From assembly GCF_001942345.1 (NCBI RefSeq), contig NZ_MKKI01000022.1:1-64000 (forward strand): DNA of 64,000 nt. The letters run 5' to 3'. The stretch's first letter is position 1. Every line of letters starts with the position of its first letter. Under the pieces are notes generated by a model. That model did no database searches. It was not told the origin of the DNA and saw only the letters and a program-made list of their open reading frames with translations. Made by a program: the position numbers and the translations under genes. This document shows positions 1-64,000 of the stretch, one piece after another. This stretch comes from Corynebacterium sp. CNJ-954. Its GTDB lineage: Bacteria > Actinomycetota > Actinomycetes > Mycobacteriales > Mycobacteriaceae.

Positions 1-547
1 GGCGGGTCAACGACACCGCACCGGCCTCTTGGGTCTCGGTGTCCTGCACGATCAGTGGGGCCACCCGGCACAGCACCTCGTCGGTGACATCGGCCAGGGC
101 GGTGTGGCAGGTGATACCGGTGCTCTGGACCCAGTCGGCCACGCCCAGGGCGACAGCGGCATCGACGGCGTCAGCGGCGTCGGCGGTGTCGACGGTGTCG
201 GCGGTGGTGGGTATCTGCGTCCCGGTGGTGGCCAGAGCGCGGGTGTGCCGGTTGATCCGGGTCCAGATCGCATCCAGGTGATCGACCGAATAGCGCCCGT
301 CGGCACGGAACGAGTGGAACAGGTCGGGCATGCGTGCGGCCAGGTCGGCGGCGTGGGTGTAGCGGTGGGCTTCACGCGGTGTTCTGCGTCGTACGGCCAG
401 GGCGGTGGAGTGGCGGGTGTCTGCCGGGATGGTGGTCAGAAAGGCCACGAGGTCGAGTTCGGCGGTGTTGACGGCCACGGCGAAGCGGGTGGCCAGGGTG
501 GTGTAGGACTCGCCGGTGGTGGGTTCGGTGGTGTAGCTGCTGGTCAT
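1..547 (-). CDS. DUF222 / HNH-endonuclease family protein, N-terminal part (cut by window edge)
   Basis: The minus-strand reading frame starts at the ATG at 547 behind a strong ribosome site (AAGGAGG) and stays open to the window edge, so the C-terminal part is missing. The visible 182 residues have the Arg/Ala-rich helical pattern of DUF222 proteins (RRTPREAHRYTHAADLAARM, then YSVDHLDAIWTRIN), which in Corynebacterium usually precede a C-terminal HNH nuclease domain. The HNH part would lie outside the window, so nuclease function is inferred. A short repeat of Val/Asp/Thr/Ala codons (about residues 115-133) comes from a GTCGACACC-like tandem repeat. These genes are multicopy in the genus and of unclear role. 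Confidence 0.65.
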   Translation of the reverse strand, partial: MTSSYTTEPTTGESYTTLATRFAVAVNTAELDLVAFLTTIPADTRHSTALAVRRRTPREAHRYTHAADLAARMPDLFHSFRADGRYSVDHLDAIWTRINRHTRALATTGTQIPTTADTVDTADAADAVDAAVALGVADWVQSTGITCHTALADVTDEVLCRVAPLIVQDTETQEAGAVSLTR

Positions 548-642
548 GGTGTCCCCTCCTTGGATACGAACACTGTATCGCATCAGTGGTACACCAAAAC
601 CAGGAACGAACAATAAATAGAACAGGAGTTCGAAACTGAAGG

Positions 643-1098
643 CTAGACGAGCTCCGCTGCCTGAGACAGAAGCTCCGGGAGGTCCTCGGGGAAGTACCGC
701 ACCTCCGTCTCACGGAGTTCCGCCACGCTCCACCACCGGGCCGTGACCATCGCGGCCCTCTCCAGCTCCGTCCACCCACCGGGACTCCACCGAGACGCCG
801 GTGCACGGGCTGCGAAGAAGTGCTCGACCTGATGTCGGGCCACACCATGGTCGGTGAAATCGAATTCCCTACGGTGGAACGGGCCGACGAGCTCAAGCCC
901 CTCCAGACCCGTTTCCTCACGGAGCTCCCGGATGGCAGCACCGTGCAGCGTCTCGCCGTCCTCGCAGCCCCCGCCGACCGTGAACCAGAACCGCACGGTG
1001 TCGGTGGCGTCGGAAAGATCCCGGCCCTCGAAGAGCAGGACGCGGGACGACGGGTCGAGGAGCACCACCCGTGCCGCGGTGCGGACATGGTCAGCCAT
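643..1098 (-). CDS. Nudix hydrolase
   Basis: A 151-residue protein with a full Nudix box at residues 43-65 (G-x5-E-x7-REL-R-EE-T-G-L), the Mg2+-binding loop-helix that hydrolyses nucleoside-diphosphate-X substrates. The rest (RFWFTVGGGCEDGE before the box, WWSVAEL near the C-terminus) matches small stand-alone housecleaning Nudix enzymes. The substrate cannot be told from sequence. Its ATG lies 12 bases after the end of the UbiB-like gene on the same strand, so the two may be co-transcribed. A 7-bp inverted repeat (GACCGGG/CCCGGTC, 1099-1119) spans the junction. Confidence 0.9.
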   Translation of the reverse strand: MADHVRTAARVVLLDPSSRVLLFEGRDLSDATDTVRFWFTVGGGCEDGETLHGAAIRELREETGLEGLELVGPFHRREFDFTDHGVARHQVEHFFAARAPASRWSPGGWTELERAAMVTARWWSVAELRETEVRYFPEDLPELLSQAAELV

Positions 1099-1109
1099 GA
1101 CCGGGAAGA

Positions 1110-2864
1110 CTACCCGGTCCCACGACCGCCCACCAGCGCGTACAGGAACGGCATCGCCGAGATCACCATCATGGACGTACCGATGCCGAAGGCGACGCCA
1201 CCGTCGGCACTGCTGCGGAGCACCGCGCCGCCGATGACGAGCCCGACGAAGATGATCGCGGCGACGACGCGCACTGCCGCGCGTTCCAGACGTTTGAGCT
1301 GCCGTTCGACCTGCGGCGTGTTGACCGAGAGGTCACCACTCGCGATCATCGTGATCGCATTGTCCAGGCGTCGGGGCAGACGGCCGAGTACCCGGGCGGT
1401 GGTCACCGTCGTGGTGAGCGCACGGTGCGCCAGGTCCTTCGCCGAGGAACCGGCCCGCTCCCTGATCAGCCGCGCGGCGAAGGGCTCCACCGAATCCCAG
1501 ATGTTGAATCGGGGGTCCAGCGTGGAACACAGTCCGGAGAGCATCGACACGGCCCGCATGATCAGCAGGAAGTTCTCCGGCAACTGGAACGGCATCGAGC
1601 GGATGACGTCACGGAACCGTCTGGCGAAATCCTCGAACTCGCGGGGGTCGACATGCTGCAGGTCCATGACCCCCATCCCGCCGAAGCGGGCGAAGAGCTC
1701 GGTCATCGCCACCTGCAGTTCCGCCGTGTCCGCGGTCGGGAGCAGCACACCCAGGTGTTTCATGGCGTCGACCATGCCCGGTCCGTCCTGCATCCCCACC
1801 GCGACCACCAGGTCCTGGAGCTCCGACTTCAGCTCGTCATCGACGGTGCCGGTCATCCCGAAATCGATGAAAGTCAGACGGAACCCGTCGGTGGCACCGG
1901 CGTCGTCCGGGGTGACGAAGATATTTCCCGGGTGAGGGTCGGCATGGAAATGGCCGGTGTCGAAGAGCTGCGTGAACATCGACTCGGCGAGCCGCTCGGC
2001 CACCGCCGACGGGTCGATACCGGCGGAGCGCAGGCCGTCGACATCACTGATCTTGATCGCCGTGACATCCTGCAGGGTCAGGACGTGTCGGGTGCTGCGC
2101 TCCCACACGACCGTCGGGGCGTCCACGAGCGGGGAGTCTGCCCGGAAACTTGTGCGGAAAGCATCTGCTTCCGCCGCTTCGTGCAGGTAGTCGATCTCCT
2201 CGTAGCTGGTGCGGGCGAACTCCTCGACCAGAGCCGGTACGTCGGCCCGGGTGGCGATGAACCGGATCCGTGACAGCCACGCGGCGATGCGGCGCAGGGC
2301 AGCCAGATCGACGTCGACGATATCGGCGATACCCGGCCGTTGGATCTTCACCACGACGTCGGTGAAGCCGACGTCCGCGGCGTCCTGCGCCCGCAACCGG
2401 GCCCTGTACGCCTGGCCCAGGGAGGCCGCCGCCAACGGCTGTGGTGAGAATGCGTCGAACGCCCGCGTGAGTGGCATACCCAGGTCAGACTCGGCCAGCG
2501 CGATCATGGCGGCTGCATCCTCCGCCGGAACCTTGTCCTGCAGTTCGGCGAGTTCGTCGGTGACCGACGACGGCAGAATGTCGATCCGGGTCGACATGAA
2601 CTGGCCGACCTTGATCATCAGTCCGCCGAGCCCGGTGGCCAGGACGCGGAAGCGGGCGGCCGCACGGACGAACCGGCGCTCCTGGCCGCGCTGGCTGAGC
2701 CTGCGCAGGCCGAGACGTGGCAGCACGATCTCGAACCACCACATCTGCACCATCAGCCGCAGACCGAAGGTGGTGATGCGCCGGTAACGGCGGCGGAGAG
2801 CTCTCCGGTCGCTCCGGCGGTCAGTCTTCCGGGACACCGTCGGCACGGTCGACACCGTCGACAC
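1110..2864 (-). CDS. ABC1/UbiB/AarF-family atypical kinase
   Basis: About 585 residues with the full set of UbiB-family motifs: the KVGQ motif (KVGQFMSTRIDILP), the Ala-rich loop AAASLGQAYRA, the lysine strand VVKIQRP, the catalytic HADPHPGN and the metal-binding IDFG. Two hydrophobic helices end the protein, as in membrane-anchored UbiB members. Family members act as atypical ATPases/kinases linked to quinone or lipid metabolism; in an actinobacterium using menaquinone the exact role is unknown. Four in-frame GTG codons (2864, 2855, 2846, 2837) overlap the PadR gene. I chose 2864 because GAGGA lies 5 bases upstream; 2837 is also possible. The overlap implies translational coupling to PadR. 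Confidence 0.85.
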   Translation of the reverse strand: MSTVSTVPTVSRKTDRRSDRRALRRRYRRITTFGLRLMVQMWWFEIVLPRLGLRRLSQRGQERRFVRAAARFRVLATGLGGLMIKVGQFMSTRIDILPSSVTDELAELQDKVPAEDAAAMIALAESDLGMPLTRAFDAFSPQPLAAASLGQAYRARLRAQDAADVGFTDVVVKIQRPGIADIVDVDLAALRRIAAWLSRIRFIATRADVPALVEEFARTSYEEIDYLHEAAEADAFRTSFRADSPLVDAPTVVWERSTRHVLTLQDVTAIKISDVDGLRSAGIDPSAVAERLAESMFTQLFDTGHFHADPHPGNIFVTPDDAGATDGFRLTFIDFGMTGTVDDELKSELQDLVVAVGMQDGPGMVDAMKHLGVLLPTADTAELQVAMTELFARFGGMGVMDLQHVDPREFEDFARRFRDVIRSMPFQLPENFLLIMRAVSMLSGLCSTLDPRFNIWDSVEPFAARLIRERAGSSAKDLAHRALTTTVTTARVLGRLPRRLDNAITMIASGDLSVNTPQVERQLKRLERAAVRVVAAIIFVGLVIGGAVLRSSADGGVAFGIGTSMMVISAMPFLYALVGGRGTG

Positions 2865-3453
2865 CGTTGTCCTCGGCGAGGATGCCGTAGATCTGACGGC
2901 GGGTCTCGTCGAGCAGGGCAGTGGCACGACGTCGTTGGTCCTCGGTGCCGCTGATGCCGATCTGGTGCACCGCCTGGCCGAGCTTCACCCCGGATTTCGG
3001 CAGTTCCCCACGGCCGTCGAAGATCCGGGTGAACGCGTCCCACGGTGCCGGGGTGGCGTCGTCCTCCGTGACGTCGTCGGCCTCCGCACGTCCTGCGTCG
3101 GTCAGCGTGTAGGTCCGACGGCCGTCGGACTCCTCCACGGTGGCCAACCCTTCGTCGACGAGGAGCTGCAGCTCCGGGTAGATCTCCGCGGCCCCCGGTG
3201 GTTCATGGCCGTCCTGTGCGCCGTGACTGTCGGCGATCTCGCGGACGACCTGACCGCCGTGGCGCGGCCCGTCCGCGAGGACGCCGAGCACGGTCGCGTG
3301 CACACTCCGGCGGGGTCGGGACGTGCGGCGGGCCTGCTCCTGCGTCGTGGCCGGCGCAGGGAACGGCAGGTATCCCCGCACGTTCTCGAGCAGGTTCCAC
3401 AGCGCCGCCGGATCCGGGGAGCCGTCGTATCGGTTCTGGTGAGAATATCCCAT
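2821..3453 (-). CDS. PadR-family transcriptional regulator
   Basis: A 210-residue protein with a PadR-like winged helix at about residues 48-118 (VHATVLGVLADGPRHGGQVV, then EIYPELQLLVDEGLATVEE, then RRTYTLTDAGR). The C-terminal half is the dimerisation and effector segment. PadR proteins are repressors that release DNA on binding small molecules. It sits directly upstream of, and overlaps, the UbiB-like gene, so autoregulation of that pair is the simplest reading. The last 15 residues (GVDGVDRADGV) are encoded by a 9-bp GTCGACGGT-type repeat that in the other frame supplies the start codons of the next gene. Confidence 0.75.
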   Translation of the reverse strand: MGYSHQNRYDGSPDPAALWNLLENVRGYLPFPAPATTQEQARRTSRPRRSVHATVLGVLADGPRHGGQVVREIADSHGAQDGHEPPGAAEIYPELQLLVDEGLATVEESDGRRTYTLTDAGRAEADDVTEDDATPAPWDAFTRIFDGRGELPKSGVKLGQAVHQIGISGTEDQRRRATALLDETRRQIYGILAEDNGVDGVDRADGVPED

Positions 3454-3539
3454 GTCAGCGCCTCCATGCGCCTGGTGACGGATAGGTGGACCACACCAAC
3501 GCTACCTGCGCTCCCTGTCCGGCACCTGGGAGCTGCCGG

Positions 3540-4421
3540 TCAGTGGCCGTTGGCGCGGAGCACCTCGACCGCGCGCACCGTCGCGTGGCCACGCCACTCC
3601 AGGGAAGCGGCGGGCGAGTAGCTGGTGAAGTCGACGGGCCACCCGCCGTCGGTGCACTGCGACCGCTCCAGTCGGTCCAGGTCGTCCTCGAGGGCAGCGG
3701 TGTCTAACAGTTCGCGGACCGGCTGATCAGGGAAGGGGGAGATGTCGAGGAGCCGCAGCGTCTCGCCTTCCGCCCCTCCGGTGACCGGGACCGCACCGTC
3801 CGACGGCACGAATCGTCCCAGTGTCCTGATCTGGTCGGACGCGTCACCTGTGGCGTCGAGCAATTGCAGGGCGAAGGAAAGGACGTAGGCGAATGGAGGG
3901 TCCTGAAGCTTATTCAGATCGTGGATCGCATTGATGCAGTACTGCGTGGCTGTCGAGAGCCACGGGTGGTCCCGCACCCTGTCATCGCTGTGTGCGAGCA
4001 GGTGTGCCTGCGCTGCCACTGCGGCCGTGATCTGCAGCGACGACACCATCGGGTCGGCGTTCACCCAGAATGGTGAGCAGGCAGTGGGGTCGGCGAGGGG
4101 GAGGGCGAAGGGGAGGCCACCGTCGGGCAAAGTCACTGACTCCAACCAGTCGAGGAGATCGACCGTGTGTGGTGATAGCGCAGGGGCCGCGCTGACCAGT
4201 GCTTCGAGGGCGTGCAACGCCCCCGCCGGCTGGCTCTCTGGTGCACGTAGGTCGGGCTCCAGCCCCCAGCCGTAGCCGCCGTCGTCGTTGCGGTAGGCGC
4301 CGAGGGCACGGACGACCGCGTCATGGCCGGAACCGGTGGTCAGTATCTCGAACCGGTGTCTGTCGAGGGTACGTGCGTGGGAGGTCATGAACTGGGAGGC
4401 AAGTGTGAGGTCGATGCTCAT
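3540..4421 (-). CDS. Alpha/alpha-toroid (prenyltransferase/squalene-oxidase-like) protein
   Basis: A 293-residue cytosolic protein without signal peptide. Repeated helical pairs with QW-like DGG motifs (NDDGGYGWGLEPD near residue 45, LPDGGLPFALP near 100, CTDGGWPVDF near 265) match the terpenoid cyclase / protein prenyltransferase toroid fold. The DxDD or DXDDTA acid motif of real cyclases is not seen, so catalysis is doubtful. Start ATG at 4421 overlaps the stop of the AraC gene as ATGA, so the two are translationally coupled and the toroid protein is the likely output of that regulator. Function unknown. Confidence 0.7.
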   Translation of the reverse strand: MSIDLTLASQFMTSHARTLDRHRFEILTTGSGHDAVVRALGAYRNDDGGYGWGLEPDLRAPESQPAGALHALEALVSAAPALSPHTVDLLDWLESVTLPDGGLPFALPLADPTACSPFWVNADPMVSSLQITAAVAAQAHLLAHSDDRVRDHPWLSTATQYCINAIHDLNKLQDPPFAYVLSFALQLLDATGDASDQIRTLGRFVPSDGAVPVTGGAEGETLRLLDISPFPDQPVRELLDTAALEDDLDRLERSQCTDGGWPVDFTSYSPAASLEWRGHATVRAVEVLRANGH

Positions 4422-5137
4422 GATGCCATTGTCCCGTGGGGGCGACCTGGTGTCTTGAAGGAATCGGCCATGGCTGGTGTGTGTGCAATCTGCGATGGTG
4501 TCTGGTCAGCGAACCGCTTCATCTCGCGAGATAGGTGTGCCTGGTCAGCATATCCTGTGGAACTCGCAACCTCACCCGGCGGTACTCCTTCCCGCAGAAG
4601 ATGGAGGGCCGCCTGGAAACGGTGGATCTGCGATAGCATGCTGGGGCCATAGCCGAATTCCGCATCGCACAGCCTGCGCAGTGAGCGTTCCGACATCTCG
4701 TGTCGTGCCGCGATCTGCTGGACGGTTTCGCCGTTCCGTGCGGCCCGGTCGATTGAGGTGGCCAGGCGCAGAGCGCAGGCGTCCGGGCGTGCATGGTCCC
4801 ACAGTGCGATGAACATGTCTTCGAGCCGCTGCGGGTGGATTGGGGGGACTGGGACGATGTCGACCAGCGGGACGCGTTCATTGCGTAGTTCCCGGACGGA
4901 GATCCGGAGTAGGGCATGCGCTACTCCCGGGTCGAAGCGTAGCCCCCATGTCGAGTCGCCGACGCTTACCGGGATAGACACGCAGTGCGTGTCGGGACCG
5001 GCGACGACCAACTCGTCCTGGAACCACATCAGGTCCATTACGCCGTCTGGAAGAATGCCCTGATGTGATTCATCCCGTACTGCCCGCCACAGGGTTACGC
5101 CCGTGATCGTGCTGCGCGTGGATCTGTAGTCGCTCAT
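4418..5137 (-). CDS. AraC-family transcriptional regulator
   Basis: A 239-residue regulator. The N-terminal 110 residues form a sensor-like domain ([24 protein letters not shown]). The C-terminal 100 residues hold two helix-turn-helix units ([20 protein letters not shown] and [23 protein letters not shown]) typical of the AraC DNA-binding domain. Start 5137 was chosen over the longer frame because GGGAGG lies 5 bases upstream of that ATG. It is the first gene of a two-gene unit with the toroid protein. Base composition here is slightly less GC-rich than in the neighbours, which could indicate later acquisition. Confidence 0.82.
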
Positions 5138-5248
5138 GGCGCCTCCCGTCGCAAGGTGTGTGATCCAGCATCGCACACCTTTTCCGTGGGGGAGGGCCGA
5201 GGTATCGGCGGAACGGCACTCGGCGACGCGCGCGTTATCCTGAATGCC

Positions 5249-6163
5249 ATGACGGACTCCCGCACCAACGGCCGCTACGCGCCGAGCCCCAGCGGCGACC
5301 TGCACCTCGGCAACCTGCGCACCGCCGTGCTCGCCGAAGCCTGGGCGGGTGCCACGGGACGCGGGTTCGTCCTGCGTATCGATGACATCGACGCGTCACG
5401 GTCCTCGGAGATCTCCGCCTACCGCCAGCTCGAGGACCTTGAGGCCGTCGGTGTCCACTGGGATGGGGCGGTGGCACGGCAGTCGGAGACCGTCGACCGG
5501 TACGACGTGGCCCTGGAACGACTCCAGGAGGACGGTCTGGTCTACGAGTGCTACTGCTCCCGCAAGGACATCCGCGAGGCAGCACGTGCTCCGCACGTCG
5601 TCCCGGGGCACTATCCCGGCACCTGCCGCGACCTGGATGACGCCGAGCGGGAACGGCGTCGGGACGCCCTCGCCGCCGAGGGCCGCGTCCCGTCACTGCG
5701 GTTGCGTGCCCAGGTCAGCGAGTGGACGGTGCGGGAGGCTTTCGCCGTCGACGGCGGGCACTACACCGGTGACGTCGACGACATGGTGCTCAGACGGGGC
5801 GGCCAGGGTGGTGCCGACGTGGGCTTCGCCTACAATCTCGCCGTCGTAGTCGATGACACCCTGGCGGGCGTCGACCAGGTCGTCCGCGGTGACGACCTGT
5901 TGAGTTCCGCACCACGGCAGGCGTACCTGGCGCACCTGCTGGAACTTCCCGAGGTGGAGTACGTGCATGTCCCCCTGGTGCTGGGGCCGACCGGTGACCG
6001 GCTGGCGAAGCGGGACGGGGCGGTCACGCTGCGGGAGATGCCGGGGGACACGCTGGAGGAGAAGGGACGCACCGCACGCGCATGGATTGACCGGTCGATC
6101 GGGGAGGGTGCACTGCACGATCCGGCGCTGTTGTCCCGTGAGCCGGTCACGTGGGAGGGTTAG
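5249..6163 (+). CDS. gluQ: Glutamyl-Q tRNA(Asp) synthetase
   Basis: A 304-residue truncated class I synthetase that activates glutamate and attaches it to queuosine at position 34 of tRNA-Asp. The N-terminus has the HIGH-type signature ([16 protein letters not shown]), a zinc site of the GluQ type (CYC near residue 103, Y-x3-C at HYPGTC), and a KMSKS-like loop (DRLAKRDG). The anticodon-binding domain of full GluRS is absent, as expected. ATG 5249 starts exactly at the conserved N-terminus; the frame is open further upstream but that part is not conserved. The last 4 bases overlap the convergent crotonase gene. Confidence 0.93.
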
Positions 6164-6969
6164 CGCACGCCGCGCCGCTGGAACACGGGCGCGGTCTTCT
6201 TCGCCGCCGCCTTCTGCGCTACGCGGGTGTTCTCCGCGGCGAGCAGCCGGAACTGACGCAGACGTTCCCGCAGGAAAGTGGCGTAGGGGCCGCGTGACCA
6301 GGTCTCGTCCACGAGCTTCTTGGTGTAGGCGACAGAGTCAGGGGAGCGCGTCGCGATCACGGCGGCAAGCTTTTCGGCGTCCTCGACCGGACTCTCGGAA
6401 ACCTCGCTGGCCAGGCCGTACTCGACTGCGGTACGACCGTCGAAGACCTCCCCGGTCATCGTCAGTTTCTTCAGGACGTCCGCCCGCAGCTGCTGGGGCA
6501 GCGTCTGCATGCCCGACATGTCCGGGATCAGACCCCACTTCGACTCGAGGATGCTCCACTGGGCGTCGGCGGTGGTGAACCGCCAGTCCGCGGCGAGTGC
6601 CAGCTGCAGGCCGCCACCGAAACAGTGTCCGTGTACCGCGGCGATCACCGGGACCGGCAGACGACGGAAGCCCCAGCACGCTTCCTGGAACTGGTTCGTC
6701 CCGCGCCACGGACGGGACAGGAACGACGACACCATCGACGAGGGCTTCTTCATCGCAGACGCGAAGTCCAGGCCCGCGCTGAAGGAGCGGCCCTCCCCGG
6801 AGACGATCACCGCACGGATGGTGCGGTCCTTGCGGATGCGCCGGGTGATCGACACCAGTTCGTCGAGGATCTCGAGCGTGAGGGAGTTCAGCTTGTCCGG
6901 ACGGTTGAGCCGGACGTGGGCGATCCGTGTGGGACCGTCGGTGATGGTGAGGGTGGGAAGACCAGTCAT
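6160..6969 (-). CDS. Enoyl-CoA hydratase/isomerase (crotonase) family protein
   Basis: A 269-residue crotonase-fold enzyme. The oxyanion-hole segments are clear ([15 protein letters not shown] near 60 and [19 protein letters not shown] near 118), as is the trimer-forming C-terminal helix region. Such enzymes hydrate or isomerise enoyl-CoA esters in fatty acid or side-chain degradation; a specific substrate cannot be assigned. Start ATG 6969 gives the usual N-terminus ([22 protein letters not shown]). No other beta-oxidation gene lies nearby. Its stop overlaps that of gluQ by 4 bases (convergent). Confidence 0.88.
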
Positions 6970-7016
6970 GGAGCCAACGCTAGAGCACGGGACACGTCGG
7001 CGCGGGTGAATGGCCG

Positions 7017-8012
7017 TCAGGAGCGGGCCTCGTCCACCGCCGCGAAACTCTCGTCGAGCTCGTCCACGGTCCACGGCACGGAGGCAACCGTCGGTTGACT
7101 CAGTGCCATGGCGGACGTCTGGTCAGGCAGGTAGGCAGCCCCGCTCCTGACCGCAGTGAGCTGGACCCACCCCTTGAGGTCCGACGGAGTGACCCCGATA
7201 GCCCACATCGCCAGGAAGTCGGTGTTCAGCATGTCGATGTTCTCCTCGGCGATGAAGGCACGTGAGCCGTCCTGGCTGGCGGACCTGATCTCCTCGGGAA
7301 CGCTCATGCCCAGGTCACTCAGGAACGTGTTCGCCGGATCATTGTCGTCGGTGACCACGGCGAGCCCCTGCTCACTGATCTGTCCGAACGCGGCGCTGGC
7401 GCCGTCGAGCCCGGGGTGGGCGTCCTTCGTCCCGGCGATCTTGTCGTCCACGGACTGGATCAGGTCAGCGGCGTCCTCGGACCGGTCCAGGATCTCGCCG
7501 GCCAGCTCGGTGACCTCACGCCAGTCGTCCGACTGCGTGTTGTCCCCGACGACCGCGACGGTGGGCGCGATGGCGTTGAGCTTGTCGTAGGTGGCCTGGT
7601 CGGGAACGTAGCTCACGAAAATGACGTCCGGGTCCTCCGCGGCGATGTCCTCGCTGTTGTCGCTCCGTCCGGTCGCATCTGCGGAGTAGGTCTCGACCTG
7701 TCCTGAATCGTTGGTCGCCCAGGGTTTGTCGTCGTCGTAGCCGTCGATGCGGTACTCGATGTCCACGGGGCTGCCCAGGGCGCTGAAGGCGTCGGTCCAC
7801 GCCGGTGAAAAACTCACGACTTTCTCCGGGTTCCTCGGCACCTCGGTCGTCCCCATCGAGTGGGTCACCGCCACGGGACCCGACGTGGTTGTCTCTGACG
7901 CTGATCCGGAATCATCGTTGTCGGAGCAGGCGGTCAGGACGGTGGCTGCGAGGAGGAGCGCGACGGCGGCGGTGCCGCGTCGGCGGCGACTTTGTGCGGG
8001 GAAAGTTGTCAT
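7017..8012 (-). CDS. Iron-siderophore ABC transporter substrate-binding lipoprotein
   Basis: A 331-residue lipoprotein with a signal peptide and lipobox ending in Cys29 (TVLTAC), then a low-complexity linker and a two-lobed periplasmic-binding fold of the FecB/FepB class (VTHSMGTTEVPRNPEKVVSF, then DVIFVSYVPDQATYDKLNAIAPTV split across the domain). It would capture a ferric siderophore at the cell surface. It is transcribed away from the AraC regulator and from the second binding protein plus permeases at 8992-12945, so it may feed the same permease with another ligand or be a partly redundant receptor. A weak DtxR-like site lies at its start. Confidence 0.88.
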   Translation of the reverse strand: MTTFPAQSRRRRGTAAVALLLAATVLTACSDNDDSGSASETTTSGPVAVTHSMGTTEVPRNPEKVVSFSPAWTDAFSALGSPVDIEYRIDGYDDDKPWATNDSGQVETYSADATGRSDNSEDIAAEDPDVIFVSYVPDQATYDKLNAIAPTVAVVGDNTQSDDWREVTELAGEILDRSEDAADLIQSVDDKIAGTKDAHPGLDGASAAFGQISEQGLAVVTDDNDPANTFLSDLGMSVPEEIRSASQDGSRAFIAEENIDMLNTDFLAMWAIGVTPSDLKGWVQLTAVRSGAAYLPDQTSAMALSQPTVASVPWTVDELDESFAAVDEARS

Positions 8013-8013
8013 G

Positions 8014-8032
8014 GAAGCGAAGCCTATACTAA
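8014..8032 (-). promoter_or_regulatory. Possible DtxR-type iron box / shared promoter region
   Basis: Read on the minus strand, the 19 bases match the DtxR consensus TTAGGTTAGSCTAACCTAA at about 12 of 19 positions (TTAG..TAGGCT....CT). On the plus strand it contains TATACT (8025-8030), a good -10 hexamer for the AraC gene. The match is weak and counted by eye, so the site is only suggested by its place before iron-uptake genes. Confidence 0.25.
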
Positions 8033-8073
8033 GTTACTGGCACTATGGAACACCTCGCACAGGACGCCGACCG

Positions 8074-8850
8074 GTGACGGTGGAGAGCAGGAGTCTGCCG
8101 TTCTACCGGGCAGGTGAGCTCAGCTTCGACGTCCGGGCGTTCGGGTGGGACGAGGTCTTTGTCCGGGACACTGTCTGGGGCGAGCACTCGCACCCCACCC
8201 ACGAACTCCTCTGGCACGACTACGGCTCCGGTGCCGTGAGTGTCGGCCAGCGCGTATGGACGATCGCAGGGGGTGTGGCGTTGTGGATTCCCGCCGGGCT
8301 GGTGCACACCGGACGTGCTCACGCAGGTTCACGTCAGCGCACCGTCCACTTCACCGTCGACACCCCGGCGTTGGGGGAGGACCCGGTCACCGTGGAGCTC
8401 ACGCCGCTGCTCGGGCTCCTCATCGACCGGCTCGGCACCACAGGGCTCGGCGGGCGCTCCCGTGAGCTGACCGAGCGGATGATCCTCGACGTCATCACAC
8501 CGTCCGAGCGGGAGCTCGTCCTCTCGATGCCGACCTCGGAACTGCTCGGCCCGATCGTGGAGAGGATGCGTGACTGTCCGGCCGATCAGACCACGTTGAG
8601 TGTCTGGGCGACCCGGCTCGGAGTGAGCACGAAGACCATCACCCGCACGTTTGAGGCGGAGACCGGGCTGGGTTTCAGCAGGTGGATCGCGATGGCGAGA
8701 ATGAAGCATGCGGTGGTGCTGCTCGGTGCGGGGGATGAGATCGCCGAGGTGGCGGAGCAGGTCGGGTACCGGTCGGCGAGTGCGTTCATCACCGCGTTCC
8801 GACGTGCGACAGGCCTGACACCGGGGCAGTTCAGGTCTCCGGAGCAGTGA
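8074..8850 (+). CDS. AraC-family regulator of siderophore uptake (probable)
   Basis: A 258-residue regulator: an N-terminal cupin-like sensor (HSHPTHELLWHDYGSG, then IPAGLVHTG) and a C-terminal AraC DNA-binding domain with two HTH units (WATRLGVSTKTITRTFEAE and IAEVAEQVGYRSASAFITAF). It lies between two siderophore-binding lipoproteins, which points to ligand-dependent control of uptake as in the PchR/YbtA/AlcR type. I chose GTG 8074, because the in-frame ATG at 8011 would overlap the start codon of the divergent lipoprotein. Sensing of a siderophore is inferred from position only. Confidence 0.82.
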   Translation: MTVESRSLPFYRAGELSFDVRAFGWDEVFVRDTVWGEHSHPTHELLWHDYGSGAVSVGQRVWTIAGGVALWIPAGLVHTGRAHAGSRQRTVHFTVDTPALGEDPVTVELTPLLGLLIDRLGTTGLGGRSRELTERMILDVITPSERELVLSMPTSELLGPIVERMRDCPADQTTLSVWATRLGVSTKTITRTFEAETGLGFSRWIAMARMKHAVVLLGAGDEIAEVAEQVGYRSASAFITAFRRATGLTPGQFRSPEQ

Positions 8851-8911
8851 CGGCCCGGTGTCCGATCCGCGAAATGCTCTGTCCTGAATGCGTGATTGCG
8901 AACAGGGTACC

Positions 8912-8928
8912 CTCAAAGCTACTTTGAG
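8912..8928. promoter_or_regulatory. Inverted repeat upstream of siderophore-uptake operon
   Basis: CTCAAAG-CTA-CTTTGAG is a perfect 7-bp dyad with 3-base spacer, in the 141-bp gap between the AraC gene and the binding-protein/permease operon. No T-run follows it, so an operator is more likely than a terminator. The AraC protein next door or an iron regulator could bind it. Confidence 0.4.
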
Positions 8929-8991
8929 CAGGCATGCCTTATTCGGGCGTGGCACTTCTGACGTTTCCCTTCCGCCGAAAGGTTCGACCCC

Positions 8992-10041
8992 ATGACCCGC
9001 ACACCACTCCGGGGCACACCGCTTCGTACGTTGCTGTTCTCCCTGCTCGCCGTCTTCGGTCTCGTCCTGACCGCCTGCTCCTCCGACGACGGTGGAAGCG
9101 ATGGTTCCGGCGACGGCTCGGGTGACACCATCACCATCGAGCACGCATTCGGCACCACGGAGATCGACGGCACCCCGGAGCGCGTCGCCACCGTCCAGTT
9201 CGAGAACCAGGAAGTTCCCCTGGCACTCGGCGTGGTCCCGGTGGGCATGGCCAAGGCGAACTTCGGTGGCTCCGACGTCCTGCCCTGGGTGCAGGAGCAG
9301 CTCGACGAGCTCGGCGTCAGCGGCGACGACGAGCCTGTGCTGTTCGACGAGTCCGACGGCATCGACTTCGAGGCGGTCTCCGACACCGCGCCGGACGTGA
9401 TCCTCGCCGGATACTCGGGGCTGGAGCAGGAGGACTACGACAAGCTCTCCGAGATTGCGCCCACGATCCCCTTCCCCAAGGACCAGGTTGCCTGGGGTAC
9501 TCCGTGGCGTGAGAACATCGAGATCGAGTCGAAGGCCATCGGCAAGGAGGACGAGGGCAAGGACCTCATCACCGACCTCGAGTCGCAGATCTCCGAGGTC
9601 GCCGACGCCCACCCGGAGATCAAGGGCAAGAAGACCATGTTCCTCACCCACGTGGAGATCGGCGACCTGAGCAAGGTCAGCTTCTACACCAGCCACGACA
9701 CCCGTCCGATGTTCTTCGAGGACCTGGGTATGGAAGCACCGGACTCCATCAAGAAGTTCTCCGACGAGAACGACTCGTTCAGCGGCACCATCAGCACCGA
9801 ACAGGCCGACGTCTTCGACGACGTCGACATCATCGTCACCTACGGTGACCAGGAGCTGCTCGACGCCATGAAGGACAACCCGGTGCTCGGGCAGATCCCC
9901 GCCATCAAGAACGACGCCGTCGTCCTGCTGGAGAATGACGAACTCGGCACCGCGGCGATGCCCACCCCGTTGGGCATCCCGTACATCCTCGACGACTACG
10001 TCAAGGTCCTCTCCGACGCCGCCGCCAAGAGCGAGAGCTGA
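8992..10041 (+). CDS. Iron-siderophore ABC transporter substrate-binding lipoprotein
   Basis: A 349-residue FecB/FepB-class binding protein. The signal peptide ends in a lipobox (VLTAC, Cys29), followed by an acidic Gly/Ser linker and the binding fold (TITIEHAFGTTEIDGTPERV, later VILAGYSGLEQEDYDKLSEIAPTIPF across the hinge). The start ATG has AAAGG upstream with suitable spacing. It is the first gene of a four-gene transport operon: binding protein, two permeases, ATPase. Ligand unknown, but the family takes ferric hydroxamate, catecholate or citrate complexes. Confidence 0.9.
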   Translation: MTRTPLRGTPLRTLLFSLLAVFGLVLTACSSDDGGSDGSGDGSGDTITIEHAFGTTEIDGTPERVATVQFENQEVPLALGVVPVGMAKANFGGSDVLPWVQEQLDELGVSGDDEPVLFDESDGIDFEAVSDTAPDVILAGYSGLEQEDYDKLSEIAPTIPFPKDQVAWGTPWRENIEIESKAIGKEDEGKDLITDLESQISEVADAHPEIKGKKTMFLTHVEIGDLSKVSFYTSHDTRPMFFEDLGMEAPDSIKKFSDENDSFSGTISTEQADVFDDVDIIVTYGDQELLDAMKDNPVLGQIPAIKNDAVVLLENDELGTAAMPTPLGIPYILDDYVKVLSDAAAKSES

Positions 10042-10055
10042 CACCGGCCCCCGCA

Positions 10056-11105
10056 ATGACGACGAGCACGACGACGCGCGCCGCCGGGAACACGGCTGAG
10101 CGCCTGCGCCGCTCAACGGCGATGCGCACCTTCTGGCTGCTTCTCACCACCGTGGCCCTGGTGGTGGTCATGGCGGTCTCCACGGCGGTCGGCTCGCGTA
10201 GCGTCGGCCTCGAGGACATCCTCGCCGCCTACGCCGGCGCTGCGGACGGGTTCGACCAGGCCGCCGTCGCCACCCGCATCCCCCGTACCGTCCTGGCGGT
10301 CATCGCCGGGGCAGCACTCGGTGTCACCGGCGCAGTGATGCAGGGAGTCACCCGCAACCCGTTGGCCGACCCGGGGATCCTGGGGGTGAACACCGGTGCC
10401 GCGCTCGCCGTCGTCCTCGGGATGGCCTACCTCAGTCTCAGTACCCCGGGCGAGTTCATCTGGGTGGCCATGGCCGGGGCGGCGGTCACCGCTGCCGTCG
10501 TCTACGTCATCGGCTCCCTCGGTCACGGTGGCGCCACGCCACTGAAACTCGCCCTCGCCGGATCCGCCACGGCGGCGGCGTTGACCTCTTTCATCAGTGC
10601 GATCATGCTGACCCGGACCGACCTCGTCGATGTGGCACGGGACTGGCAGATCGGCGGTGTCGGTGGCGGGACCTGGGCGTCGATCCGGCTCGTCGCACCG
10701 TTCCTGGTGGTGGGGTTCCTGATCTGCCTGCTCTCGGCCCGCGGCCTGAACTCCCTCGCCCTCGGTGACGAACTTGCCGCGGGTCTGGGGGAGCGGGTCG
10801 CGCGGACCCGTGCCGCGGCTGCTCTCGGGGCGGTCATCCTCTGCGGGGCGGTGACCGCGGTGACCGGCCCCATCGGCTTCGTCGGTCTCGTCGTCCCGCA
10901 CGCCTGCCGGCTGCTCGTAGGGGTCGACCACCGCTGGCTGATCCCGTTCTCGGCGGTGACCGGTGCCGTCCTGCTCGTTGCCGCAGACGTGCTGGGGCGC
11001 ATCGTCGCCCGTCCCTCCGAGCTGGAGGTCGGTATCCTCACCGCCCTGATCGGGGCACCGGTATTCATCGCCATCGTCCGACGTCAGAAGGTGCGTGCGC
11101 TGTGA
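10056..11105 (+). CDS. FecCD-family siderophore ABC transporter permease
   Basis: A 349-residue polytopic membrane protein of the FecCD/BtuC fold, with about nine to ten hydrophobic helices. Typical family strings are visible: RIPRTVLAVIAGAALGVTGAVMQ near residue 70, NPLADPGILGVNTGAALAVV near 105, and GPIGFVGLVVPHACRLLVG near 270, which contacts the ATPase. It starts 14 bases after the binding-protein gene and its end overlaps the second permease by 4 bases (GTGA), so both half-permeases are made together. Confidence 0.93.
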   Translation: MTTSTTTRAAGNTAERLRRSTAMRTFWLLLTTVALVVVMAVSTAVGSRSVGLEDILAAYAGAADGFDQAAVATRIPRTVLAVIAGAALGVTGAVMQGVTRNPLADPGILGVNTGAALAVVLGMAYLSLSTPGEFIWVAMAGAAVTAAVVYVIGSLGHGGATPLKLALAGSATAAALTSFISAIMLTRTDLVDVARDWQIGGVGGGTWASIRLVAPFLVVGFLICLLSARGLNSLALGDELAAGLGERVARTRAAAALGAVILCGAVTAVTGPIGFVGLVVPHACRLLVGVDHRWLIPFSAVTGAVLLVAADVLGRIVARPSELEVGILTALIGAPVFIAIVRRQKVRAL

Positions 11106-12148
11106 CCACTCCGTCCACTGTCGCGGCCGTCGCCGCCGAACGCCGGGGACGCCTCCGTCGCTGGTGGATCCTCGTCGGGGTCCTTTCCGTCCTTGTTGTC
11201 GCGATGTACCTGGTGTCCCTGTCCTACGGCCACACCGTCTACCCGTTGAAGGACGTGTGGCGTGTCGCCACCGGGGAGACGGTCCCCGGCGCCAGCTTCA
11301 CCGTCGGGCGCCTCCGCCTGCCCCGCGCATCCCTGGCGGTGGTCTGCGGCCTGGCCTTCGGGCTCGGCGGCGTCGTCTTCCAGACGATGCTGCGTAACCC
11401 TCTGGCCAGCCCTGACATCATCGGAATCAGCTCCGGTGCCTCGGCTGCGGCCGTGTTCGCCATCCTGACCCTCTCACTCAGCCAGGCAGGTGTGTCCGCC
11501 TTCGCGATTGCCGCCGGTCTCGGCGTGGCGGTCCTGGTGTTCGCGCTCGCCTGGAAAGGTGGGGTCGCCGGGACGCGCCTGATCCTGGTGGGGATCGGTG
11601 TGTCCGCGATCCTCACCAGTCTGACGAACTGGCAGTTGTCCACGGCGCAGACCTGGGACACCCAGACCGCCATGCGTTGGCTCACGGGCAGCCTCAACAA
11701 CGCCACCTGGGAGGACGTCCTTCTCGTTCTCGTCGCTCTCGTGGTCCTGGTACCGGTGCTGCTGGCCCAGTGGCGCAACCTCGCGATCACCCAGCTCGGC
11801 GACGAGACCGCCGGTGCACTCGGCGTCCGTGTCTCCGTCACCAGGCTGGTGCTGGTGGTCGCCGGCGTCGGGCTCATCGCCTTCGCCACCGCGGCGGCCG
11901 GACCGATCGCCTTCGTGGCCTTCCTCTCCGGCCCGATCGCGGCACGCCTCGTCGGGCCGGGAACCAATCTGCTCATCCCGTCTGCCCTCGTCGGGGGCCT
12001 GCTGGTCCTCGTCGCCGACTTCGCCGGACAGTGGGCGTTCGACGCGCGCTACCCCGTCGGCGTCATCACCGGTGTCCTCGGCGCGCCCTACCTGATCTAC
12101 CTCATCATCCGGACCAACCGGCGCAATGCCACTGGAGGCGCACTGTGA
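11102..12148 (+). CDS. FecCD-family siderophore ABC transporter permease
   Basis: Second half of the permease heterodimer, 348 residues, GTG start overlapping the previous stop. FecCD landmarks: RLPRASLAVVCGLAFGLGGVVFQ near residue 70, NPLASPDIIGISSGASAAAVF near 100, and GPIAFVAFLSGPIAARLVG near 265. With the preceding gene it forms the membrane channel for the ferric siderophore. Its stop overlaps the GTG of the ATPase. Confidence 0.93.
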   Translation: MTTPSTVAAVAAERRGRLRRWWILVGVLSVLVVAMYLVSLSYGHTVYPLKDVWRVATGETVPGASFTVGRLRLPRASLAVVCGLAFGLGGVVFQTMLRNPLASPDIIGISSGASAAAVFAILTLSLSQAGVSAFAIAAGLGVAVLVFALAWKGGVAGTRLILVGIGVSAILTSLTNWQLSTAQTWDTQTAMRWLTGSLNNATWEDVLLVLVALVVLVPVLLAQWRNLAITQLGDETAGALGVRVSVTRLVLVVAGVGLIAFATAAAGPIAFVAFLSGPIAARLVGPGTNLLIPSALVGGLLVLVADFAGQWAFDARYPVGVITGVLGAPYLIYLIIRTNRRNATGGAL

Positions 12149-12945
12149 CGACACACCACACGCTGACCGTCGACGACCTGACCCTGGGGTACGGCGACCG
12201 TACCGTGATCCGCGACATCGACCTCTCCGTCCTGCCGGGGAAGGTCACCGGCATCATCGGGGCGAACGCCTGCGGGAAGTCGACGTTGTTGAAGTCGATG
12301 TCACGCCTGCTGAAACCTGCTTCCGGGCACGTCCTGTTGGACGGAAAGGACGTGCACTCCCGTCCCGCCAAGGAACTCGCCCGGACGCTCGGCCTGCTGC
12401 CCCAGTCGCCGATCGCGCCGGAAGGCATCACCGTGGCGGACCTGGTGGGACGTGGACGGCACCCGCACCAGGGCATCATGTCGCGCTGGTCGGCCGCGGA
12501 CGACGAGGCCGTCGCATTCGCACTGGACACCACCGGGACCGCGGCCCTGGCGGACCGGGCCGTCGACGAACTGTCGGGTGGACAACGCCAGCGCGTGTGG
12601 ATCGCCATGGCACTCGCACAACAGACCGACCTGATGCTGCTGGACGAGCCGACGACGTTCCTGGACGTCGCACACCAGGTCGAGGTACTCGATCTCCTCA
12701 CCGACCTGAACGGCTCGGCCGGAATCACGATCGTCATGGTGCTGCACGACCTGAACCTTGCAGCGCGCTACTGCGACCAGGTCGTGATGATCGCCGACGG
12801 AGGAGTGGAGGCGGTGGGTGCGCCGTCGGAGATCTTCACCGAGGAACGGGTGGAGAAGGTCTTCGGGCTGCACTCCCGGATCATCGAGGACCCCGTGTCA
12901 GGGACGCCGCTGGTGCTGCCCATCGGCCGTCACCGGGTGCTGTGA
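12145..12945 (+). CDS. Siderophore ABC transporter ATP-binding protein
   Basis: A 266-residue ABC ATPase of the FecE/FhuC type: Walker A GANACGKST near residue 38, Q-loop LLPQSPIAPEG, signature LSGGQRQRVW near 140, Walker B LMLLDEPTTFLD near 160 and the switch His in VLHDLNLAA. GTG 12145 was chosen because it overlaps the permease stop (GTGA) and gives the expected N-terminus; the frame is open far upstream but there it only shadows the permease. It powers the uptake system. The last 16 bases overlap the convergent symporter gene. Confidence 0.93.
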   Translation: MTTHHTLTVDDLTLGYGDRTVIRDIDLSVLPGKVTGIIGANACGKSTLLKSMSRLLKPASGHVLLDGKDVHSRPAKELARTLGLLPQSPIAPEGITVADLVGRGRHPHQGIMSRWSAADDEAVAFALDTTGTAALADRAVDELSGGQRQRVWIAMALAQQTDLMLLDEPTTFLDVAHQVEVLDLLTDLNGSAGITIVMVLHDLNLAARYCDQVVMIADGGVEAVGAPSEIFTEERVEKVFGLHSRIIEDPVSGTPLVLPIGRHRVL

Positions 12946-14408
12946 GCTGAGTCCGTGGGGTCCGTGGACCGCTCCTGGCGCTCCCGGAACGTGGTCTCCC
13001 ACCACAGTGCTCCCTTGATCCCCAGCGGTTCAGGGTCGAAGACGGGGTCCTGCCCGAGCTTGCGTTGGCGGTCGTAGTCCCGGACCACCTTGAACACGAT
13101 GGGGGTCAGCAGTACCACGGAGATCATGTTCAACCAGGCCAGGAGTCCGTAACCGATGTCTCCGGCGGCCCACATGGCGTCTGCGCTCACCACGGAGCCG
13201 GTGAAGGAAATGGCCAGTGCGCCCAGCTTGATGATCCATTCGAAGAAGCGGTTGCTCTTCTCGCCGAGCAGGAAGATCAGGTTCGTCGTCGCCACGTAGA
13301 AGAAGAACACCTGGGAGGTGAAGGCGAACAGCAGGACCGCCAGGGCGACGAAGACGCTGCCCCAGCCCGGCAGACTGGTGTCAATGGCCAGCTGCACGAA
13401 GTTGGGGCCGGCAATCGCGCCGGGTACATGGTTGACGAGGTAACCGCCGGCCTGATCCACCACGTGGTAGCTGTCGGTGATGATGATCATCAGGCCCGTC
13501 GCCATGCAGATGAGGAACAGGTCGATGTAGATGCTGAATGCCTGGATGATCCCCTGCTTGCCGGGGTGGCTGGCGTCAGCGGTCGCTGCGGCGAACGTCC
13601 CCTCGCCGAAGCCGGTGGCAGAGGCGAAAACTGCACGACGAACGCCCCAGGCGACGGCGAAACCGACGATGCCGCCGAACATCTGGTCCACGCCCAGGCC
13701 CGACATGACGATCAGTCGAAGCGCCTCCGGCACCTTTCCGGCGTTCATGGCGATGAGGATCACCGCGAACAGGAGGTATCCGACCGCCATGAACGGGACA
13801 ACGGTCTGGGCGACCTGCACAACTCGACGGGTGCCGCCGACGACGACGAACGCGAGGATGGCGGTGATCACCACACCCGTTATCCAGGGGTCTAGACCGA
13901 AAGCCTGGTTCGCGCTGGAGGCGATGTTGTTGGCCTGGATTCCGGGGAAGACGAAACCGTATCCGATCATCGCGGTGAGGGCGACAGCCGCAGCCAGCCA
14001 TCGGGCACGCAGCCCGTGCCTGATGTAGTAGGGCATGCCTCCCCGGTCTTCGCCGTGGATGCGGCGTTTGAAGACCTGGGCAAGGACGGCCTCGGCGTAG
14101 GCACAGGTCGAACCGAGGAAGCCTGTGACCATGATCCATATGAGGGAGCCCGGGCCTCCCATGGCGATGGCAGTCGCCACGCCGGCGATGCTGCCGACGC
14201 CGACCCGGCTGGAGAGGGTGAGTGCGAGGGCCTGGAACGATGACAGTCCGCCGTCGGTGGTCTTGCTCTGACGCAGTTGGCGGATCATGTCGGGGAGGCG
14301 TCGGAACTGGACGCCGCGTGTGACGATGGTGAAGAATCCGCCGACTGCCAGTGCGAAGTAGGCGAGTGGGTTCCAGATCCAGTCACTGATCGTTGTCAGT
14401 AAGTTCAT
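12930..14408 (-). CDS. Alanine/glycine:cation symporter (AGCS) family transporter
   Basis: A 492-residue inner-membrane transporter with about ten to eleven hydrophobic segments. AGCS signatures include LSSRVGVGSIAGVATAI near residue 65, GGMPYYIRHGL near 125, FGEGTFAAATADASHPGKQG near 280 and an acidic/basic cytoplasmic tail. The family imports small neutral amino acids with Na+ or H+. Start ATG 14408 opens directly before the first helix; upstream in-frame sequence is not membrane-like. Upstream, at 14607, is a copy of the motif also found at the amine-oxidase/Ldh_2 cluster 43 kb away, suggesting that its substrate is the compound degraded there. Confidence 0.9.
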   Translation of the reverse strand: MNLLTTISDWIWNPLAYFALAVGGFFTIVTRGVQFRRLPDMIRQLRQSKTTDGGLSSFQALALTLSSRVGVGSIAGVATAIAMGGPGSLIWIMVTGFLGSTCAYAEAVLAQVFKRRIHGEDRGGMPYYIRHGLRARWLAAAVALTAMIGYGFVFPGIQANNIASSANQAFGLDPWITGVVITAILAFVVVGGTRRVVQVAQTVVPFMAVGYLLFAVILIAMNAGKVPEALRLIVMSGLGVDQMFGGIVGFAVAWGVRRAVFASATGFGEGTFAAATADASHPGKQGIIQAFSIYIDLFLICMATGLMIIITDSYHVVDQAGGYLVNHVPGAIAGPNFVQLAIDTSLPGWGSVFVALAVLLFAFTSQVFFFYVATTNLIFLLGEKSNRFFEWIIKLGALAISFTGSVVSADAMWAAGDIGYGLLAWLNMISVVLLTPIVFKVVRDYDRQRKLGQDPVFDPEPLGIKGALWWETTFRERQERSTDPTDSAHSTR

Positions 14409-14787
14409 GTGGGTACCGTCCGGGACGTGACACCCGCCGCGGAGGACCGTCTGATCGTGACACAGGACACAGTGCGGAGTCAAGGACTTGTTTCTCGGGC
14501 AAAGCAGGCAGGGGGTCGTCGTGCGTGTGTCGATACAGGGGAATCCACTGTTCGTGACCGATATTTGAACGAGGTCCTTGTGTGTCGGCCGTTCTCTATG
14601 TAGTTTTGTGATCACACATCACATCGGTGTGGAGCTTGAGAGCTCGTATCCTCGCAACCACCACGACACCCGCCGCGGGGATCCCGGCTCACTCCCGAGC
14701 CCAGTACTGTCTCCGTTTTCCCAGACCGCGATCCGTCACATCGGGTGCGGCCCCCGGGGGAACCACCCTGGAAGTGAAAGGAAGATG
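14409..14787. other. Divergent intergenic region (AGCS symporter / universal stress protein)
   Basis: About 380 bp without a convincing gene. It holds the promoters of two divergent genes and the shared motif at 14607-14624. The part near the stress-protein gene ends in a good ribosome site (AAAGGA, 14777-14782). Short open frames here lack ribosome sites or family features. Confidence 0.6.
14607..14624 (+). promoter_or_regulatory. Putative GntR operator, copy 1
   Basis: TGTGATCACACATCACAT: a perfect TGTGATCACA palindrome that is also part of a GTGAT-N5-ATCAC dyad. The surrounding 27 bases (14601-14627) match 58701-58727 at about 22 positions, and the 18-base core matches the minus strand of 57898-57915 at 17 of 18. 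It lies about 200 bp upstream of the AGCS symporter start. The binding protein is inferred to be the GntR/FCD regulator at 57964-58623. Confidence 0.6.
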
Positions 14788-15258
14788 ATGGCCAAGAAGA
14801 TCGTGGCAGGAGTGGACTCAAGCCAGACCGCACTCAGCGCCGCCATGAAAGCCGCAGAACTGGCTGAAGGAATGGGAGCCGAGGTCCATCTCTGCACCGC
14901 CTACAGCACCACAAGTGCCGATGCCCTCGACTCGATCCGGACCAAGAGCACAGGGGTGGCCAGTCAAGCGGCGTACAAGAAGCTGACCGACGGACTCGCC
15001 GAGGCATCACGACAGGTCGCCGAGTCCGTCGCCGCCGTCCTGCGGGAGTCCTACCCGTCGCTGGTGGTCGAGGCGACCGCAGGCGAAGGGGCCCCGGCGG
15101 ACGTCCTTCTGCGCACGGCGAAGAAACTCGATGCCGACCTCATCGTCGTTGGCAACAAGCACGTCCAGGGTTTCAAACGCATCCTCGGCAGTGTCGCCCG
15201 CAAGGTCGCCTCCGAAGCGCGATGCGACCTCTACATCGCCAACACGACCCAGCGGTGA
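14788..15258 (+). CDS. Universal stress protein (UspA family)
   Basis: A 156-residue single Usp domain: beta-strand start KKIVAGVDSSQTALSAAMKAAELA, central ADVLLRTAKKLDADLIVVGNKH, and the ATP-binding G-x2-G-x9-G-type loop in a form ending LGSVARKVASEARCDLYIA. Such proteins bind ATP or other nucleotides and are induced in starvation or stress. Two consecutive ATGs (14785, 14788) exist; the second has better spacing from AAGGA. Confidence 0.88.
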   Translation: MAKKIVAGVDSSQTALSAAMKAAELAEGMGAEVHLCTAYSTTSADALDSIRTKSTGVASQAAYKKLTDGLAEASRQVAESVAAVLRESYPSLVVEATAGEGAPADVLLRTAKKLDADLIVVGNKHVQGFKRILGSVARKVASEARCDLYIANTTQR

Positions 15259-15283
15259 CCTGCGTCCCACTACGCTGAGCAGC

Positions 15284-15961
15284 ATGTCCGGCGCGTGGTT
15301 CGACCTCACCCACCCTGTTGAGTCAGGCATGCCCGTCTACCCGGGAGATCCGACGGTGACGGTCACGGAAGTCGCCACCGTCGCCGCCGAGGGTTGCTCT
15401 GTGCGCTCGCTCTCGCTGGGTACCCACACCGGCACGCACCTGGACGCCCCTGCCCACGTGGTCCGTGGCGGCCGTACCGTCGACGATATCCTCCCGGATG
15501 AACTCACCGGCGCGGCGAGTGTCCTGCATGTCCCCGGCCTCGCGCCGGGGGAGGTCGTCACTCCGTCCCATCTGGGAGCGTGGCATCCCGCGCGCATCGT
15601 GCTCATCGCGACAGGGTGGGACGCCCACTGGGGTACGGACGCCTACCTGGAGTATCCGGTGCTCGGCGAGGACGTGTGCCGACTGCTGGTCGACTCCGGG
15701 ATGCACGTACTCGGGATGGACACCGCCAGCCCGGATCCACCGGGTGCCGACCTGCTGCCTGTGCACGACCTGCTGCTCGGGACTGACCGCCTGATCGTCG
15801 AGAATCTACGCGGACTCCGCAACCTGCCGTCGTGTGTCGAGTTCACTGCGCTCCCGCTGCCTGTCGTCGACGGAGACGGCTCACCGGTACGCGCGGTGGC
15901 TCGACGGCGGACCGCTGGCCAGGAACACCGACGCAGCAACCCCACAGGTCGGTCCGACTAG
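15284..15961 (+). CDS. Cyclase-family (kynurenine formamidase-like) metal hydrolase
   Basis: A 225-residue protein with the cyclase-family metal-binding motif H-x-G-T-H-x-D-x-P-x-H (HTGTHLDAPAH, near residue 50) and the associated GMDTASPDPPGA segment. Family members hydrolyse N-formylkynurenine, isatin or related amides. No kynureninase or tryptophan dioxygenase lies nearby, so the substrate is open. It begins 25 bases after the stress-protein stop. A 13-bp perfect hairpin surrounds its stop codon. Confidence 0.8.
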   Translation: MSGAWFDLTHPVESGMPVYPGDPTVTVTEVATVAAEGCSVRSLSLGTHTGTHLDAPAHVVRGGRTVDDILPDELTGAASVLHVPGLAPGEVVTPSHLGAWHPARIVLIATGWDAHWGTDAYLEYPVLGEDVCRLLVDSGMHVLGMDTASPDPPGADLLPVHDLLLGTDRLIVENLRGLRNLPSCVEFTALPLPVVDGDGSPVRAVARRRTAGQEHRRSNPTGRSD

Positions 15962-15974
15962 CCTGTGGGGTTGC
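15936..15974 (+). terminator. Hairpin at end of cyclase gene
   Basis: GCAACCCCACAGG and CCTGTGGGGTTGC form a perfect 13-bp stem with a 13-base loop that contains the TAG stop. There is no clear U-tract, so it may be a weak or Rho-assisted terminator, or an mRNA-stabilising hairpin, ahead of nadE. Confidence 0.5.
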
Positions 15975-16010
15975 TCCGTCGGGCGAGAGCCCCGTGGCAC
16001 ACTGGGGGCC

Positions 16011-18125
16011 ATGTCGACAGGACCATCAACATCCTCCGCAGCGCACACCGCCCCGGAAAGTCCCCCTTCCGGTGCCTACACGCACGGTTTCGCCAGGGTC
16101 GCCGCGGCCACCGTTCCGGTCTCTGTCGCCGACCCGGCATCGAACGCACGTGTCATCCTCGAGACCGCCCGTCAGCTCCACGACGATGACGTCGCCGTCG
16201 CCGTCTTCCCTGAGCTCAGCCTCACCGGCTACGCCATCGACGACCTGGTCATGCAGGACGTCCTGCTCGACGCGGTCACTGACGCGTTGCGCACCCTTGT
16301 CGCGGCGTCGGAGAAGCTCTTCCCAGTCCTGGTCGTCGGCGCCCCGCTGGCGCACGGCAACCGCCTGTACAACTGTGCGGTCGTCATCCACCGGGGGAGG
16401 ATCCTCGGCGTCGCGCCGAAGTCCTACCTGCCGACCTACCGGGAGTTCTACGAACGCCGCTGGTACGCCCCGGGTGATGACGTCCGCGGTGGGCACATCC
16501 GGATCGGCGGGACGGAGGTACCCTTCGGTACCGATCTGCTCTTCGAGGCACAGGACGTGCCAGGACTGACCGTCCACGCCGAGGTCTGTGAGGACATGTG
16601 GGTCCCGGTGCCGCCGTCGTCGCTCGCGGCGTTGCAGGGGGCCACCGTCCTGCTGAACCTGTCGGGAAGCCCGATCACGGTGCAACGGGCCGATGACAGG
16701 CACCTGCTGGCGAAGTCGGCGTCGTCGCGGAACCTGGCGGCCTACGTCTATGCCGCTGCAGGCCAGGGAGAGTCCACCAATGACGTCTCCTGGGACGGGC
16801 TGACCATGGTGTACGAACGCGGCGTGCTGCTCGAGGAGACGGAACGTTTCCCCGACGGGCCGCGGGTCAGTGTCGCTGACGTGGATGTCCACGGCCTCCG
16901 GGCCGCGCGCATCCGCCAGGGCACCTTCGACGACAACCGTCGGACGATGCAGGACCGGTCGGACACCGCATTCCGTACGGTCGCCTTCACCCTGAATCCG
17001 CCACAGGGTGATGTGGGGCTGCGCCGGGACGTCGCGCGGTTCCCGTTCGTGCCCGGCGACCCCGCACGCCTGGCGCAGGACTGCTACGAGACCTTCAACA
17101 TCCAGGTGTCCGGACTCGTCCAGCGGTTGCAGGCCATCGGCAACCCACGCCCCGTGATCGGTGTCTCCGGTGGTCTGGACTCCACCCATGCGTTGCTGGT
17201 CGTGGCACGTGCGATGGACCGCACCGGGCGCCCGCGGTCGGACATCCTGGCGTACACCATGCCGGGGTTCGCCACCTCAGACCACACGAAATCGAACGCG
17301 GTGAAGCTCGCCGAAGCCATGGGCGCGACGATCGAGACACTCGACATCAGGCCCGCTGCCACCGAGATGCTCGCGCAGATGGGCCATCCGGCCGGTAGTG
17401 GCGAGCCGGTGTACGACGTGACCTTCGAGAACGTGCAGGCAGGTCTGCGCACCGACTACCTCTTCCGTCTGGCCAACCACCTCGGCGGCATTGTGGTGGG
17501 CACCGGAGACCTCTCCGAGTTCGCCCTCGGGTGGTGCACCTACGGGGTGGGGGACCAGATGAGCCACTACGCGGTGAACTCCGGTGTGCCCAAGACGCTG
17601 ATCCAGCACCTCATCCGCTGGGTCATCGCCGACGGGAACGTGGTCGGGGAGGATGCCGCAGAGGTGCTGCGCTCGGTGCTCGACACTGAAATCAGCCCCG
17701 AACTGGTGCCCGCCGGTGCAGACGGGCAGGTGCAGTCCACCGAGGACACCATCGGGCCGTACGCGTTGCACGACTTCACCCTGTGGCACGTGTTCCGCGG
17801 GACCCGCCCCTCCACGATCGCCTTCCTCGCCTGGCATGCGTGGAAGGACGCGGGAGAAGGGCAGTGGCCTGCAGGGTTCCCGGACGAGGACCGCTACGAC
17901 TATGACCTCCAGACGATCGTGACCTGGGAACGTACCTTCCTCCGCCGGTTCTTCGGCTTCGCCCAGTTCAAACGGACTGCCGTGCCGAACGGGCCGAAGG
18001 TGTCGCCCGCAGGTTCCCTGTCGCCGCGGGGGGACTGGCGCGCCCCGTCGGACGGGAATGCCCGGGTGTGGCTGGCCGAGCTCGAGCGCGGCTACCCCGA
18101 CGTGCTCCCCGATATCGGGGGGTGA
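16011..18125 (+). CDS. nadE: Glutamine-dependent NAD+ synthetase
   Basis: A 704-residue two-domain enzyme that makes NAD+ from deamido-NAD+, glutamine and ATP. The N-terminal nitrilase-type glutaminase shows the Glu-Lys-Cys triad (FPELSLTGY near 66, PKSYLPTYREFYERRW near 138, CEDMWVP near 193). The C-terminal synthetase has the PP-loop SGGLDSTHALL near residue 386 and the GTGDLSEFALGW segment near 505. Length equals that of the long actinobacterial NadE, which channels ammonia between domains. Start ATG 16011 gives the expected N-terminus. Confidence 0.95.
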   Translation: MSTGPSTSSAAHTAPESPPSGAYTHGFARVAAATVPVSVADPASNARVILETARQLHDDDVAVAVFPELSLTGYAIDDLVMQDVLLDAVTDALRTLVAASEKLFPVLVVGAPLAHGNRLYNCAVVIHRGRILGVAPKSYLPTYREFYERRWYAPGDDVRGGHIRIGGTEVPFGTDLLFEAQDVPGLTVHAEVCEDMWVPVPPSSLAALQGATVLLNLSGSPITVQRADDRHLLAKSASSRNLAAYVYAAAGQGESTNDVSWDGLTMVYERGVLLEETERFPDGPRVSVADVDVHGLRAARIRQGTFDDNRRTMQDRSDTAFRTVAFTLNPPQGDVGLRRDVARFPFVPGDPARLAQDCYETFNIQVSGLVQRLQAIGNPRPVIGVSGGLDSTHALLVVARAMDRTGRPRSDILAYTMPGFATSDHTKSNAVKLAEAMGATIETLDIRPAATEMLAQMGHPAGSGEPVYDVTFENVQAGLRTDYLFRLANHLGGIVVGTGDLSEFALGWCTYGVGDQMSHYAVNSGVPKTLIQHLIRWVIADGNVVGEDAAEVLRSVLDTEISPELVPAGADGQVQSTEDTIGPYALHDFTLWHVFRGTRPSTIAFLAWHAWKDAGEGQWPAGFPDEDRYDYDLQTIVTWERTFLRRFFGFAQFKRTAVPNGPKVSPAGSLSPRGDWRAPSDGNARVWLAELERGYPDVLPDIGG

Positions 18126-18318
18126 ATTCTCCACTCTTTTCGCTTCGATGTCTCCGGATATGATCTCGGTCATACTGACTGGTAGACGCGCTAAATGATG
18201 CGCGTTCCGCACGAATTCTCTGGCAGTTTTTATCCAGAATGTTCGCAGTGAACTCCAATGTTTTCTATGGTGGAAGCCTGTCATAAGGAATTCCGTGAAC
18301 GTCGGAGGCGAAAAGAAC

Positions 18319-19347
18319 ATGGGTGTAGTCGAGGCGTCACATGTCTACAAGGTCTTCGGGAAGAACGGCCCTGAAGTGGTGCGACGACTTGAGGACGGAG
18401 CCGACCGCAGCGAGGTGACGGACCTTGGGACCGCTGGTGTCATTGACGCGAGTTTCTCCGTGGACAAGGGTGAGATCTTCGTGGTCATGGGGCTGTCCGG
18501 TTCCGGTAAATCCACCTTGATCCGCATGATCAACGGGTTGTGGACCCCTACAGCAGGCACGATCAATGTCGCCGGGAAGAACATCTCGGAGATGGGGGAC
18601 GGCGAGCTCCGGGAACTCCGCAAGAAGCATATTTCCATGGTCTTCCAGCATTTCGCGCTGCTGCCGCACCGCACCGTCCGCGACAACGCCGCCTACTCCC
18701 TGGAAATTCAGGGGGTAGATAAGAAGCAGAGGCTGGAGCAGGCGGACCACTGGCTGACACAGGTCGGGCTCGACGGGTGGGGTGACAGCCTGCCAGGGCA
18801 GCTCTCCGGCGGTATGCAACAGCGTGTCGGCCTGGCACGTGCCCTTGCAGCGGAGACGGAGATCCTGCTCATGGATGAGGCGTTCTCCGCGCTCGACCCC
18901 CTGATCCGAAACGAAATGCAGTCGCAGCTGCTTGAACTACAGCGTGATCTGGGAAAGACGATCATCTTCATCAGCCACGACCTCAACGAGGCCATGCGTC
19001 TCGGTGACCGCATCGCGATCATGCGCGCAGGACGTATCGCACAGATTGGCACAGCCAACGAGATTCTCACGAACCCCGCCGACGACTACATCGCCGACTT
19101 CCTCGCTGACATCGACCGCACCCGCGTCCTGACGGCGCGCAACGTGATGACAGACGCGGGTCCGGAAGCGTCCTCCCTGCCGACGGTGGATGCGGGCACT
19201 TTGCTGGGGGACCTGTTCGCCCGTTCTGCTGACGCATACGGTGCCGCAGACGCCGCCGGATCGTTGGCGGTGATGGACAACGGCTCCCTGGTCGGCGTCG
19301 TGGACCCGAGAGCACTGGTGGCGACGATGGCCGGAAAGGTGAACTGA
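18319..19347 (+). CDS. Glycine betaine/proline ABC transporter ATP-binding protein
   Basis: A 342-residue ABC ATPase of the ProV/OpuAA class: Walker A GLSGSGKST near 63, signature LSGGMQQRVGLARA near 165, Walker B ILLMDEAFSALD near 187, and a C-terminal extension with one CBS-like unit (VMTDAGPEASSLPTVDAGTL split by linkers, then SLAVMDNGSLVGVVDPRAL). Start ATG 18319 was preferred over GTG 18295 because GGAGG stands 10 bases upstream. The 190-bp AT-richer gap after nadE must carry the operon promoter; osmotic control is known for the family but no specific site was identified. Confidence 0.92.
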   Translation: MGVVEASHVYKVFGKNGPEVVRRLEDGADRSEVTDLGTAGVIDASFSVDKGEIFVVMGLSGSGKSTLIRMINGLWTPTAGTINVAGKNISEMGDGELRELRKKHISMVFQHFALLPHRTVRDNAAYSLEIQGVDKKQRLEQADHWLTQVGLDGWGDSLPGQLSGGMQQRVGLARALAAETEILLMDEAFSALDPLIRNEMQSQLLELQRDLGKTIIFISHDLNEAMRLGDRIAIMRAGRIAQIGTANEILTNPADDYIADFLADIDRTRVLTARNVMTDAGPEASSLPTVDAGTLLGDLFARSADAYGAADAAGSLAVMDNGSLVGVVDPRALVATMAGKVN

Positions 19348-19350
19348 CCC

Positions 19351-20217
19351 ATGAATTCATTCCTCAATCCCGACATTCCGCTCGGGCGGTGGGTCTCTGA
19401 TTTCATTGACTGGTTCAATCGGGCCTTCAGTTGGTTGCTGGATTTCATCGGCACCGTACTCGGCGGTGCGTACGACGGCGTCGCCGCCGTCCTGGAATCC
19501 CCCGTCTACTGGGTGATGATCATCGTGCTCGCTGCCCTGGCCTGGGCCGCGGCCAGTTGGAAGGTCGCGCTGTTCACCGTCGTCGGCTTCTACGTCGTCC
19601 GTGGAGTGAACCAGTGGACCAATACGATGGACACGCTGGCGATGGTGTTCGTAGCGGTGGTCATTGCCGTGGTCATCGCGGTGCCGGTGGGTATCTGGGC
19701 GGCGAAATCGACGACGGTGTCGGCGATCGTCAAACCCGTGCTGGACTTCATGCAGGCGATGCCCGCCCTGGCCTACCTGGTGCCGATCATGGTGATCTTC
19801 GGTATCGGTGTGGTCCCGGGCATGATCGCCACGCTGATCTTCTGCCTGCCGCCTGGGGTCCGGTTCACTGAACTGGGGATACGCCAGGTTAACCAGGAAA
19901 CCGTGGAGGCAGGCAACGCCTTCGGCGCGACTCCGCGTCATATCCTGTTCCGCATCGAGTTGCCGCTGGCTCTGCCCACGATCATGGCAGGCATCAACCA
20001 GGTCATCATGCTGGCCCTGTCCATGGTGGTGCTAGCCGGTATGGCCGGTGCGGACGGCCTGGGCGGGCCCGTTACCCAGGCACTGCAGACCCTCAACGTC
20101 CCGCTCGGGGTGAATGCCGGCGTCGCCGTGGTCATCCTGGCGATCTACCTGGACCGGGTGACTGCAGGACTCGGCCGTCGGACGCCGCTGGCGCGGGCGC
20201 AGAAGGAGAGCGGCTGA
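19351..20217 (+). CDS. Glycine betaine/proline ABC transporter permease
   Basis: A 288-residue ProW/OpuAB-type permease with six to seven hydrophobic helices and the EAA loop that docks the ATPase (VEAGNAFGATPRHILFRIELP near residue 190). The N-terminus begins with an amphipathic segment (FLNPDIPLGRWVSDFIDWFN) typical of this class. It starts 3 bases after the ATPase stop and precedes the binding protein, giving the standard compatible-solute uptake operon. Confidence 0.93.
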   Translation: MNSFLNPDIPLGRWVSDFIDWFNRAFSWLLDFIGTVLGGAYDGVAAVLESPVYWVMIIVLAALAWAAASWKVALFTVVGFYVVRGVNQWTNTMDTLAMVFVAVVIAVVIAVPVGIWAAKSTTVSAIVKPVLDFMQAMPALAYLVPIMVIFGIGVVPGMIATLIFCLPPGVRFTELGIRQVNQETVEAGNAFGATPRHILFRIELPLALPTIMAGINQVIMLALSMVVLAGMAGADGLGGPVTQALQTLNVPLGVNAGVAVVILAIYLDRVTAGLGRRTPLARAQKESG

Positions 20218-20270
20218 GACGGGATTATTTCAGTACTCTAATCACCACACGACTTTCTCGAGGAGACATC

Positions 20271-21302
20271 ATGACCACGACTGCACGGACAACCACATTG
20301 ACGAGGGGACGTAAGGCTGCGTCCCTCGGTGCGCTGCTGGTGACGACGGCACTCGTCGCTTCAGCATGCGGCGCCGAGAATGAAGGCGGCGGAAGCGACA
20401 ACAGCGGTGACGGCGATGACTCCAGCGCCGCCTCCGAGTTCGCGGACTGCACCCCAGGTGAGGAGTCGTCGGACCTCGCCGACCTCGACACCGACGGCGA
20501 CACAGACATCACGATTGCCGCGTTCAACGGCTGGGACGAGTCCTTCGCCGCCTCGCACCTGGTCAAGCATGTCCTGGAAGACGAGGGCTACACCGTCACC
20601 ATCTCCAATTTCGACGCCGCCCCCGCCTACACCGGCGTTGCACAGGGTGACGTCGACGTACTCATGGACGGTTGGCTGCCCATCACTCACGAGACCTACA
20701 TCGACGAGTACGGGGACGATCTTGAGGCCCAGGGCTGCTGGTACGACAATGCGAAGCTGACGATCGCCGTGAACGAGGATTCGCCTGCCCAGAGCATTGC
20801 GGATCTCGCCGACATGGGCGACGACTACGGCAACCGGTTGGTCGGTATCGATCCCGGCGCCGGGTTGACGAAGCAGACGCAGGACGAGGCCATTCCGGAA
20901 TACGGCCTGCAGGACTACGACTTCCAGATCTCCTCCACCCCGGCGATGCTCGCTGAACTTCAGCGTGCCACCGACAACGGTGACGACATCGCCGTCACCC
21001 TGTGGCGCCCGCACTGGGCGTACGATGCTTTCCCCGTCCGCGACCTGGAAGACCCGAAGGGTGCCATGGGAGGTGCGGAGAACATCTACAACTTCTCCCG
21101 TACCGGCTTCTCCGACGACAACCCCTATGTCGCTCAGCTGTTGAAGAACCTGGTGCTCGACGACGAGCACCTGTCGTCTCTGGAGAACGTCATGTTCTCC
21201 GAAGACAACTACGGTGGCGAGAACATGGAGGAGGCTGTCTCCGAGTGGCTCGACGACAACCCGGACTTCGTCGACGACTGGAAGGCCGGCGCACTGGGAT
21301 AG
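20271..21302 (+). CDS. Glycine betaine-binding lipoprotein (OpuAC family)
   Basis: A 343-residue lipoprotein (lipobox VASAC, Cys33) with a long acidic linker and an OpuAC-type binding domain. Aromatic residues likely to form the quaternary-ammonium cage are visible (FNGWDESF near 85, MDGWLPITHETY near 135, LWRPHWAYDAF near 245). It supplies betaine or proline to the permease encoded directly upstream. The stop abuts the stop of the convergent dsdA-like gene, and the likely terminator lies inside that gene. Confidence 0.93.
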   Translation: MTTTARTTTLTRGRKAASLGALLVTTALVASACGAENEGGGSDNSGDGDDSSAASEFADCTPGEESSDLADLDTDGDTDITIAAFNGWDESFAASHLVKHVLEDEGYTVTISNFDAAPAYTGVAQGDVDVLMDGWLPITHETYIDEYGDDLEAQGCWYDNAKLTIAVNEDSPAQSIADLADMGDDYGNRLVGIDPGAGLTKQTQDEAIPEYGLQDYDFQISSTPAMLAELQRATDNGDDIAVTLWRPHWAYDAFPVRDLEDPKGAMGGAENIYNFSRTGFSDDNPYVAQLLKNLVLDDEHLSSLENVMFSEDNYGGENMEEAVSEWLDDNPDFVDDWKAGALG

Positions 21303-22622
21303 TCAGCTGATCGTCCCGGCAGTCACCATTCGCCGTCCTGCCTCGAGCAGGACGGCGAATTCATGGTCCGGCATGAGGGAGCCACCGGTCAGCCATGCGA
21401 TGTGGGCGCCGGGGTTGTCGGGCTCTCCCTCCTCGAGACACCCGGCAGCCAGCAGGCCCGCACACGCCGAGGGCTCGAGGGGTAAGGCGGATATGTCGTA
21501 CGCGAGTGCGAGGGCCCGCATCAGGTCATCGTCTGTGACTGTGGCGTAGCCGGCAATCAGGCCGCCGACGGTCGCTCCGACGAAGCCGGAGGGGCGGCCG
21601 ACCGCCAGTCCGTCGGCGACGGTGAGCTCTCCGCGCCCGATGTCCGTGACGCTGACGCCGTCGTCCAACCCGGTGAGCCTACCGAGCATGAATGCGGGCA
21701 TTGACACCGGTTCGACGAACACGCAGCGCACGTTGTCGCCGAAGACAGTGCTCAGCCCGTAGGTGATCCCACCCGGGGCGCCGCCGATACCGCACGGCAG
21801 GTACACGGTCAGCGGATGCTCCTCGTCGACCTGGACTGACGCCGCGGCCAACTGTCCGACAAGCCGCCGGCCGGCCACAGCGTAGCCGGCGAAAAGACTG
21901 CGGGAGTTCTCGTCGTCGATGAAGTGGGCCCGGGGATCCGCGTCGGCGGCGCGGCGTCCGGCGTGAACCGCTTCAGTGAAGTCCGTGTCGTGTTCGACGA
22001 CCTCCACACCGGAGTTCCGGAGCTTGTCCTTCTTCCACTGTTTGGCGTCGTGCGACATGTGCACGGTGACCGAGAATCCGAGAACCGCGCCCATCAGGCC
22101 GATGGACATTCCCAGGTTCCCTGTTGAGCCGACGACGATGCGTCGTGTCGCCATCTTCTCGCGTACCGGCCGCTCGAGGAACACCGTAGGGCCGGGTGAC
22201 AGGTCGACGCCGAGGTCCGCAGCGACGGTGAGTGCCGTCTCGAGGACTTCGTGAATTCCCCCGCGTGACTTCACCGAGCCGCTCACCGCCAGCACATCGT
22301 CCCGCTTCACCCACAGATTTCGGGGGACGGGGCGGCCGAACTCCTGGGAGAGGGCGTCGCTGAGCGCGCTGACCTTGGTCAGCGGTGACTCGATGATGCC
22401 ACCGAGTTCCCGTGTGCCCGGAAAAAGTTCCTCGATCAGCGGGGCGAACCAGCGGAAGCGTGCCTCGGCCCGGTCAACCAGGGCAGGCAGGTCGGTGAGT
22501 GTCTCTCCGTCGCCTGTCGGCGCGGCGTCACCGGGGATCCACACAGTGGGGCGACCAGCGGAAAGATCGTCGAATGCCGCGCGGTCACGGTCGGACGACA
22601 GTGCGTCCCGAAGAGTCTGCAT
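21303..22622 (-). CDS. dsdA: D-serine ammonia-lyase (dehydratase)
   Basis: A 439-residue PLP enzyme that converts D-serine to pyruvate and ammonia. DsdA landmarks: WVKRDDVLAVSGSVKSRGG with the PLP-binding lysine near residue 117, the phosphate loop GSTGNLGMSIG near 165, and YLPCGIGGAPGGITYGL near 275. Length matches the DsdA family rather than threonine dehydratases. No dsdC-like regulator or dsdX transporter is adjacent. It is immediately convergent with the opu operon. Confidence 0.9.
   Translation of the reverse strand: MQTLRDALSSDRDRAAFDDLSAGRPTVWIPGDAAPTGDGETLTDLPALVDRAEARFRWFAPLIEELFPGTRELGGIIESPLTKVSALSDALSQEFGRPVPRNLWVKRDDVLAVSGSVKSRGGIHEVLETALTVAADLGVDLSPGPTVFLERPVREKMATRRIVVGSTGNLGMSIGLMGAVLGFSVTVHMSHDAKQWKKDKLRNSGVEVVEHDTDFTEAVHAGRRAADADPRAHFIDDENSRSLFAGYAVAGRRLVGQLAAASVQVDEEHPLTVYLPCGIGGAPGGITYGLSTVFGDNVRCVFVEPVSMPAFMLGRLTGLDDGVSVTDIGRGELTVADGLAVGRPSGFVGATVGGLIAGYATVTDDDLMRALALAYDISALPLEPSACAGLLAAGCLEEGEPDNPGAHIAWLTGGSLMPDHEFAVLLEAGRRMVTAGTIS
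21328..21360 (+). terminator. Hairpin behind opu operon, inside dsdA 3' end
   Basis: ATTCGCCGTCCTGC and GCAGGACGGCGAAT form a perfect 14-bp stem with a 5-base loop (21342-21346), 25 bases after the binding-protein stop. It lies in the C-terminal codons of the convergent dsdA, so one sequence serves as coding DNA and as probable terminator. Confidence 0.6.
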
Positions 22623-22652
22623 AGTTTCCCAGCATAGAGAGGGACGCCAGGT

Positions 22653-23435
22653 TCAGTCGGTGAGGGCGTCGAGGAACGCTGAGCGGACCCCGCGGCGGTC
22701 GAGCGCTGCGATCCGCCGGATTCCTCCGCCGCCGGGAGCGCACATCTGCTCCCTCAACTGTGAGGGAGCGAGATCCTCACGACTGTCCAGAAGCGCGGCG
22801 GTGCCGGTCAATGTCTGCGTCATGACCTTCCTGGCCACGTCGCGGGGAACTCCGCGGAGGGCGGCAGCCTCCACCATCGCGTCGACGACATACAGGATGT
22901 GGGCGCTGCCGCCGCTGCTCAGCGGTGCGAGACGGGCCTGCTGGCCCTCCTCGACGTGAAGGACCTCCCCGGAGCGACTGAAGAACGAGGTGACGTCGTC
23001 CAGCTGGGTCTCAGAGCATGGATGCGCCGTCAGGAGTGTCAGTCCCTGTCCGACACGGGCGGTGAGGCTCGGCATCGCCCGTACCACGCCGACACCGTCG
23101 GGAAGGATCTCGGCCAGGTCGCTGAGTGTGACACCGTCGGCGAGGGACACGACGACGGTGTGAGGACGCAGAGTGTCGCCGAGCGATCTGAGGGTATCCG
23201 GTACGCGGTCGGGAGGTAGGGCGACAATGACCAGTTGTGCTTCGGCCACGGCCGCCGCGGTGTCGGTGGTGCCGTGGACACCGTAGGTCGACGCGAGTTG
23301 GTCGGCCCGCTCCCGGTGGCGTGAGGTGACGGTCACCGTATCCGGGTCGACGCCGCCTGTGAGTGATCCGTTGAGCAGGGCCTCACCCATGGTTCCGGCA
23401 CCCAGGAAGGTGGTTTTCAGTGGTCTGGTCGGCAT
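22653..23435 (-). CDS. proC: Pyrroline-5-carboxylate reductase
   Basis: A 260-residue NADPH-dependent reductase for the last step of proline synthesis. It has the N-terminal Rossmann motif (FLGAGTMGEALL), the RAMPSLTARVGQGLTLLTA segment near 120 and the C-terminal dimer region (SSGGSAHILYVVDAMVEAA near 170; MCAPGGGGIRRIAAL near 230). Upstream of the start are three imperfect 10-bp direct repeats. It is separated from the tRNA gene by a strong terminator, so it needs its own promoter. Confidence 0.92.
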   Translation of the reverse strand: MPTRPLKTTFLGAGTMGEALLNGSLTGGVDPDTVTVTSRHRERADQLASTYGVHGTTDTAAAVAEAQLVIVALPPDRVPDTLRSLGDTLRPHTVVVSLADGVTLSDLAEILPDGVGVVRAMPSLTARVGQGLTLLTAHPCSETQLDDVTSFFSRSGEVLHVEEGQQARLAPLSSGGSAHILYVVDAMVEAAALRGVPRDVARKVMTQTLTGTAALLDSREDLAPSQLREQMCAPGGGGIRRIAALDRRGVRSAFLDALTD

Positions 23436-23460
23436 GCTGACCAGCTTCCCCGCGGAGTGG

Positions 23461-23490
23461 AGAGTTGTCCAGAGTTGTCCAGGGTTATCC
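23461..23490. repeat. Three 10-bp direct repeats upstream of proC
   Basis: AGAGTTGTCC, AGAGTTGTCC and AGGGTTATCC follow each other without spacer, 26 bases before the proC start. They could be a binding site read on one DNA face (about one turn apart) or a simple slippage product. No known consensus was recognised. Confidence 0.5.
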
Positions 23491-23500
23491 AGGGAATGAC

Positions 23501-23530
23501 GAATCCCCCGGTCCGAAGACCGGGGGATTC
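23501..23530 (-). terminator. Terminator of tRNA-Ser
   Basis: GAATCCCCCGGTC - CGAA - GACCGGGGGATTC, a perfect 13-bp stem with a tetraloop, starting 3 bases after the 3' CCA of the tRNA. On the minus strand the loop reads UUCG, which is exceptionally stable. Confidence 0.75.
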
Positions 23531-23533
23531 CTG

Positions 23534-23622
23534 TGGCGGAGGATAGGGGATTTGAACCCCTGAGGGATGTGACTCCCGCACGCGTTCCAGGCGTGTGACA
23601 TAGGCCGCTAGTCGAATCCTCC
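23534..23622 (-). tRNA. tRNA-Ser (anticodon GGA)
   Basis: A class II tRNA of 89 bases including an encoded CCA. Acceptor arms GGAGGAT / ATCCTCC with discriminator G, the D-loop segment CTAGCGGCCTATG, anticodon stem CACGC-CTGGAAC-GCGTG with anticodon GGA, a long variable arm (GGGAGTCACATCCCTC) and the T-arm GGGGTTCAAATCCCC all fold in place. It decodes UCC and UCU. Confidence 0.95.
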
Positions 23623-23773
23623 GCCGAGAAATATACACACGACGCCGTCCGGGATGCAAAACGTCAGTGGACATGCTGGTGGGGCGGTAGAAATGAGCGA
23701 CGGGTGTCCTGTGGTCGGGGCGAGGAGAAACGCGTGTTGGCTCCGGGAGGGCTCCGTTGCTATCATGAGGTCC

Positions 23774-23859
23774 GGACGCCGCGCGGCGTGCATCTTGTGA
23801 ACTCCCCCAGGGCAGGAATGCAGCAAGGGTCAACGAGCTCTGGCGGGTGCGCGGTGTCC
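23774..23859 (+). ncRNA. ffs: Signal recognition particle RNA (small bacterial type)
   Basis: The sequence has the conserved SRP apical core (CAGGGCAGGAATGCAGCAAGGGT, given here as CAGG..AGGAA..GCAGCAA..) that binds Ffh, flanked by pairing arms. The ends GGACGCCGCGC and GCGCGGTGTCC pair over 11 positions with one G-U. A T-rich tail (TTTAACTTTTT, 23860-23870) follows and probably terminates it. Ends are set by the helix and may be off by several bases. Confidence 0.85.
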
Positions 23860-23890
23860 TTTAACTTTTTCTCCGGACGAAGGACGTCTC

Positions 23891-23944
23891 ATGCTGATCG
23901 ACGATCGTCATCCCGCACACCGTCGTGCGTTGACGTCGTCGTAG
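23891..23944 (+). CDS. Candidate leader peptide of ABC-F gene
   Basis: A 17-codon frame, MLIDDRHPAHRRALTSS, with a good ribosome site (GAAGGA, 6 bases upstream) in the leader between SRP RNA and the ABC-F gene. It ends 16 bases before a 10-bp hairpin. Its last codons contain CGTTGAC (23928-23934), complementary to the left arm of that hairpin. This is the layout of translation-coupled attenuators that control ribosome-protection ABC-F genes. The peptide is not a recognised family. Confidence 0.4.
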   Translation: MLIDDRHPAHRRALTSS

Positions 23945-23960
23945 CCGTGTCGTCGGCTCC

Positions 23961-23984
23961 GTTGTCAACGCCTCCGTTGACAAC
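23961..23984 (+). promoter_or_regulatory. Hairpin in ABC-F leader (possible attenuator)
   Basis: GTTGTCAACG - CCTC - CGTTGACAAC, a perfect 10-bp stem with a 4-base loop, 14 bases before the ABC-F ATG and just before its ribosome site (GGAG). The left arm can pair instead with CGTTGAC at 23928, giving two exclusive folds. No T-run follows. As DNA it could also be a repressor operator. Confidence 0.5.
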
Positions 23985-23998
23985 CACTGGAGTCCACG

Positions 23999-25630
23999 AT
24001 GTCAGTAACCCCCCAACCGTCCGTCGTCCTCACGGACGTTTCCTTCTCCTGGCCTGACGGCACCGCCACCCTGGACCACATCTCTGCCGCATTCGGTACC
24101 GGGCGTACCGGCCTGGTCGGCGCCAACGGAACCGGGAAATCGACCCTGCTCAAGCTCATCACCGGTGAGTTGACACCGGTCGCCGGGACGGTCACCACCA
24201 GGGGTGCCGTCGACTGCCTGCCCCAGAATCTGGCCCTCACGACCGAAGTGACGGTGTCGGATCTTCTCGGTGTCACCGACACACTGCACGCGCTGCGCGC
24301 CATTGAGGCAGGCTCGGTCGAGACGCGGCACTTCGATGTCCTCGACGAGGCGTGGGACTGTGAAGCACAGGCCCGAACCGCGCTGGACGACGTCGGCCTC
24401 GCGACTGTCGGTCTCGACCGCACGGTCGGGACGTTGTCCGGCGGAGAAACCGTCCTGACGGCCGTGGCAGGACTCCGCTTGCGACGCAACCGGAGCGACG
24501 GGGTCGTCCTGCTCGACGAGCCCACCAACAACCTTGACCGGCGTGCGCGGCACGATCTCTATGACGCGCTGACGACATGGCCGGGTGCACTGATCGTGGT
24601 CAGTCACGACGTCACATTACTGGACCTCATGGATGACACCGCAGAACTGCGTCTCGGCAACCTGGAGATGTTCGGCGGCGGTTACAGCGACTACCGGCAG
24701 CAGGTGGAGCAGGAGCAGGCGGCCGCTGAACAAGCGCTGCGCACCGCAGAACAGACACTCAGGACGGAGAAACGCCAACAGGCGGACGCCCAGACGAAGC
24801 TGGCACGCCGTCAACGCTACGCCCGCACGGACTTCGTCAACAAGCGCAAGCCCAAGATGATCATGAACCAGCGTAAGACCGAGGCTCAAGTCTCCGCAGG
24901 CAAGCTGCGTGGTGAGCTGGATGAGAAGGTCGCAGCGGCGCAGCGTGAGAAACAGCGGCAGGAGGAGCGGCTCCGCCACGAGTCGGTCATCCGGATCACG
25001 CTGCCTGACCCCGTTGTGCCGGCCGGGCGGCGCCTGGTCGAGTTCCGTGATGACCGTGCTACCTCAGTGGTGTTGCAGGGGCCGGAGCGACTCGCACTGA
25101 CCGGGCAGAACGGTGTCGGGAAGACGCGGTTGCTGGGGGCACTCGTCCGTCAGGCCCGGGATGATGACGGTTCGACCGCGGCACAGCACGGTGTCCGTGC
25201 GTCCGCATTCACCGACCGGATCGGGTACCTGCCGCAGCGGCTCGACCACCTGGACGACGAAGCCACGGTCATCGACACGGTGCGGGCGGCGGCGCCGAAT
25301 GCACCGGTTGAGCAGGTGCGTGCGAGTCTCGCCCGGTTCCTCTTCGGCGAGGATACGGTTCACCGGCGGGTGGGGGACCTGTCCGGTGGTGAACGTTTCC
25401 GGGTCGCCCTGGCCCACATCCTGCTCGCGGAACCGGCGCACCAGCTGCTGGTACTTGACGAGCCGACCAACAACCTCGACCTCGACAGCGTCGACGCACT
25501 CGTCTCCGCGCTGGAGGACTATCACGGTGGCCTGATCGTGGTCAGTCACGACGATGCATTCCTCGGCCGGATGGGCATCGACACCTGGGTGGAACTTCAG
25601 CATGGCGTCCTGCACCGGGTCGGCCTATAG
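23999..25630 (+). CDS. ABC-F family ATPase (ribosome-associated)
   Basis: A 543-residue protein with two ABC domains and no membrane segment. First domain: Walker A GANGTGKST near 38, signature LSGGE near 148, Walker B VVLLDEPTNNLD near 172. A charged coiled-coil linker spans about residues 235-330. Second domain: Walker A GQNGVGKTR near 370, signature DLSGGERFRVAL near 462, Walker B LLVLDEPTNNLDLDS near 485. ABC-F proteins act on the ribosome as translation factors or as antibiotic-resistance protection proteins. The regulated-looking leader favours an inducible resistance type, but the subfamily cannot be fixed by eye. Confidence 0.92.
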   Translation: MSVTPQPSVVLTDVSFSWPDGTATLDHISAAFGTGRTGLVGANGTGKSTLLKLITGELTPVAGTVTTRGAVDCLPQNLALTTEVTVSDLLGVTDTLHALRAIEAGSVETRHFDVLDEAWDCEAQARTALDDVGLATVGLDRTVGTLSGGETVLTAVAGLRLRRNRSDGVVLLDEPTNNLDRRARHDLYDALTTWPGALIVVSHDVTLLDLMDDTAELRLGNLEMFGGGYSDYRQQVEQEQAAAEQALRTAEQTLRTEKRQQADAQTKLARRQRYARTDFVNKRKPKMIMNQRKTEAQVSAGKLRGELDEKVAAAQREKQRQEERLRHESVIRITLPDPVVPAGRRLVEFRDDRATSVVLQGPERLALTGQNGVGKTRLLGALVRQARDDDGSTAAQHGVRASAFTDRIGYLPQRLDHLDDEATVIDTVRAAAPNAPVEQVRASLARFLFGEDTVHRRVGDLSGGERFRVALAHILLAEPAHQLLVLDEPTNNLDLDSVDALVSALEDYHGGLIVVSHDDAFLGRMGIDTWVELQHGVLHRVGL

Positions 25631-25633
25631 TTA

Positions 25634-25652
25634 GTTCACTTCATTAGTGAAC
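25634..25652. promoter_or_regulatory. Operator-like dyad before RibD_C-family gene
   Basis: GTTCACT - TCATT - AGTGAAC, perfect 7-bp arms, AT-rich, 21 bases before the ATG of the reductase-like gene and directly after the ABC-F stop. It has the look of an ArsR/MarR/HxlR-type binding site overlapping the promoter. Confidence 0.5.
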
Positions 25653-25673
25653 CGAAATATGTCGGGAGTGACG

Positions 25674-26327
25674 ATGGTCCGTACGAGAGTCCACAACCTG
25701 TTCGTGTCCTCCGACGGCTACGCGGCCGGAGACCACGTGACCTTCGAGAACCCGATCGGTGACGCCGGGGCACTGTTCAGCCGGTTCGACGGCCGTGTCA
25801 TCGACGGCATCCACGGTATCGAGGGGACCGGCGACCCGGTGACCGTGGACCACGCCATGTTCAGCATGTGGGGTCAGGGGATCGGGGCCGAGATCATGGG
25901 CCGGCGCAAATTCGGCCCTCAGACTGGCCCGTGGCCCGATGACGGATGGGAAGGATGGTGGGGAGAGGCGCCACCGTTCCGGACCCCGGTCTACGTCCTG
26001 ACCCATCATCCGCGGGAGCCGATCGAGTTCGACAACGGCACGACTTTCCACTTCGTGGATGCGTCGCCGGACGAGGCGCTCCGCCTTGCGCGTTCTGCGG
26101 CACAGGGCGTGGATGTGCGCCTCGGCGGTGGTCCGTCCACGGTGCGGGAGTTCCTGCAGGCGGACCTCGTCGACTTCCTCCACGTCATCATCATCCCCGT
26201 CGTCCTCGGAGCAGGCGTGCGACTCTGGGATGACCTGGCCGGCGTGGAGGAACGCTTCACGGTCGAGTCCGTCAGCACGTCCTCCGGGCTCACGCACCAG
26301 TTGTGGAACCGGGTCGCACGCGGCTGA
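25674..26327 (+). CDS. Dihydrofolate reductase-like (RibD C-terminal domain) protein
   Basis: A 217-residue protein of the RibD_C/DHFR-like fold: VHNLFVSSDGYAAGD at the start, MGRRKFGP near 70, PVYVLTHHPREP near 105, and VRLGGGPSTVREFLQADLVDFLHVIIIPVVLGAGVRLW (given here as separate strands: GGGPSTVREF, then PVVLGAG) near 150-190. Family members are NADPH-dependent reductases of unknown substrate, often single genes under local repressor control. ATG 25674 has GGGAG 5 bases upstream; earlier in-frame starts at 25647 and 25659 lie within or beside the operator. Confidence 0.85.
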   Translation: MVRTRVHNLFVSSDGYAAGDHVTFENPIGDAGALFSRFDGRVIDGIHGIEGTGDPVTVDHAMFSMWGQGIGAEIMGRRKFGPQTGPWPDDGWEGWWGEAPPFRTPVYVLTHHPREPIEFDNGTTFHFVDASPDEALRLARSAAQGVDVRLGGGPSTVREFLQADLVDFLHVIIIPVVLGAGVRLWDDLAGVEERFTVESVSTSSGLTHQLWNRVARG

Positions 26328-26341
26328 CGCGGTTGACACGG

Positions 26342-27136
26342 TTACCGGCGCCGGCGTGCTGTGGCTGCAAGTAGCAGGGTCCCGACGGCCGCGGCCCCGA
26401 CAAGCCACAGCAGTGCAGGGACTACGGAGCCGCCTGCCCCGGCGGTTCCCGCGCAGACGTTCATCGCCTCCACGACGGTACTCAGCGGATTGATCCGGAC
26501 AATACCCTGCATGTAGGACGGAAACCCGTCGACCGGCATGAATCCGCTGTTGCAGAACATCATGATCATCATCACCGGCAATGCGGCCACCGTCGCCTCC
26601 GGGGTGCGCGCCACCATCCCGACCCAGGTCAGGAAGCAGCTGAAAGCCAGGGAGACCAGGGCAGCGAGCGCGAGGATGCCGACGACGGCCAGCGGGTTCT
26701 CCAGGCGGTAGCCCATGAAGAGCCCGGTGACCAGGATCAGCGCCGCGCCCACAGTCCCCCGCACCACCTCTGCAAGGACCCTGCCGACCAGAGGTGACAC
26801 GGCGACACCGGGAAGCGTCCGAAACCGGGTGAACAGGCCCTCCTGACGCTCGGTGACCAGCCCCGCAGCGCTGGTGGCTCCGGCGAACATCGGACCGGTG
26901 CAGATCATCAGCGGCACCAGCCCCTGGACCGCCGGCCGGCCCGTCGCCATTTCTACGGCGTTGCCGAACATGAACGCGATGATCAGGAGCATGGCCACCG
27001 GCATGCCCAGGCTCTGCACCAGAATCGCGGGGGTGCGCGACCATCCGCGGAGGGTCCGTCCGGCGTGGAGGGCAATCGCGCCGATGACGGACGCCGAAGC
27101 GCGTTGTGACGGGGGTGTGTGCGTTGTCGAACTCAT
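26342..27136 (-). CDS. ABC-2 type transporter permease (DrrB-like)
   Basis: A 264-residue permease with six hydrophobic helices and the DrrB/ABC2 pattern (ILVQSLGMPVAMLLIIAFMF near 35, GLVTERQEGLFTRFRTLPG near 95). It overlaps the preceding permease gene by 4 bases, and ATG 27136 has GGAGGAG upstream. It forms a heterodimeric exporter with the next gene and the ATPase. Likely cargo is a drug or a lipid; not determinable. Confidence 0.87.
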   Translation of the reverse strand: MSSTTHTPPSQRASASVIGAIALHAGRTLRGWSRTPAILVQSLGMPVAMLLIIAFMFGNAVEMATGRPAVQGLVPLMICTGPMFAGATSAAGLVTERQEGLFTRFRTLPGVAVSPLVGRVLAEVVRGTVGAALILVTGLFMGYRLENPLAVVGILALAALVSLAFSCFLTWVGMVARTPEATVAALPVMMIMMFCNSGFMPVDGFPSYMQGIVRINPLSTVVEAMNVCAGTAGAGGSVVPALLWLVGAAAVGTLLLAATARRRR

Positions 27137-27930
27137 CGGCTCCTCCTGAAACTCCGGGCGCACAGGACGGCGCCGATGACTGCGAGCCCGACGATCCAGG
27201 CGGTGGCGGCCCCGGCTGTCCCCGCGGTGACACCGGTGGTGCTGGCCTGGCGGAGGAGTTCTCCGATGACGGACACGGGGAGTGCGCTGATGACGTCCGC
27301 CGCGCCGTCGGGCAGGGTCTCAGCGGGAACGAAAGACGTGGACAGCATGATCAGTGGCATGGACACCGCCTGCAACAGCGCGGCCGCGGACTCGGGGGTG
27401 GCGGCGAGGAGTGCGAGGCCGTCGTAGACCAGCGATGCCGCGACGGCGAACCCGACGGTCGCGACCAGGTAAACCATCGTGTCGCCGGCGTTGCCCTCCC
27501 ATCCGAACCCGAGGAATACAGCACCGATCGCTGTCACGACCGTCACGGACAACACCGCGCGGGTCAGATCGGCGATGAGCCGGCCGAGCACGGGGGCGGC
27601 CGTGGGGACCGGGGAGGCACGTAGCCGGTCATTGATGCCGTTGGTCTTGTCGACCCCGATGGCCATCGCCGATCCGCCGGCGGTGAACAGGATCGCCTGA
27701 AGCGTCGCTGCAGGAACGAGGTACTGCCCGTAGTCGATACCGTTTGCTTCCATGACCCGGGAGAACACGATGTAGAGGGCGACGAGGAACAGCCCCGGAA
27801 TCACGGTTGCGCTGATGACGGATCCGGAGTTGCGCCGGATCCGGAGTATGTTGCGTCCGGCCAGCGCCAGTGTGGACGGCAGCAGCTCCGGTACGTGGGC
27901 AACCGCGGTGGAGGGGACGGAGGTGGTCAT
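27133..27930 (-). CDS. ABC-2 type transporter permease (DrrB-like)
   Basis: A 265-residue permease with six hydrophobic helices and the conserved loop DKTNGINDRLRASPV near residue 97, characteristic of daunorubicin-type exporters. It starts at the end of the ATPase gene (TGATG overlap); a GTG one codon upstream (27933) is an alternative. It is partner of the permease at 26342-27136. Confidence 0.87.
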   Translation of the reverse strand: MTTSVPSTAVAHVPELLPSTLALAGRNILRIRRNSGSVISATVIPGLFLVALYIVFSRVMEANGIDYGQYLVPAATLQAILFTAGGSAMAIGVDKTNGINDRLRASPVPTAAPVLGRLIADLTRAVLSVTVVTAIGAVFLGFGWEGNAGDTMVYLVATVGFAVAASLVYDGLALLAATPESAAALLQAVSMPLIMLSTSFVPAETLPDGAADVISALPVSVIGELLRQASTTGVTAGTAGAATAWIVGLAVIGAVLCARSFRRSR

Positions 27931-28901
27931 CACGCCGACTCCTGCGGTGCGGCCCTACCGGTGAGGGAGAAGAACACGTCGTCCAGGGTGTGACTGCCCA
28001 TTTCCATGCCTGCCAGTTCAATGCCCGAGCCCCCGAGTGCCTGCATTACGGCGGCCGCCGTCCGGGCTCCGTCCGTCAACGGCACTGCGACCGTGTCCTC
28101 CCCGGCGGTCGGTGCCCAGGTGGTGAGGACGGTGGATAGGCGGGGAAGGTCAGCGGGGTCCTCCGGAGTGAGGACGAGGTCGTTCGGGCCGAGCCGTCCC
28201 TTGAGTTCGTCTGCCGTCCCTTCGGCGATCACGGTGCCGTGATCGATGACGACGATGCGGTCAGCGAGCTCGTCTGCTTCCTCGAGGTACTGGGTCGTGA
28301 GCACGACCGTGACTCCGCGGGCCTTGAGTTCCCTGACGACGTCCCACAGTTCGGAGCGGGCGTGGGGGTCCAGGCCGGTCGTCGGTTCGTCGAGGAAGAG
28401 GACCTCCGGGACGGTCATCATCGACACCGCGATGTCCAGGCGTCGCCGCATGCCGCCGGAGTACGTACGGACCAGCGAGCCGCCGACGTCGGAGAGACTC
28501 AGGCTGGCGAGAAGTTCATCGGCACGCGCCCCGGCTGCCGTCTTGCGCAGGCCGCGGAGCCGTCCGAAGAGGACGAGGTTCTCACGTCCGGTGAGCTCGC
28601 CGTCCACCGCGGCGAACTGCCCTGTGAGGGAAATGGCGGACCGCACGGCTGCCGCGTCCTTGACGACGTCGAACCCGGCGACGGTCGCGGTACCGCTGTC
28701 GGGCGTCTCCAGCGTCGACAGGACATTGACCGCCGTGGTCTTGCCTGCACCGTTGGGACCGAGGACACCGAGCACCTCACCACGTCGGACGCTGAGGCTG
28801 AGTGTGTCGAGCGCGTGCACCGTCCGGTTCCGGGTGCGGTAGGTCTTCCGGACCGCGTCCATGCGGACGACGGGTGGCGCGCCGGGGTCGGGCTCTGTCA
28901 T
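27930..28901 (-). CDS. Daunorubicin-resistance-type ABC exporter ATPase (DrrA-like)
   Basis: A 323-residue ABC ATPase: Walker A GPNGAGKTT near 48, Q-loop SLTGQFAAVDGELTGREN, signature YSGGMRRRLDIA near 148, Walker B VLFLDEPTTGLD near 168 and a C-terminal DrrA-type domain (MGSHTLDDVFFSLTGR). It is first of a three-gene operon with two permeases. A 9-bp imperfect dyad sits right upstream (28921-28945), so repression by a TetR-like protein encoded elsewhere is plausible. Confidence 0.9.
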   Translation of the reverse strand: MTEPDPGAPPVVRMDAVRKTYRTRNRTVHALDTLSLSVRRGEVLGVLGPNGAGKTTAVNVLSTLETPDSGTATVAGFDVVKDAAAVRSAISLTGQFAAVDGELTGRENLVLFGRLRGLRKTAAGARADELLASLSLSDVGGSLVRTYSGGMRRRLDIAVSMMTVPEVLFLDEPTTGLDPHARSELWDVVRELKARGVTVVLTTQYLEEADELADRIVVIDHGTVIAEGTADELKGRLGPNDLVLTPEDPADLPRLSTVLTTWAPTAGEDTVAVPLTDGARTAAAVMQALGGSGIELAGMEMGSHTLDDVFFSLTGRAAPQESA

Positions 28902-28920
28902 TGCTGTGGTCTCCGGGTTC

Positions 28921-28945
28921 TAACAGTGAATAGGTGTCAATGTTA
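28921..28945. promoter_or_regulatory. Operator-like dyad upstream of DrrAB-type exporter
   Basis: TAACAGTGA - ATAGGTG - TCAATGTTA: 9-bp arms with one mismatch, 19 bases upstream of the ATPase ATG. Length and spacing suit a TetR-family repressor, but no such regulator gene is adjacent. Confidence 0.4.
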
Positions 28946-29092
28946 GGGTTGCCTGTTCATTCTCAGTTGTCAAGAGGTGATGTCGGGGAGAGAGGTCCCG
29001 TTCCTGCGACGGCGCACCCTGTCGGTTCCCGCCCGGTCCCACTACACTCGAGCGGAACACACCCGTTGAAGTCGAGGAGGTCCTGCGGGACT

Positions 29093-30379
29093 ATGAAGCT
29101 CACCCACGCGAACACTGACGTACTGAACACCCTGACGTCCCTGAGGGGCGAGGCCGACAAGGCCTACCAGGAGCTCAAGGACCGGAATCTGGCACTTGAC
29201 CTCACGCGTGGGAAGCCTTCCGCTGAACAGCTCGATCTCGGCATGGACCTGCTCAGCCTCCCCGGAGTCAACTACACGGGCTCGGACGGCGTCGACACCC
29301 GCAACTACGGTGGTGGCGACGGCATCATGGACATCCGGTCGCTGTGGGCGGAGCTCCTCGGTGTCGATCCGTCGCGGCTGATCGCCGGGGACTCCTCCAG
29401 CCTCAACATCATGTTCGACCTGGTCTCCTGGTCCCACACCTTCGGGAACAACGATTCGGAGCGACCCTGGTCGGCCGAGGAGACGGTCAAGTGGATCTGC
29501 CCGGTCCCCGGGTACGACCGGCACCACACCATCACCGAGACCTTCGGTTACGAGATGCTGACGGTCCCGATGACGGACCAGGGCCCGGACCTGGAGGCCG
29601 TCCGGGAGCTGGTCAAGGATCCTGCGGTCAAGGGCATGTGGACTGTGCCGGTGTTCTCGAACCCGACCGGGTGGTCGGTCTCCCGCGAGGTCGCCGAGGG
29701 GCTCGCCGCGATGGAGACCGCGGCGCCGGACTTCCGCATCGTGTGGGACAACGCCTATGCCGTGCACACCCTCACCGACGAGTTCCCGGAGATCATCGAC
29801 GTGGTGGCCCTGGCTGCGGACAAGGGGCACCCGAACCGCTTCTGGGCGATGTCGTCGACGTCGAAGATCACCTTCGCAGGAGCCGGTGTGGCCTTCTTCA
29901 ACTCGTCGAAGGAGAACCTCGACTGGTACCGCGGAATCGCCTCGGCACGCGGAATCGGGCCGAACAAGGTCAACCAGCTCGCGCACGCCCGTTACTTCGG
30001 CAGCGCCGAGGGGGTCCGCTCTGTCATGCGGAAGCACTCGGGCATCCTGGCTCCGAAGTTCAGTGCGGTGACCGCGATCCTGGAGCGCCGTCTGGGTGGG
30101 CTGGGGATCGCCGAATGGACCACCCCCGCCGGCGGTTACTTCATCTCCGTCGACGTGGTGGACGGGACAGCGTCCCGCGTGGCCGAGCTCGCGAAGAACG
30201 CGGGGATCGCCCTGACCGGGGCCGGGGCGACCTTCCCGTACAAGAAAGACCCGCACAACCGTAACCTGCGGTTGGCCCCGTCCATGCCGCCCCTCGAAGA
30301 GGTCGAGGTGGCGATGGACGGGGTGGCGACCTGCATCCTGCTCGCGGCCATCGAGGCCGCAGAGGCCGCCGGAGAGTAG
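29093..30379 (+). CDS. aspT: Aspartate aminotransferase, subgroup 1c
   Basis: A 428-residue fold-type I aminotransferase. The pattern (LDLTRGKPSAEQLDL near 33, NYGGGDGIMDIRSLWAELLG near 70, PVPGYDRHH near 135, FSNPTGWSV near 180, DNAYAVH near 215, SSTSKITFAGAGVAF with the PLP lysine near 255) matches the actinobacterial class 1c enzyme that makes aspartate from oxaloacetate. Place, right before dnaX-ybaB-recR, matches aspT of C. glutamicum as I recall it. ATG 29093 begins the conserved part. Confidence 0.85.
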   Translation: MKLTHANTDVLNTLTSLRGEADKAYQELKDRNLALDLTRGKPSAEQLDLGMDLLSLPGVNYTGSDGVDTRNYGGGDGIMDIRSLWAELLGVDPSRLIAGDSSSLNIMFDLVSWSHTFGNNDSERPWSAEETVKWICPVPGYDRHHTITETFGYEMLTVPMTDQGPDLEAVRELVKDPAVKGMWTVPVFSNPTGWSVSREVAEGLAAMETAAPDFRIVWDNAYAVHTLTDEFPEIIDVVALAADKGHPNRFWAMSSTSKITFAGAGVAFFNSSKENLDWYRGIASARGIGPNKVNQLAHARYFGSAEGVRSVMRKHSGILAPKFSAVTAILERRLGGLGIAEWTTPAGGYFISVDVVDGTASRVAELAKNAGIALTGAGATFPYKKDPHNRNLRLAPSMPPLEEVEVAMDGVATCILLAAIEAAEAAGE

Positions 30380-30382
30380 CCG

Positions 30383-31024
30383 TTGAATCTCGAGGAGACG
30401 ACATACTGGTTGGCAGATCTGCTGCCCGGCGAGTTCACGACATCCCGGCGCCGGGTGAGCCAGAGTTTTCCGGAGTTCACCGTCGCCGAACTCCGGCTCG
30501 GTGACAACGGTGGGGAGGCAGGCGGGGAGGACGATGGTGCGGAGACCGTTGCAGCGACGCTGGACGCCGCACGGATCGAGCCTCAGCTGGTCACCGAGGA
30601 CGGCTCTGACCTGAGGGTCGAGTTCATCACCGTCGCCAGTGGTCACGGTCGTGCCGCCGCAGACCTCGTCATGGCGGCGGCAACGATGGTCGCCAAGGAC
30701 CCCATCCACTTCTCGCCGCAACCCGGACTGCTGCTGCCGAAGCTCGGCTGGCATGTCGATGACACGATCACGGCTCTGCACGGGCTGCTGGTGCCCCCGT
30801 TCCTGTGGGAGGACGGGGTGCCGAACGTGCACGAGGTGAATTTCGGGGGACGGCACGGTGGTGGCACGTACCACGAGTACACCCACCCGGGCCGGATGAC
30901 GGTCTATGCACAACTGGTCATGCTCACCGAGGAGGAGTATCGCGTGGCTGTGGACGGCGGCCCCGCGGCGGCACAGCAGTTGCTGGCCACCTCGCAGGCG
31001 AATCTCAACGACGTCTGGCGCTAG
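30383..31024 (+). CDS. Suppressor-of-fused (SUFU)-like domain protein
   Basis: A 213-residue soluble protein starting with TTG 3 bases after the aminotransferase stop; the ribosome site GGAG lies in the end of that gene. The segments SDLRVEFITVASGH, MVAKDPIHFSPQPGLLLPKLGW (split here: MVAKDPIHF, PGLLLPKLGW) and AQLVMLTEEEYRVAVDGG resemble the bacterial SUFU domain, whose role is unknown. Similar genes hold the same slot before dnaX in other corynebacteria to my recollection. Confidence 0.6.
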   Translation: MNLEETTYWLADLLPGEFTTSRRRVSQSFPEFTVAELRLGDNGGEAGGEDDGAETVAATLDAARIEPQLVTEDGSDLRVEFITVASGHGRAAADLVMAAATMVAKDPIHFSPQPGLLLPKLGWHVDDTITALHGLLVPPFLWEDGVPNVHEVNFGGRHGGGTYHEYTHPGRMTVYAQLVMLTEEEYRVAVDGGPAAAQQLLATSQANLNDVWR

Positions 31025-31031
31025 CGCCAAC

Positions 31032-31058
31032 GGCGGGGCGGTAGCTGTCTGCCCCGCC
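31032..31058 (+). terminator. Hairpin between SUFU-like gene and dnaX
   Basis: GGCGGGGC - 11 bases - GCCCCGCC, perfect 8-bp stem followed by TTGT. It fits the 50-bp gap and may be a partial terminator insulating dnaX. Confidence 0.45.
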
Positions 31059-31073
31059 TTGTAGGCTGGGTCC

Positions 31074-33485
31074 GTGGCTCTTTACAGGAAGTACAGGCCG
31101 GCGACGTTCGCCGAGGTCGTGGGGCAGGAACATGTGACCGAGCCGTTGTCGACGGCACTGGACAGCGGGCGGATCAACCACGCCTACCTGTTCTCGGGCC
31201 CGCGCGGGTGCGGCAAGACGTCCTCGGCGAGGATCCTCGCCCGGTCACTGAACTGTGAGCAGGGGCCGACATCCTCCCCGTGTGGCGAGTGCGCGTCCTG
31301 TCGAGCACTGGCACCCGGGGGGCCGGGGACGTTGGACGTCACGGAGCTGGATGCTGCCACGCATAACGGTGTGGAGGACATGCGCGAGCTCCGTGACCGT
31401 GCTTTCTATGCCCCGGCGGACTCCCGGTACCGCGTCTTCATCATCGACGAGGCGCACATGATCTCCTCGGCGGGGTTCAACGCGTTGCTGAAGATCGTCG
31501 AGGAGCCGCCCGAGCATCTCATCTTCATCTTCGCCACCACGGAGCCGGAGAAGCTGCTGCAGACCATCCGGTCGAGGACCCACAACTACCCGTTCCGGCT
31601 GCTCACCCCGCCGGCGATGCGGGGGCTGCTCGGCAGGGTGTGTGAGGACGAGGGGGCCGTCGTCGAGGACTCCGTGTATCCACTGGTCATCCGTGCCGGG
31701 GGTGGTTCACCGCGTGATTCGCTGAGCATCATGGATCAGCTGCTGGCCGGGGCAGGGGACGAGGGCGTGACATACAGTCGGGCCGTGGCCCTGCTGGGGT
31801 TCACCGACACGTCGTTGATCGACCGGGCCGTGGACGCCCTGGCGGACCAGGATCAGGCGGGGTTGTTCGGTTGTGTCAGTGACGTCATCGACGCCGGCCA
31901 CGACCCCCGTCGGTTCGCGATGGACCTCCTGGACCGTTTCCGTGACCTCCTGGTGGTTCAGGCGGTGCCGGACGCTTTCGACACCGGCCTGGTGGATGCT
32001 CCGGCCGACCAGCGTGAGGTCCTTGCGGCGCAGGCGCAGGCGGTGGGGCAGGCGACGCTGACCAGGTGTGCATCACTGGTGAACGAGGGGTTGGCACAGA
32101 TGCGGGGCGCGACCGCACCCCGGTTACTTCTGGAGATCCTGTGTGCCCGGATGGCACTGCCCGCGGCAGGTATGACCGTCGAAGCGCTGGCACAGCGTGT
32201 CGAGGCCCTCGAAGCCGGAGGGGGCACAGGTGGCACAGGCGGAGGTGGCGGAACCGGTGCGGGGACCGGGCGACCCTATGTGCGTAAGTCGAAGCGCGAG
32301 GCGGAGGCCGCGCCGCAGGCTGTTGCAGAGGCAGTTCCGGAGACCGACCCAGATCAGGCACCGGCACCGGCGGCACCGACTGCCCAGGACGAGCCTGCAG
32401 CATCCCCGCAGGACACTCGCCGGGCAGAGGCGGAACGAGCCCGCGAGATCATGAGGCGGCGCCGGCGTCCGTCCGCCGAAGAGCCGACCGACACCGGTGG
32501 CACAACGGATCCCGGTGACGTCGCTGACACCGATGGGTCCGGCACCTCTGCGCAGGCAGAGACCCGTGACGAGGCTGCCACAGAGCGTCCGTCGTCCGAC
32601 ACGGAAAATACGGCCCCGTCGGAGACCCCGGAGGAGCCGGAAACGACAGCCCACCCGGTTCAGCGGTGGGACGAGATCCTGGAGACGGTGAAGCAGTCGA
32701 ATCTCGCCGCGTGGATCGCTGCGCGTGACGCGACCGCGCAGGAAGGACCCGACGACGAGGGCGGCCGAGCGGCGATCACCCTGGTGCACCACACGGGTGC
32801 GCTGGCGAACTACATCAACTCACCGGAGCATGCCGCCGTGTACTCCGACGCCGCAGAAAAGGTCACCGGTGCGCCGGCCCGGATCACGGCGAGCGTCGGT
32901 GGCAGGACCGCGCAGGAGTCGCCGGGAAAAGCTGAGGCTGTGGCGGACCCGCAGCCGGAACCTGAACCGCAGGAGGATGCTGCCCCGGCAGAGGAGCCTA
33001 TTGCCGCGGGCGAGGCCCCGTCCGACCCGATGTCGGTCGCGTTGCAACGGGCACGGCACGTGGAACCCCCGCAGGACCCTCCGGTCGCGGAACGGAAACC
33101 GGAGGAAACGCCGGTACAGCGGGTGCAACCACCGGCGGTGAAGAATGACGGTCAGGATGAACAGCTTTCCGGCTGGCGGGCACGCAAGGCCAGGATCGAT
33201 GCGAGACGCGGTTCCGGGCAGGCGGTCCATTCACCGCAGTCTGGCGGGGACGCGCGTGGCTTCAACGGAGTTCCTCTTCCCGAAGAACCTGACGAACCCT
33301 GGGATGACGGCCCCGGCGGCCCTCCGCCGGACCCGGAAGGACCGCAGGGCGTTGACAGGGCGGAGGCAGAGGAAGCCATGGCGCAACTCAACGACCCGTC
33401 CTCGGCGAACATCGACCACCGCAGTGCCATCGAGATCGCCGGCGAGCTCCTGGAGAAGCACCTCGGGGCGGAACGGACCCGGTAG
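31074..33485 (+). CDS. dnaX: DNA polymerase III gamma/tau subunit
   Basis: An 803-residue clamp-loader ATPase. AAA+ core: LYRKYRPATFAEVVGQEHV at the start, Walker A GPRGCGKTSS near 43, four-Cys zinc module (CEQGPTSSPCGECASC) near 60-75, Walker B VFIIDEAHMIS near 117, sensor 1 IFATTEPEK near 150, Arg finger region IRSRTHNYPFRL. A long Pro/Glu/Ala-rich linker (about 390-530) joins the C-terminal tau part. GTG 31074 gives the conserved N-terminus. It loads the beta clamp and couples polymerases. Confidence 0.95.
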   Translation: MALYRKYRPATFAEVVGQEHVTEPLSTALDSGRINHAYLFSGPRGCGKTSSARILARSLNCEQGPTSSPCGECASCRALAPGGPGTLDVTELDAATHNGVEDMRELRDRAFYAPADSRYRVFIIDEAHMISSAGFNALLKIVEEPPEHLIFIFATTEPEKLLQTIRSRTHNYPFRLLTPPAMRGLLGRVCEDEGAVVEDSVYPLVIRAGGGSPRDSLSIMDQLLAGAGDEGVTYSRAVALLGFTDTSLIDRAVDALADQDQAGLFGCVSDVIDAGHDPRRFAMDLLDRFRDLLVVQAVPDAFDTGLVDAPADQREVLAAQAQAVGQATLTRCASLVNEGLAQMRGATAPRLLLEILCARMALPAAGMTVEALAQRVEALEAGGGTGGTGGGGGTGAGTGRPYVRKSKREAEAAPQAVAEAVPETDPDQAPAPAAPTAQDEPAASPQDTRRAEAERAREIMRRRRRPSAEEPTDTGGTTDPGDVADTDGSGTSAQAETRDEAATERPSSDTENTAPSETPEEPETTAHPVQRWDEILETVKQSNLAAWIAARDATAQEGPDDEGGRAAITLVHHTGALANYINSPEHAAVYSDAAEKVTGAPARITASVGGRTAQESPGKAEAVADPQPEPEPQEDAAPAEEPIAAGEAPSDPMSVALQRARHVEPPQDPPVAERKPEETPVQRVQPPAVKNDGQDEQLSGWRARKARIDARRGSGQAVHSPQSGGDARGFNGVPLPEEPDEPWDDGPGGPPPDPEGPQGVDRAEAEEAMAQLNDPSSANIDHRSAIEIAGELLEKHLGAERTR

Positions 33486-33497
33486 GTGTGCGGCGCC

Positions 33498-33523
33498 GTA
33501 CCCCGGTAAACTCTCCGGGGTAC
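33498..33523 (+). terminator. Hairpin between dnaX and ybaB
   Basis: GTACCCCGG - TAAACTCT - CCGGGGTAC, perfect 9-bp stem, 13 bases after the dnaX stop. No T-run follows; it may limit read-through or stabilise mRNA. Confidence 0.5.
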
Positions 33524-33580
33524 CGACGTTGCAGTCCATGCAATGACCACAGACCTGTACGAACAGCGGAGGGAAACACC

Positions 33581-33895
33581 GTGAACCAGCCCGACATGAA
33601 CCAGATCATGGCTCAGGCCCAGCAGATGCAGCAGCAGCTCCAGGAGGCACAGGCCGAGATCATCGCCTCCACCGTCGAAGGGACCGCCGGCAACGGGCTG
33701 GTCAAGGTCGCGCTGCGCGGTTCCGGCGAGGTCGAGAGCCTGAGCATCGACCCGTCCGTCGTTGATCCGGAGGACGTCGAGACCCTCCAGGACCTCATCA
33801 TCGGGGCGTACCAGGACGCCGGTGAGAACCTCAAGAGCCTCTCGAACGAGAAGATGGGTCCGCTCTCCCAGGGCCTCGACGGCCTCGGCTTCTAG
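33581..33895 (+). CDS. YbaB/EbfC nucleoid-associated protein
   Basis: A 104-residue DNA-binding protein: Gln/Met-rich N-terminal helix ([19 protein letters not shown]), strands [27 protein letters not shown] (split: [21 protein letters not shown]) and a C-terminal helix. It acts as a dimer in nucleoid organisation and is classically encoded between dnaX and recR, as here. GTG 33581 has GGAGG 8 bases upstream. Confidence 0.95.
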
Positions 33896-33908
33896 GGTCG
33901 CGACCACC

Positions 33909-34553
33909 GTGTTCGAAGGTCCCCTCCAGGACGCCATCGACGAGTTCTCCCGCCTCCCGGGCGTGGGGCCCAAGAGCGCTCAACGCATCGCCTTCCATCT
34001 TCTCCAGGCCGAGCCGGAGGATCTGGAGAGGCTGACCGGAGCCCTGTCACGCCTGCAGAAAGGTGTGCGGTACTGCCGGATCTGCCACAACGTGTCCTCG
34101 GAGGAAGTCTGCCGTATCTGTGCGGACTCCACCCGGGACGCCACGATCGTCTGTGTCGTTGAAGAGTCCAAGGACATCCAGGTCATCGAGCGTACCGGCG
34201 AGTACGACGGGCGTTACCACGTCCTCGGCGGTGCCCTCGACCCGCTCAACGGCATCGGCCCGAAAGAGCTCAACGTCACTGCGCTGGTGCAGCGTATCGG
34301 AGGACGGGTCGACGACGTGGTGGCCGCCGACGGCACGGTCGCCGATGCCCCGGACATCGCCGAGGTCATCATCGCCACCGACCCCAACACCGAAGGGGAG
34401 GCGACCGCCGCCTACCTCGGGAGGTTGCTCAAGGAGTTCCCCGGTCTGACCGTGTCACGGTTGGCGTCCGGTATCCCGATGGGTGGAGACCTTGAGTTCG
34501 TCGACGAGCTGACGCTGTCGCGTGCCTTCGAGGGACGCACAGCGATCCGCTGA
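33909..34553 (+). CDS. recR: Recombination protein RecR
   Basis: A 214-residue protein for RecF-pathway gap repair. Helix-hairpin-helix [20 protein letters not shown] at the start, C4 zinc finger ([16 protein letters not shown]) near 57-72, Toprim domain ([14 protein letters not shown] near 83, [12 protein letters not shown] near 155) and Walker-B-like C-terminus. GTG 33909 sits 13 bases after ybaB and yields the standard N-terminus ([18 protein letters not shown]). It is the end of the dnaX-ybaB-recR unit. Confidence 0.96.
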
Positions 34554-35145
34554 CGTTATTCGCCACCTCAGGAATGAGCCCGCAGGTGTGCTGTCTCTCT
34601 GTATCGTCCATGTACGGCCACTCCGAGGTCAGGAAGGCCTCGATCGCCCGATGTCGGAACGTGTACGGCTTACCCCGGCTGAGAATCCCGCGAACCCTGT
34701 CGAGTCGGCGCGTGAAAGTCCCGGTGTTCGATGCTGTCGGAAAACCACAGGCGGCGGAGCCGGCGAGCTGGAACAGAAACGGCTCGCCATGACAGATGTC
34801 GGTGATCGCGTGCTGGGCTTCGGGGTCCATGTACACATGTCCGGTACGTCCGTTGTCCTCCGCCAGCAGCCAACCTTCTGTGACGAACATCTGGAGGGCG
34901 TGGGTGAGTTCGTCCTCAGTTGCCGGTCGCAGAATCGTAGTCTGACACCGTCGGGCGAAGGTCGCCCCCTGACGCGCTGGTGCCAGATCCTCGAACTCCG
35001 GTAGCCCGGAGAGGTAGACAGCGATCGGCAGAAAGCGCCTGATCTGCCGCCTGTCTGGAGTGGTCACCGTGACTTCGTGGGCGAAGGATATCCGACCAAT
35101 CGCTGAGTTCGGAGGTTCGGCCGACCCAGACCTGTGGAATCGCAT
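34429..35145 (-). pseudogene. AAA-family ATPase remnant, C-terminal part only
   Basis: An open frame of 238 codons. Its middle (FLPIAVYLSGLPEFEDL, ATFARRCQTTILRPATEDELTHAL split across, then EPFLFQLAGSAACGF) resembles the C-terminal half of actinobacterial AAA ATPases in which a GLP strand, an L..P....G helix and a GYPYxxQL segment follow the Walker motifs. No Walker A or B precedes it, and the last 40 codons run antisense into recR, so it looks like a truncated relic. The family assignment is by eye and moderate. Confidence 0.45.
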
Positions 35146-35213
35146 CAGATCCTGGGACGAACGGGGAGCCGAAGGGCTCCCGCATGCGTTAGCATCAACA
35201 CATATGGGGGTGC

Positions 35214-35229
35214 CTGTTAACGTTAACAG
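35214..35229. promoter_or_regulatory. 16-bp perfect palindrome
   Basis: CTGTTAACGTTAACAG is its own reverse complement, in a locally AT-rich patch 77 bases upstream of the DoxX-like gene. A dimeric repressor site is likely; no local regulator gene is intact. Confidence 0.45.
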
Positions 35230-35305
35230 TCGCGATCTGGTCTGTCTTGTGTTGCGTCCGCTGATACCGCTGACGGGGGGCTTCAGGCGGCGTAGCCTGA
35301 GCCGC

Positions 35306-35695
35306 ATGACTACATCTGAGAGCAGCCGGGCGACGACCCGGGCCGTCGTCTGGGCGACTGTCTTCGGCGGTGCAGGCATCCTGCATTTCGCGCAGCGACG
35401 CTTCTACGATTCCCTGGTTCCGGAGGAACTCCCTGGCGAGCAGAGGTACTGGACGTGGGGGAGCGGGGTCGTGGAGCTCGCCCTTGCGGCGGCGATCGCC
35501 AACCCGTCCACCCGTGCGGCATCGGCGACACCCGCAACGCTGTTTCTGCTCGGTGTGTGGCCCGGCAACATCAAGATGGCGCTGGACTGGCAGAAGTCCG
35601 AAAAGAAGAGCGCACTCATGAAGATCGGCGGATGGGCCCGCGTGGCAGGGCAGGTTCCGATGTTCCTCTCGACACGGAAGCTGGGGGAGAAGTAG
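35306..35695 (+). CDS. DoxX-like membrane protein
   Basis: A 129-residue membrane protein with about four hydrophobic helices (VVWATVFGGAGILHF, GSGVVELALAAAIA, ATPATLFLLGVWPGNIKMALDW split around residue 75-95, and a weak last one). The pattern FYDSLVPEELPG followed by the VELALA helix fits the DoxX family, of unknown or redox-linked function. ATG 35306 starts just before the first helix. It is monocistronic. Confidence 0.65.
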   Translation: MTTSESSRATTRAVVWATVFGGAGILHFAQRRFYDSLVPEELPGEQRYWTWGSGVVELALAAAIANPSTRAASATPATLFLLGVWPGNIKMALDWQKSEKKSALMKIGGWARVAGQVPMFLSTRKLGEK

Positions 35696-36075
35696 CCGAC
35701 GTTTTTCGGTCATTCAGGTTGTTTCGTTTGGGGGACGACAATCTGATAATCACTATGTCCGTAATAGTGTCCGCATAGAGTGACGCAGCACACATGTTGC
35801 TGACCGGGGGGTTGCCGGAGACGACCACGGGGGTGGCTGCCGGTCCACGGGGGACGGGTGTGAGGAAATGCTTGTTGACCTAAGGAAATTCCGGGAGCGA
35901 GGGGTGCTCCGCCATCGTGCACGGGGGTGGGGCATGTATATGTGCAGAACTGAATGAGTCGGAGCAGTCCGGGGCGCTTCCTAGAGTTCATCCCTATTCA
36001 CGCGACCCGTGCCCGACCCATGTCCGGGCCCGTTCGTGCTGAGCCTCCATGAACCGACTCTCCGAAAGGAGCCCG
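35696..36075. other. Intergenic region before accBC-fas operon
   Basis: About 380 bp with no supported gene. It should carry the promoter of the accBC-accD-fas-acpS unit. TTGACC at 35876-35881 is a candidate -35 element, but I see no matching -10 at normal spacing and no recognised fatty-acid regulator site. Several CACGGGGG-like runs occur (around 35830-35850 and 35930), without clear symmetry. The region ends in AAAGGAG before the accBC ATG. Confidence 0.5.
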
Positions 36076-37971
36076 ATGCCGTCCACCATCCTCGTGGCCA
36101 ATCGTGGCGAGATCGCCGCACGTGTCGTCCGTACTGCCCGTGACCTGGGCCTACGGTCCGTCGCCGTGTATTCCGACCAGGACATCGACTCACCTGCGGT
36201 CGCCCTGGCCGATGACGCGTACTCCCTGGAGGGAACCACACTCCAGGAGACCTACCTCGACATCGCCAAGATCATCGACGTCGCCCAGCGTTCCGGGGCG
36301 GACGCCGTCCACCCCGGTTACGGCTTCCTCTCCGAGGTTCCCGACGCAGCCCAGGCTGTCGCCGACGCCGGACTGACCTGGCTCGGCCCTGCCGCCGACA
36401 CGATCCGGCAGCTCGGCGACAAGATCAGTGCGCGCCGTACCGCCCTGGCGGCCGGTGTCTCGCCGGTTCCCGGCACCACCGACCCGGTGCAGTCCATGGA
36501 GGAGGTCGACGACTTCGTCGCCGCCCACGGTTACCCGATCGTCCTCAAGCGCTCTGACGGAGGCGGCGGACGTGGAATCGAGGTCATCCGCACCGCGGAG
36601 GACCTGAAGACCTTCGCCGCCGGGCACGCCATGGCAGGCGGTGACCTGGACAAGTTCTTCATGGAGCGCTTCATCCTCTCCGGGCGCCACATCGAGACCC
36701 AGTGCATGCGTGACTCCCACGGCAACTTCGCCGTGGTGACCACCCGCGACTGCTCGGTGCAGCGTCGCCACCAGAAGGTCATCGAGGAAGCTCCGGCCCC
36801 GTTCCTCCCCGACGGCGCGGAGGAGACACTGAACGCCTGGTCCAAGGCCCTGTTCGACCACACCGACTACGTGGGCCTGGGTACCTGCGAGTTCATGCTC
36901 ACCGAGGAAGGCGAGCTGTTCTTCCTCGAGGTCAACCCCCGTCTCCAGGTGGAGCACACCGTCTCTGAGGAGGTCACCGGTCTCGACCTGGTGGAAGCTC
37001 AGTTCACCATCGCCGACGGCGGCACCATCCCCGAGGTCCCCGAGGTCCGCGGCCACTCCATCGAGCTGCGCATCACCTCCGAGGATCCGGCCAAGGACCT
37101 CACCCCGACCGCCGGCAAGATCAAGGAACTCGAGTGGCCGGCCGGCCACGGTGTCCGGATCGAGACCGGTGTCCGGCTCGGCGACAAGGTCTCGCCGGAG
37201 TTCGACTCGATGATCGCCAAGCTCATCGTCACCGGCCCGGACCGTCCACGTGCGATCGCCCGCGCCCGCCGTGCGCTGGGCGAACTGTCCATCAAGGGCA
37301 TCGCCACCTCCACTCCGGTGCTGGACCTGATCATGGCCCACCCCGACTTCGACGGCACCAACGGCCACCGTGATCTGCGGGTCCGTACCCGGTGGCTCGA
37401 GACGAGCTTCCTGCCCGACGTGGACCTGGAGAAGCTCGGCCAGGATGCCGCGGCCGAGGAGGAAGGCGGCATTGCTGCGGCGCTGCGGACCTTCACCGCC
37501 CAGATCGACGGCCGCCGTCACCGGATCACCCTGCCCGAGGGGCTCGCGAGCCTCGGCTCGATGATGCAGAGCGGTTTCGGCAGCCTCGGGGAGAAGGGCC
37601 AGGAACTCGGGGCCCGCTCCCGGCGCAGCCAGCCGCGGCGCGGTTCGCGCCGTCGTGGCGGCGACGCCGCAGGCGCCGGTGCAGCCACCACCGGTGAGTC
37701 ACTCACCGCCGAGGGTGCTCTGCAGTCCCCGATGCAGGCCATCGTCGTGCGCATGGGAGCCGAGCCCGGAACCACGGTCAACGAGGGTGACGTGGTCATC
37801 GTCCTGGAGGCGATGAAGATGGAGAAGTACATCCACGCCCCGGCCGGCGGCACCATCGCGTCGATTGACGTCGCGGTCGGCCAGAACGTCAACGCCGGCG
37901 ACACGCTGCTGCACATCGACACAGCTGACACAGCTGACACCGCCGAGAACACCGAGGAGGCCGCGGAATGA
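36076..37971 (+). CDS. accBC: Acetyl/acyl-CoA carboxylase, biotin carboxylase and biotin carrier subunit
   Basis: A 631-residue fusion. Biotin carboxylase part: ILVANRGEIAARVVRTARDLG at the start (split at ILVANRGEIA), ATP loop KRSDGGGGRGIEVI near 158, catalytic FFLEVNPRLQVEHTVSE near 290. After a basic linker (SRRSQPRRGSRRRGGD near 525) comes the biotinyl domain with EAMKMEKY (biotin lysine) near 580. It carboxylates biotin for malonyl-CoA synthesis. ATG 36076 has AAAGGAG 5 bases upstream. It overlaps accD by 4 bases. The C-terminus ends in a GACACAGCT-type tandem repeat (DTADTAD). Confidence 0.93.
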   Translation: MPSTILVANRGEIAARVVRTARDLGLRSVAVYSDQDIDSPAVALADDAYSLEGTTLQETYLDIAKIIDVAQRSGADAVHPGYGFLSEVPDAAQAVADAGLTWLGPAADTIRQLGDKISARRTALAAGVSPVPGTTDPVQSMEEVDDFVAAHGYPIVLKRSDGGGGRGIEVIRTAEDLKTFAAGHAMAGGDLDKFFMERFILSGRHIETQCMRDSHGNFAVVTTRDCSVQRRHQKVIEEAPAPFLPDGAEETLNAWSKALFDHTDYVGLGTCEFMLTEEGELFFLEVNPRLQVEHTVSEEVTGLDLVEAQFTIADGGTIPEVPEVRGHSIELRITSEDPAKDLTPTAGKIKELEWPAGHGVRIETGVRLGDKVSPEFDSMIAKLIVTGPDRPRAIARARRALGELSIKGIATSTPVLDLIMAHPDFDGTNGHRDLRVRTRWLETSFLPDVDLEKLGQDAAAEEEGGIAAALRTFTAQIDGRRHRITLPEGLASLGSMMQSGFGSLGEKGQELGARSRRSQPRRGSRRRGGDAAGAGAATTGESLTAEGALQSPMQAIVVRMGAEPGTTVNEGDVVIVLEAMKMEKYIHAPAGGTIASIDVAVGQNVNAGDTLLHIDTADTADTAENTEEAAE

Positions 37972-39535
37972 CCGCTCCCGAGAAGACCGCCAAGGTCGAG
38001 AAGATCGCTGCGAAGGCGTCCGTCGACTATGACGCACTCGCCGCCGCCGCGGACGAGAAGGCGCAGAAGTTCCAGCACGGCAAGGGCAAGATGACCGCCC
38101 GTGAGCGCATCGACATGCTCTGCGACGAGGGCTCCTTCGTGGAGTTCGGTCGTTTCTTCGGCGGCGACCCCGCCGAGGGGTTCCTCGGTTCTGCCGTCGC
38201 CACCGGTTTCGGCACCATCGACGGCCGGACGGTCGCCATCTACGCCCAGGACTTCTCCATCCGTGGAGGCACCCTCGGCAAGGTCGAGGGCCAGAAGATC
38301 ACCGACCTGATCGACCGCGCCATCGCCGAGCGTGTTCCCTGCTTCGGCCTGCTGGACTCCGGCGGAGCCGGATCCAGGAAGGTGTCGCAGCGCTGTCGTG
38401 GTACGGCCGTATCTTCCGTAAGTCGTGTGAGGCCTCCGGCTTCATCCCGCAGATCTCGTTGATCCTCGGCCCGTGTGCCGGCGGTGCCGTCTACTCCCCG
38501 GCGCTGACCGACTTCGTCATCATGCCGCGGGAGAACTCGCACATGTTCGTCACCGGCCCGGACGTGGTCAAGGCCGTCACCGGTGAGCAGATCAGCCTGG
38601 ATGACCTGGGAGGTGCAGAGATGCACAACAGTGTCTCCGGTGTCGCCCACTACCTCGCCGAGGACGAGGAGGACGCGATCGACTACGCGCGCGCCCTGCT
38701 CAACTACCTCCCTCAGAACTGCAACGAGGAGACCCCCTCCTACGAGTACGTCCCCACCGAGGAGGACCTCGAGGCCGCACGAGGCGTCGGTGACATCGTC
38801 CCGGCCGACAACCGCATGCCCTACGACGTCGTCGAGGTCATCGAGTCACTGGTCGACCACGGCGAGTTCGTCGAGGTCCAGGAGCACTGGGCCCGGTCCA
38901 TCGTGATCGGATTCGCCTGCATCGAGGGCAAGCCCGTCGGTATCGTGGCCGACCAGCCGATGCACAACGCCGGCACCCTGGACGTCGAGGCCTCGGAGAA
39001 GACCGCACGCTTCGTGCGCTGCTGTGACGCCTTCGGCCTCCCCGTCGTCACCCTAGTCGACGTGCCCGGCTACCTCCCCGGTGCCGAGCAGGAGCGTGCC
39101 GGAATCATCCGTCGTGGCGCGAAGGTCATCTACGCCTACGGCAACTGCACCGTCCCGGTGGTCACCATGATCACCCGCAAGTCCTACGGCGGTGCGTACA
39201 TCGTGATGGGTTCCAAGGGCATCGGGGCGGACTTCGCCTTCGCCTGGCCGGACGCCGAGATCGCCGTGATGGGTGCCGAAGGTGCCGTCCAGATCCTGCG
39301 TCGCCGCGACATCGCCGCCGTTCCGGACGAAGAGAAGGCCGACTACACCAAGCAACTCGCCGACGAATACCAGGCCGAGAACATCAACCCGAACTTCTCC
39401 GTGGAGACCGGCGAGATCGACCGCATCGTGGCACCCGCTGACACCCGCGACACACTCGCCTCCGCCCTGCGCTCCCTGCGCACCAAGGACCGCGACCGCC
39501 GCCACTTCAAGTTCCACTCCAACGGGCCCCTGTGA
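37968..39535 (+). pseudogene. accD: Acyl-CoA carboxylase beta (carboxyltransferase) subunit, frameshifted
   Basis: Two frames make one protein. The first (37968-38369) runs through the N-terminal carboxyltransferase domain to GLLDSGGA; the second continues from about 38370 to 39535. Adding one C in GGAGCCGG at 38368-38369 restores GARIQEGVAALSWYGRIF and joins both frames with no other defect, giving about 522 residues. Later motifs are intact (ILGPCAGGAVYSPALTDF, VDVPGYLPGAEQE, ITRKSYGGAYIVMGS). It would transfer carboxyl from AccBC biotin to acetyl-CoA and feed FAS. A sequencing or assembly indel is likelier than a true null allele. No AccE subunit is seen nearby. Confidence 0.85.
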
Positions 39536-39558
39536 CCGACAGGGTGATTAAGGACATC

Positions 39559-42500
39559 ATGACTGACACCTCCTCCAGCTTCCTCGCGCGCCTGAACGGC
39601 GGCAGCGAGAAGACCGCCCTGCTCTTCGGCGGACAGGCCACCCCGTGGCGCCCTGCCTGTGCGCAGATCTCCGAGGACCCCACCCTCGCCGGCGAGATCC
39701 GTGACCTGATCTCGGCCTCTTCCGACCTGTTGGCCCCGGTCGCGGCCGAGCTGACCGCCGCCACCGCCGGTGCACTCTCCCTCGAGCGGCTCGCCGGGAC
39801 AGGGTCCTTCGCAGCGGGAGCTTCCGCCCCCGTCTCCGCGGCGCTGTCGGTGCCCGGCATCACCGCCGTGCAGTACGCCCAGCTCTCCGCGCTGAAGAGC
39901 GCCGGTTACGACGCCCCGGCCGCGGTCGCCGACGGCCGCGCGACCGCACTGGGACACTCCCAGGGTGTGCTCGGCGCAGCTCTCGTCAACGACAACGGAC
40001 TCTCCGACGCCCAGATCTTCGCCATCGCCCGCCTCATCGGTGCCGCAGCGGCGCGGACCACCAGGTCTGCCGGCTTCGCCGTCGGTGAGCACACCCCGAT
40101 GCTCTCCGTCCGTGGCCTGGAGCGCTCCCACCTCGATGCCGTCATCGCCGACGCCGGCGTGGACGTCGAGGTCGCCATCCACAACGGACGGCGTCGGTTC
40201 ATCCTCTCCGGCACCCCGGATGACCTGGGCGTCGTCGAACAGACCGTCCTGCAGCTCGGTGAGAAGGACGCGGCCGAGCTCGCGTCCAAGACCCGTGGCG
40301 GTGCACCGCTGTCACCCCAGACGGAGTACCTCGAGGTCACCGTCCCGTTCCACCACAGCTCCATGGAGCCCGCGGTCGAGCAGGTCGTCGCCTGGGCCGA
40401 GCGTTGCGGACTGTCCGGCGCGGAGGCTTTCGCCCGTGCCGTGCTCACTGACCACATCGACTGGGTCTCCCAGGTCACCGAGGCCCGCGACGGCGGCGAG
40501 CAGGGGGCCGACTGGTTCCTGGACCTGGGTCCCGGCGTCGTCGCCTCCCGGATCTCCGCCGATCTCATCGAGGGTTCGGGTGCGGGAATCGTCGCCGCCG
40601 GCAGCCTCGACGACGTCGACACCCTCGCCGCCCCCGCTGAGGACCCCGAGCGCACCGTCGACTGGTCCACCTACGCCCCGCGGCTGCTCGACCTGCCCAC
40701 CGGACAGGTCGTGGAGACCGCGTTCTCCCGTCTGACCGGCCGGTCACCGGTGCTGCTGGCCGGCATGACGCCGACCACCGTGGACCCGGAGATCGTCGCC
40801 GCAGCCGCCAACGCCGGCTACTGGGCCGAGATGGCCGGCGGCGGGCAGGTCACCGCCGAGGTCTTCGACGCCAACCTCACCAAGCTCAAGGGACTGCTCG
40901 AGCCCGGACGGGCCGTGCAGTTCAACGCCATGTTCATGGACCGCTACCTGTGGAACCTCCACTTCGGCGGTCAGCGTGTGGTCTCCAAGGCCCGCGAGTC
41001 CGGCGCCCCGCTGGACGGCGTCGTCATCTCCGCCGGTATCCCGGAGCCGGACGAAGCCCCCGAGGTCATCGGCGCGCTCCGCGAGTCCGGTTTCTCCCAC
41101 ATCGCCCTGAAGCCGGGCACCGTCAACCAGATCCGTGCCGGTCTGGGCATCGCCCGTCAGATCGAGGACACCGGCGCCAGCATCATCCTCCAGGTCGAGG
41201 ACGGCCACGCCGGTGGCCACCACTCCTGGGAGAACCTGGACGACCTGCTCACCGCGACCTACGCGGAGATCCGTCGTCAGAAGAACGTCGTCCTCTGTGT
41301 CGGCGGCGGAATCGGAACCCCCGAGCGCTCCGCCGACTACCTCTCCGGTGACTGGTCGGTGGCCCTGGGTCTGCCGTCCATGCCGGTCGACGGCGTGCTC
41401 GTCGGCACTGCGGCCATGACCACCAAGGAGGCCAAGACCACCGACGAGATCAAGCAGCTGCTCGTCGACACCCCTGGCGTCGCCGACGAAACCGGTGCAG
41501 CCTTCACCGCCCCCAACGGCGGCTGGATCGCCCCGGGGAACTCCGCCGGTGGTGCGACGTCGGGACTGTCCCACCTGCGTGCCGACATCCACGAGATCGA
41601 CAACTCGGCCGCGAAGTGCATGCGCCTGATCCAGGAGGTCGGTGGATCGCTCGAGGCGGTCAACGCCCGTCGCGACGAGATCATCGAGGCGATGAACAAG
41701 ACGGCGAAGCCGTACTTCGGTGAGCTGGAGAAGATGACCTACGCCGAGGTCGTCCGTCGCTTCGCCGAACTGAGCTTCCCGTGGGTCGACCCGTCCTGGC
41801 TGCAGCGCTTCCAGGAACTCCTGCAGCGCGTCGAGGCACGTCTGACCACCGCCGAGCACGGCCCGGTCGAGACACTCTTCCCGACCGTGGAGTCCGCCGA
41901 GGACCCCGAGGCCGCCGTGAAGACCCTCGTGGCCGCCTACCCTTCGGCCGAGGTCGACACCCTGACCCCGCTCGACACCGCATGGTTCATCGCCCTGTGC
42001 CGGAAGTACCCGAAGCCCATGGGCTTCGTCCCCGCGATCGACGAGGACCTGCTGGCCTGGTGGGGCAAGGACTGCCTGTGGCAGGCCCAGGACGACCGCT
42101 ACTCCGCCGACCAGGTCCGCATCATCCCGGGACCGGTGTCCGTCTCCGGCATCACCACCGTCAACGAGCCCGTCGCCGACCTCCTCGGACGTTTCGAGGA
42201 GGCCTGCCGCGCCCGTATCGCCGACAGCGAGCCCGCCACGGCGTGGTCCCGTACCGAGGACGCGCAGGACGTCGAGTCCTTCCTCAAGGCCGTGCCCTAC
42301 ATCTCGTGGACCGGCCACCTCATGGACAACCCGGCCCACGTCATCGACGAGGACCGCTACGACCTGGTCGTCGTCAACGACGGCTCCGACGGAAACCCCG
42401 TCAAGGTCACCATCGACCTGCACCTGGACACCTTCTGGGACGACACGGCCGCCGGCAGTGGTGACGCGCAGGTCCACGCTGTCCGCAGCCTCCCTGTCCC

Positions 42501-45500
42501 GCTGATCCTCGACACCACCAGCATCACCGGTGGCCTTCCCGTCGTCGACGAGGAGCGCCTGCCCGACACCATGTACGGCCTGCTCGCAGGTACGGCCGGT
42601 GTCGGCAACACCGCGGTCACCGGTGACGAGATCACCGCCATGCCGACGAAGGTCGAGGGGTCCACCTCCGAGACTGCACCGTTCGGCACGTTCAACTACA
42701 ACTTCACGCTCACCGAGTCCCTCGGTTCCGAGCACGCCGGCGTGACCGGCGACGGCCTGGGCGACCTGTCCGAGGTCGGTGGCGGTGCCACGCGCGCCTT
42801 CATCGTCCCGGACGCCCTCCTGGGGACCTGCTGGCCGGCGATCTACGCCGCCCTGGGCTCCGCGATGGTCAACGATTACCCGGTCATCGAGGGCCTGCTC
42901 AACGCCGTGCACCTCGACCACACCGTGGCGCTCGAGGTCTCCGCCGAAGAACTCGCCGAGCGCGCCCCGTTCCAGATCACCGTGACCAGCTGGGCCGCCG
43001 GCATCGAGGAATCCTCGTCCGGACGTGTCGTCACCGTGCACCACCACATGCACGACGACCAGGGCACCCTGCTGGGACGTCAGACCGAACGCTTCGCCAT
43101 CCGTGGTCGCGCGTTCGGCACCACCCCGCCCGCGGATCCGGCCCTGGCCGGTGGCACCGGCGCGGAGACCACCGACACCCCGCGCTCCACCCTGCTGCGC
43201 ACCCGGGTGAACGCCCCGGCGGAGATGACCCCCTTCGCCTGGGTCTCCGGTGACTTCAACCCGATCCACACCAGCCACGTCGCTGCCCGCGTGGCAGGAC
43301 TGCAGGCACCGCTGGTGCACGGCATGTGGCTGTCCGCCACCGCCCAGCACGCCGCGTCCGCCGCCGGCTCCGGTCACCACATCCTCGGCTGGACCTACCG
43401 CATGTTCGGTCTTGTCCAGCTGGGCGACCCGGTGGACATCCAGGTCGAGCGCACCGGCCGCGTCGCCGGTGGCGGCCTGCTCCTCGAAGTGACCTGCCGG
43501 ATCAACGACGAACTCGTGTCCCAGGGCACCGCGGTCACCGCCGCGCCGTCCACCGCGTACGTCTACCCGGGCCAGGGCATCCAGTCCAAGGGCATGGGTC
43601 TGGACGAGCGCGCCGCCTCCAAGGCCACCGCCGCCGTCTGGGAGCGGGCCGACGCCCACACCCGCGCCACCCTGGACTTCTCCATCCTCACCGTGGTCCG
43701 CGACAACCCCACGTCGCTGACCGCCAACGGTGTGACCTACCACCACCCGGACGGCGTCCTCTACCTCACCCAGTTCACCCAGGTCGCCCTGGCCACGCTG
43801 GCGCTGGCGCAGACCGCCCGGCTGCGGGAGGCCGACGCCCTGGTCGCCGACGCCTACTACGCCGGTCACTCACTCGGTGAGTACACCGCACTGTCGGCCT
43901 ATGCCGGCACCATTGAGCTGGAGACCGTGCTCGAGGTCGTGTTCCACCGTGGTTCCACGATGCACCACCTCATCCCGCGTGACGAGAACGGCCGCTCGAA
44001 CTACCGGATGGGCGCCCTGCGTCCCAACCAGTTCGGCGTCGACGACGACCACGTCGTCGAGTACGTCAACTCCGTGGCGGAGCAGTCCGGTGAGTTCCTC
44101 GAGATCGTGAACTTCAACCTCGCCGGCGAGCAGTACTCCGTCGCCGGTACGGTCGCCGGTCTCGCCGCCTTGGAGAAGGACGCGGCGAAGCGGACCGCAG
44201 CGGCCGGTGGCAAGGGATCGTTCATGATGGTCCCGGGCATCGACGTGCCCTTCCACTCACGAGTCCTGCACCCCGGTGTGCCGGACTTCCGCGAGAAGCT
44301 CGACGACCTGCTGCCGGAGACCATCGACCACGAGGTGCTCGAGGGCCGCTACATCCCGAACCTCGTCGCCCGCCCCTTCGAGCTCACCCGCGAGTTCGTG
44401 CAGTCCATCCTGGACGTCGTCCCCGCTGAACCCGCCCAGGAGATCCTGGACAACTGGGACGCCCGTACCAAGGACGAGGCAGGACGCGCCTCGGTCGCCC
44501 GCACCCTGTTCATCGAGCTGCTCTGCTGGCAGTTCGCTTCCCCGGTGCGGTGGATCGAGACCCAGGACCTGCTGCTCGCCAGCGACCGCCTGGACATCGA
44601 GGAACTCGTCGAGATCGGTCTCGGCGCCGCCCCGACCCTGGCGAACCTCGCCACGAAGACCCTGAAGCTGCCCCGCTTCACCGGTGCCGACGTCGCTGTG
44701 CGCAACGTCCAGCGTGACGAGAAGCTGGTGTACCACGAGGACGTCCAGACCATCGAGGCCCCGGTTGACGAACCGGCCGAAGCGGAGCGCGAGAGCGTTC
44801 CGACCGGTGACGTCGTCGCCGAGGCACGTCCGGACGCCTCCGCACCGTCGCCCGCCGTCGACGAGGGCTACGCCACCCCGGAGCCCCCGGCACCGGCAGG
44901 CTCGGTGGAGCGTCCCGCGGACCTGCCGTACAAGGCGTCCGACGCGATCAAGACGCTCCTGGCCTACGCCAACAAACTGCGCCCGGAGCAGATCGGTGGT
45001 GCCGACACGACCGGCACACTGACCAACGGTGTGTCCTCACGGCTCAACCAGCTGCTCATGGACATCTCCGCTGAGCTGGGGCTGTCCAGCGTCGAAGGCG
45101 CGGCCGAGGCCGACGTCACGACCCTGTCCGCCACCGTGGACGCGGCCGCGCACAACTACGCGGCATTCGGACCGGTACTCGGTGAGGCGGTGAAGGACCG
45201 GCTGCGCAAGCTCTTCGGTTCTGCAGGCGCCAAGGCCACCGCCATCGCCGACCGCGTCACCGGCACCTGGGAGCTCGGGCCGGGCTGGGTCGACCACGCG
45301 ACCGCACAGATCCTGCTCGGTTCCCGTGACGGTGCCTCCGCACGCGGCGGCGACCTGTCGACCCTCCCGACCTCCGCCACGTCGATGAACGACGTCAACG
45401 CGATCATCGACGAGGCAGTCACCCAGGTCGGTGCCGCCCACGGCATCCCCGTGGCGAAACCGAGTGCCGGCGGTGCCGGTGGTGGAACCGTCGACTCCGC

Positions 45501-48500
45501 GGCACTGGACGCCTTCGCCGAGGAAGTCACCGGCGATGACGGTGTGCTGGCCAACCTGGCCCGGCACATCCTGCACGACCTGAACCTGGACATCCCGGAG
45601 GCTTCGTCCTTCAGCGACCCTGAGGCCGACGAGACCGCCGCCATCCTGCAGGCGGTCAGCGAGGAGCTCGGTGCCACCTGGCCCAAGCAGGTCGCCCCGG
45701 TCTTCGACGACCGTCGCGCCATCCTCATCGACGACCGGTGGGCCACTGCCCGGGAGGATATCGCCCGCCTCGCCGCCGGTGAGGAGATCGCGGAGTCCGC
45801 GACCTTCCGCGGCACCGGCGAGACCGTCGCGAAGCACGCCGACTGGTGGGCCACGCATACCACCGACGCCCAGCTGGCGACCCGTTTCACCGACATCGCC
45901 GCAGCGGCCCGGGACGAGACGACCACCGGTGAGTTCGCCGGACAGGTCGCCGTCGTCACCGGCGTCACCCCTGCCTCCATCGCCGGAGGCGTGGTCGGTG
46001 ACCTGCTGGCGGAGGGCGCCACCGTGGTGATCACGGCCTCCCGGATCAGCGCTGCACGCCTGGAGTTCATCAAGAAGCTCTACCGGGAGCACGCGTCGGC
46101 GGAAGCGAAGATCTGGCTGGTTCCGGCGAACCTGTCGAGCTACCGTGACATCGACGCCCTCGTCGACTGGATCGGCAATGAGCAGACCGAGACGGTCGGT
46201 TCGGAGAAGAAGCTGGTCAAGCCGGCCCTCGTGCCTGACCTCTTCCTGCCCTTCGCCGCACCGTCGGTCTCCGGCACGGTCGAGGACGCCGGCGGAAACG
46301 CCGAAACCCAGGCCCGTCTGCTGCTGTGGAGCGTGGAGCGTTCCTTCACCGCCCTGTCGCGCATCGGTCACGAGGCCAACCTGGCCCACCGCCTGCACGT
46401 GGTGCTGCCCGGTTCCCCGAACCGCGGAACCTTCGGCGGCGACGGTGCCTACGGTGAGACCAAGGCCGCCTTCGACGCCATCTGCAACAAGTGGTCCAAC
46501 GAGCCGTGGGCTGAGCGCGTCACCATCGCCCACCCGCGTATCGGCTGGGTCTCTGGCACCGGCCTGATGGGAGGCAACGACCCGCTGGTCGACGCCGCAG
46601 TCGAGGCAGGCGTGCGTGTGTGGACCCCGTCCGACATCGCCGGCGAGCTGGTCCGTCTGTGCTCCTCCGAGATCCGCGCCGCCGCGTCCATCGGCCCGGT
46701 CGACGCCGACCTCACCGGTGGCCTGGACAAGATCAACCTGGTGGAGCTGCGTGAGCAGGCGCTGGCCGACGGCGCATTCGACGTCGCCGGTGACGGTGCC
46801 GCCGCCGAGGCCGCCGAGGCCCCGGTCACGGTCAACGCCCTGCCGTCCCCGGTGCGTGCTTCCCAGCCCGTCGCCGGTGATACGGTCGACTCACAGGATG
46901 AGCCGTGGGGCGAGGTCACCACTGACCTCGACGACATGGTCGTCGTCGTGGGTCTCGGCGAGGTCAGCGCCTGGGGATCCGGGCGTACCCGCTTCGAGGC
47001 CGAGTACGGGGTCCAGGCCGATGGATCGGTCGAACTCACCGCCGCCGGTGTGCTGGAACTCGCCTGGATGACCGGCTTGCTGACCTGGAAGGACACCCCG
47101 GTCGCCGGCTGGTACGACGCCAAGGGCGAGATCGTGCCCGAGGAGGAGATCTTCACCCGCTACCGGGACGAGGTCGCCGCCCGTGCCGGCGTGCGCACCT
47201 TCGTCGACGACGTCGCGCTCGAGGACGTCCACACCCCGGCTGCCGCCGAGATCTTCCTCGACCGTGAGGTCACCTTCTCCGTGGACTCCGCCGAGGACGC
47301 CCAGTCCTTCGTCGAGGCCGACCCGAACTTCACCCGGGCGACCCTGGACGAGGAGACAGGCGAGTGGTCCGTCACCCGACTGCCCGGTGCCCGTGCACGG
47401 GTGCCCCGTCGCGCCACGCTGGCGCGCAAGGTCGGCGGCCAGTTCCCGACGGACTTCGATCCCACCCGCTGGGGCGTGCCGGCATCCATGGTCGAGGCCA
47501 TCGACCGGATCGCCGTGTGGAACCTCGTCGCCACCGTCGACGCCTACCTCTCGGCGGGCTTCACCCCGGCAGAGATCCTGCAGGCGGTCCACCCGTCGGA
47601 CGTCGCCATGACCCAGGGCACCGGCTTCGGCGGCATGACCTCGATGCGCAAGCTCTTCGTCGAGCGCTTCCTGGAGGAGGACATCCCGTCCGACATCCTG
47701 CAGGAGACACTGCCCAACGTCGTCGCCGCACACACCATGCAGTCCTACGTGGGCGGTTACGGTGCGATGATCCACCCGGTCGGCGCCTGCGCGACCGCCG
47801 CGGTCTCCGTCGAGGAGGGTGTGGACAAGATCAAGCTCGGCAAGGCCGACTTCGTGGTTGCCGGCGCCACCGACGACATGTCCGTGGAGTCGATCAGCGG
47901 ATTCGCCTCGATGAACGCCACGGCCAACTCGGACGCCATGGCAGCGAAGGGCCTCAACGAGCGCTTCTACTCCCGTGCCAACGACCGTCGTCGTGGAGGC
48001 TTCGTCGAGGCACAGGGCGGCGGCACGATCCTGCTCACCCGTGGCTCTGTCGCGGCGAAGCTGGGTCTGCCGGTCCAGTCCGTCGTCGGCTACGCGGCGT
48101 CCTTCGCCGACGGCGCGCACACCTCCATCCCGGCCCCGGGCATGGGCGCGCTGGCCGCCGGACGTGGTGGCCAGGGATCGAAGCTGTCGAAGGAGCTTGC
48201 CAAGCTCGGTGTCAGCGCCGACGACATCTCCGTGGTGTCCAAGCACGACACCTCGACCAACGCCAACGACCCGAACGAGTCCCGCCTGCATACCCGCCTG
48301 GCGAGGGCCATGGGCCGCACCGAGGGCAACCCGATGTACGTCGTCTCCCAGAAGACGCTCACCGGTCACGCCAAGGGTGGTGCCGCAGTGTTCCAGACAG
48401 CAGGTCTGGGGGACATGTTCCGCACCTCGCGGATCCCGGCGAACCGTTCGCTGGACTGCGTTGACCCGGAGATGGCGTCCGCACCGAACCTGGTCTGGCT

Positions 48501-48843
48501 GCGCGAGCCGTTGCAGCTCAACCGGACGATCAAGGCCGGTCTGCTGACCTCCCTCGGCTTCGGCCACGTGTCCGCGCTGATGGCGCTGGTGCACCCGGAG
48601 GCATTCCGGGTTGCTGTCGCCAACCAGCTCGGTGAGGACGCAGCGAAGAAGTGGGTCGCCACCGCATCCGCACGCCTGCGCGCCGGTGTGCGTCGCCGTG
48701 AGGCCGGGATGCTGGGCCACCGTGCCCTGTTCGAGGAGATCGAGCACCGTCGTTTCGCCGACGGGGTCGAGATCGACGACGCAGAGCCGGCGATGCTGCT
48801 CGATCCGGAGGCACGTGCCGGTGAGGACGGTCTGTTGCGGTGA
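39559..48843 (+). CDS. fas: Type I fatty acid synthase (single-chain)
   Basis: A 3094-residue multienzyme. Domains by motif: acetyltransferase (GHSQG, Ser134), enoyl reductase (LLAGMTPTTVDPEIV near 399; AGGGQVTAEVF), MaoC-type dehydratase (FAWVSGDFNPIH near 1225), malonyl/palmitoyl transferase (GHSLGEY, Ser1438), acyl carrier domain (GVSSRLNQLL, Ser1826 or 1827), ketoreductase (VVTGVTPASIAGGVVGDLL near 2131), ketosynthase (GACATAA, Cys2744; KHDTSTNANDPNE His2896; TGHAKGG His2937). No phosphopantetheine transferase domain is present; acpS follows. ATG 39559 has AAGGA 5 bases upstream; GTG 39532 is the alternative. It makes the C16-C18 acyl-CoAs used for membrane lipids and mycolates. Confidence 0.97.
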   Translation: MTDTSSSFLARLNGGSEKTALLFGGQATPWRPACAQISEDPTLAGEIRDLISASSDLLAPVAAELTAATAGALSLERLAGTGSFAAGASAPVSAALSVPGITAVQYAQLSALKSAGYDAPAAVADGRATALGHSQGVLGAALVNDNGLSDAQIFAIARLIGAAAARTTRSAGFAVGEHTPMLSVRGLERSHLDAVIADAGVDVEVAIHNGRRRFILSGTPDDLGVVEQTVLQLGEKDAAELASKTRGGAPLSPQTEYLEVTVPFHHSSMEPAVEQVVAWAERCGLSGAEAFARAVLTDHIDWVSQVTEARDGGEQGADWFLDLGPGVVASRISADLIEGSGAGIVAAGSLDDVDTLAAPAEDPERTVDWSTYAPRLLDLPTGQVVETAFSRLTGRSPVLLAGMTPTTVDPEIVAAAANAGYWAEMAGGGQVTAEVFDANLTKLKGLLEPGRAVQFNAMFMDRYLWNLHFGGQRVVSKARESGAPLDGVVISAGIPEPDEAPEVIGALRESGFSHIALKPGTVNQIRAGLGIARQIEDTGASIILQVEDGHAGGHHSWENLDDLLTATYAEIRRQKNVVLCVGGGIGTPERSADYLSGDWSVALGLPSMPVDGVLVGTAAMTTKEAKTTDEIKQLLVDTPGVADETGAAFTAPNGGWIAPGNSAGGATSGLSHLRADIHEIDNSAAKCMRLIQEVGGSLEAVNARRDEIIEAMNKTAKPYFGELEKMTYAEVVRRFAELSFPWVDPSWLQRFQELLQRVEARLTTAEHGPVETLFPTVESAEDPEAAVKTLVAAYPSAEVDTLTPLDTAWFIALCRKYPKPMGFVPAIDEDLLAWWGKDCLWQAQDDRYSADQVRIIPGPVSVSGITTVNEPVADLLGRFEEACRARIADSEPATAWSRTEDAQDVESFLKAVPYISWTGHLMDNPAHVIDEDRYDLVVVNDGSDGNPVKVTIDLHLDTFWDDTAAGSGDAQVHAVRSLPVPLILDTTSITGGLPVVDEERLPDTMYGLLAGTAGVGNTAVTGDEITAMPTKVEGSTSETAPFGTFNYNFTLTESLGSEHAGVTGDGLGDLSEVGGGATRAFIVPDALLGTCWPAIYAALGSAMVNDYPVIEGLLNAVHLDHTVALEVSAEELAERAPFQITVTSWAAGIEESSSGRVVTVHHHMHDDQGTLLGRQTERFAIRGRAFGTTPPADPALAGGTGAETTDTPRSTLLRTRVNAPAEMTPFAWVSGDFNPIHTSHVAARVAGLQAPLVHGMWLSATAQHAASAAGSGHHILGWTYRMFGLVQLGDPVDIQVERTGRVAGGGLLLEVTCRINDELVSQGTAVTAAPSTAYVYPGQGIQSKGMGLDERAASKATAAVWERADAHTRATLDFSILTVVRDNPTSLTANGVTYHHPDGVLYLTQFTQVALATLALAQTARLREADALVADAYYAGHSLGEYTALSAYAGTIELETVLEVVFHRGSTMHHLIPRDENGRSNYRMGALRPNQFGVDDDHVVEYVNSVAEQSGEFLEIVNFNLAGEQYSVAGTVAGLAALEKDAAKRTAAAGGKGSFMMVPGIDVPFHSRVLHPGVPDFREKLDDLLPETIDHEVLEGRYIPNLVARPFELTREFVQSILDVVPAEPAQEILDNWDARTKDEAGRASVARTLFIELLCWQFASPVRWIETQDLLLASDRLDIEELVEIGLGAAPTLANLATKTLKLPRFTGADVAVRNVQRDEKLVYHEDVQTIEAPVDEPAEAERESVPTGDVVAEARPDASAPSPAVDEGYATPEPPAPAGSVERPADLPYKASDAIKTLLAYANKLRPEQIGGADTTGTLTNGVSSRLNQLLMDISAELGLSSVEGAAEADVTTLSATVDAAAHNYAAFGPVLGEAVKDRLRKLFGSAGAKATAIADRVTGTWELGPGWVDHATAQILLGSRDGASARGGDLSTLPTSATSMNDVNAIIDEAVTQVGAAHGIPVAKPSAGGAGGGTVDSAALDAFAEEVTGDDGVLANLARHILHDLNLDIPEASSFSDPEADETAAILQAVSEELGATWPKQVAPVFDDRRAILIDDRWATAREDIARLAAGEEIAESATFRGTGETVAKHADWWATHTTDAQLATRFTDIAAAARDETTTGEFAGQVAVVTGVTPASIAGGVVGDLLAEGATVVITASRISAARLEFIKKLYREHASAEAKIWLVPANLSSYRDIDALVDWIGNEQTETVGSEKKLVKPALVPDLFLPFAAPSVSGTVEDAGGNAETQARLLLWSVERSFTALSRIGHEANLAHRLHVVLPGSPNRGTFGGDGAYGETKAAFDAICNKWSNEPWAERVTIAHPRIGWVSGTGLMGGNDPLVDAAVEAGVRVWTPSDIAGELVRLCSSEIRAAASIGPVDADLTGGLDKINLVELREQALADGAFDVAGDGAAAEAAEAPVTVNALPSPVRASQPVAGDTVDSQDEPWGEVTTDLDDMVVVVGLGEVSAWGSGRTRFEAEYGVQADGSVELTAAGVLELAWMTGLLTWKDTPVAGWYDAKGEIVPEEEIFTRYRDEVAARAGVRTFVDDVALEDVHTPAAAEIFLDREVTFSVDSAEDAQSFVEADPNFTRATLDEETGEWSVTRLPGARARVPRRATLARKVGGQFPTDFDPTRWGVPASMVEAIDRIAVWNLVATVDAYLSAGFTPAEILQAVHPSDVAMTQGTGFGGMTSMRKLFVERFLEEDIPSDILQETLPNVVAAHTMQSYVGGYGAMIHPVGACATAAVSVEEGVDKIKLGKADFVVAGATDDMSVESISGFASMNATANSDAMAAKGLNERFYSRANDRRRGGFVEAQGGGTILLTRGSVAAKLGLPVQSVVGYAASFADGAHTSIPAPGMGALAAGRGGQGSKLSKELAKLGVSADDISVVSKHDTSTNANDPNESRLHTRLARAMGRTEGNPMYVVSQKTLTGHAKGGAAVFQTAGLGDMFRTSRIPANRSLDCVDPEMASAPNLVWLREPLQLNRTIKAGLLTSLGFGHVSALMALVHPEAFRVAVANQLGEDAAKKWVATASARLRAGVRRREAGMLGHRALFEEIEHRRFADGVEIDDAEPAMLLDPEARAGEDGLLR

Positions 48844-49313
48844 CCGGATCCTCCTTCGTGATCGGTGTCGGCATCGACGTGGTCGACATCCCGTCGTTCG
48901 CCGAGCAGCTCGACATGCCGGGGTCGCGGTTCGCCGCGTCCTTCACCGGGGCTGAACGGCGCACCTGCGCAAAGCAGGCGCAGACCAGTGGCAACGAGGC
49001 ACAGCATCTCGCTGCCCGGTGGGCGGCGAAGGAGGCGTTCTACAAGGCGTGGACCGCGGCCGAGGCCGGCGACGAGATCCCCGGGGCGAGGATGGACTGG
49101 TCACAGATCGAGGTGGTCAAAGACCGCTGGGGTCGACCGTTCATCCGCCTGCACGAGCCGCTGGCGTCCGTGGTGGACGGGGCACTGGTCCGTCACTTCG
49201 GTGGCGGCGCCCCGGGGAACACGGACAACGGGCATGCGGTCTGGCACCTGAGCCTGTCGCACGACGGGCCTGTCGCCCAGGCCTTCGTGGTCGGGGAGTG
49301 GCGCCGGATGTAG
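48840..49313 (+). CDS. acpS: Holo-[acyl-carrier-protein] synthase (FAS-linked)
   Basis: A 157-residue phosphopantetheinyl transferase with the AcpS motifs IGVGIDVVDIPSF at the start, AARWAAKEAFYKAW near 60 and LSLSHDGPVAQAFVV at the end. GTG 48840 overlaps the fas stop (GTGA), so it is translated together with the synthase whose carrier domain it activates. It replaces the C-terminal PPT domain of fungal FAS. It ends the acc-fas operon before a strong terminator. Confidence 0.94.
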   Translation: MTGSSFVIGVGIDVVDIPSFAEQLDMPGSRFAASFTGAERRTCAKQAQTSGNEAQHLAARWAAKEAFYKAWTAAEAGDEIPGARMDWSQIEVVKDRWGRPFIRLHEPLASVVDGALVRHFGGGAPGNTDNGHAVWHLSLSHDGPVAQAFVVGEWRRM

Positions 49314-49338
49314 TCGACCGCCTCCCGTGGGGACAACG

Positions 49339-49385
49339 CCTGAGCCCGTGCACCGGATCATCTCGATCCGGTGCGCGGGCTCAGG
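49339..49385. terminator. Bidirectional terminator hairpin
   Basis: A 20-bp stem (49339-49358 with 49366-49385, one G-U pair) and a 7-base loop, between the convergent acpS and HbpS-like genes. It touches the latter's stop codon. Length and symmetry suit termination from both sides. Confidence 0.75.
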
Positions 49386-49949
49386 TCACAGGGCATCCCT
49401 GACCGCATTGAGCCCTGCTGCGGCGCATGACTGGTCGTCCATGCCGGACGGAGCGCCTCCGACCCCGATACCGGCGATGGACGATCCGTCCACCTGCACA
49501 CTCACTCCACCAGGCATGAACAGCGTGTCCGGCAACCGGTGCAGGTCGCTGTCGTCGGCCCGGTCGACGAGCTCGCTCGTGTCCGAACCGAACGCCGCAG
49601 CGGTGTATGCCTTGAGCCGGGACGCTTCGATTGTGTGCTCGGCGGCACTGTCCCCGCGGACGAACGCCTGAAGTTGGCCGTTGCGGTCCACCACGGAGAC
49701 AGAGACGAAGGGGAGGTCGTCGGCCACGCACGATGCGAGTGCGGCGTCGGCCGCGGTCGAGGCAGCCGAGGCACTGAGCCGGTCCGGGTGCACGGTGTTG
49801 TCGCTGTTTACGGCGACTGGCTGCGGGTTGTCTGTGGTCGAGGACGCCGAGGTGTCGGACGAAGCATCGTCTGCCGAGCAGCCGACAGCCAGAACGGAGA
49901 CCGCGACGGCTCCGAGTGTGACGATGGCTCGGCGGGTAGATGTGAACAT
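49386..49949 (-). CDS. GlcG/HbpS-family (DUF336) lipoprotein, putative haem-binding
   Basis: A 187-residue lipoprotein with signal peptide and lipobox (LAVGC, Cys24), a Ser/Thr/Asp linker, and one GlcG/HbpS domain (AAADAALASC-like helix near 65, VSVVDRNGQLQAFVRGD near 85, ASRLKAYTAAAFG near 105, GSSIAGIGVGGAPSGMDDQSCAAAGL near 155-180, cited as GIGVGGAPSG). HbpS of Streptomyces reticuli is an extracellular haem-binding member that controls the kinase SenS. This gene is divergent from a NarL-type kinase. ATG 49949 has GGAGAG upstream. Haem binding is inferred. Confidence 0.78.
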   Translation of the reverse strand: MFTSTRRAIVTLGAVAVSVLAVGCSADDASSDTSASSTTDNPQPVAVNSDNTVHPDRLSASAASTAADAALASCVADDLPFVSVSVVDRNGQLQAFVRGDSAAEHTIEASRLKAYTAAAFGSDTSELVDRADDSDLHRLPDTLFMPGGVSVQVDGSSIAGIGVGGAPSGMDDQSCAAAGLNAVRDAL

Positions 49950-50040
49950 GTTCTCTCCAGGGGTGTCGGGGGTGGTCAGTGGTTCCTGCTCCATCGTCGC
50001 CGGACGGCACCTGCCGCACATCGGCGACTGCGCTACTGTG

Positions 50041-50062
50041 CCGTCAATCATTTGATTGACGG
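50041..50062. promoter_or_regulatory. 22-bp dyad between HbpS-like gene and sensor kinase
   Basis: CCGTCAATCA - TT - TGATTGACGG, perfect 10-bp arms in the 130-bp divergent gap. Its centre is about 100 bases from the lipoprotein start and 28 bases from the kinase GTG. It is a strong candidate binding site for the NarL/LuxR-type regulator at 51285, controlling both directions. Confidence 0.6.
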
Positions 50063-50079
50063 CCTGATCGTCGGTTGTC

Positions 50080-51288
50080 GTGGATACTGGTGGGGTGGTG
50101 GATGAATGCAATTCTGTACCTCGCGCGGTGATCGGACGCAGGGTCGACGCCGTCGACGTCACCGTCAACATCGGTCTCGGTCTACTGCTTGTCGTGTGTT
50201 CCTTCCGGTACTTCGAGAATCACCCGATCGATGTGCGCGGTGTCGGCGTCGTCGTTCTCGCCGTCTTGGTGGCGGCTGCGTATCTTGCGGCAGTCATCGC
50301 CGCCTACCGTGACGCGCGTCGTAGTGAGCTGGCGGGTCTGGTTGCGGCGACCGCTCTGTGGGTGCCGTTGGTCGTCGCTGCGCCGTCGTACGGCTGGTGT
50401 GCGTTCGCATTGTTCTTCGCTGTGCACCGCGTGCTTCATGGGGCGGTGGCCCTAGTGGTGTCGGTCGTGATCGTCGTGGCGGTCAGTACCGGTCTGCTGA
50501 TCATGTCGCGTGGTCAGGACCTGGGGTTGGTTCTGGGCCCCCTGCTGGGTGGGGTGGTGATGCTGTTCGCGTACCGTGCGCTCAACCGGTCCCTGGACGA
50601 ACAGCGTGCGTTGGTCGGGGAACTGCTCACCACGCAGGCTCAACTTGCAGCCACCGAACGTGAGGCAGGGGCGCTGGCGGAGCGGCACCGTGTCGCCAGC
50701 GATCTTCACGATACGGCTGTGCAGAGTACCGCGAGCGCCCTGCTTCTGCTCGAGACGGCGGTGCAGAGTGGTGATTCCGCGGGACCTGCGGTCGACGAGG
50801 CCCGACAGGTTCTCCGGGAGGCGTTGTCGGAAACACGTCAAGTCCTCCAGGGTCTGACGGTCGCTGACGGTTCGACGGCCTCTGAGACATCCACGACGTC
50901 GCCTTTCGTCGAGCTCGTGCAGCAGTATGACGCTGATCTCGTACAGTCGGGCGAGTGCGGTGACCTGCCGCCCGCCCTTGAACAAACCCTGCTCCGGGTC
51001 GTACAGGAGGCGCTCCGGAACACGGTGAAACATGCCGGTGATTCGGCGCGTTCTGTGCATCTGCGTATCAACGACGGAATCGCCTCTGTGTCGGTCACGG
51101 ATGAGGGGGCGGGCTTCGACGCCGTCGCAGAGCGCGGTTCAGACTCGCCACGCGGATACGGGCTCCGGGCGATGGCGTGGCGGATCGAGGACGCCGGAGG
51201 AGAGTTCCGGGTGTGGTCGGCGCCGGGAGAGGGCACCGTCGTGTCAGCCGTCGTGCCCCTGGAGCCCGGGGCGGGGGCACAACCGTGA
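50080..51288 (+). CDS. NarL-type sensor histidine kinase
   Basis: A 402-residue kinase. About five N-terminal hydrophobic helices (residues 28-165) with short extracellular loops, a HisKA_3 dimer domain (AERHRVASDLHDTAVQS, phospho-His210) and a HATPase domain with N box EALRNTVKHA, G1 DEGAGFD and G2 GYGLRAM. No large extracytoplasmic sensor is present, which suits sensing via membrane helices or an accessory protein such as the divergent HbpS-like lipoprotein. Start is uncertain: GTG 50080 is used, GTG 50098 is also possible. The stop overlaps the regulator start. Confidence 0.88.
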   Translation: MDTGGVVDECNSVPRAVIGRRVDAVDVTVNIGLGLLLVVCSFRYFENHPIDVRGVGVVVLAVLVAAAYLAAVIAAYRDARRSELAGLVAATALWVPLVVAAPSYGWCAFALFFAVHRVLHGAVALVVSVVIVVAVSTGLLIMSRGQDLGLVLGPLLGGVVMLFAYRALNRSLDEQRALVGELLTTQAQLAATEREAGALAERHRVASDLHDTAVQSTASALLLLETAVQSGDSAGPAVDEARQVLREALSETRQVLQGLTVADGSTASETSTTSPFVELVQQYDADLVQSGECGDLPPALEQTLLRVVQEALRNTVKHAGDSARSVHLRINDGIASVSVTDEGAGFDAVAERGSDSPRGYGLRAMAWRIEDAGGEFRVWSAPGEGTVVSAVVPLEPGAGAQP

Positions 51289-51911
51289 TACGTATCCTTC
51301 TGGTGGACGATCACCCGGTCGTCCGGCATGGTCTCGGTGCACTGCTCGCCACCCAGGACGACTTCGTGGTGGTGGGGGAGGTCGGTGCGGCGTCTGCGGC
51401 GACACAGCTCGTAGGGAATACTCCGGTCGATGTCGCTCTGGTGGACCTGGACCTCGGTGCCGGGATGCCGGATGGCGTTGAGGCGACGAAGGACATCACC
51501 CGAGTCTCCGACGGGACACGGGTCATCGTGTTCTCCGCTTTTGATGCGGATGCGGATGTGGTGCGGGCAGTGGAGGCAGGTGCTGTCGGCTACCTGGTCA
51601 AGGACATTGGTCCGACGGAACTCTTCCGGGCGGTCCGGGACGCGGCCGGGGGAGGAGGCGCACTCGGTGGTCCCGCGGCCGCGAAGCTGATGGAAAGGAT
51701 GCGTCGACCGGACGAAGCTCTCACCCCGCGTGAGCTCGAGGTGATTTCCCTGGCTGCCACGGGGATGGGTAACCGTGAACTCGCCAGGACTATGAGGGTC
51801 AGTGAGGCGACGGTGAAGACGCACCTGCACCGCATCTTCACCAAACTCGGTGTCGACAGCAGGCAGGCGGCGATTGCGGCGGCCGTGGGCCGCGGCCTCA
51901 TCCGTTTTTGA
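51285..51911 (+). CDS. NarL/LuxR-family response regulator
   Basis: A 208-residue regulator. Receiver domain: acidic pair DD8-9, phospho-acceptor Asp54, YLVKDI lysine near 105. LuxR-type HTH near 145-200 (LTPRELEVISLAATGMGNRELARTM cited as LTPRELEVISL, then SEATVKTHLHRIFTKLG). GTG 51285 overlaps the kinase stop, so the pair is co-translated. The perfect dyad at 50041-50062 is its most likely target. Confidence 0.92.
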   Translation: MIRILLVDDHPVVRHGLGALLATQDDFVVVGEVGAASAATQLVGNTPVDVALVDLDLGAGMPDGVEATKDITRVSDGTRVIVFSAFDADADVVRAVEAGAVGYLVKDIGPTELFRAVRDAAGGGGALGGPAAAKLMERMRRPDEALTPRELEVISLAATGMGNRELARTMRVSEATVKTHLHRIFTKLGVDSRQAAIAAAVGRGLIRF

Positions 51912-52067
51912 ACTCACCGGCGGCAGGGGCCCGTCGAGTCCACCGATTGATGGACAAGAGTATGGACGCATCGTGGACGTGGGCGGTGGCCTGGCTCTCT
52001 TAACGTGGTGACAGGGACACCGACGTACGTACAGACCCCGCCGGGGTGTCACGAGGAGGAGACGCGA

Positions 52068-53252
52068 ATGCATGATCGACGGCACGGCCGGACAGTGCAC
52101 GGGATGATCCTGATCCTCGCTCCGGCGGTCCTCGTGGGATGCGCCGGGAGCCCGGAGCCGACGAAGACTTCCACCACCACGTCGGTCACCGCAGCAGCAC
52201 CGTCAGCAGCAGGACGTACCGGTGGTGGGCAGTCGACCCTCGACGCGGAGCTGATCGATGCGGCCTGGCGCGATGACGTGGACCGTGTTGAACTCCTGAT
52301 CGGTCGTGGGGCCGACGTCAACGCCATCGACGACACCTCACAGAACACTGCCCTCACCCGTGCAGCGGAGCGGGGTCACGCCGACATCGTGGGGATCCTC
52401 CTACAGACGGGTGTCTCCGTCGACCATGTGAACAACCTCGGGTGGACCGCGTTGCACGCCGCCCTTGAGTTTGCGCCGCAGGCGGGCGGGGAGCGTCGCG
52501 GGAGCGTGCAGGACTACATCGACGCGGCACGCCTCCTTGTCGCCGCAGGTGCAGATACCGGGCTTCCCGTGCGGTCCGACGGCCGGACGCCCCTGGAGCT
52601 CGCCCGCGGTGCAGGTCTGTCATCGCAGGTGCGACTTCTCGAAGATGCGGAGAGGGCAGTTCCCCCCGCCCAGGGCGAACTCGGTGACGCCGCCGGGCGC
52701 GGCGACGCCGATGCCGCAGCTGTCGCGCTCAGGCACGGTGCGGGACTGGAGGAACGGAACCGGCGACAACAGACACCGCTGCTCGTCGCGGCTGCTGCCG
52801 ACCACCTGGATGTCGCGCGCCTGCTGGTCCGGGCGGGAGCGGATCCGAACGCCGTCGATGACCGGGACGATACGCCCTGGCTCGTCACGGGTGTCACCGG
52901 GTCAGTACAAATGGGGCGGCTCCTCCTGGACGCCGGGGCCGACCTGACGTTGACGAACCGGTTCGGGGGACTGTCACCGATCCCGGCGTCCGAACGTGGA
53001 CACGCTGACTACGTGGAGTGGGTCGTGTCGACCGACGTCGACCTTGACCATGTGAACACCCCCGGCTGGACTGCGCTGCTGGAGGCCGTGGTCTACGGCG
53101 ACGGCAGTGCGCGGTACCAGAGGATCGTCCGAACGCTGCTCGATGCGGGTGCGGACAGCGGGATCGCCGATGCGGAGGGCAGGACGGCCCTTGACCATGC
53201 TGCGAACCGTGGTCAGACCGTGATCGCGCGGATACTGCAGGATGAGCGTTGA
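52068..53252 (+). CDS. Ankyrin-repeat lipoprotein
   Basis: A 394-residue lipoprotein (VLVGC, Cys25) with a Thr/Ala/Ser linker and about nine ankyrin repeats from residue 60 on (typical units: TALTRAAERGHADIVGILLQ, TPLLVAAAADHLDVARLLV, GWTALLEAVV, RTALDHAANRGQ). Exported ankyrin proteins mediate protein contacts; some in Pseudomonas and Campylobacter lie near catalases. It has a good ribosome site (GAGGAGG) and follows the two-component genes by 156 bp, so it may be a target of that system. Confidence 0.85.
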   Translation: MHDRRHGRTVHGMILILAPAVLVGCAGSPEPTKTSTTTSVTAAAPSAAGRTGGGQSTLDAELIDAAWRDDVDRVELLIGRGADVNAIDDTSQNTALTRAAERGHADIVGILLQTGVSVDHVNNLGWTALHAALEFAPQAGGERRGSVQDYIDAARLLVAAGADTGLPVRSDGRTPLELARGAGLSSQVRLLEDAERAVPPAQGELGDAAGRGDADAAAVALRHGAGLEERNRRQQTPLLVAAAADHLDVARLLVRAGADPNAVDDRDDTPWLVTGVTGSVQMGRLLLDAGADLTLTNRFGGLSPIPASERGHADYVEWVVSTDVDLDHVNTPGWTALLEAVVYGDGSARYQRIVRTLLDAGADSGIADAEGRTALDHAANRGQTVIARILQDER

Positions 53253-53576
53253 CACCGGCTCCCGGTGTATTCGCCCCGTCGCCCGATCAGCTCAGACGAC
53301 TGGCAGGAGACGTCAACCGTGGTCCCATGTGTCCGGGACGTCACGGTCACAGAGCACAGGCAGAATCGTGGATGACCGGAGAGACCGGAAGTAACGCAGG
53401 AGGAACACCGAGGATGACGACGAACGACAGTCGAGGGATACGACACCGGTTCCGCCGCGGGAAAGCACCGTGGCGGCGGAATAACCCGGATACGCCCACG
53501 GCACGATGGTCAGTGAAGGATCATCTCGGGGAAGCGACGGGCCGGTTCCGGCTTCGGGGATCTTGACGCGGTACAA
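53253..53576. other. Intergenic region with a doubtful 50-codon frame
   Basis: About 320 bp after the ankyrin gene. It contains a frame at 53414-53566 with a good ribosome site (GCAGGAGG) encoding a very basic peptide (MTTNDSRGIRHRFRRG...). No family was recognised, and it directly precedes a decayed aldo/keto reductase, so it may be relic sequence. Confidence 0.35.
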
Positions 53577-53902
53577 GACGGCGTCGGCCGTGACGCCGAT
53601 GCCTGGGCATCCCTCAATGAGGCCGTCGACACCGGTATCATGCTGCTCGACACCCGTGGGCGTCTACGGCGAACCGCCGAGCAGGAGCCACACCGGCCCA
53701 TGCGATCCATCCGATCGCAGCACTGCAGTCCGAACGGAGTGTCTGGTCGCGAGACGACGAGGATACGGTCGTACCAACGTGCGAGGAACTGGGTGTCGAC
53801 GTCGTCCCCTACAGCCCGCTGCGGCGTGGTTTCCTCACCGGGAGGCTCTCCAAGGATGCCGTCAGCTCAGGTGACGCGGACGTCCCGCCGGCGATCGCCT
53901 AG
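53577..53902 (+). pseudogene. Aldo/keto reductase remnant
   Basis: Two in-place fragments in different frames. 53577 onward reads [20 protein letters not shown], like the early AKR segment that ends in the catalytic LDTADxYG, but breaks off there. From 53690 another frame reads [11 protein letters not shown], then [22 protein letters not shown] and a stop at 53900, the classic AKR C-terminal region. The central third, with the catalytic Lys and His, is missing. It is a deletion-plus-frameshift relic. Confidence 0.7.
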
Positions 53903-55401
53903 CGCCGTTCGTGGTTGATCTGCACGTGTTTGGTGCGGGAGTAGTCCTGCAGCGCGTACAGCGACAGGTCACGGCCGTACCCGGAGCCCTTGAAGCCGCC
54001 CCACGGAACATCGTTGGCCAGTACGAGGTGGCAGTTGACCCAGACGGTGCCGGCGTCGATCCGGCGGGGTACCGACAGGGAGCGCGCGGCATCCGTGGTG
54101 AACACCGAAGCCGCGAGACCGTAGGGGACCTCGTTGGCGCGGTCGACGGCCTCCTTCTCGGTGGTGAAGGTCTCGACGGTGACCACCGGGCCGAAGATCT
54201 CCTCGGAGGCTGCCTCGGTTCCGGGCTGGACACCGGTCAGGACGGTGGGCGCGACGTAGTATCCCTCACCGTCCAGGGCGCCGCCGCCGATGGCTGCGGA
54301 AGCACCGTCGGCGAGTGCGCGGTCGATGAAGGACGTCACGCGGGTGAAGTGGTCCTCGGAGACCAGCGGACCGATCTCCACGTCCTCACCGGCGGCGGGA
54401 TCGCCCACCACCAGGCTCGCCACCTGCTCGACGAGCAGTTCAGTGAACTTCTCGGCGACCGACTCGTGGACCAGGACGCGGGTGCCTGCCCCGCATTCCT
54501 GTCCGGAGTTCCAGTAGCCGGCCTCACGCAGTGATTCGGCTGCCTGCTGCAGGTCAGCATCCTCGAAGATGACCACGGGGGCCTTGCCGCCGAGTTCCAG
54601 GTGGACCCGCTTCAGGGAGTCGCTGGCAGATTCGGCGACGGTCTTTCCGCTTTTCACGCTGCCGGTCAGTGCGACCATGGCGATGTCGGGGTGCCCGGAC
54701 AGGCGGGCGCCCACCACGGAACCCCGTCCGGTGACCACGTTCATCACGCCAGCGGGGAGCAGGTCACCGATGATCTCCATGAACTTCAGCATGCTCAACG
54801 GCGTCTGCTCGGAGGGCTTGAGCACCAGGGTGTTGCCTGCGGCCAGGATCGGCGCGATCTTCCACGCAGCCATGAGCAGCGGGTAGTTCCACGGCACGAT
54901 CGCCCCGATCACCCCGAGCGGTTCGCGGAGGATCATCGACGTGTGGTCGGCGACGTAGTCTCCGGCGCCCTGTTCGGTGAAGGCGCGGGCCGCACCGGCG
55001 GAGAAGCGGAAGATGTCTGCGGTGCCGGAGACGTCGTCGTCGGCGACCATGCGGGGCTTACCGGCGTCGGCGGCCTCGAGACGGCCGAGGACGTCGGCGT
55101 TGGCCTCGATACGGTCGGCGATGGCGAGCAGCAGGTCGGCGCGGTCCTTGGGTGTGGTGTCACGCCAGGTGTCGAAGGCGGCGACGGCGGCGGCGACGGC
55201 GGTGTCGACGTCGTCGGCACTGCCACGGGGGACGTCGGCGATCGTACTGCCGTCGGCGGGGTTGACCAGGGTGACGGTCGTGTCACCGGTGCCGTTGGTG
55301 AAGGCGCCGTCGATGTAGTGCTGCAGCGGGGGCAGGTCCCCCTCGGTGATCAGGGCGGCACCCGATTCGGGACGTCGGACGGTGAAGGTGTGGTTGCTCA
55401 C
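53899..55401 (-). CDS. Aldehyde dehydrogenase (NAD-dependent, betaine/aminobutyraldehyde-like group)
   Basis: A 500-residue [23 protein letters not shown] near 160 (substrate/cofactor site), KPSEQTPLS near 190, [10 protein letters not shown] near 240, catalytic Glu in LELGGKAP near 265, catalytic Cys in [11 protein letters not shown] near 300, and EEIFGPV near 395. GTG 55401 has AAAGGA 8 bases upstream and fits the N-terminus. It is last of three same-strand genes behind the amine oxidase and DapA-like genes, so it probably oxidises the semialdehyde they produce. The exact aldehyde is unknown. Confidence 0.88.
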
Positions 55402-55436
55402 TGCGGTGGTCCTTTCAGACAGGGAGGGGCAGGTGG

Positions 55437-56333
55437 TCAGCGCTGCAGTGCATCCAGTGCGGCGGTGATGCGGTCGGTGGCGTCCGCGGGGACGTCGGCG
55501 ACCGGGCGGCGGGGCACACCGGCGGAGATGCCGTTGTGGCGCAGACCGGCCTTGACGGCGGCGATGAAGTTCTCGGAGATCATCGCGTCGATGGCGGGGT
55601 AGACCCGGTTCCATTCCGTACGGGCCTCGACGAGTTTGTCGTCGGCGATCAGCCGGCTGACGGAGACCAGTTCGGAGGGGACGACGTTCGCTGCTCCGGC
55701 GACGGCTCCGGCGGCACCTTCTGCCAGGGCGCTGTAGAGGTAGGGGTCCCAGCCGATGAAGGTCCCGAGCTTGTCGCTGTGGTGGTGGATCAGGCGCAGC
55801 GCCTGCTCCCAGTCGGCGCCGGAGTCCTTGATGTAACGGATGTTGTCGATCTCCTCGGCGAGGCTGCCGGCGGTGTCGGCGTCGAGGTTGACGCCGGTGG
55901 CGTCGGGGATGTTGTAGAGCATCACCGGAAGGTCGACGGAGGAGGACACCTCGCGGATGTAGGTGAGGGTCTCGTCCAGGCTCAACGGCTCGTAGTAGGG
56001 GGTGACGAGCATGAGGACGTCGGCACCGGCGGACTGGGCGGCGCGTGAGTGGCGGATGGCCTCCGCGGTGGAGGTGGCACCGGTCTGGGCGACCACCGGA
56101 ACGCGTCCTGCGGTGTACTCGATGACGTTCTCGACGAGCTGGAGGCGTTCGTCGGCGCTGAGAGCGGCGACCTCGGCGGTGGACCCGCCGACGACGACGC
56201 CGTCGACACCGTTGTCGACGGAGCGGTCGACGAGCTGCTTGAGCACGGCGGTGTCGATGTTCTCGTCAGCGTCGAAAGGGGTGGCGAGCGCGGTCAGGAT
56301 CCCGCGGAGGTCGGTGACTGTCGCAGATGTCAT
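55437..56333 (-). CDS. DapA-family (dihydrodipicolinate synthase-like) lyase/deaminase
   Basis: A 298-residue class I aldolase-fold enzyme: GILTALATPFDADENID at the start, GGSTAEVAALSADER near 48 (pyruvate-binding position), LYNIPDATGV with the catalytic Tyr near 138, IKDSGAD with the Schiff-base Lys near 167. In biosynthesis DapA acts alone; here it is in a catabolic unit with an ALDH and a flavin oxidase. In hydroxyproline breakdown a DapA-family deaminase forms 2-oxoglutarate semialdehyde, a good model for this gene, but other aldolase reactions are possible. Confidence 0.85.
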   Translation of the reverse strand: MTSATVTDLRGILTALATPFDADENIDTAVLKQLVDRSVDNGVDGVVVGGSTAEVAALSADERLQLVENVIEYTAGRVPVVAQTGATSTAEAIRHSRAAQSAGADVLMLVTPYYEPLSLDETLTYIREVSSSVDLPVMLYNIPDATGVNLDADTAGSLAEEIDNIRYIKDSGADWEQALRLIHHHSDKLGTFIGWDPYLYSALAEGAAGAVAGAANVVPSELVSVSRLIADDKLVEARTEWNRVYPAIDAMISENFIAAVKAGLRHNGISAGVPRRPVADVPADATDRITAALDALQR

Positions 56334-56384
56334 GGGTGTTCTCTCCTTGCTGGTGGTGTTGTTGAAGGTGCGGGGTGGCAGGCG

Positions 56385-57755
56385 TCAGTGGGCGACGGTC
56401 AGACCCTGCTGGGATTCAGTGGCCAGCAGGCTCGCCGCGCGCTGGGCTGCGGTGAATGCTGAGGTGATGGCGGTTTCGGTGTAGAGCGAACCGAGGTAGT
56501 CACCGGCGAGGAAGACCCGCTCCTCGGGTTTCATGAGCTCTTCCTGGATCTTGGCGCGACCTGGGAAGCAGTAGGGTGCACCGAGCTTCCACCGCTGCAC
56601 GTGGGTCTCCTCGACAATGTCCGCGAAGCCGGGCAGCACCTCATTGAGGTCGCGGTGGTAGATCGCCGCGATCTCGTCGTCGGTCTTGTCGATCAGGTTG
56701 TCGGCGAGGCTGGCAGGGGAGAAGACCATGATGCTGCCACCCGGACGCCGGGCGCCGCCGGTACCGTTGACCAGGTTGCCCATGTTCAACACGATGTTGA
56801 AGGAGCGTTTCGGGGTGGCGATTCCGTAGGCACCGTCCCATTCCTGCGGCGTGGTCTCCTTGGTCAGGAACGCCGCACTGACGTACGAGCCGTACTGGAC
56901 CTTTCCGAGCGCGTCCCGCAGCTCTGGTCGGAGGTCCACACCGATGCGCCGGGAGATCGGCGCAGGAGTGGCCATCACCGCGGTGCGGGCCGAAACCTCG
57001 TGTTCCTGGCCGTCCTTGATGTAACGCACGGTGACGTGGTCAGAGTGCTGGGTGAGCTCCTGCACCTCCGCTCCGGTCTCGATACGGTCCCGTTGTGAGG
57101 CGGCGATGGTCTCGGTCAGTGTCGACGGACCACCGACGATGCTCTTGCTCAGCCCCTGACCGATGTTCCACACCAGGCTGAAGTAGCCGATCCCGGCGCC
57201 GGCGGAGATCTGGTCCGGGTCTCCGGCGGAGCGGGTGACGGTGGGGCGGAACAGGGCGTCGACGTTCTCGGGGACGTCACCGAGGTACTCGGCGAAGGTG
57301 CGGTCGTTCTCGAAGTCGTAGATCCGCTGCTGGCGGGTCTCGCCGCTCTCCCCGGGACGACGTCGGACGGCCTGTGCGTAGCGCAGGACGTCGAGGCTGA
57401 CCTTTGCGCCGTGGGTGAGCATCTGGACGCGGTCGCTGAAAGGTACGGGGACGCGGAGGGGGTACGTCTGCGCAGGCCCGTTGATCAGGAGTTTTCCGTT
57501 CATGTGGACGCCGGCCAGGGTGCCGGGGACGTCCATCACGGCCGTGCCTGTCTCATGGAAGAGATCATCGGTGGACGTGCCTGCCCCGCTGAAGACGTGC
57601 CCACCCCAGTTGAGGAAGTACGGCCCGCGTTTTTCTGACCGGATGCGTCCGCCTGTGCGGTGCTCGGACTCGAGGATGAGGGTGTCCCAGTGGCGTAGCC
57701 GCCAGGCGGCGGAGAGGCCGGACAAGCCTCCTCCGATGATGATTGCGTCCTTCAC
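56385..57755 (-). CDS. FAD-dependent amine oxidase-like flavoprotein
   Basis: A 456-residue flavoprotein. The dinucleotide fold IIGGGLSGLSAAWRLR and the GG motif HRTGGRIRSE open the protein; AVMATPAPISRRIG near 240 and the FAD-binding end VFLAGDYLGSLYTETAITSA near 425 match the flavin-amine-oxidase / protoporphyrinogen-oxidase-like family. As first gene of the operon it should oxidise a C-N bond of the substrate. It is not the DAO-type enzyme usual in D-hydroxyproline oxidation. Two dyads lie upstream (57871-57898 and 57898-57915). Confidence 0.85.
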   Translation of the reverse strand: MKDAIIIGGGLSGLSAAWRLRHWDTLILESEHRTGGRIRSEKRGPYFLNWGGHVFSGAGTSTDDLFHETGTAVMDVPGTLAGVHMNGKLLINGPAQTYPLRVPVPFSDRVQMLTHGAKVSLDVLRYAQAVRRRPGESGETRQQRIYDFENDRTFAEYLGDVPENVDALFRPTVTRSAGDPDQISAGAGIGYFSLVWNIGQGLSKSIVGGPSTLTETIAASQRDRIETGAEVQELTQHSDHVTVRYIKDGQEHEVSARTAVMATPAPISRRIGVDLRPELRDALGKVQYGSYVSAAFLTKETTPQEWDGAYGIATPKRSFNIVLNMGNLVNGTGGARRPGGSIMVFSPASLADNLIDKTDDEIAAIYHRDLNEVLPGFADIVEETHVQRWKLGAPYCFPGRAKIQEELMKPEERVFLAGDYLGSLYTETAITSAFTAAQRAASLLATESQQGLTVAH

Positions 57756-57870
57756 GGTGGACTCCTTCGCGAAGTGGGGCGTGGCGGGAGGTCGGGACCG
57801 GCCGCCGGATTCGCCGGGATTGGAGTGGATGAGCGCGGGGCCCCGTAGGTGTCCCAGTCAACAGTGGCTG

Positions 57871-57898
57871 TATTACTGTTGTGGAAACCACAGTAATA
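57871..57898. promoter_or_regulatory. Inverted repeat upstream of amine-oxidase operon
   Basis: TATTACTG - 12 bases - CAGTAATA, perfect 8-bp arms, with an inner TGTGG-AAA-CCACA dyad. It adjoins the GntR-type motif, 116-143 bases upstream of the oxidase ATG. It may bind a second regulator or extend the same complex. Confidence 0.45.
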
Positions 57899-57915
57899 TG
57901 TGATTTGTGATCACA
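57898..57915 (-). promoter_or_regulatory. Putative GntR operator, copy 2
   Basis: On the minus strand TGTGATCACAAATCACAT, differing at one of 18 positions from the copy at 14607. It lies 143 bases upstream of the amine-oxidase start and 49 bases beyond the GntR gene end. Confidence 0.6.
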
Positions 57916-57963
57916 CAAGTGGGAATTCTGCTGATCCTGCCGCATGGTTGCGGCCCCGTCAGC

Positions 57964-58623
57964 TCAACGCATCACGGATGCGGCTATGGCCGAGTTCAGG
58001 GAGGCGTCGGTGATCCCCACTGCCGTCGACACATCCCCGGCCTGTGCGGCATCGATGAGATGGCGCTGGTGGGTGAGGAGCTCTGTGGCGGAACCGGATT
58101 CCAGCTCATCCCGTGCGCCCACGATCTTGAAGTGACGGCACCGGGCCCACAAGCTCCGGATCGTCTCGTCCAGCACCCTGTTGCCGGACGCGCCGTACAC
58201 CGTTCCCAGTAGGTCCTCGTCGAGGGAGAGGTAGTCGATGACGTCACCGCGTTCCAGGGCGCTGTGCATCCTGTCGTACAGGGTCTCCAGGGTCTGAAGA
58301 TCACCGGGCTCCAGCGCGGTGATGCCCGTCTCGGTGGCCCGGACCTCGAGAACCCGGCGGACCTCGTAGATGTCCAGCAGTTCCTCAGGGGAGAATGCCT
58401 TGACGACGGCACCACGACGGGGACGGGTCTCGACGAGTCCGACCTCCTCGAGCCGCTTGATGGCTTCGCGCACCGGCATCACGCTGATGCCGAGTTCTTC
58501 AGCGAGGTCCCGGATCTGCAGCCGTCGGCCTGCTTCGTAGCTTCCGTTGACGATTGCAGTATGGATCGCCTCATAGGCCAGGTCGCCTACGCGGTCAGTG
58601 GTCTGCAGTCGGCTGAGTGCCAT
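57964..58623 (-). CDS. GntR-family transcriptional regulator (FCD subfamily)
   Basis: A 219-residue regulator. Winged helix near 12-75 (AYEAIHTAIVNGSYEAG, then IRDLAEELGISVMPVREAIKRL cited from AEELGISVMPVREA) and an FCD effector domain (LLDIYEVRRVLEVRATE near 88; later histidines in THQRHLIDAA suit a metal-carboxylate site). Such proteins repress or activate catabolic genes in response to carboxylate intermediates. It sits between the two gene groups of the cluster and is divergent from the Ldh_2 gene. ATG 58623 gives the normal start. Confidence 0.88.
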   Translation of the reverse strand: MALSRLQTTDRVGDLAYEAIHTAIVNGSYEAGRRLQIRDLAEELGISVMPVREAIKRLEEVGLVETRPRRGAVVKAFSPEELLDIYEVRRVLEVRATETGITALEPGDLQTLETLYDRMHSALERGDVIDYLSLDEDLLGTVYGASGNRVLDETIRSLWARCRHFKIVGARDELESGSATELLTHQRHLIDAAQAGDVSTAVGITDASLNSAIAASVMR

Positions 58624-58706
58624 GCGGTTCACTATACCGAGGGCGGCGGAGGGCTCTGCCCTCTGGGCGACCCGCTCTTGTGCCGGGCCGTGTGGGCCGA
58701 TAGTTT

Positions 58707-58724
58707 CGTGATCACATATCACCT
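58707..58724 (+). promoter_or_regulatory. Putative GntR operator, copy 3
   Basis: CGTGATCACATATCACCT, matching the copy at 14607 at 15 of 18 positions and more broadly over 58701-58727. It lies 20 bases before the Ldh_2 start and 84 bases upstream of the GntR start, so it can control both. Confidence 0.6.
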
Positions 58725-58744
58725 AGGAAAGGCAGGTTGTCCCT

Positions 58745-59704
58745 GTGGAGGTCTCTCCGGACACCCTCGAATCACAGTGCCGGGACGTTCTCCGACGGGC
58801 CGGCGCGAATGCCCTGACCGCAGGCAGTCTCGCCCGGGCCACCGTCGCCGCCGAGATCCGCGGACGCGCGGAGGTGGGCGTCCTGCACCTCCTGGACTAC
58901 CTCACCGCCCTCCGGCGGGGCGCTCTCAACGGCACGGCGGTTCCCTCGGTCTCCCGGTCTGGAGCGGTCGTCAGCGTCGACGCCGTCGAAGGTACGGCGC
59001 AGGGGGCGTTCGACACCGCACTCCCCGCACTGCTCGAAGCCGCAGGTGACCAGGGTATTGCGGTGCTGCGTCTGCACAACTCGTTTACCTGTGGTGAACT
59101 CGCGTACTACACGACAGTGCTGACAGACCACGGTCTCATGTCCCTCGCGGTCGCGAACTCTCCGGCGCTCGTCGCTCCGGACGGTACCGTCACCGCAGTC
59201 CTCGGCACGAACCCGATGTCGTTCGCGGCGCCGGCCGATCCGTCACCGCTGGTGATAGACCAGGGCATCAGCGCAGCCGCGTATGTCACCGTCCGACGTC
59301 ACGCCGACGAAGGACGGGAGATTCCGTCGACATGGGCCGTCGACCGTGACGGCCGTCCGACCAACGATGCCGCCGACGCACTCGCCGGCTCTCTCCGCCC
59401 GGCGGGCGGGCAGAAGATGACGAACATCGGACTGATGGTCGAGGCCCTCGCCGCATTCGCCGGTGCCCGGTGGTCCACCGATGCCGCCGGGTTCGACGCC
59501 GGGAGCGACAGCCCTTCCGTCGGGATGTTCCTGCTGGCCGTCCGTCCGGAGTCTGCGGTGGCGGGTTACACGGAGCGACTCGGCGCCCAACTGCGCCACC
59601 TCGAGGAGGATTACGGGATGGCCCTGCCCGGACGGCGACGACCTCCGGCGCAGGTTCTCGACATTGCCGACGACGTGTACCAGGCGCTCGTGGAAAAACT
59701 GTGA
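58745..59704 (+). CDS. Malate/lactate dehydrogenase type 2 (Ldh_2) family oxidoreductase
   Basis: A 319-residue NAD(P)H-dependent enzyme of the family that includes ureidoglycolate, diketogulonate and delta1-piperideine/pyrroline-2-carboxylate reductases. Characteristic strings: RGRAEVGVLHLLDYL near 39 (usually RGxxSHG; here the conserved His region reads EVGVLH), VRLHNSFTCGELAYYT-like segment near 105, ALVAPDGTVTAVLGTNPMSFAAPA near 145 (cited LGTNPMSFA) and PSVGMFLLAVRP near 260. Start GTG 58745. Given its neighbours a cyclic imine reductase role is attractive but unproven. Confidence 0.82.
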   Translation: MEVSPDTLESQCRDVLRRAGANALTAGSLARATVAAEIRGRAEVGVLHLLDYLTALRRGALNGTAVPSVSRSGAVVSVDAVEGTAQGAFDTALPALLEAAGDQGIAVLRLHNSFTCGELAYYTTVLTDHGLMSLAVANSPALVAPDGTVTAVLGTNPMSFAAPADPSPLVIDQGISAAAYVTVRRHADEGREIPSTWAVDRDGRPTNDAADALAGSLRPAGGQKMTNIGLMVEALAAFAGARWSTDAAGFDAGSDSPSVGMFLLAVRPESAVAGYTERLGAQLRHLEEDYGMALPGRRRPPAQVLDIADDVYQALVEKL

Positions 59705-59752
59705 CCTGCCATGTCATCTGAGCCGTCACACGGGGCGTGAACCTCCCGGCGA

Positions 59753-60583
59753 TCAGGCCTTCAGGCGCTCCGACCTCAGCCGGGCGACCTCGTCGTCGAG
59801 CTGGGTGGCGAAAGCACCGGTCAGTGGGGGCAGCTCGGCGAGTGTCGTGTCCATCGCGGAGGCGAGCAGCAGATCAGCCAGCTGTGGGTTCCGGGCGAGC
59901 ACCGGGCCGTGCATGTAGGTCGCCACGATCGAGCCCTGCACCGCACCCTCGAAGTACACTTCCTTGCCCGCACGGTCATGGCCCAGTCCGCCGGACAGTG
60001 CACCGTGGGCGTCGGTGTTGCCCACCCCTTCGGTGACGTACCCCAGCGGGGAGGCGTCCGGGCCCAGCAGCGTCGCCCCCTGGTGGTTCGCGAAGCCGGT
60101 CAACGGCTCGGTCAACACCCCTGCCGCGCCGAGCGAACCGGCGGTCAGCCCGAACCCCTTCAGGTCAGGGTTGGACCGCACTTCGCCGATCATGCGGGTC
60201 TGCAGGGAGGATGTGGTGACGTCGAGGAGTCCGAGACCGTCGACCATCCGGTCCGAGGCACGGAAGGAGGTGCCGAAGACCTGCAGACCGGCGCAGATCG
60301 CGAGGACAGGTCGGCCAGCCTGGACCGCGCGCGCCATCGCGCCGTCGGCGATCAGATGGTCGGCGGCGAGGATCTGGGCGACGTCCTCGCCACCGCCGAC
60401 AGTGTAGATGTCCAGGGTCTCCGGAACACCGTCGCCGAGGGTGATGGGGTGGATCTCGGCGCTGATACCGCGCATCCGGGCACGTTGACGCAGGACCAGC
60501 GCGTTACCGTCGTCGCCGTAGGTGCCCAGGACGTCGGGCAGGACGAGGCCGATATTCAGGGTCGCTTCACGGGCAGCATTCAC
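59753..60583 (-). CDS. gatD: Lipid II isoglutaminyl synthase, glutamine amidotransferase subunit
   Basis: A 276-residue class I glutaminase (CobQ/GATase1-like): GLVLPDVLGTYGDDGNA at the start, nucleophile in VLAICAGLQVFG near 97, catalytic His in VATYMHGPVLARN near 212. With MurT it amidates D-glutamate in lipid II, needed for peptidoglycan cross-linking. GTG 60583 overlaps the murT stop (GTGA). Confidence 0.93.
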   Translation of the reverse strand: MNAAREATLNIGLVLPDVLGTYGDDGNALVLRQRARMRGISAEIHPITLGDGVPETLDIYTVGGGEDVAQILAADHLIADGAMARAVQAGRPVLAICAGLQVFGTSFRASDRMVDGLGLLDVTTSSLQTRMIGEVRSNPDLKGFGLTAGSLGAAGVLTEPLTGFANHQGATLLGPDASPLGYVTEGVGNTDAHGALSGGLGHDRAGKEVYFEGAVQGSIVATYMHGPVLARNPQLADLLLASAMDTTLAELPPLTGAFATQLDDEVARLRSERLKA

Positions 60584-61842
60584 TGGGAGATCTCCTTCTG
60601 CAGGTCCTTACGCAGGTCTCGGAAAGCGGTGTAATTGGCCAGGACCTCCACCCGACCGGGCGGGCAGGCGCGCACCGCGGCGACGGTGTCGGTGACGGTC
60701 TGGTGTTCCACACCGGCGTAGCCCAACCGGACAGCCAGGTCGGCAGACCGTTCACCGGCGGCGACGACCTTGATGTCCTCGAAGTTCTCGAACTTCACGT
60801 CCCACAGCCAGGACAGGTCCTGACCGTCGGCGACCTGGCCATTGACCGCGATGACCAGGCCGTCCGCCGAACGGTCGACCATGGACAGGGCCTCCTGCCA
60901 TCCCGCGGGGTTCTTCGCGAGGAGCAGGTGGATCTCGCGCCCCTCGAGGTTGACGGTGGAGTACCGGCCGGCGACATCGTCGACACGTTCGGCGGCGGCG
61001 AGAGCCGTCGTCTCGTCCACTCCCAGTGCGACGGCTGCGGCGATGGCCTGGGCGGCATTGCCGCGGTTGGCGTTGCCCGGCAGCTTCAGTGACATCGGCA
61101 TCAGTTCCGCATCCGGGGTGGTCAGTCCCTCGGAGGTGACGGTCCAGGTGGGGGTCGGGCGACGGAACTCCCGGCCGTCCGGCAGGTGCTTCACCGCGAA
61201 CCAGTCCGGCGAGCCGTCGGACTTCTCGGTTCGGACCACCGCACCGCCGGTGCGCGGGCAGGACGTGGAGTCACCGGTGAAACCGACACCGGCGGAGACC
61301 CACACGACGTTCGGGCAGTTCCACGCCACCGAGGTGACCTGGACGTCGTCGCAGTTGGCGATGACGGTCATCCCGGGACGCTTCTCCACGCACTCCCGCA
61401 GAACCCGTTCGATCTTGTTGATCTCGCCGACGCGGTCGAGCTGGTCGCGGGACAGGTTGAGCAGGACCAGCACATCGCAGTCGAGCTTCTCGGCGATGGC
61501 GGGAACGTGGAGTTCGTCGACCTCCAGGACGATACGGTCGCGGCCACGTCCAGCCAGCAGAGCAGAGATGACCCCGGCGTCCATGTTGTCGCCGCCGTCG
61601 TTGGTGGCGACGGTGCCCAGCGTGCGGACTGCTTCGGCGAGCATGCGGGTGGTCGTGGACTTGCCGTTCGTCCCGGTGACGATGGTGCAGGGGCGGCCGT
61701 CGCCGAGCTGCTCCATGAGCTTGGGGTCAATCATGTTGGCGATGAGCCCGCCGATCATGCCGCCGGAACCACGGCCCGTCTTCTTCGACGCCCAGGTCGC
61801 GAGGTCCGCGGCACGGACAGCAAGTGAGGTCAACACACCCAT
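60580..61842 (-). CDS. murT: Lipid II isoglutaminyl synthase, Mur ligase-like subunit
   Basis: A 420-residue Mur ligase-fold protein: ATP loop VTGTNGKSTTTRM near 58, LVLLNLSRDQLDR near 125, LPGNANRGNAAQAIAAA near 250, and the C-terminal MurT domain (LLLAKNPAGWQEAL). It activates the D-Glu carboxylate for amidation by GatD. The central Cys-rich ribbon is reduced: only SCPRTGG is seen where other MurT proteins have CPxC pairs. ATG 61842 has GAGGG about 9 bases upstream; GTG 61854 overlapping the previous stop is an alternative. Confidence 0.92.
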   Translation of the reverse strand: MGVLTSLAVRAADLATWASKKTGRGSGGMIGGLIANMIDPKLMEQLGDGRPCTIVTGTNGKSTTTRMLAEAVRTLGTVATNDGGDNMDAGVISALLAGRGRDRIVLEVDELHVPAIAEKLDCDVLVLLNLSRDQLDRVGEINKIERVLRECVEKRPGMTVIANCDDVQVTSVAWNCPNVVWVSAGVGFTGDSTSCPRTGGAVVRTEKSDGSPDWFAVKHLPDGREFRRPTPTWTVTSEGLTTPDAELMPMSLKLPGNANRGNAAQAIAAAVALGVDETTALAAAERVDDVAGRYSTVNLEGREIHLLLAKNPAGWQEALSMVDRSADGLVIAVNGQVADGQDLSWLWDVKFENFEDIKVVAAGERSADLAVRLGYAGVEHQTVTDTVAAVRACPPGRVEVLANYTAFRDLRKDLQKEISQ

Positions 61843-61850
61843 TGCTTCGA

Positions 61851-63671
61851 TCACCCTCGTTTCTGATTCTGAGTCTGATTTTGAGTCTGGTTCTGTTTCT
61901 GCCGGTTCTGGTTTCCGCCGCCGGAGCGTCCTGAACCTCGCCGGCGCCGCCGACGGTTGGACGAGGAGCGTCCCGCTCCCGTCCCGCCACTGTTCCTGGT
62001 GGCGGAGGACGTCTCCTTCGACGTGTCATTCTTTTCGCTCTGGTCACCGTGGCCGGGCTGTTTCCCCTGACCACCCTGGCCGGCTTGCCCGCCTTGCCCG
62101 CCACGACCGCGCCCGCCGCGGGACTGGTTGCGGCTGCGGTTCTGACCGCGGCCCTGACCACGGCCCTGGTTCCTGCCCTGGTTGCGGTTCTTTCCCCGCT
62201 GGGGTGCAGGAATCCTGGGGGTCGCAGGCCGGGCGTCCGGCACCGCTATCTCCGTGGAGCCGTCGGAGACGTCCTCCAGTGCCGCGAGGAACTCGTCGTC
62301 CGTGAACAGCGGGATGTTCTTGCGCTCCCCGTGCATCGCCTTGCCGCGCAGTTCATGACTGCGGTTGCAGACCACCAGGCTGGAGGTCCGGTTGAGTTTC
62401 TCGCTGTAGACCAGGCCTGCGCGGGTCGCGGAGCTGATCAGGACGTCGGGGTCAACACCGACATCCGGGCTGACGACGAACTCCATGCCCTGGACCAGGT
62501 TCGGTCCGTCGGGCGTGCCGGGATTACCGAAGGGGCGTGGCGATGTCGTGGCGTCCACCCGGACTGCACTGCGCTGCAGGCCGAAGCGGTCGGCGGTGAG
62601 CACCGACGGGTCGGCGACCGACAAGCCACCGGGGGTATTGTCGGCCGTGTCCGCCGCCAGATACCGCTGGGTGCTGTAGAGCGGAAAGAGAATACGGTTG
62701 TCGGCGAGCAACAGGTCGTCGGCGAGGGTGTCGGCGCGTTCCAGACTCGCCACCTGACCCAGCCCCGGTAGGGCGTCGGAGGGAAGGACAAGACCGTGGG
62801 CCTCGGCGTAGTGGGCTGCGATGCTCCGTAAACGGGGGTCCGCCACCGGCACACCGGCGCGTTTCGACGACGCCAGGGTGTCGACGATGCGTGCCGGCGT
62901 GGGGACGGCGACCTTCTTCGGCCGGCGCTGGTTACGACGCCGCCCACGCGGGTTGTTCCGCTGGGCGCCCCGGTTGGCGGCGCGCTGTGCGCGCCGATAC
63001 TCGAACTGGATGAAACCCCAGGTCAAGGTGGTGTTATGGCAGATCAGGGTCCGTCCGTCGATGAGGTCGAACAACAACGGGGCCACGGTGGCGAATCCGG
63101 GCGCCTGTCCGAGGTCAGCCTCGGTGTATCCGTGCAGGTGCCACGGGCCGGGGTCCTCGCCGGGGTTGATCTGCTGCACGATCCCGGTGACCGGGGTCGT
63201 TTCCACGGCTGGCTCGTCACCGCCGGCGGGGGAGCCTGCAGCCATGGTGGAGCCGGCCTGCGCGGAGGCGGGACGGTTTCCACTGAAGACGGCACGCTCA
63301 CCGTCGGCGGTGTGCAGGGTCGCAGAGAACGCGACGAGCCGCGAGGTGCTGGGGTGGATCCCCGAGGCCGCAACGGTGATCTCGACGAAAGGCGCCTCTT
63401 CCGCACTCGGCAGCGTGCCGTGGAAAGTCTTCGGAAGATGGCGGTGCGAGGTCTTCGGGGGGAGGGTGCTGTCGGCACCAGCGGGGGTACCGGCAGCACC
63501 GGTACTGTTGCCCTGCTCGGCCTGCTCAGCCTGCTCGATGATCTGGGCCGACGGGGGTGCGGAGCGGCGGTGAACCTGACGGCGGCGGCGTCGGGAACGA
63601 CCCTGCCCGCTTCGCGGGGCGCCGTCAGCGGCGTCGGGGCCGGAACCGGGGGAAGTCATGGAGGACATCAT
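61851..63671 (-). CDS. DnaQ-like exonuclease / BRCT domain protein with RGG-rich tail
   Basis: About 606 residues. A divergent DnaQ-type 3'-5' exonuclease domain (FVEITVAASGIHPSTSRLVAF near 92, ICHNTTLTWGFIQFEYRRA near 210, then the HYAEAHGLVLPSDALPGL segment), a BRCT-like region (PNLVQGMEFVVSP to NRSHELRGKAM near 385-450), and a tail of about 110 residues made of Arg, Gly, Gln and Asn (QGRGQGRG, QNQTQNQTQNQ). The DxE exonuclease motif is changed (E-T-V where D-x-E is expected). Upstream of murT-gatD as in other corynebacteria. Start uncertain (63683, 63671 or 63659). Confidence 0.7.
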   Translation of the reverse strand: MMSSMTSPGSGPDAADGAPRSGQGRSRRRRRQVHRRSAPPSAQIIEQAEQAEQGNSTGAAGTPAGADSTLPPKTSHRHLPKTFHGTLPSAEEAPFVEITVAASGIHPSTSRLVAFSATLHTADGERAVFSGNRPASAQAGSTMAAGSPAGGDEPAVETTPVTGIVQQINPGEDPGPWHLHGYTEADLGQAPGFATVAPLLFDLIDGRTLICHNTTLTWGFIQFEYRRAQRAANRGAQRNNPRGRRRNQRRPKKVAVPTPARIVDTLASSKRAGVPVADPRLRSIAAHYAEAHGLVLPSDALPGLGQVASLERADTLADDLLLADNRILFPLYSTQRYLAADTADNTPGGLSVADPSVLTADRFGLQRSAVRVDATTSPRPFGNPGTPDGPNLVQGMEFVVSPDVGVDPDVLISSATRAGLVYSEKLNRTSSLVVCNRSHELRGKAMHGERKNIPLFTDDEFLAALEDVSDGSTEIAVPDARPATPRIPAPQRGKNRNQGRNQGRGQGRGQNRSRNQSRGGRGRGGQGGQAGQGGQGKQPGHGDQSEKNDTSKETSSATRNSGGTGAGRSSSNRRRRRRGSGRSGGGNQNRQKQNQTQNQTQNQKRG

Positions 63672-63693
63672 ACGTTCCGCCACGCCGTGGGTG

Positions 63694-64000
63694 CTAAGGC
63701 TCCCGAACTTCGGGGCTGTCGGTGGTGAACCACACGGTGATCCAGTTGTTGGGGTCAGCCCCTCCGAGTTCCGCGGCGACGACCTGACGGATGCCGTGCC
63801 ATTCGGTCAGTGGGCGTGGCGGAGTGTCGGGAGAGACATGGAAGGCGATCTCCACCTGGCGGGACCGTCCGACCTGCGCAGCATAGACCTCAGCACTGAG
63901 GAACCCCTCGTCCGCGACGACCCGGTCGGCGACCGCGCGTCCCTGCGCATGCAGTTCCGGTGGAGTGACCAGTGCGATCTCCGAGAGCGCGCGGGTGAGG
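63694..64000 (-). CDS. C-terminal end of a probable cation diffusion facilitator transporter (cut by window edge)
   Basis: The last 101 residues of a minus-strand gene whose start lies beyond the window. The sequence (HAQGRAVADRVVADEGF, SAEVYAAQVGRSRQVEI, then GGADPNNWITVWFT and a TAG stop) resembles the cytoplasmic C-terminal domain of actinobacterial CDF-family cation transporters. The membrane part is not visible, so the call rests on this tail alone. Confidence 0.5.
   Translation of the reverse strand, partial: LTRALSEIALVTPPELHAQGRAVADRVVADEGFLSAEVYAAQVGRSRQVEIAFHVSPDTPPRPLTEWHGIRQVVAAELGGADPNNWITVWFTTDSPEVREP

Follow-up and report, generated by a model that had tools for sequence, protein, structure and literature searches.

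A conserved leader with alternative hairpins as a probable translational attenuator of an actinobacterial ABC-F gene

We have found a conserved RNA leader directly upstream of an ABC-F gene in the window (the whole 64-kb stretch of DNA analysed here). We consider it quite probable that this leader is a translational attenuator, in which a ribosome stalled by a drug on a short leader ORF would gate expression of the ABC-F gene. An attenuation layout at this place had been proposed by a reading of the sequence alone; at the level of sequence analysis the proposal is supported by conservation of the leader in relatives, by covariation of its two hairpins (P1 and P2) and by the folding logic of truncated RNAs. 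The elements of the locus are the following (basis in brackets).

23737-23766, + strand: promoter-like site 5′ of the SRP RNA gene (one found, 0.4 expected)
23770..23866, + strand: bacterial small SRP RNA gene (Rfam RF00169, 62.7 bits)
23879..23884, + strand: GAAGGA, putative ribosome-binding site of the leader, 6 nt 5′ of its ATG (sequence)
23891..23944, + strand: leader ORF, MLIDDRHPAHRRALTSS, 17 codons, ATG at 23891-23893 and TAG at 23942-23944
23899..23941, + strand: predicted leader hairpin P1, segment 0 (23899-23918) with 23925-23941, hiding segment 1 (fold, covariation)
23927..23934, + strand: segment 1, GCGUUGAC, with segment 0 or segment 2 as partner (pairing, conservation)
23955..23960, + strand: anti-Shine-Dalgarno GGCUCC, pairing with GGAGUC at 23989-23994 (fold, alignment)
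23961..23984, + strand: hairpin P2, arms 23961-23970 and 23975-23984, 10/10 pairs, 4-nt loop (pairing, fold)
23964..23971, + strand: segment 2 for the alternative pairing, GUCAACGC, in the left arm of P2 (pairing)
23989..23992, + strand: Shine-Dalgarno GGAG of the ABC-F gene, 6 nt 5′ of its ATG, inside the extended P2 (fold)
23999..25630, + strand: gene for an ABC-F ribosomal protection-like protein, 543 aa (NCBIfam NF000355, two ABC_tran stretches)

The sequence-only reading had named three elements, all of which are present: a 17-codon frame with a good ribosome site (ATG 23891, GAAGGA at 23879-23884), a perfect 10-bp hairpin between this frame and the ABC-F gene (10/10 pairs, 23961-23984) and complementarity between the end of the leader and the left arm of that hairpin (GCGUUGAC with GUCAACGC, 8/8 pairs). 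The window thus has the short leader ORF with a ribosome-binding site 5′ of the gene that an attenuator calls for, and the leader start lies 108 nt from the start of the ABC-F gene. Two further elements were absent from that reading and come from the predicted fold, which for 23868-24040 has a z of −5.56 and was equalled by 0 of 200 shuffles. P2 is prolonged by the GGCUCC:GGAGUC helix, so that the hairpin is predicted to sequester the Shine-Dalgarno of the ABC-F gene, and the leader folds on itself as P1. Another attenuator feature, an exclusive alternative pairing set by the position of the leader ribosome, is indicated by sequence, conservation and the folding of truncated RNA, and is unfavourable in equilibrium folding of the whole leader.

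By itself the sequence of the window is suggestive and not decisive, exceeding chance only moderately. Perfect 10-bp hairpins gave eight overlapping calls in the window, corresponding to five distinct sites, where 20 first-order simulations averaged 1.2 calls; triples made of a 7-mer, its reverse complement and the same 7-mer again were found three times on the + strand, where 50 simulations averaged 0.4. We take the leader element to be real because it is conserved in relatives.

The switch is described here in segments, a scheme also used for the ermC attenuator. Without drug, a ribosome would reach the leader stop and mask segment 1, leaving segment 2 to take segment 3; the extended P2 would then bury the ABC-F Shine-Dalgarno (off state). 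In ribosome-free RNA, P1 would also hide segment 1 in the window and in about half of the relatives. A ribosome stalled by a drug on one of the first 1-8 codons (MLIDDRHP) would cover segment 0 and leave segment 1 free, which could capture segment 2 as soon as it was transcribed; P2 would be blocked and ABC-F translated (on state). The likeliest stallers would be drugs of the lincosamide, streptogramin A or pleuromutilin type, which act at the peptidyl-transferase centre and stop ribosomes at the start. Since the leader needs early stalls, lincosamides, tiamulin and pristinamycin IIA would be the first candidates. Excerpts of a published study (PMC12421871) describe ribosomes stalled by these same drugs at the start codons of the Are5sc and TiaA uORFs.

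A protein search of 201 genomes of the same genus (E up to 1e-100) gave 36 matches; 13 of them, the window included, share 56-100% identity and the other 23 are at 40-43%. By eye, eight of the 12 relatives in the closer group have the same layout (L009-L013, L017-L019). Two more fit the model, L016 and L020 (in the latter the element is further upstream because the gene is interrupted), and the loci L014 and L015 carry variants of the layout. Two covariance models were built, R1 from nine sequences and R2 from 15. Of 242 same-genus genomes scanned with R1, 15 carry a match, the window's own genome among them, and 12 of the 15 matches lie directly 5′ of an ABC-F gene, which in one case (G116) is truncated; seven of these 12 had been members of the model. 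The remaining three (G029, G159 and G070), all among the four weakest matches in the genus, were set aside as not directly 5′ of ABC-F; the match in G070 sits within a distant ABC-F-like stretch. The same scan did not recover G080 (32.8 bits), G061 and G018. Under R2 the leaders of G061 and G018 score 18.5 and 18.2 bits, and another site in the same loci scores higher, 26.8 bits.

R2 was run with strict filters against two wider sets, one of 397 genomes from the order and one of 396 from the phylum. Both sets gave matches in G315 and in the window's own genome, and the order set gave one more, in G510; in both of the new genomes (2/2) the element is directly 5′ of an ABC-F orthologue, with 64% identity in G315 and 55% in G510. 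Outside the genus the element has named carriers in a Propionibacterium MAG (L038) and Ancrocorticia populi (L055), both used in the models. In Glycomyces (L085) there is a 24.9-bit R2 match 5′ of the ABC-F gene, and in Microbacterium (L040) and an actinomycete MAG (L092) the motif is present at other spacings. The motif CGYTGA...TCARYG, which was derived from the window type itself, occurs upstream of 13 of 14 window-type genes, four of 38 'other' genes and none of 28 genes with MLV-, DISG- or VLxxRVxA-type leaders. A motif-free search for triples 5′ of 80 ABC-F genes (7 nt, at most one G-U) proved too strict, with hits at three of 14 window-type genes against 1.1 expected. In two loci the gene is damaged and the leader is still in place: the ABC-F gene is split over two frames in G161 (L127) and truncated in G116 (L125), where there is also a mismatch between segment 1 and segment 2.

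The leader is conserved as RNA rather than as peptide. All 19 leaders compared (and all 15 rows of the alignment A4, described below) start with ATG or GTG, and in 14 of the 19 the N-terminus reads (M/V)-(L/I)-(I/V/T)-x-D, with CTG, CTC or TTG as codon 2 in the leucine leaders. The C-termini differ (...RALTSS*, ...ALTS*, ...SVR*, ...TTR*), while the DNA sequence GCGYTGAC is constant. In 18 of the 19 leaders the stop codon starts 3 to 14 nt past the start of CGYTGA, the exception being G080, where the stop is 6 nt 5′ of it; outside this set, L015 fits the placement and L092 departs from it, with its stop at +25 and segment 1 at +69. With the stop on or near segment 1, a terminating ribosome would nearly always cover this segment. 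In the window, if the leading edge is assumed to lie 15 nt beyond the first base of the P-site codon, the arithmetic puts the leading edge of a terminating ribosome at leader position 64; the anti-Shine-Dalgarno starts at position 65. In three genomes, G147, G161 and G040 (L126, L127 and L131), a −10-like box was seen by eye 7-8 nt 5′ of the leader ATG and a ribosome site was not obvious; the spacing of the box suggests a leaderless uORF transcript.

Covariation was assessed on two alignments: A3 (nine sequences, MAFFT, unfitted) and A4 (15 sequences), whose fitting to P1 and P2 works in favour of both helices. On A4, both-side changes were found in six of 16 pairs of P1 (shuffle mean 2.1) and in seven of 16 pairs of P2 with its outer helix (shuffle mean 3.4), and in each case 0 of 500 shuffles were as high; with the partners slid by 1-3 columns at most three (P1) and two (P2) such pairs remained. 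P2 and its outer anti-Shine-Dalgarno helix each have 96.6% of cells paired. The signal is weaker on A3: P1 has three pairs (53/500 shuffles as high; 8/500 for the covariation score) and P2 has two (55/500; 3/500 for the covariation score). The 1:2 helix, formed by segments 1 and 2, is paired in 81/81 cells on A3 and in 90.1% of 131 cells on A4, compared with at best 62.3% and 55.9% in the slid controls. Its letters barely vary, and on A4 its covariation was not above that of the shuffles (one pair; 392/500). Near-invariance is expected here because the segment must pair with two partners. The anticipation that relatives would show a conserved leader with compensatory changes in the arms was therefore borne out for P1 and the Shine-Dalgarno hairpin and not for the 1:2 helix, which is kept without covariation.

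The same changes bear on another reading of the hairpin, in which a repressor would bind GTTGTCAACG-CCTC-CGTTGACAAC as its DNA operator and the leader ORF would be incidental. It is a perfect palindrome 5′ of a resistance-type gene, and the distinct perfect hairpins of the window number five in all. Still, changes in one arm are compensated in the other among relatives, and the anti-Shine-Dalgarno helix shows matched variation too; the third copy, in the leader, stays complementary, and the leader start and stop codons are kept. The compensation between the arms and the additional copy in the leader led us to set the operator aside, and we regard it as extremely improbable.

The logic of the proposed attenuator was followed by folding RNA cut just after segment 2, which mimics transcription. 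In the window, 1:2 pairing is 0.00 without a ribosome, 0.84-1.00 with a ribosome on codons 1-8, 0.44 on codon 9 and 0.00 from codon 10 on. With the ribosome on codons 4-7, pairing is at least 0.8 in 13 of 15 sequences, the exceptions being G040 and the truncated-gene leader G116, and with the ribosome on the last codon it is 0.00 in all 15. Six further leaders behave alike on codons 4-7 (at least 0.8 in 6/6), and five of the six drop to 0.00 at the last codon (0.56 in L092). The 1:2 pairing also forms without any ribosome in seven of the 15 sequences (0.70-1.00) and in five of the six further leaders (0.66-1.00). Thus P1 is no general lock, and in these relatives the off state would need continuing translation.

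At equilibrium and with codon 5 occupied by a ribosome, the 1:2 state lies 0-10.8 kcal/mol above the best fold (4.1 in the window; equal to it in five of 15). The predicted accessibility of the Shine-Dalgarno reaches at most 0.27 in the window, is below 0.1 in seven of 17 sequences, is flat in G226 and in G080 is highest without a ribosome. Equilibrium accessibility of the Shine-Dalgarno thus did not reproduce a clean switch, whereas the truncated RNA did. In the released fold of the window, the Shine-Dalgarno may re-pair with CCUCC of the loop region of the hairpin. Given this weak equilibrium picture, a kinetic trap has to be assumed, the decision being taken while the RNA is made. In 10 of 15 sequences equilibrium favours P2 despite a ribosome on codon 5, which would also suit hairpins whose sole effect is to keep ABC-F translation low and constant or to stabilise the mRNA, with no sensing of drugs. 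Such a constant level, however, leaves unexplained why the complementary segment, the leader frame and the stop on that segment are kept, and we think it very unlikely.

The drug-gated switch probably acts on translation rather than on transcription, because P2 is not followed by a U-run and no conserved terminator was seen. If the attenuation were transcriptional, P2 or a nearby hairpin would terminate transcription early, by an intrinsic or a Rho-dependent route, unless a ribosome stalled on the leader. According to excerpts of the reports (PMC12421871, PMC9226507), published ABC-F attenuators act wholly or in part on transcription, and the ones proposed for are5sc, tiaA and vmlR are among them; a terminator-like site lies at 24018-24038 within the ABC-F gene. 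Against this, CACUGGAGUCCACGAUG, the sequence after P2, has no U-run and does not qualify as part of an intrinsic terminator; no terminator was seen after P2, and the site at 24018-24038 is not kept in relatives. Within the first 60 nt of the gene, four of 16 sequences, the window included, have a call for a terminator-like site, and these sites differ in sequence; the 2.5-kb stretch has two terminator-like calls against 0.9 expected. The outer helix of P2, moreover, is formed exactly with the Shine-Dalgarno. Early termination is accordingly a rather unlikely basis for the control.

ABC-F attenuators, including one that sequesters the Shine-Dalgarno (cplR), are already known; in the open-licence literature we found no description of the leader of the window. 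In excerpted descriptions, TiaA and Are5sc (Streptomyces coelicolor, ARE5 ABC-F) have in common with it alternative folds and the position of a uORF ahead of an actinobacterial ABC-F gene, and differ in having 5′UTRs of 194 and 232 bp, the uORFs MVGDDDISG and MLV and proposed terminators. The excerpts of PMC12421871 give Met-Leu-Val as the beginning of the are5sc uORF. The window, in contrast, has 108 nt, 17 codons, predicted sequestration of the Shine-Dalgarno and no terminator seen. In cplR of Clostridioides difficile, also an ABC-F gene, a 3′ hairpin sequesters the Shine-Dalgarno and a 5′ hairpin contains the uORF, and translational attenuation is reported, in the excerpted text, to suffice for repression without drug (PMC10201436). 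The uORF there is MRI, and the hairpin doubles as an intrinsic terminator with a poly-U tract, unlike the window, which has no U-run. In vmlR of Bacillus subtilis the uORF (MIN) lies in the first stem-loop and the last stem-loop partly sequesters the ABC-F Shine-Dalgarno, as far as excerpts of PMC9226507 describe it; an intrinsic terminator is present in that leader too. The ermC leader is alike in that arrest on the leader peptide refolds the mRNA and exposes the Shine-Dalgarno (PMC10219788, in excerpt), and differs in that its gene encodes a methyltransferase and is induced by erythromycin, while the gene in the window is an ABC-F gene.

For the protein of the window, NF000355 is the best NCBIfam match (308.2 bits, below the curated cut-off of 380), and the best match by sequence to a solved structure is 7nhl, a lincosamide-streptogramin A resistance ABC-F. 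A quick tree was made of 80 proteins, with leader types assigned by pattern and with SH-aLRT support only; in it, 13 of the 14 window-type genes and L014/L015 make a group of 15 (support 90), with L134 outside. The tree includes two distant outgroup rows on long branches, and L002 fell inside. The sister group of 53 contains the same-genus genes of 40-43% identity and clades with MLV-type and (M/V)xGDDDISG-type leaders; the labels TiaA-like and Are5sc-like come from the uORFs alone, the tree having been made without TiaA, Are5sc or LmrC sequences.

Other leaders were seen alongside. L063, L068, L070, L071, L074, L075, L077, L086, L087, L102 and L113 have a uORF whose end reads GDDDISG or nearly so; uORFs of this type precede ABC-F genes in Pseudonocardiaceae, Micromonosporaceae and Mycolicibacterium and resemble the reported TiaA uORF. 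Same-genus genes of the 40-43% group (L022, L024, L028, L034 and L037) have unlike leaders (VLIRRVFA*, VLxFRVSA* and so on), situated ~30-70 nt 5′ of the ABC-F start with a small hairpin over the stop, e.g. GTGTTTTTGCGTAAAACAC (by eye). In L024, ATCCGT...ACGGAT flanks the ABC-F ribosome site (by eye). The VLIRRVFA*-like leaders are probably another class of attenuator.

In the window, 24 nt separate the 3′ end of the SRP RNA from the leader ATG, hence any promoter would have to lie in or before the SRP gene. The arrangement makes it likely that the ABC-F gene is expressed by read-through from the SRP gene. The SRP RNA is directly 5′ of the element in the window and in L009, L010, L011 and L017, and in none of 13 other loci scanned. 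In eight of 11 other same-genus genomes an aminotransferase gene follows within 1.5 kb of the SRP RNA; the copy in the window is at 28934-30379. From this adjacency elsewhere, the ABC-F block was probably inserted between the two. In the window the SRP RNA and the ABC-F block behind it occupy 23770-28901, followed by the aminotransferase with the ORF after it (28934-33485), an ORF that we take to be dnaX-like. The gene order ffs-aminotransferase-dnaX suggests that the organism is a Corynebacterium. Just past the ABC-F stop there is an inverted repeat, GTTCACT-TCATT-AGTGAAC (25634-25652), which may be an operator or a terminator; the ORF that follows it is presumably RibD-like. As a tentative extension, possible rather than probable, the following may hold jointly: the same RNA segment would be reused across frames, coding in some lineages and serving as stop codon in others, and in the clade of the window a drug-gated gene behind the SRP RNA would be expressed solely by housekeeping read-through, the SRP promoter maintaining a supply of nascent leaders, with protein made or not according to the translational switch alone.

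These results add to the inducible-looking ABC-F genes a compact leader family without a visible terminator, together with a covariance model that finds it; the family ranges over one actinobacterial genus, two other genera of its family, Propionibacterium and Ancrocorticia. Related ABC-F genes have unlike leaders, so that the gene seems to persist while its leader can be exchanged. Should the switch operate as proposed here, tests done without induction would miss this kind of resistance.
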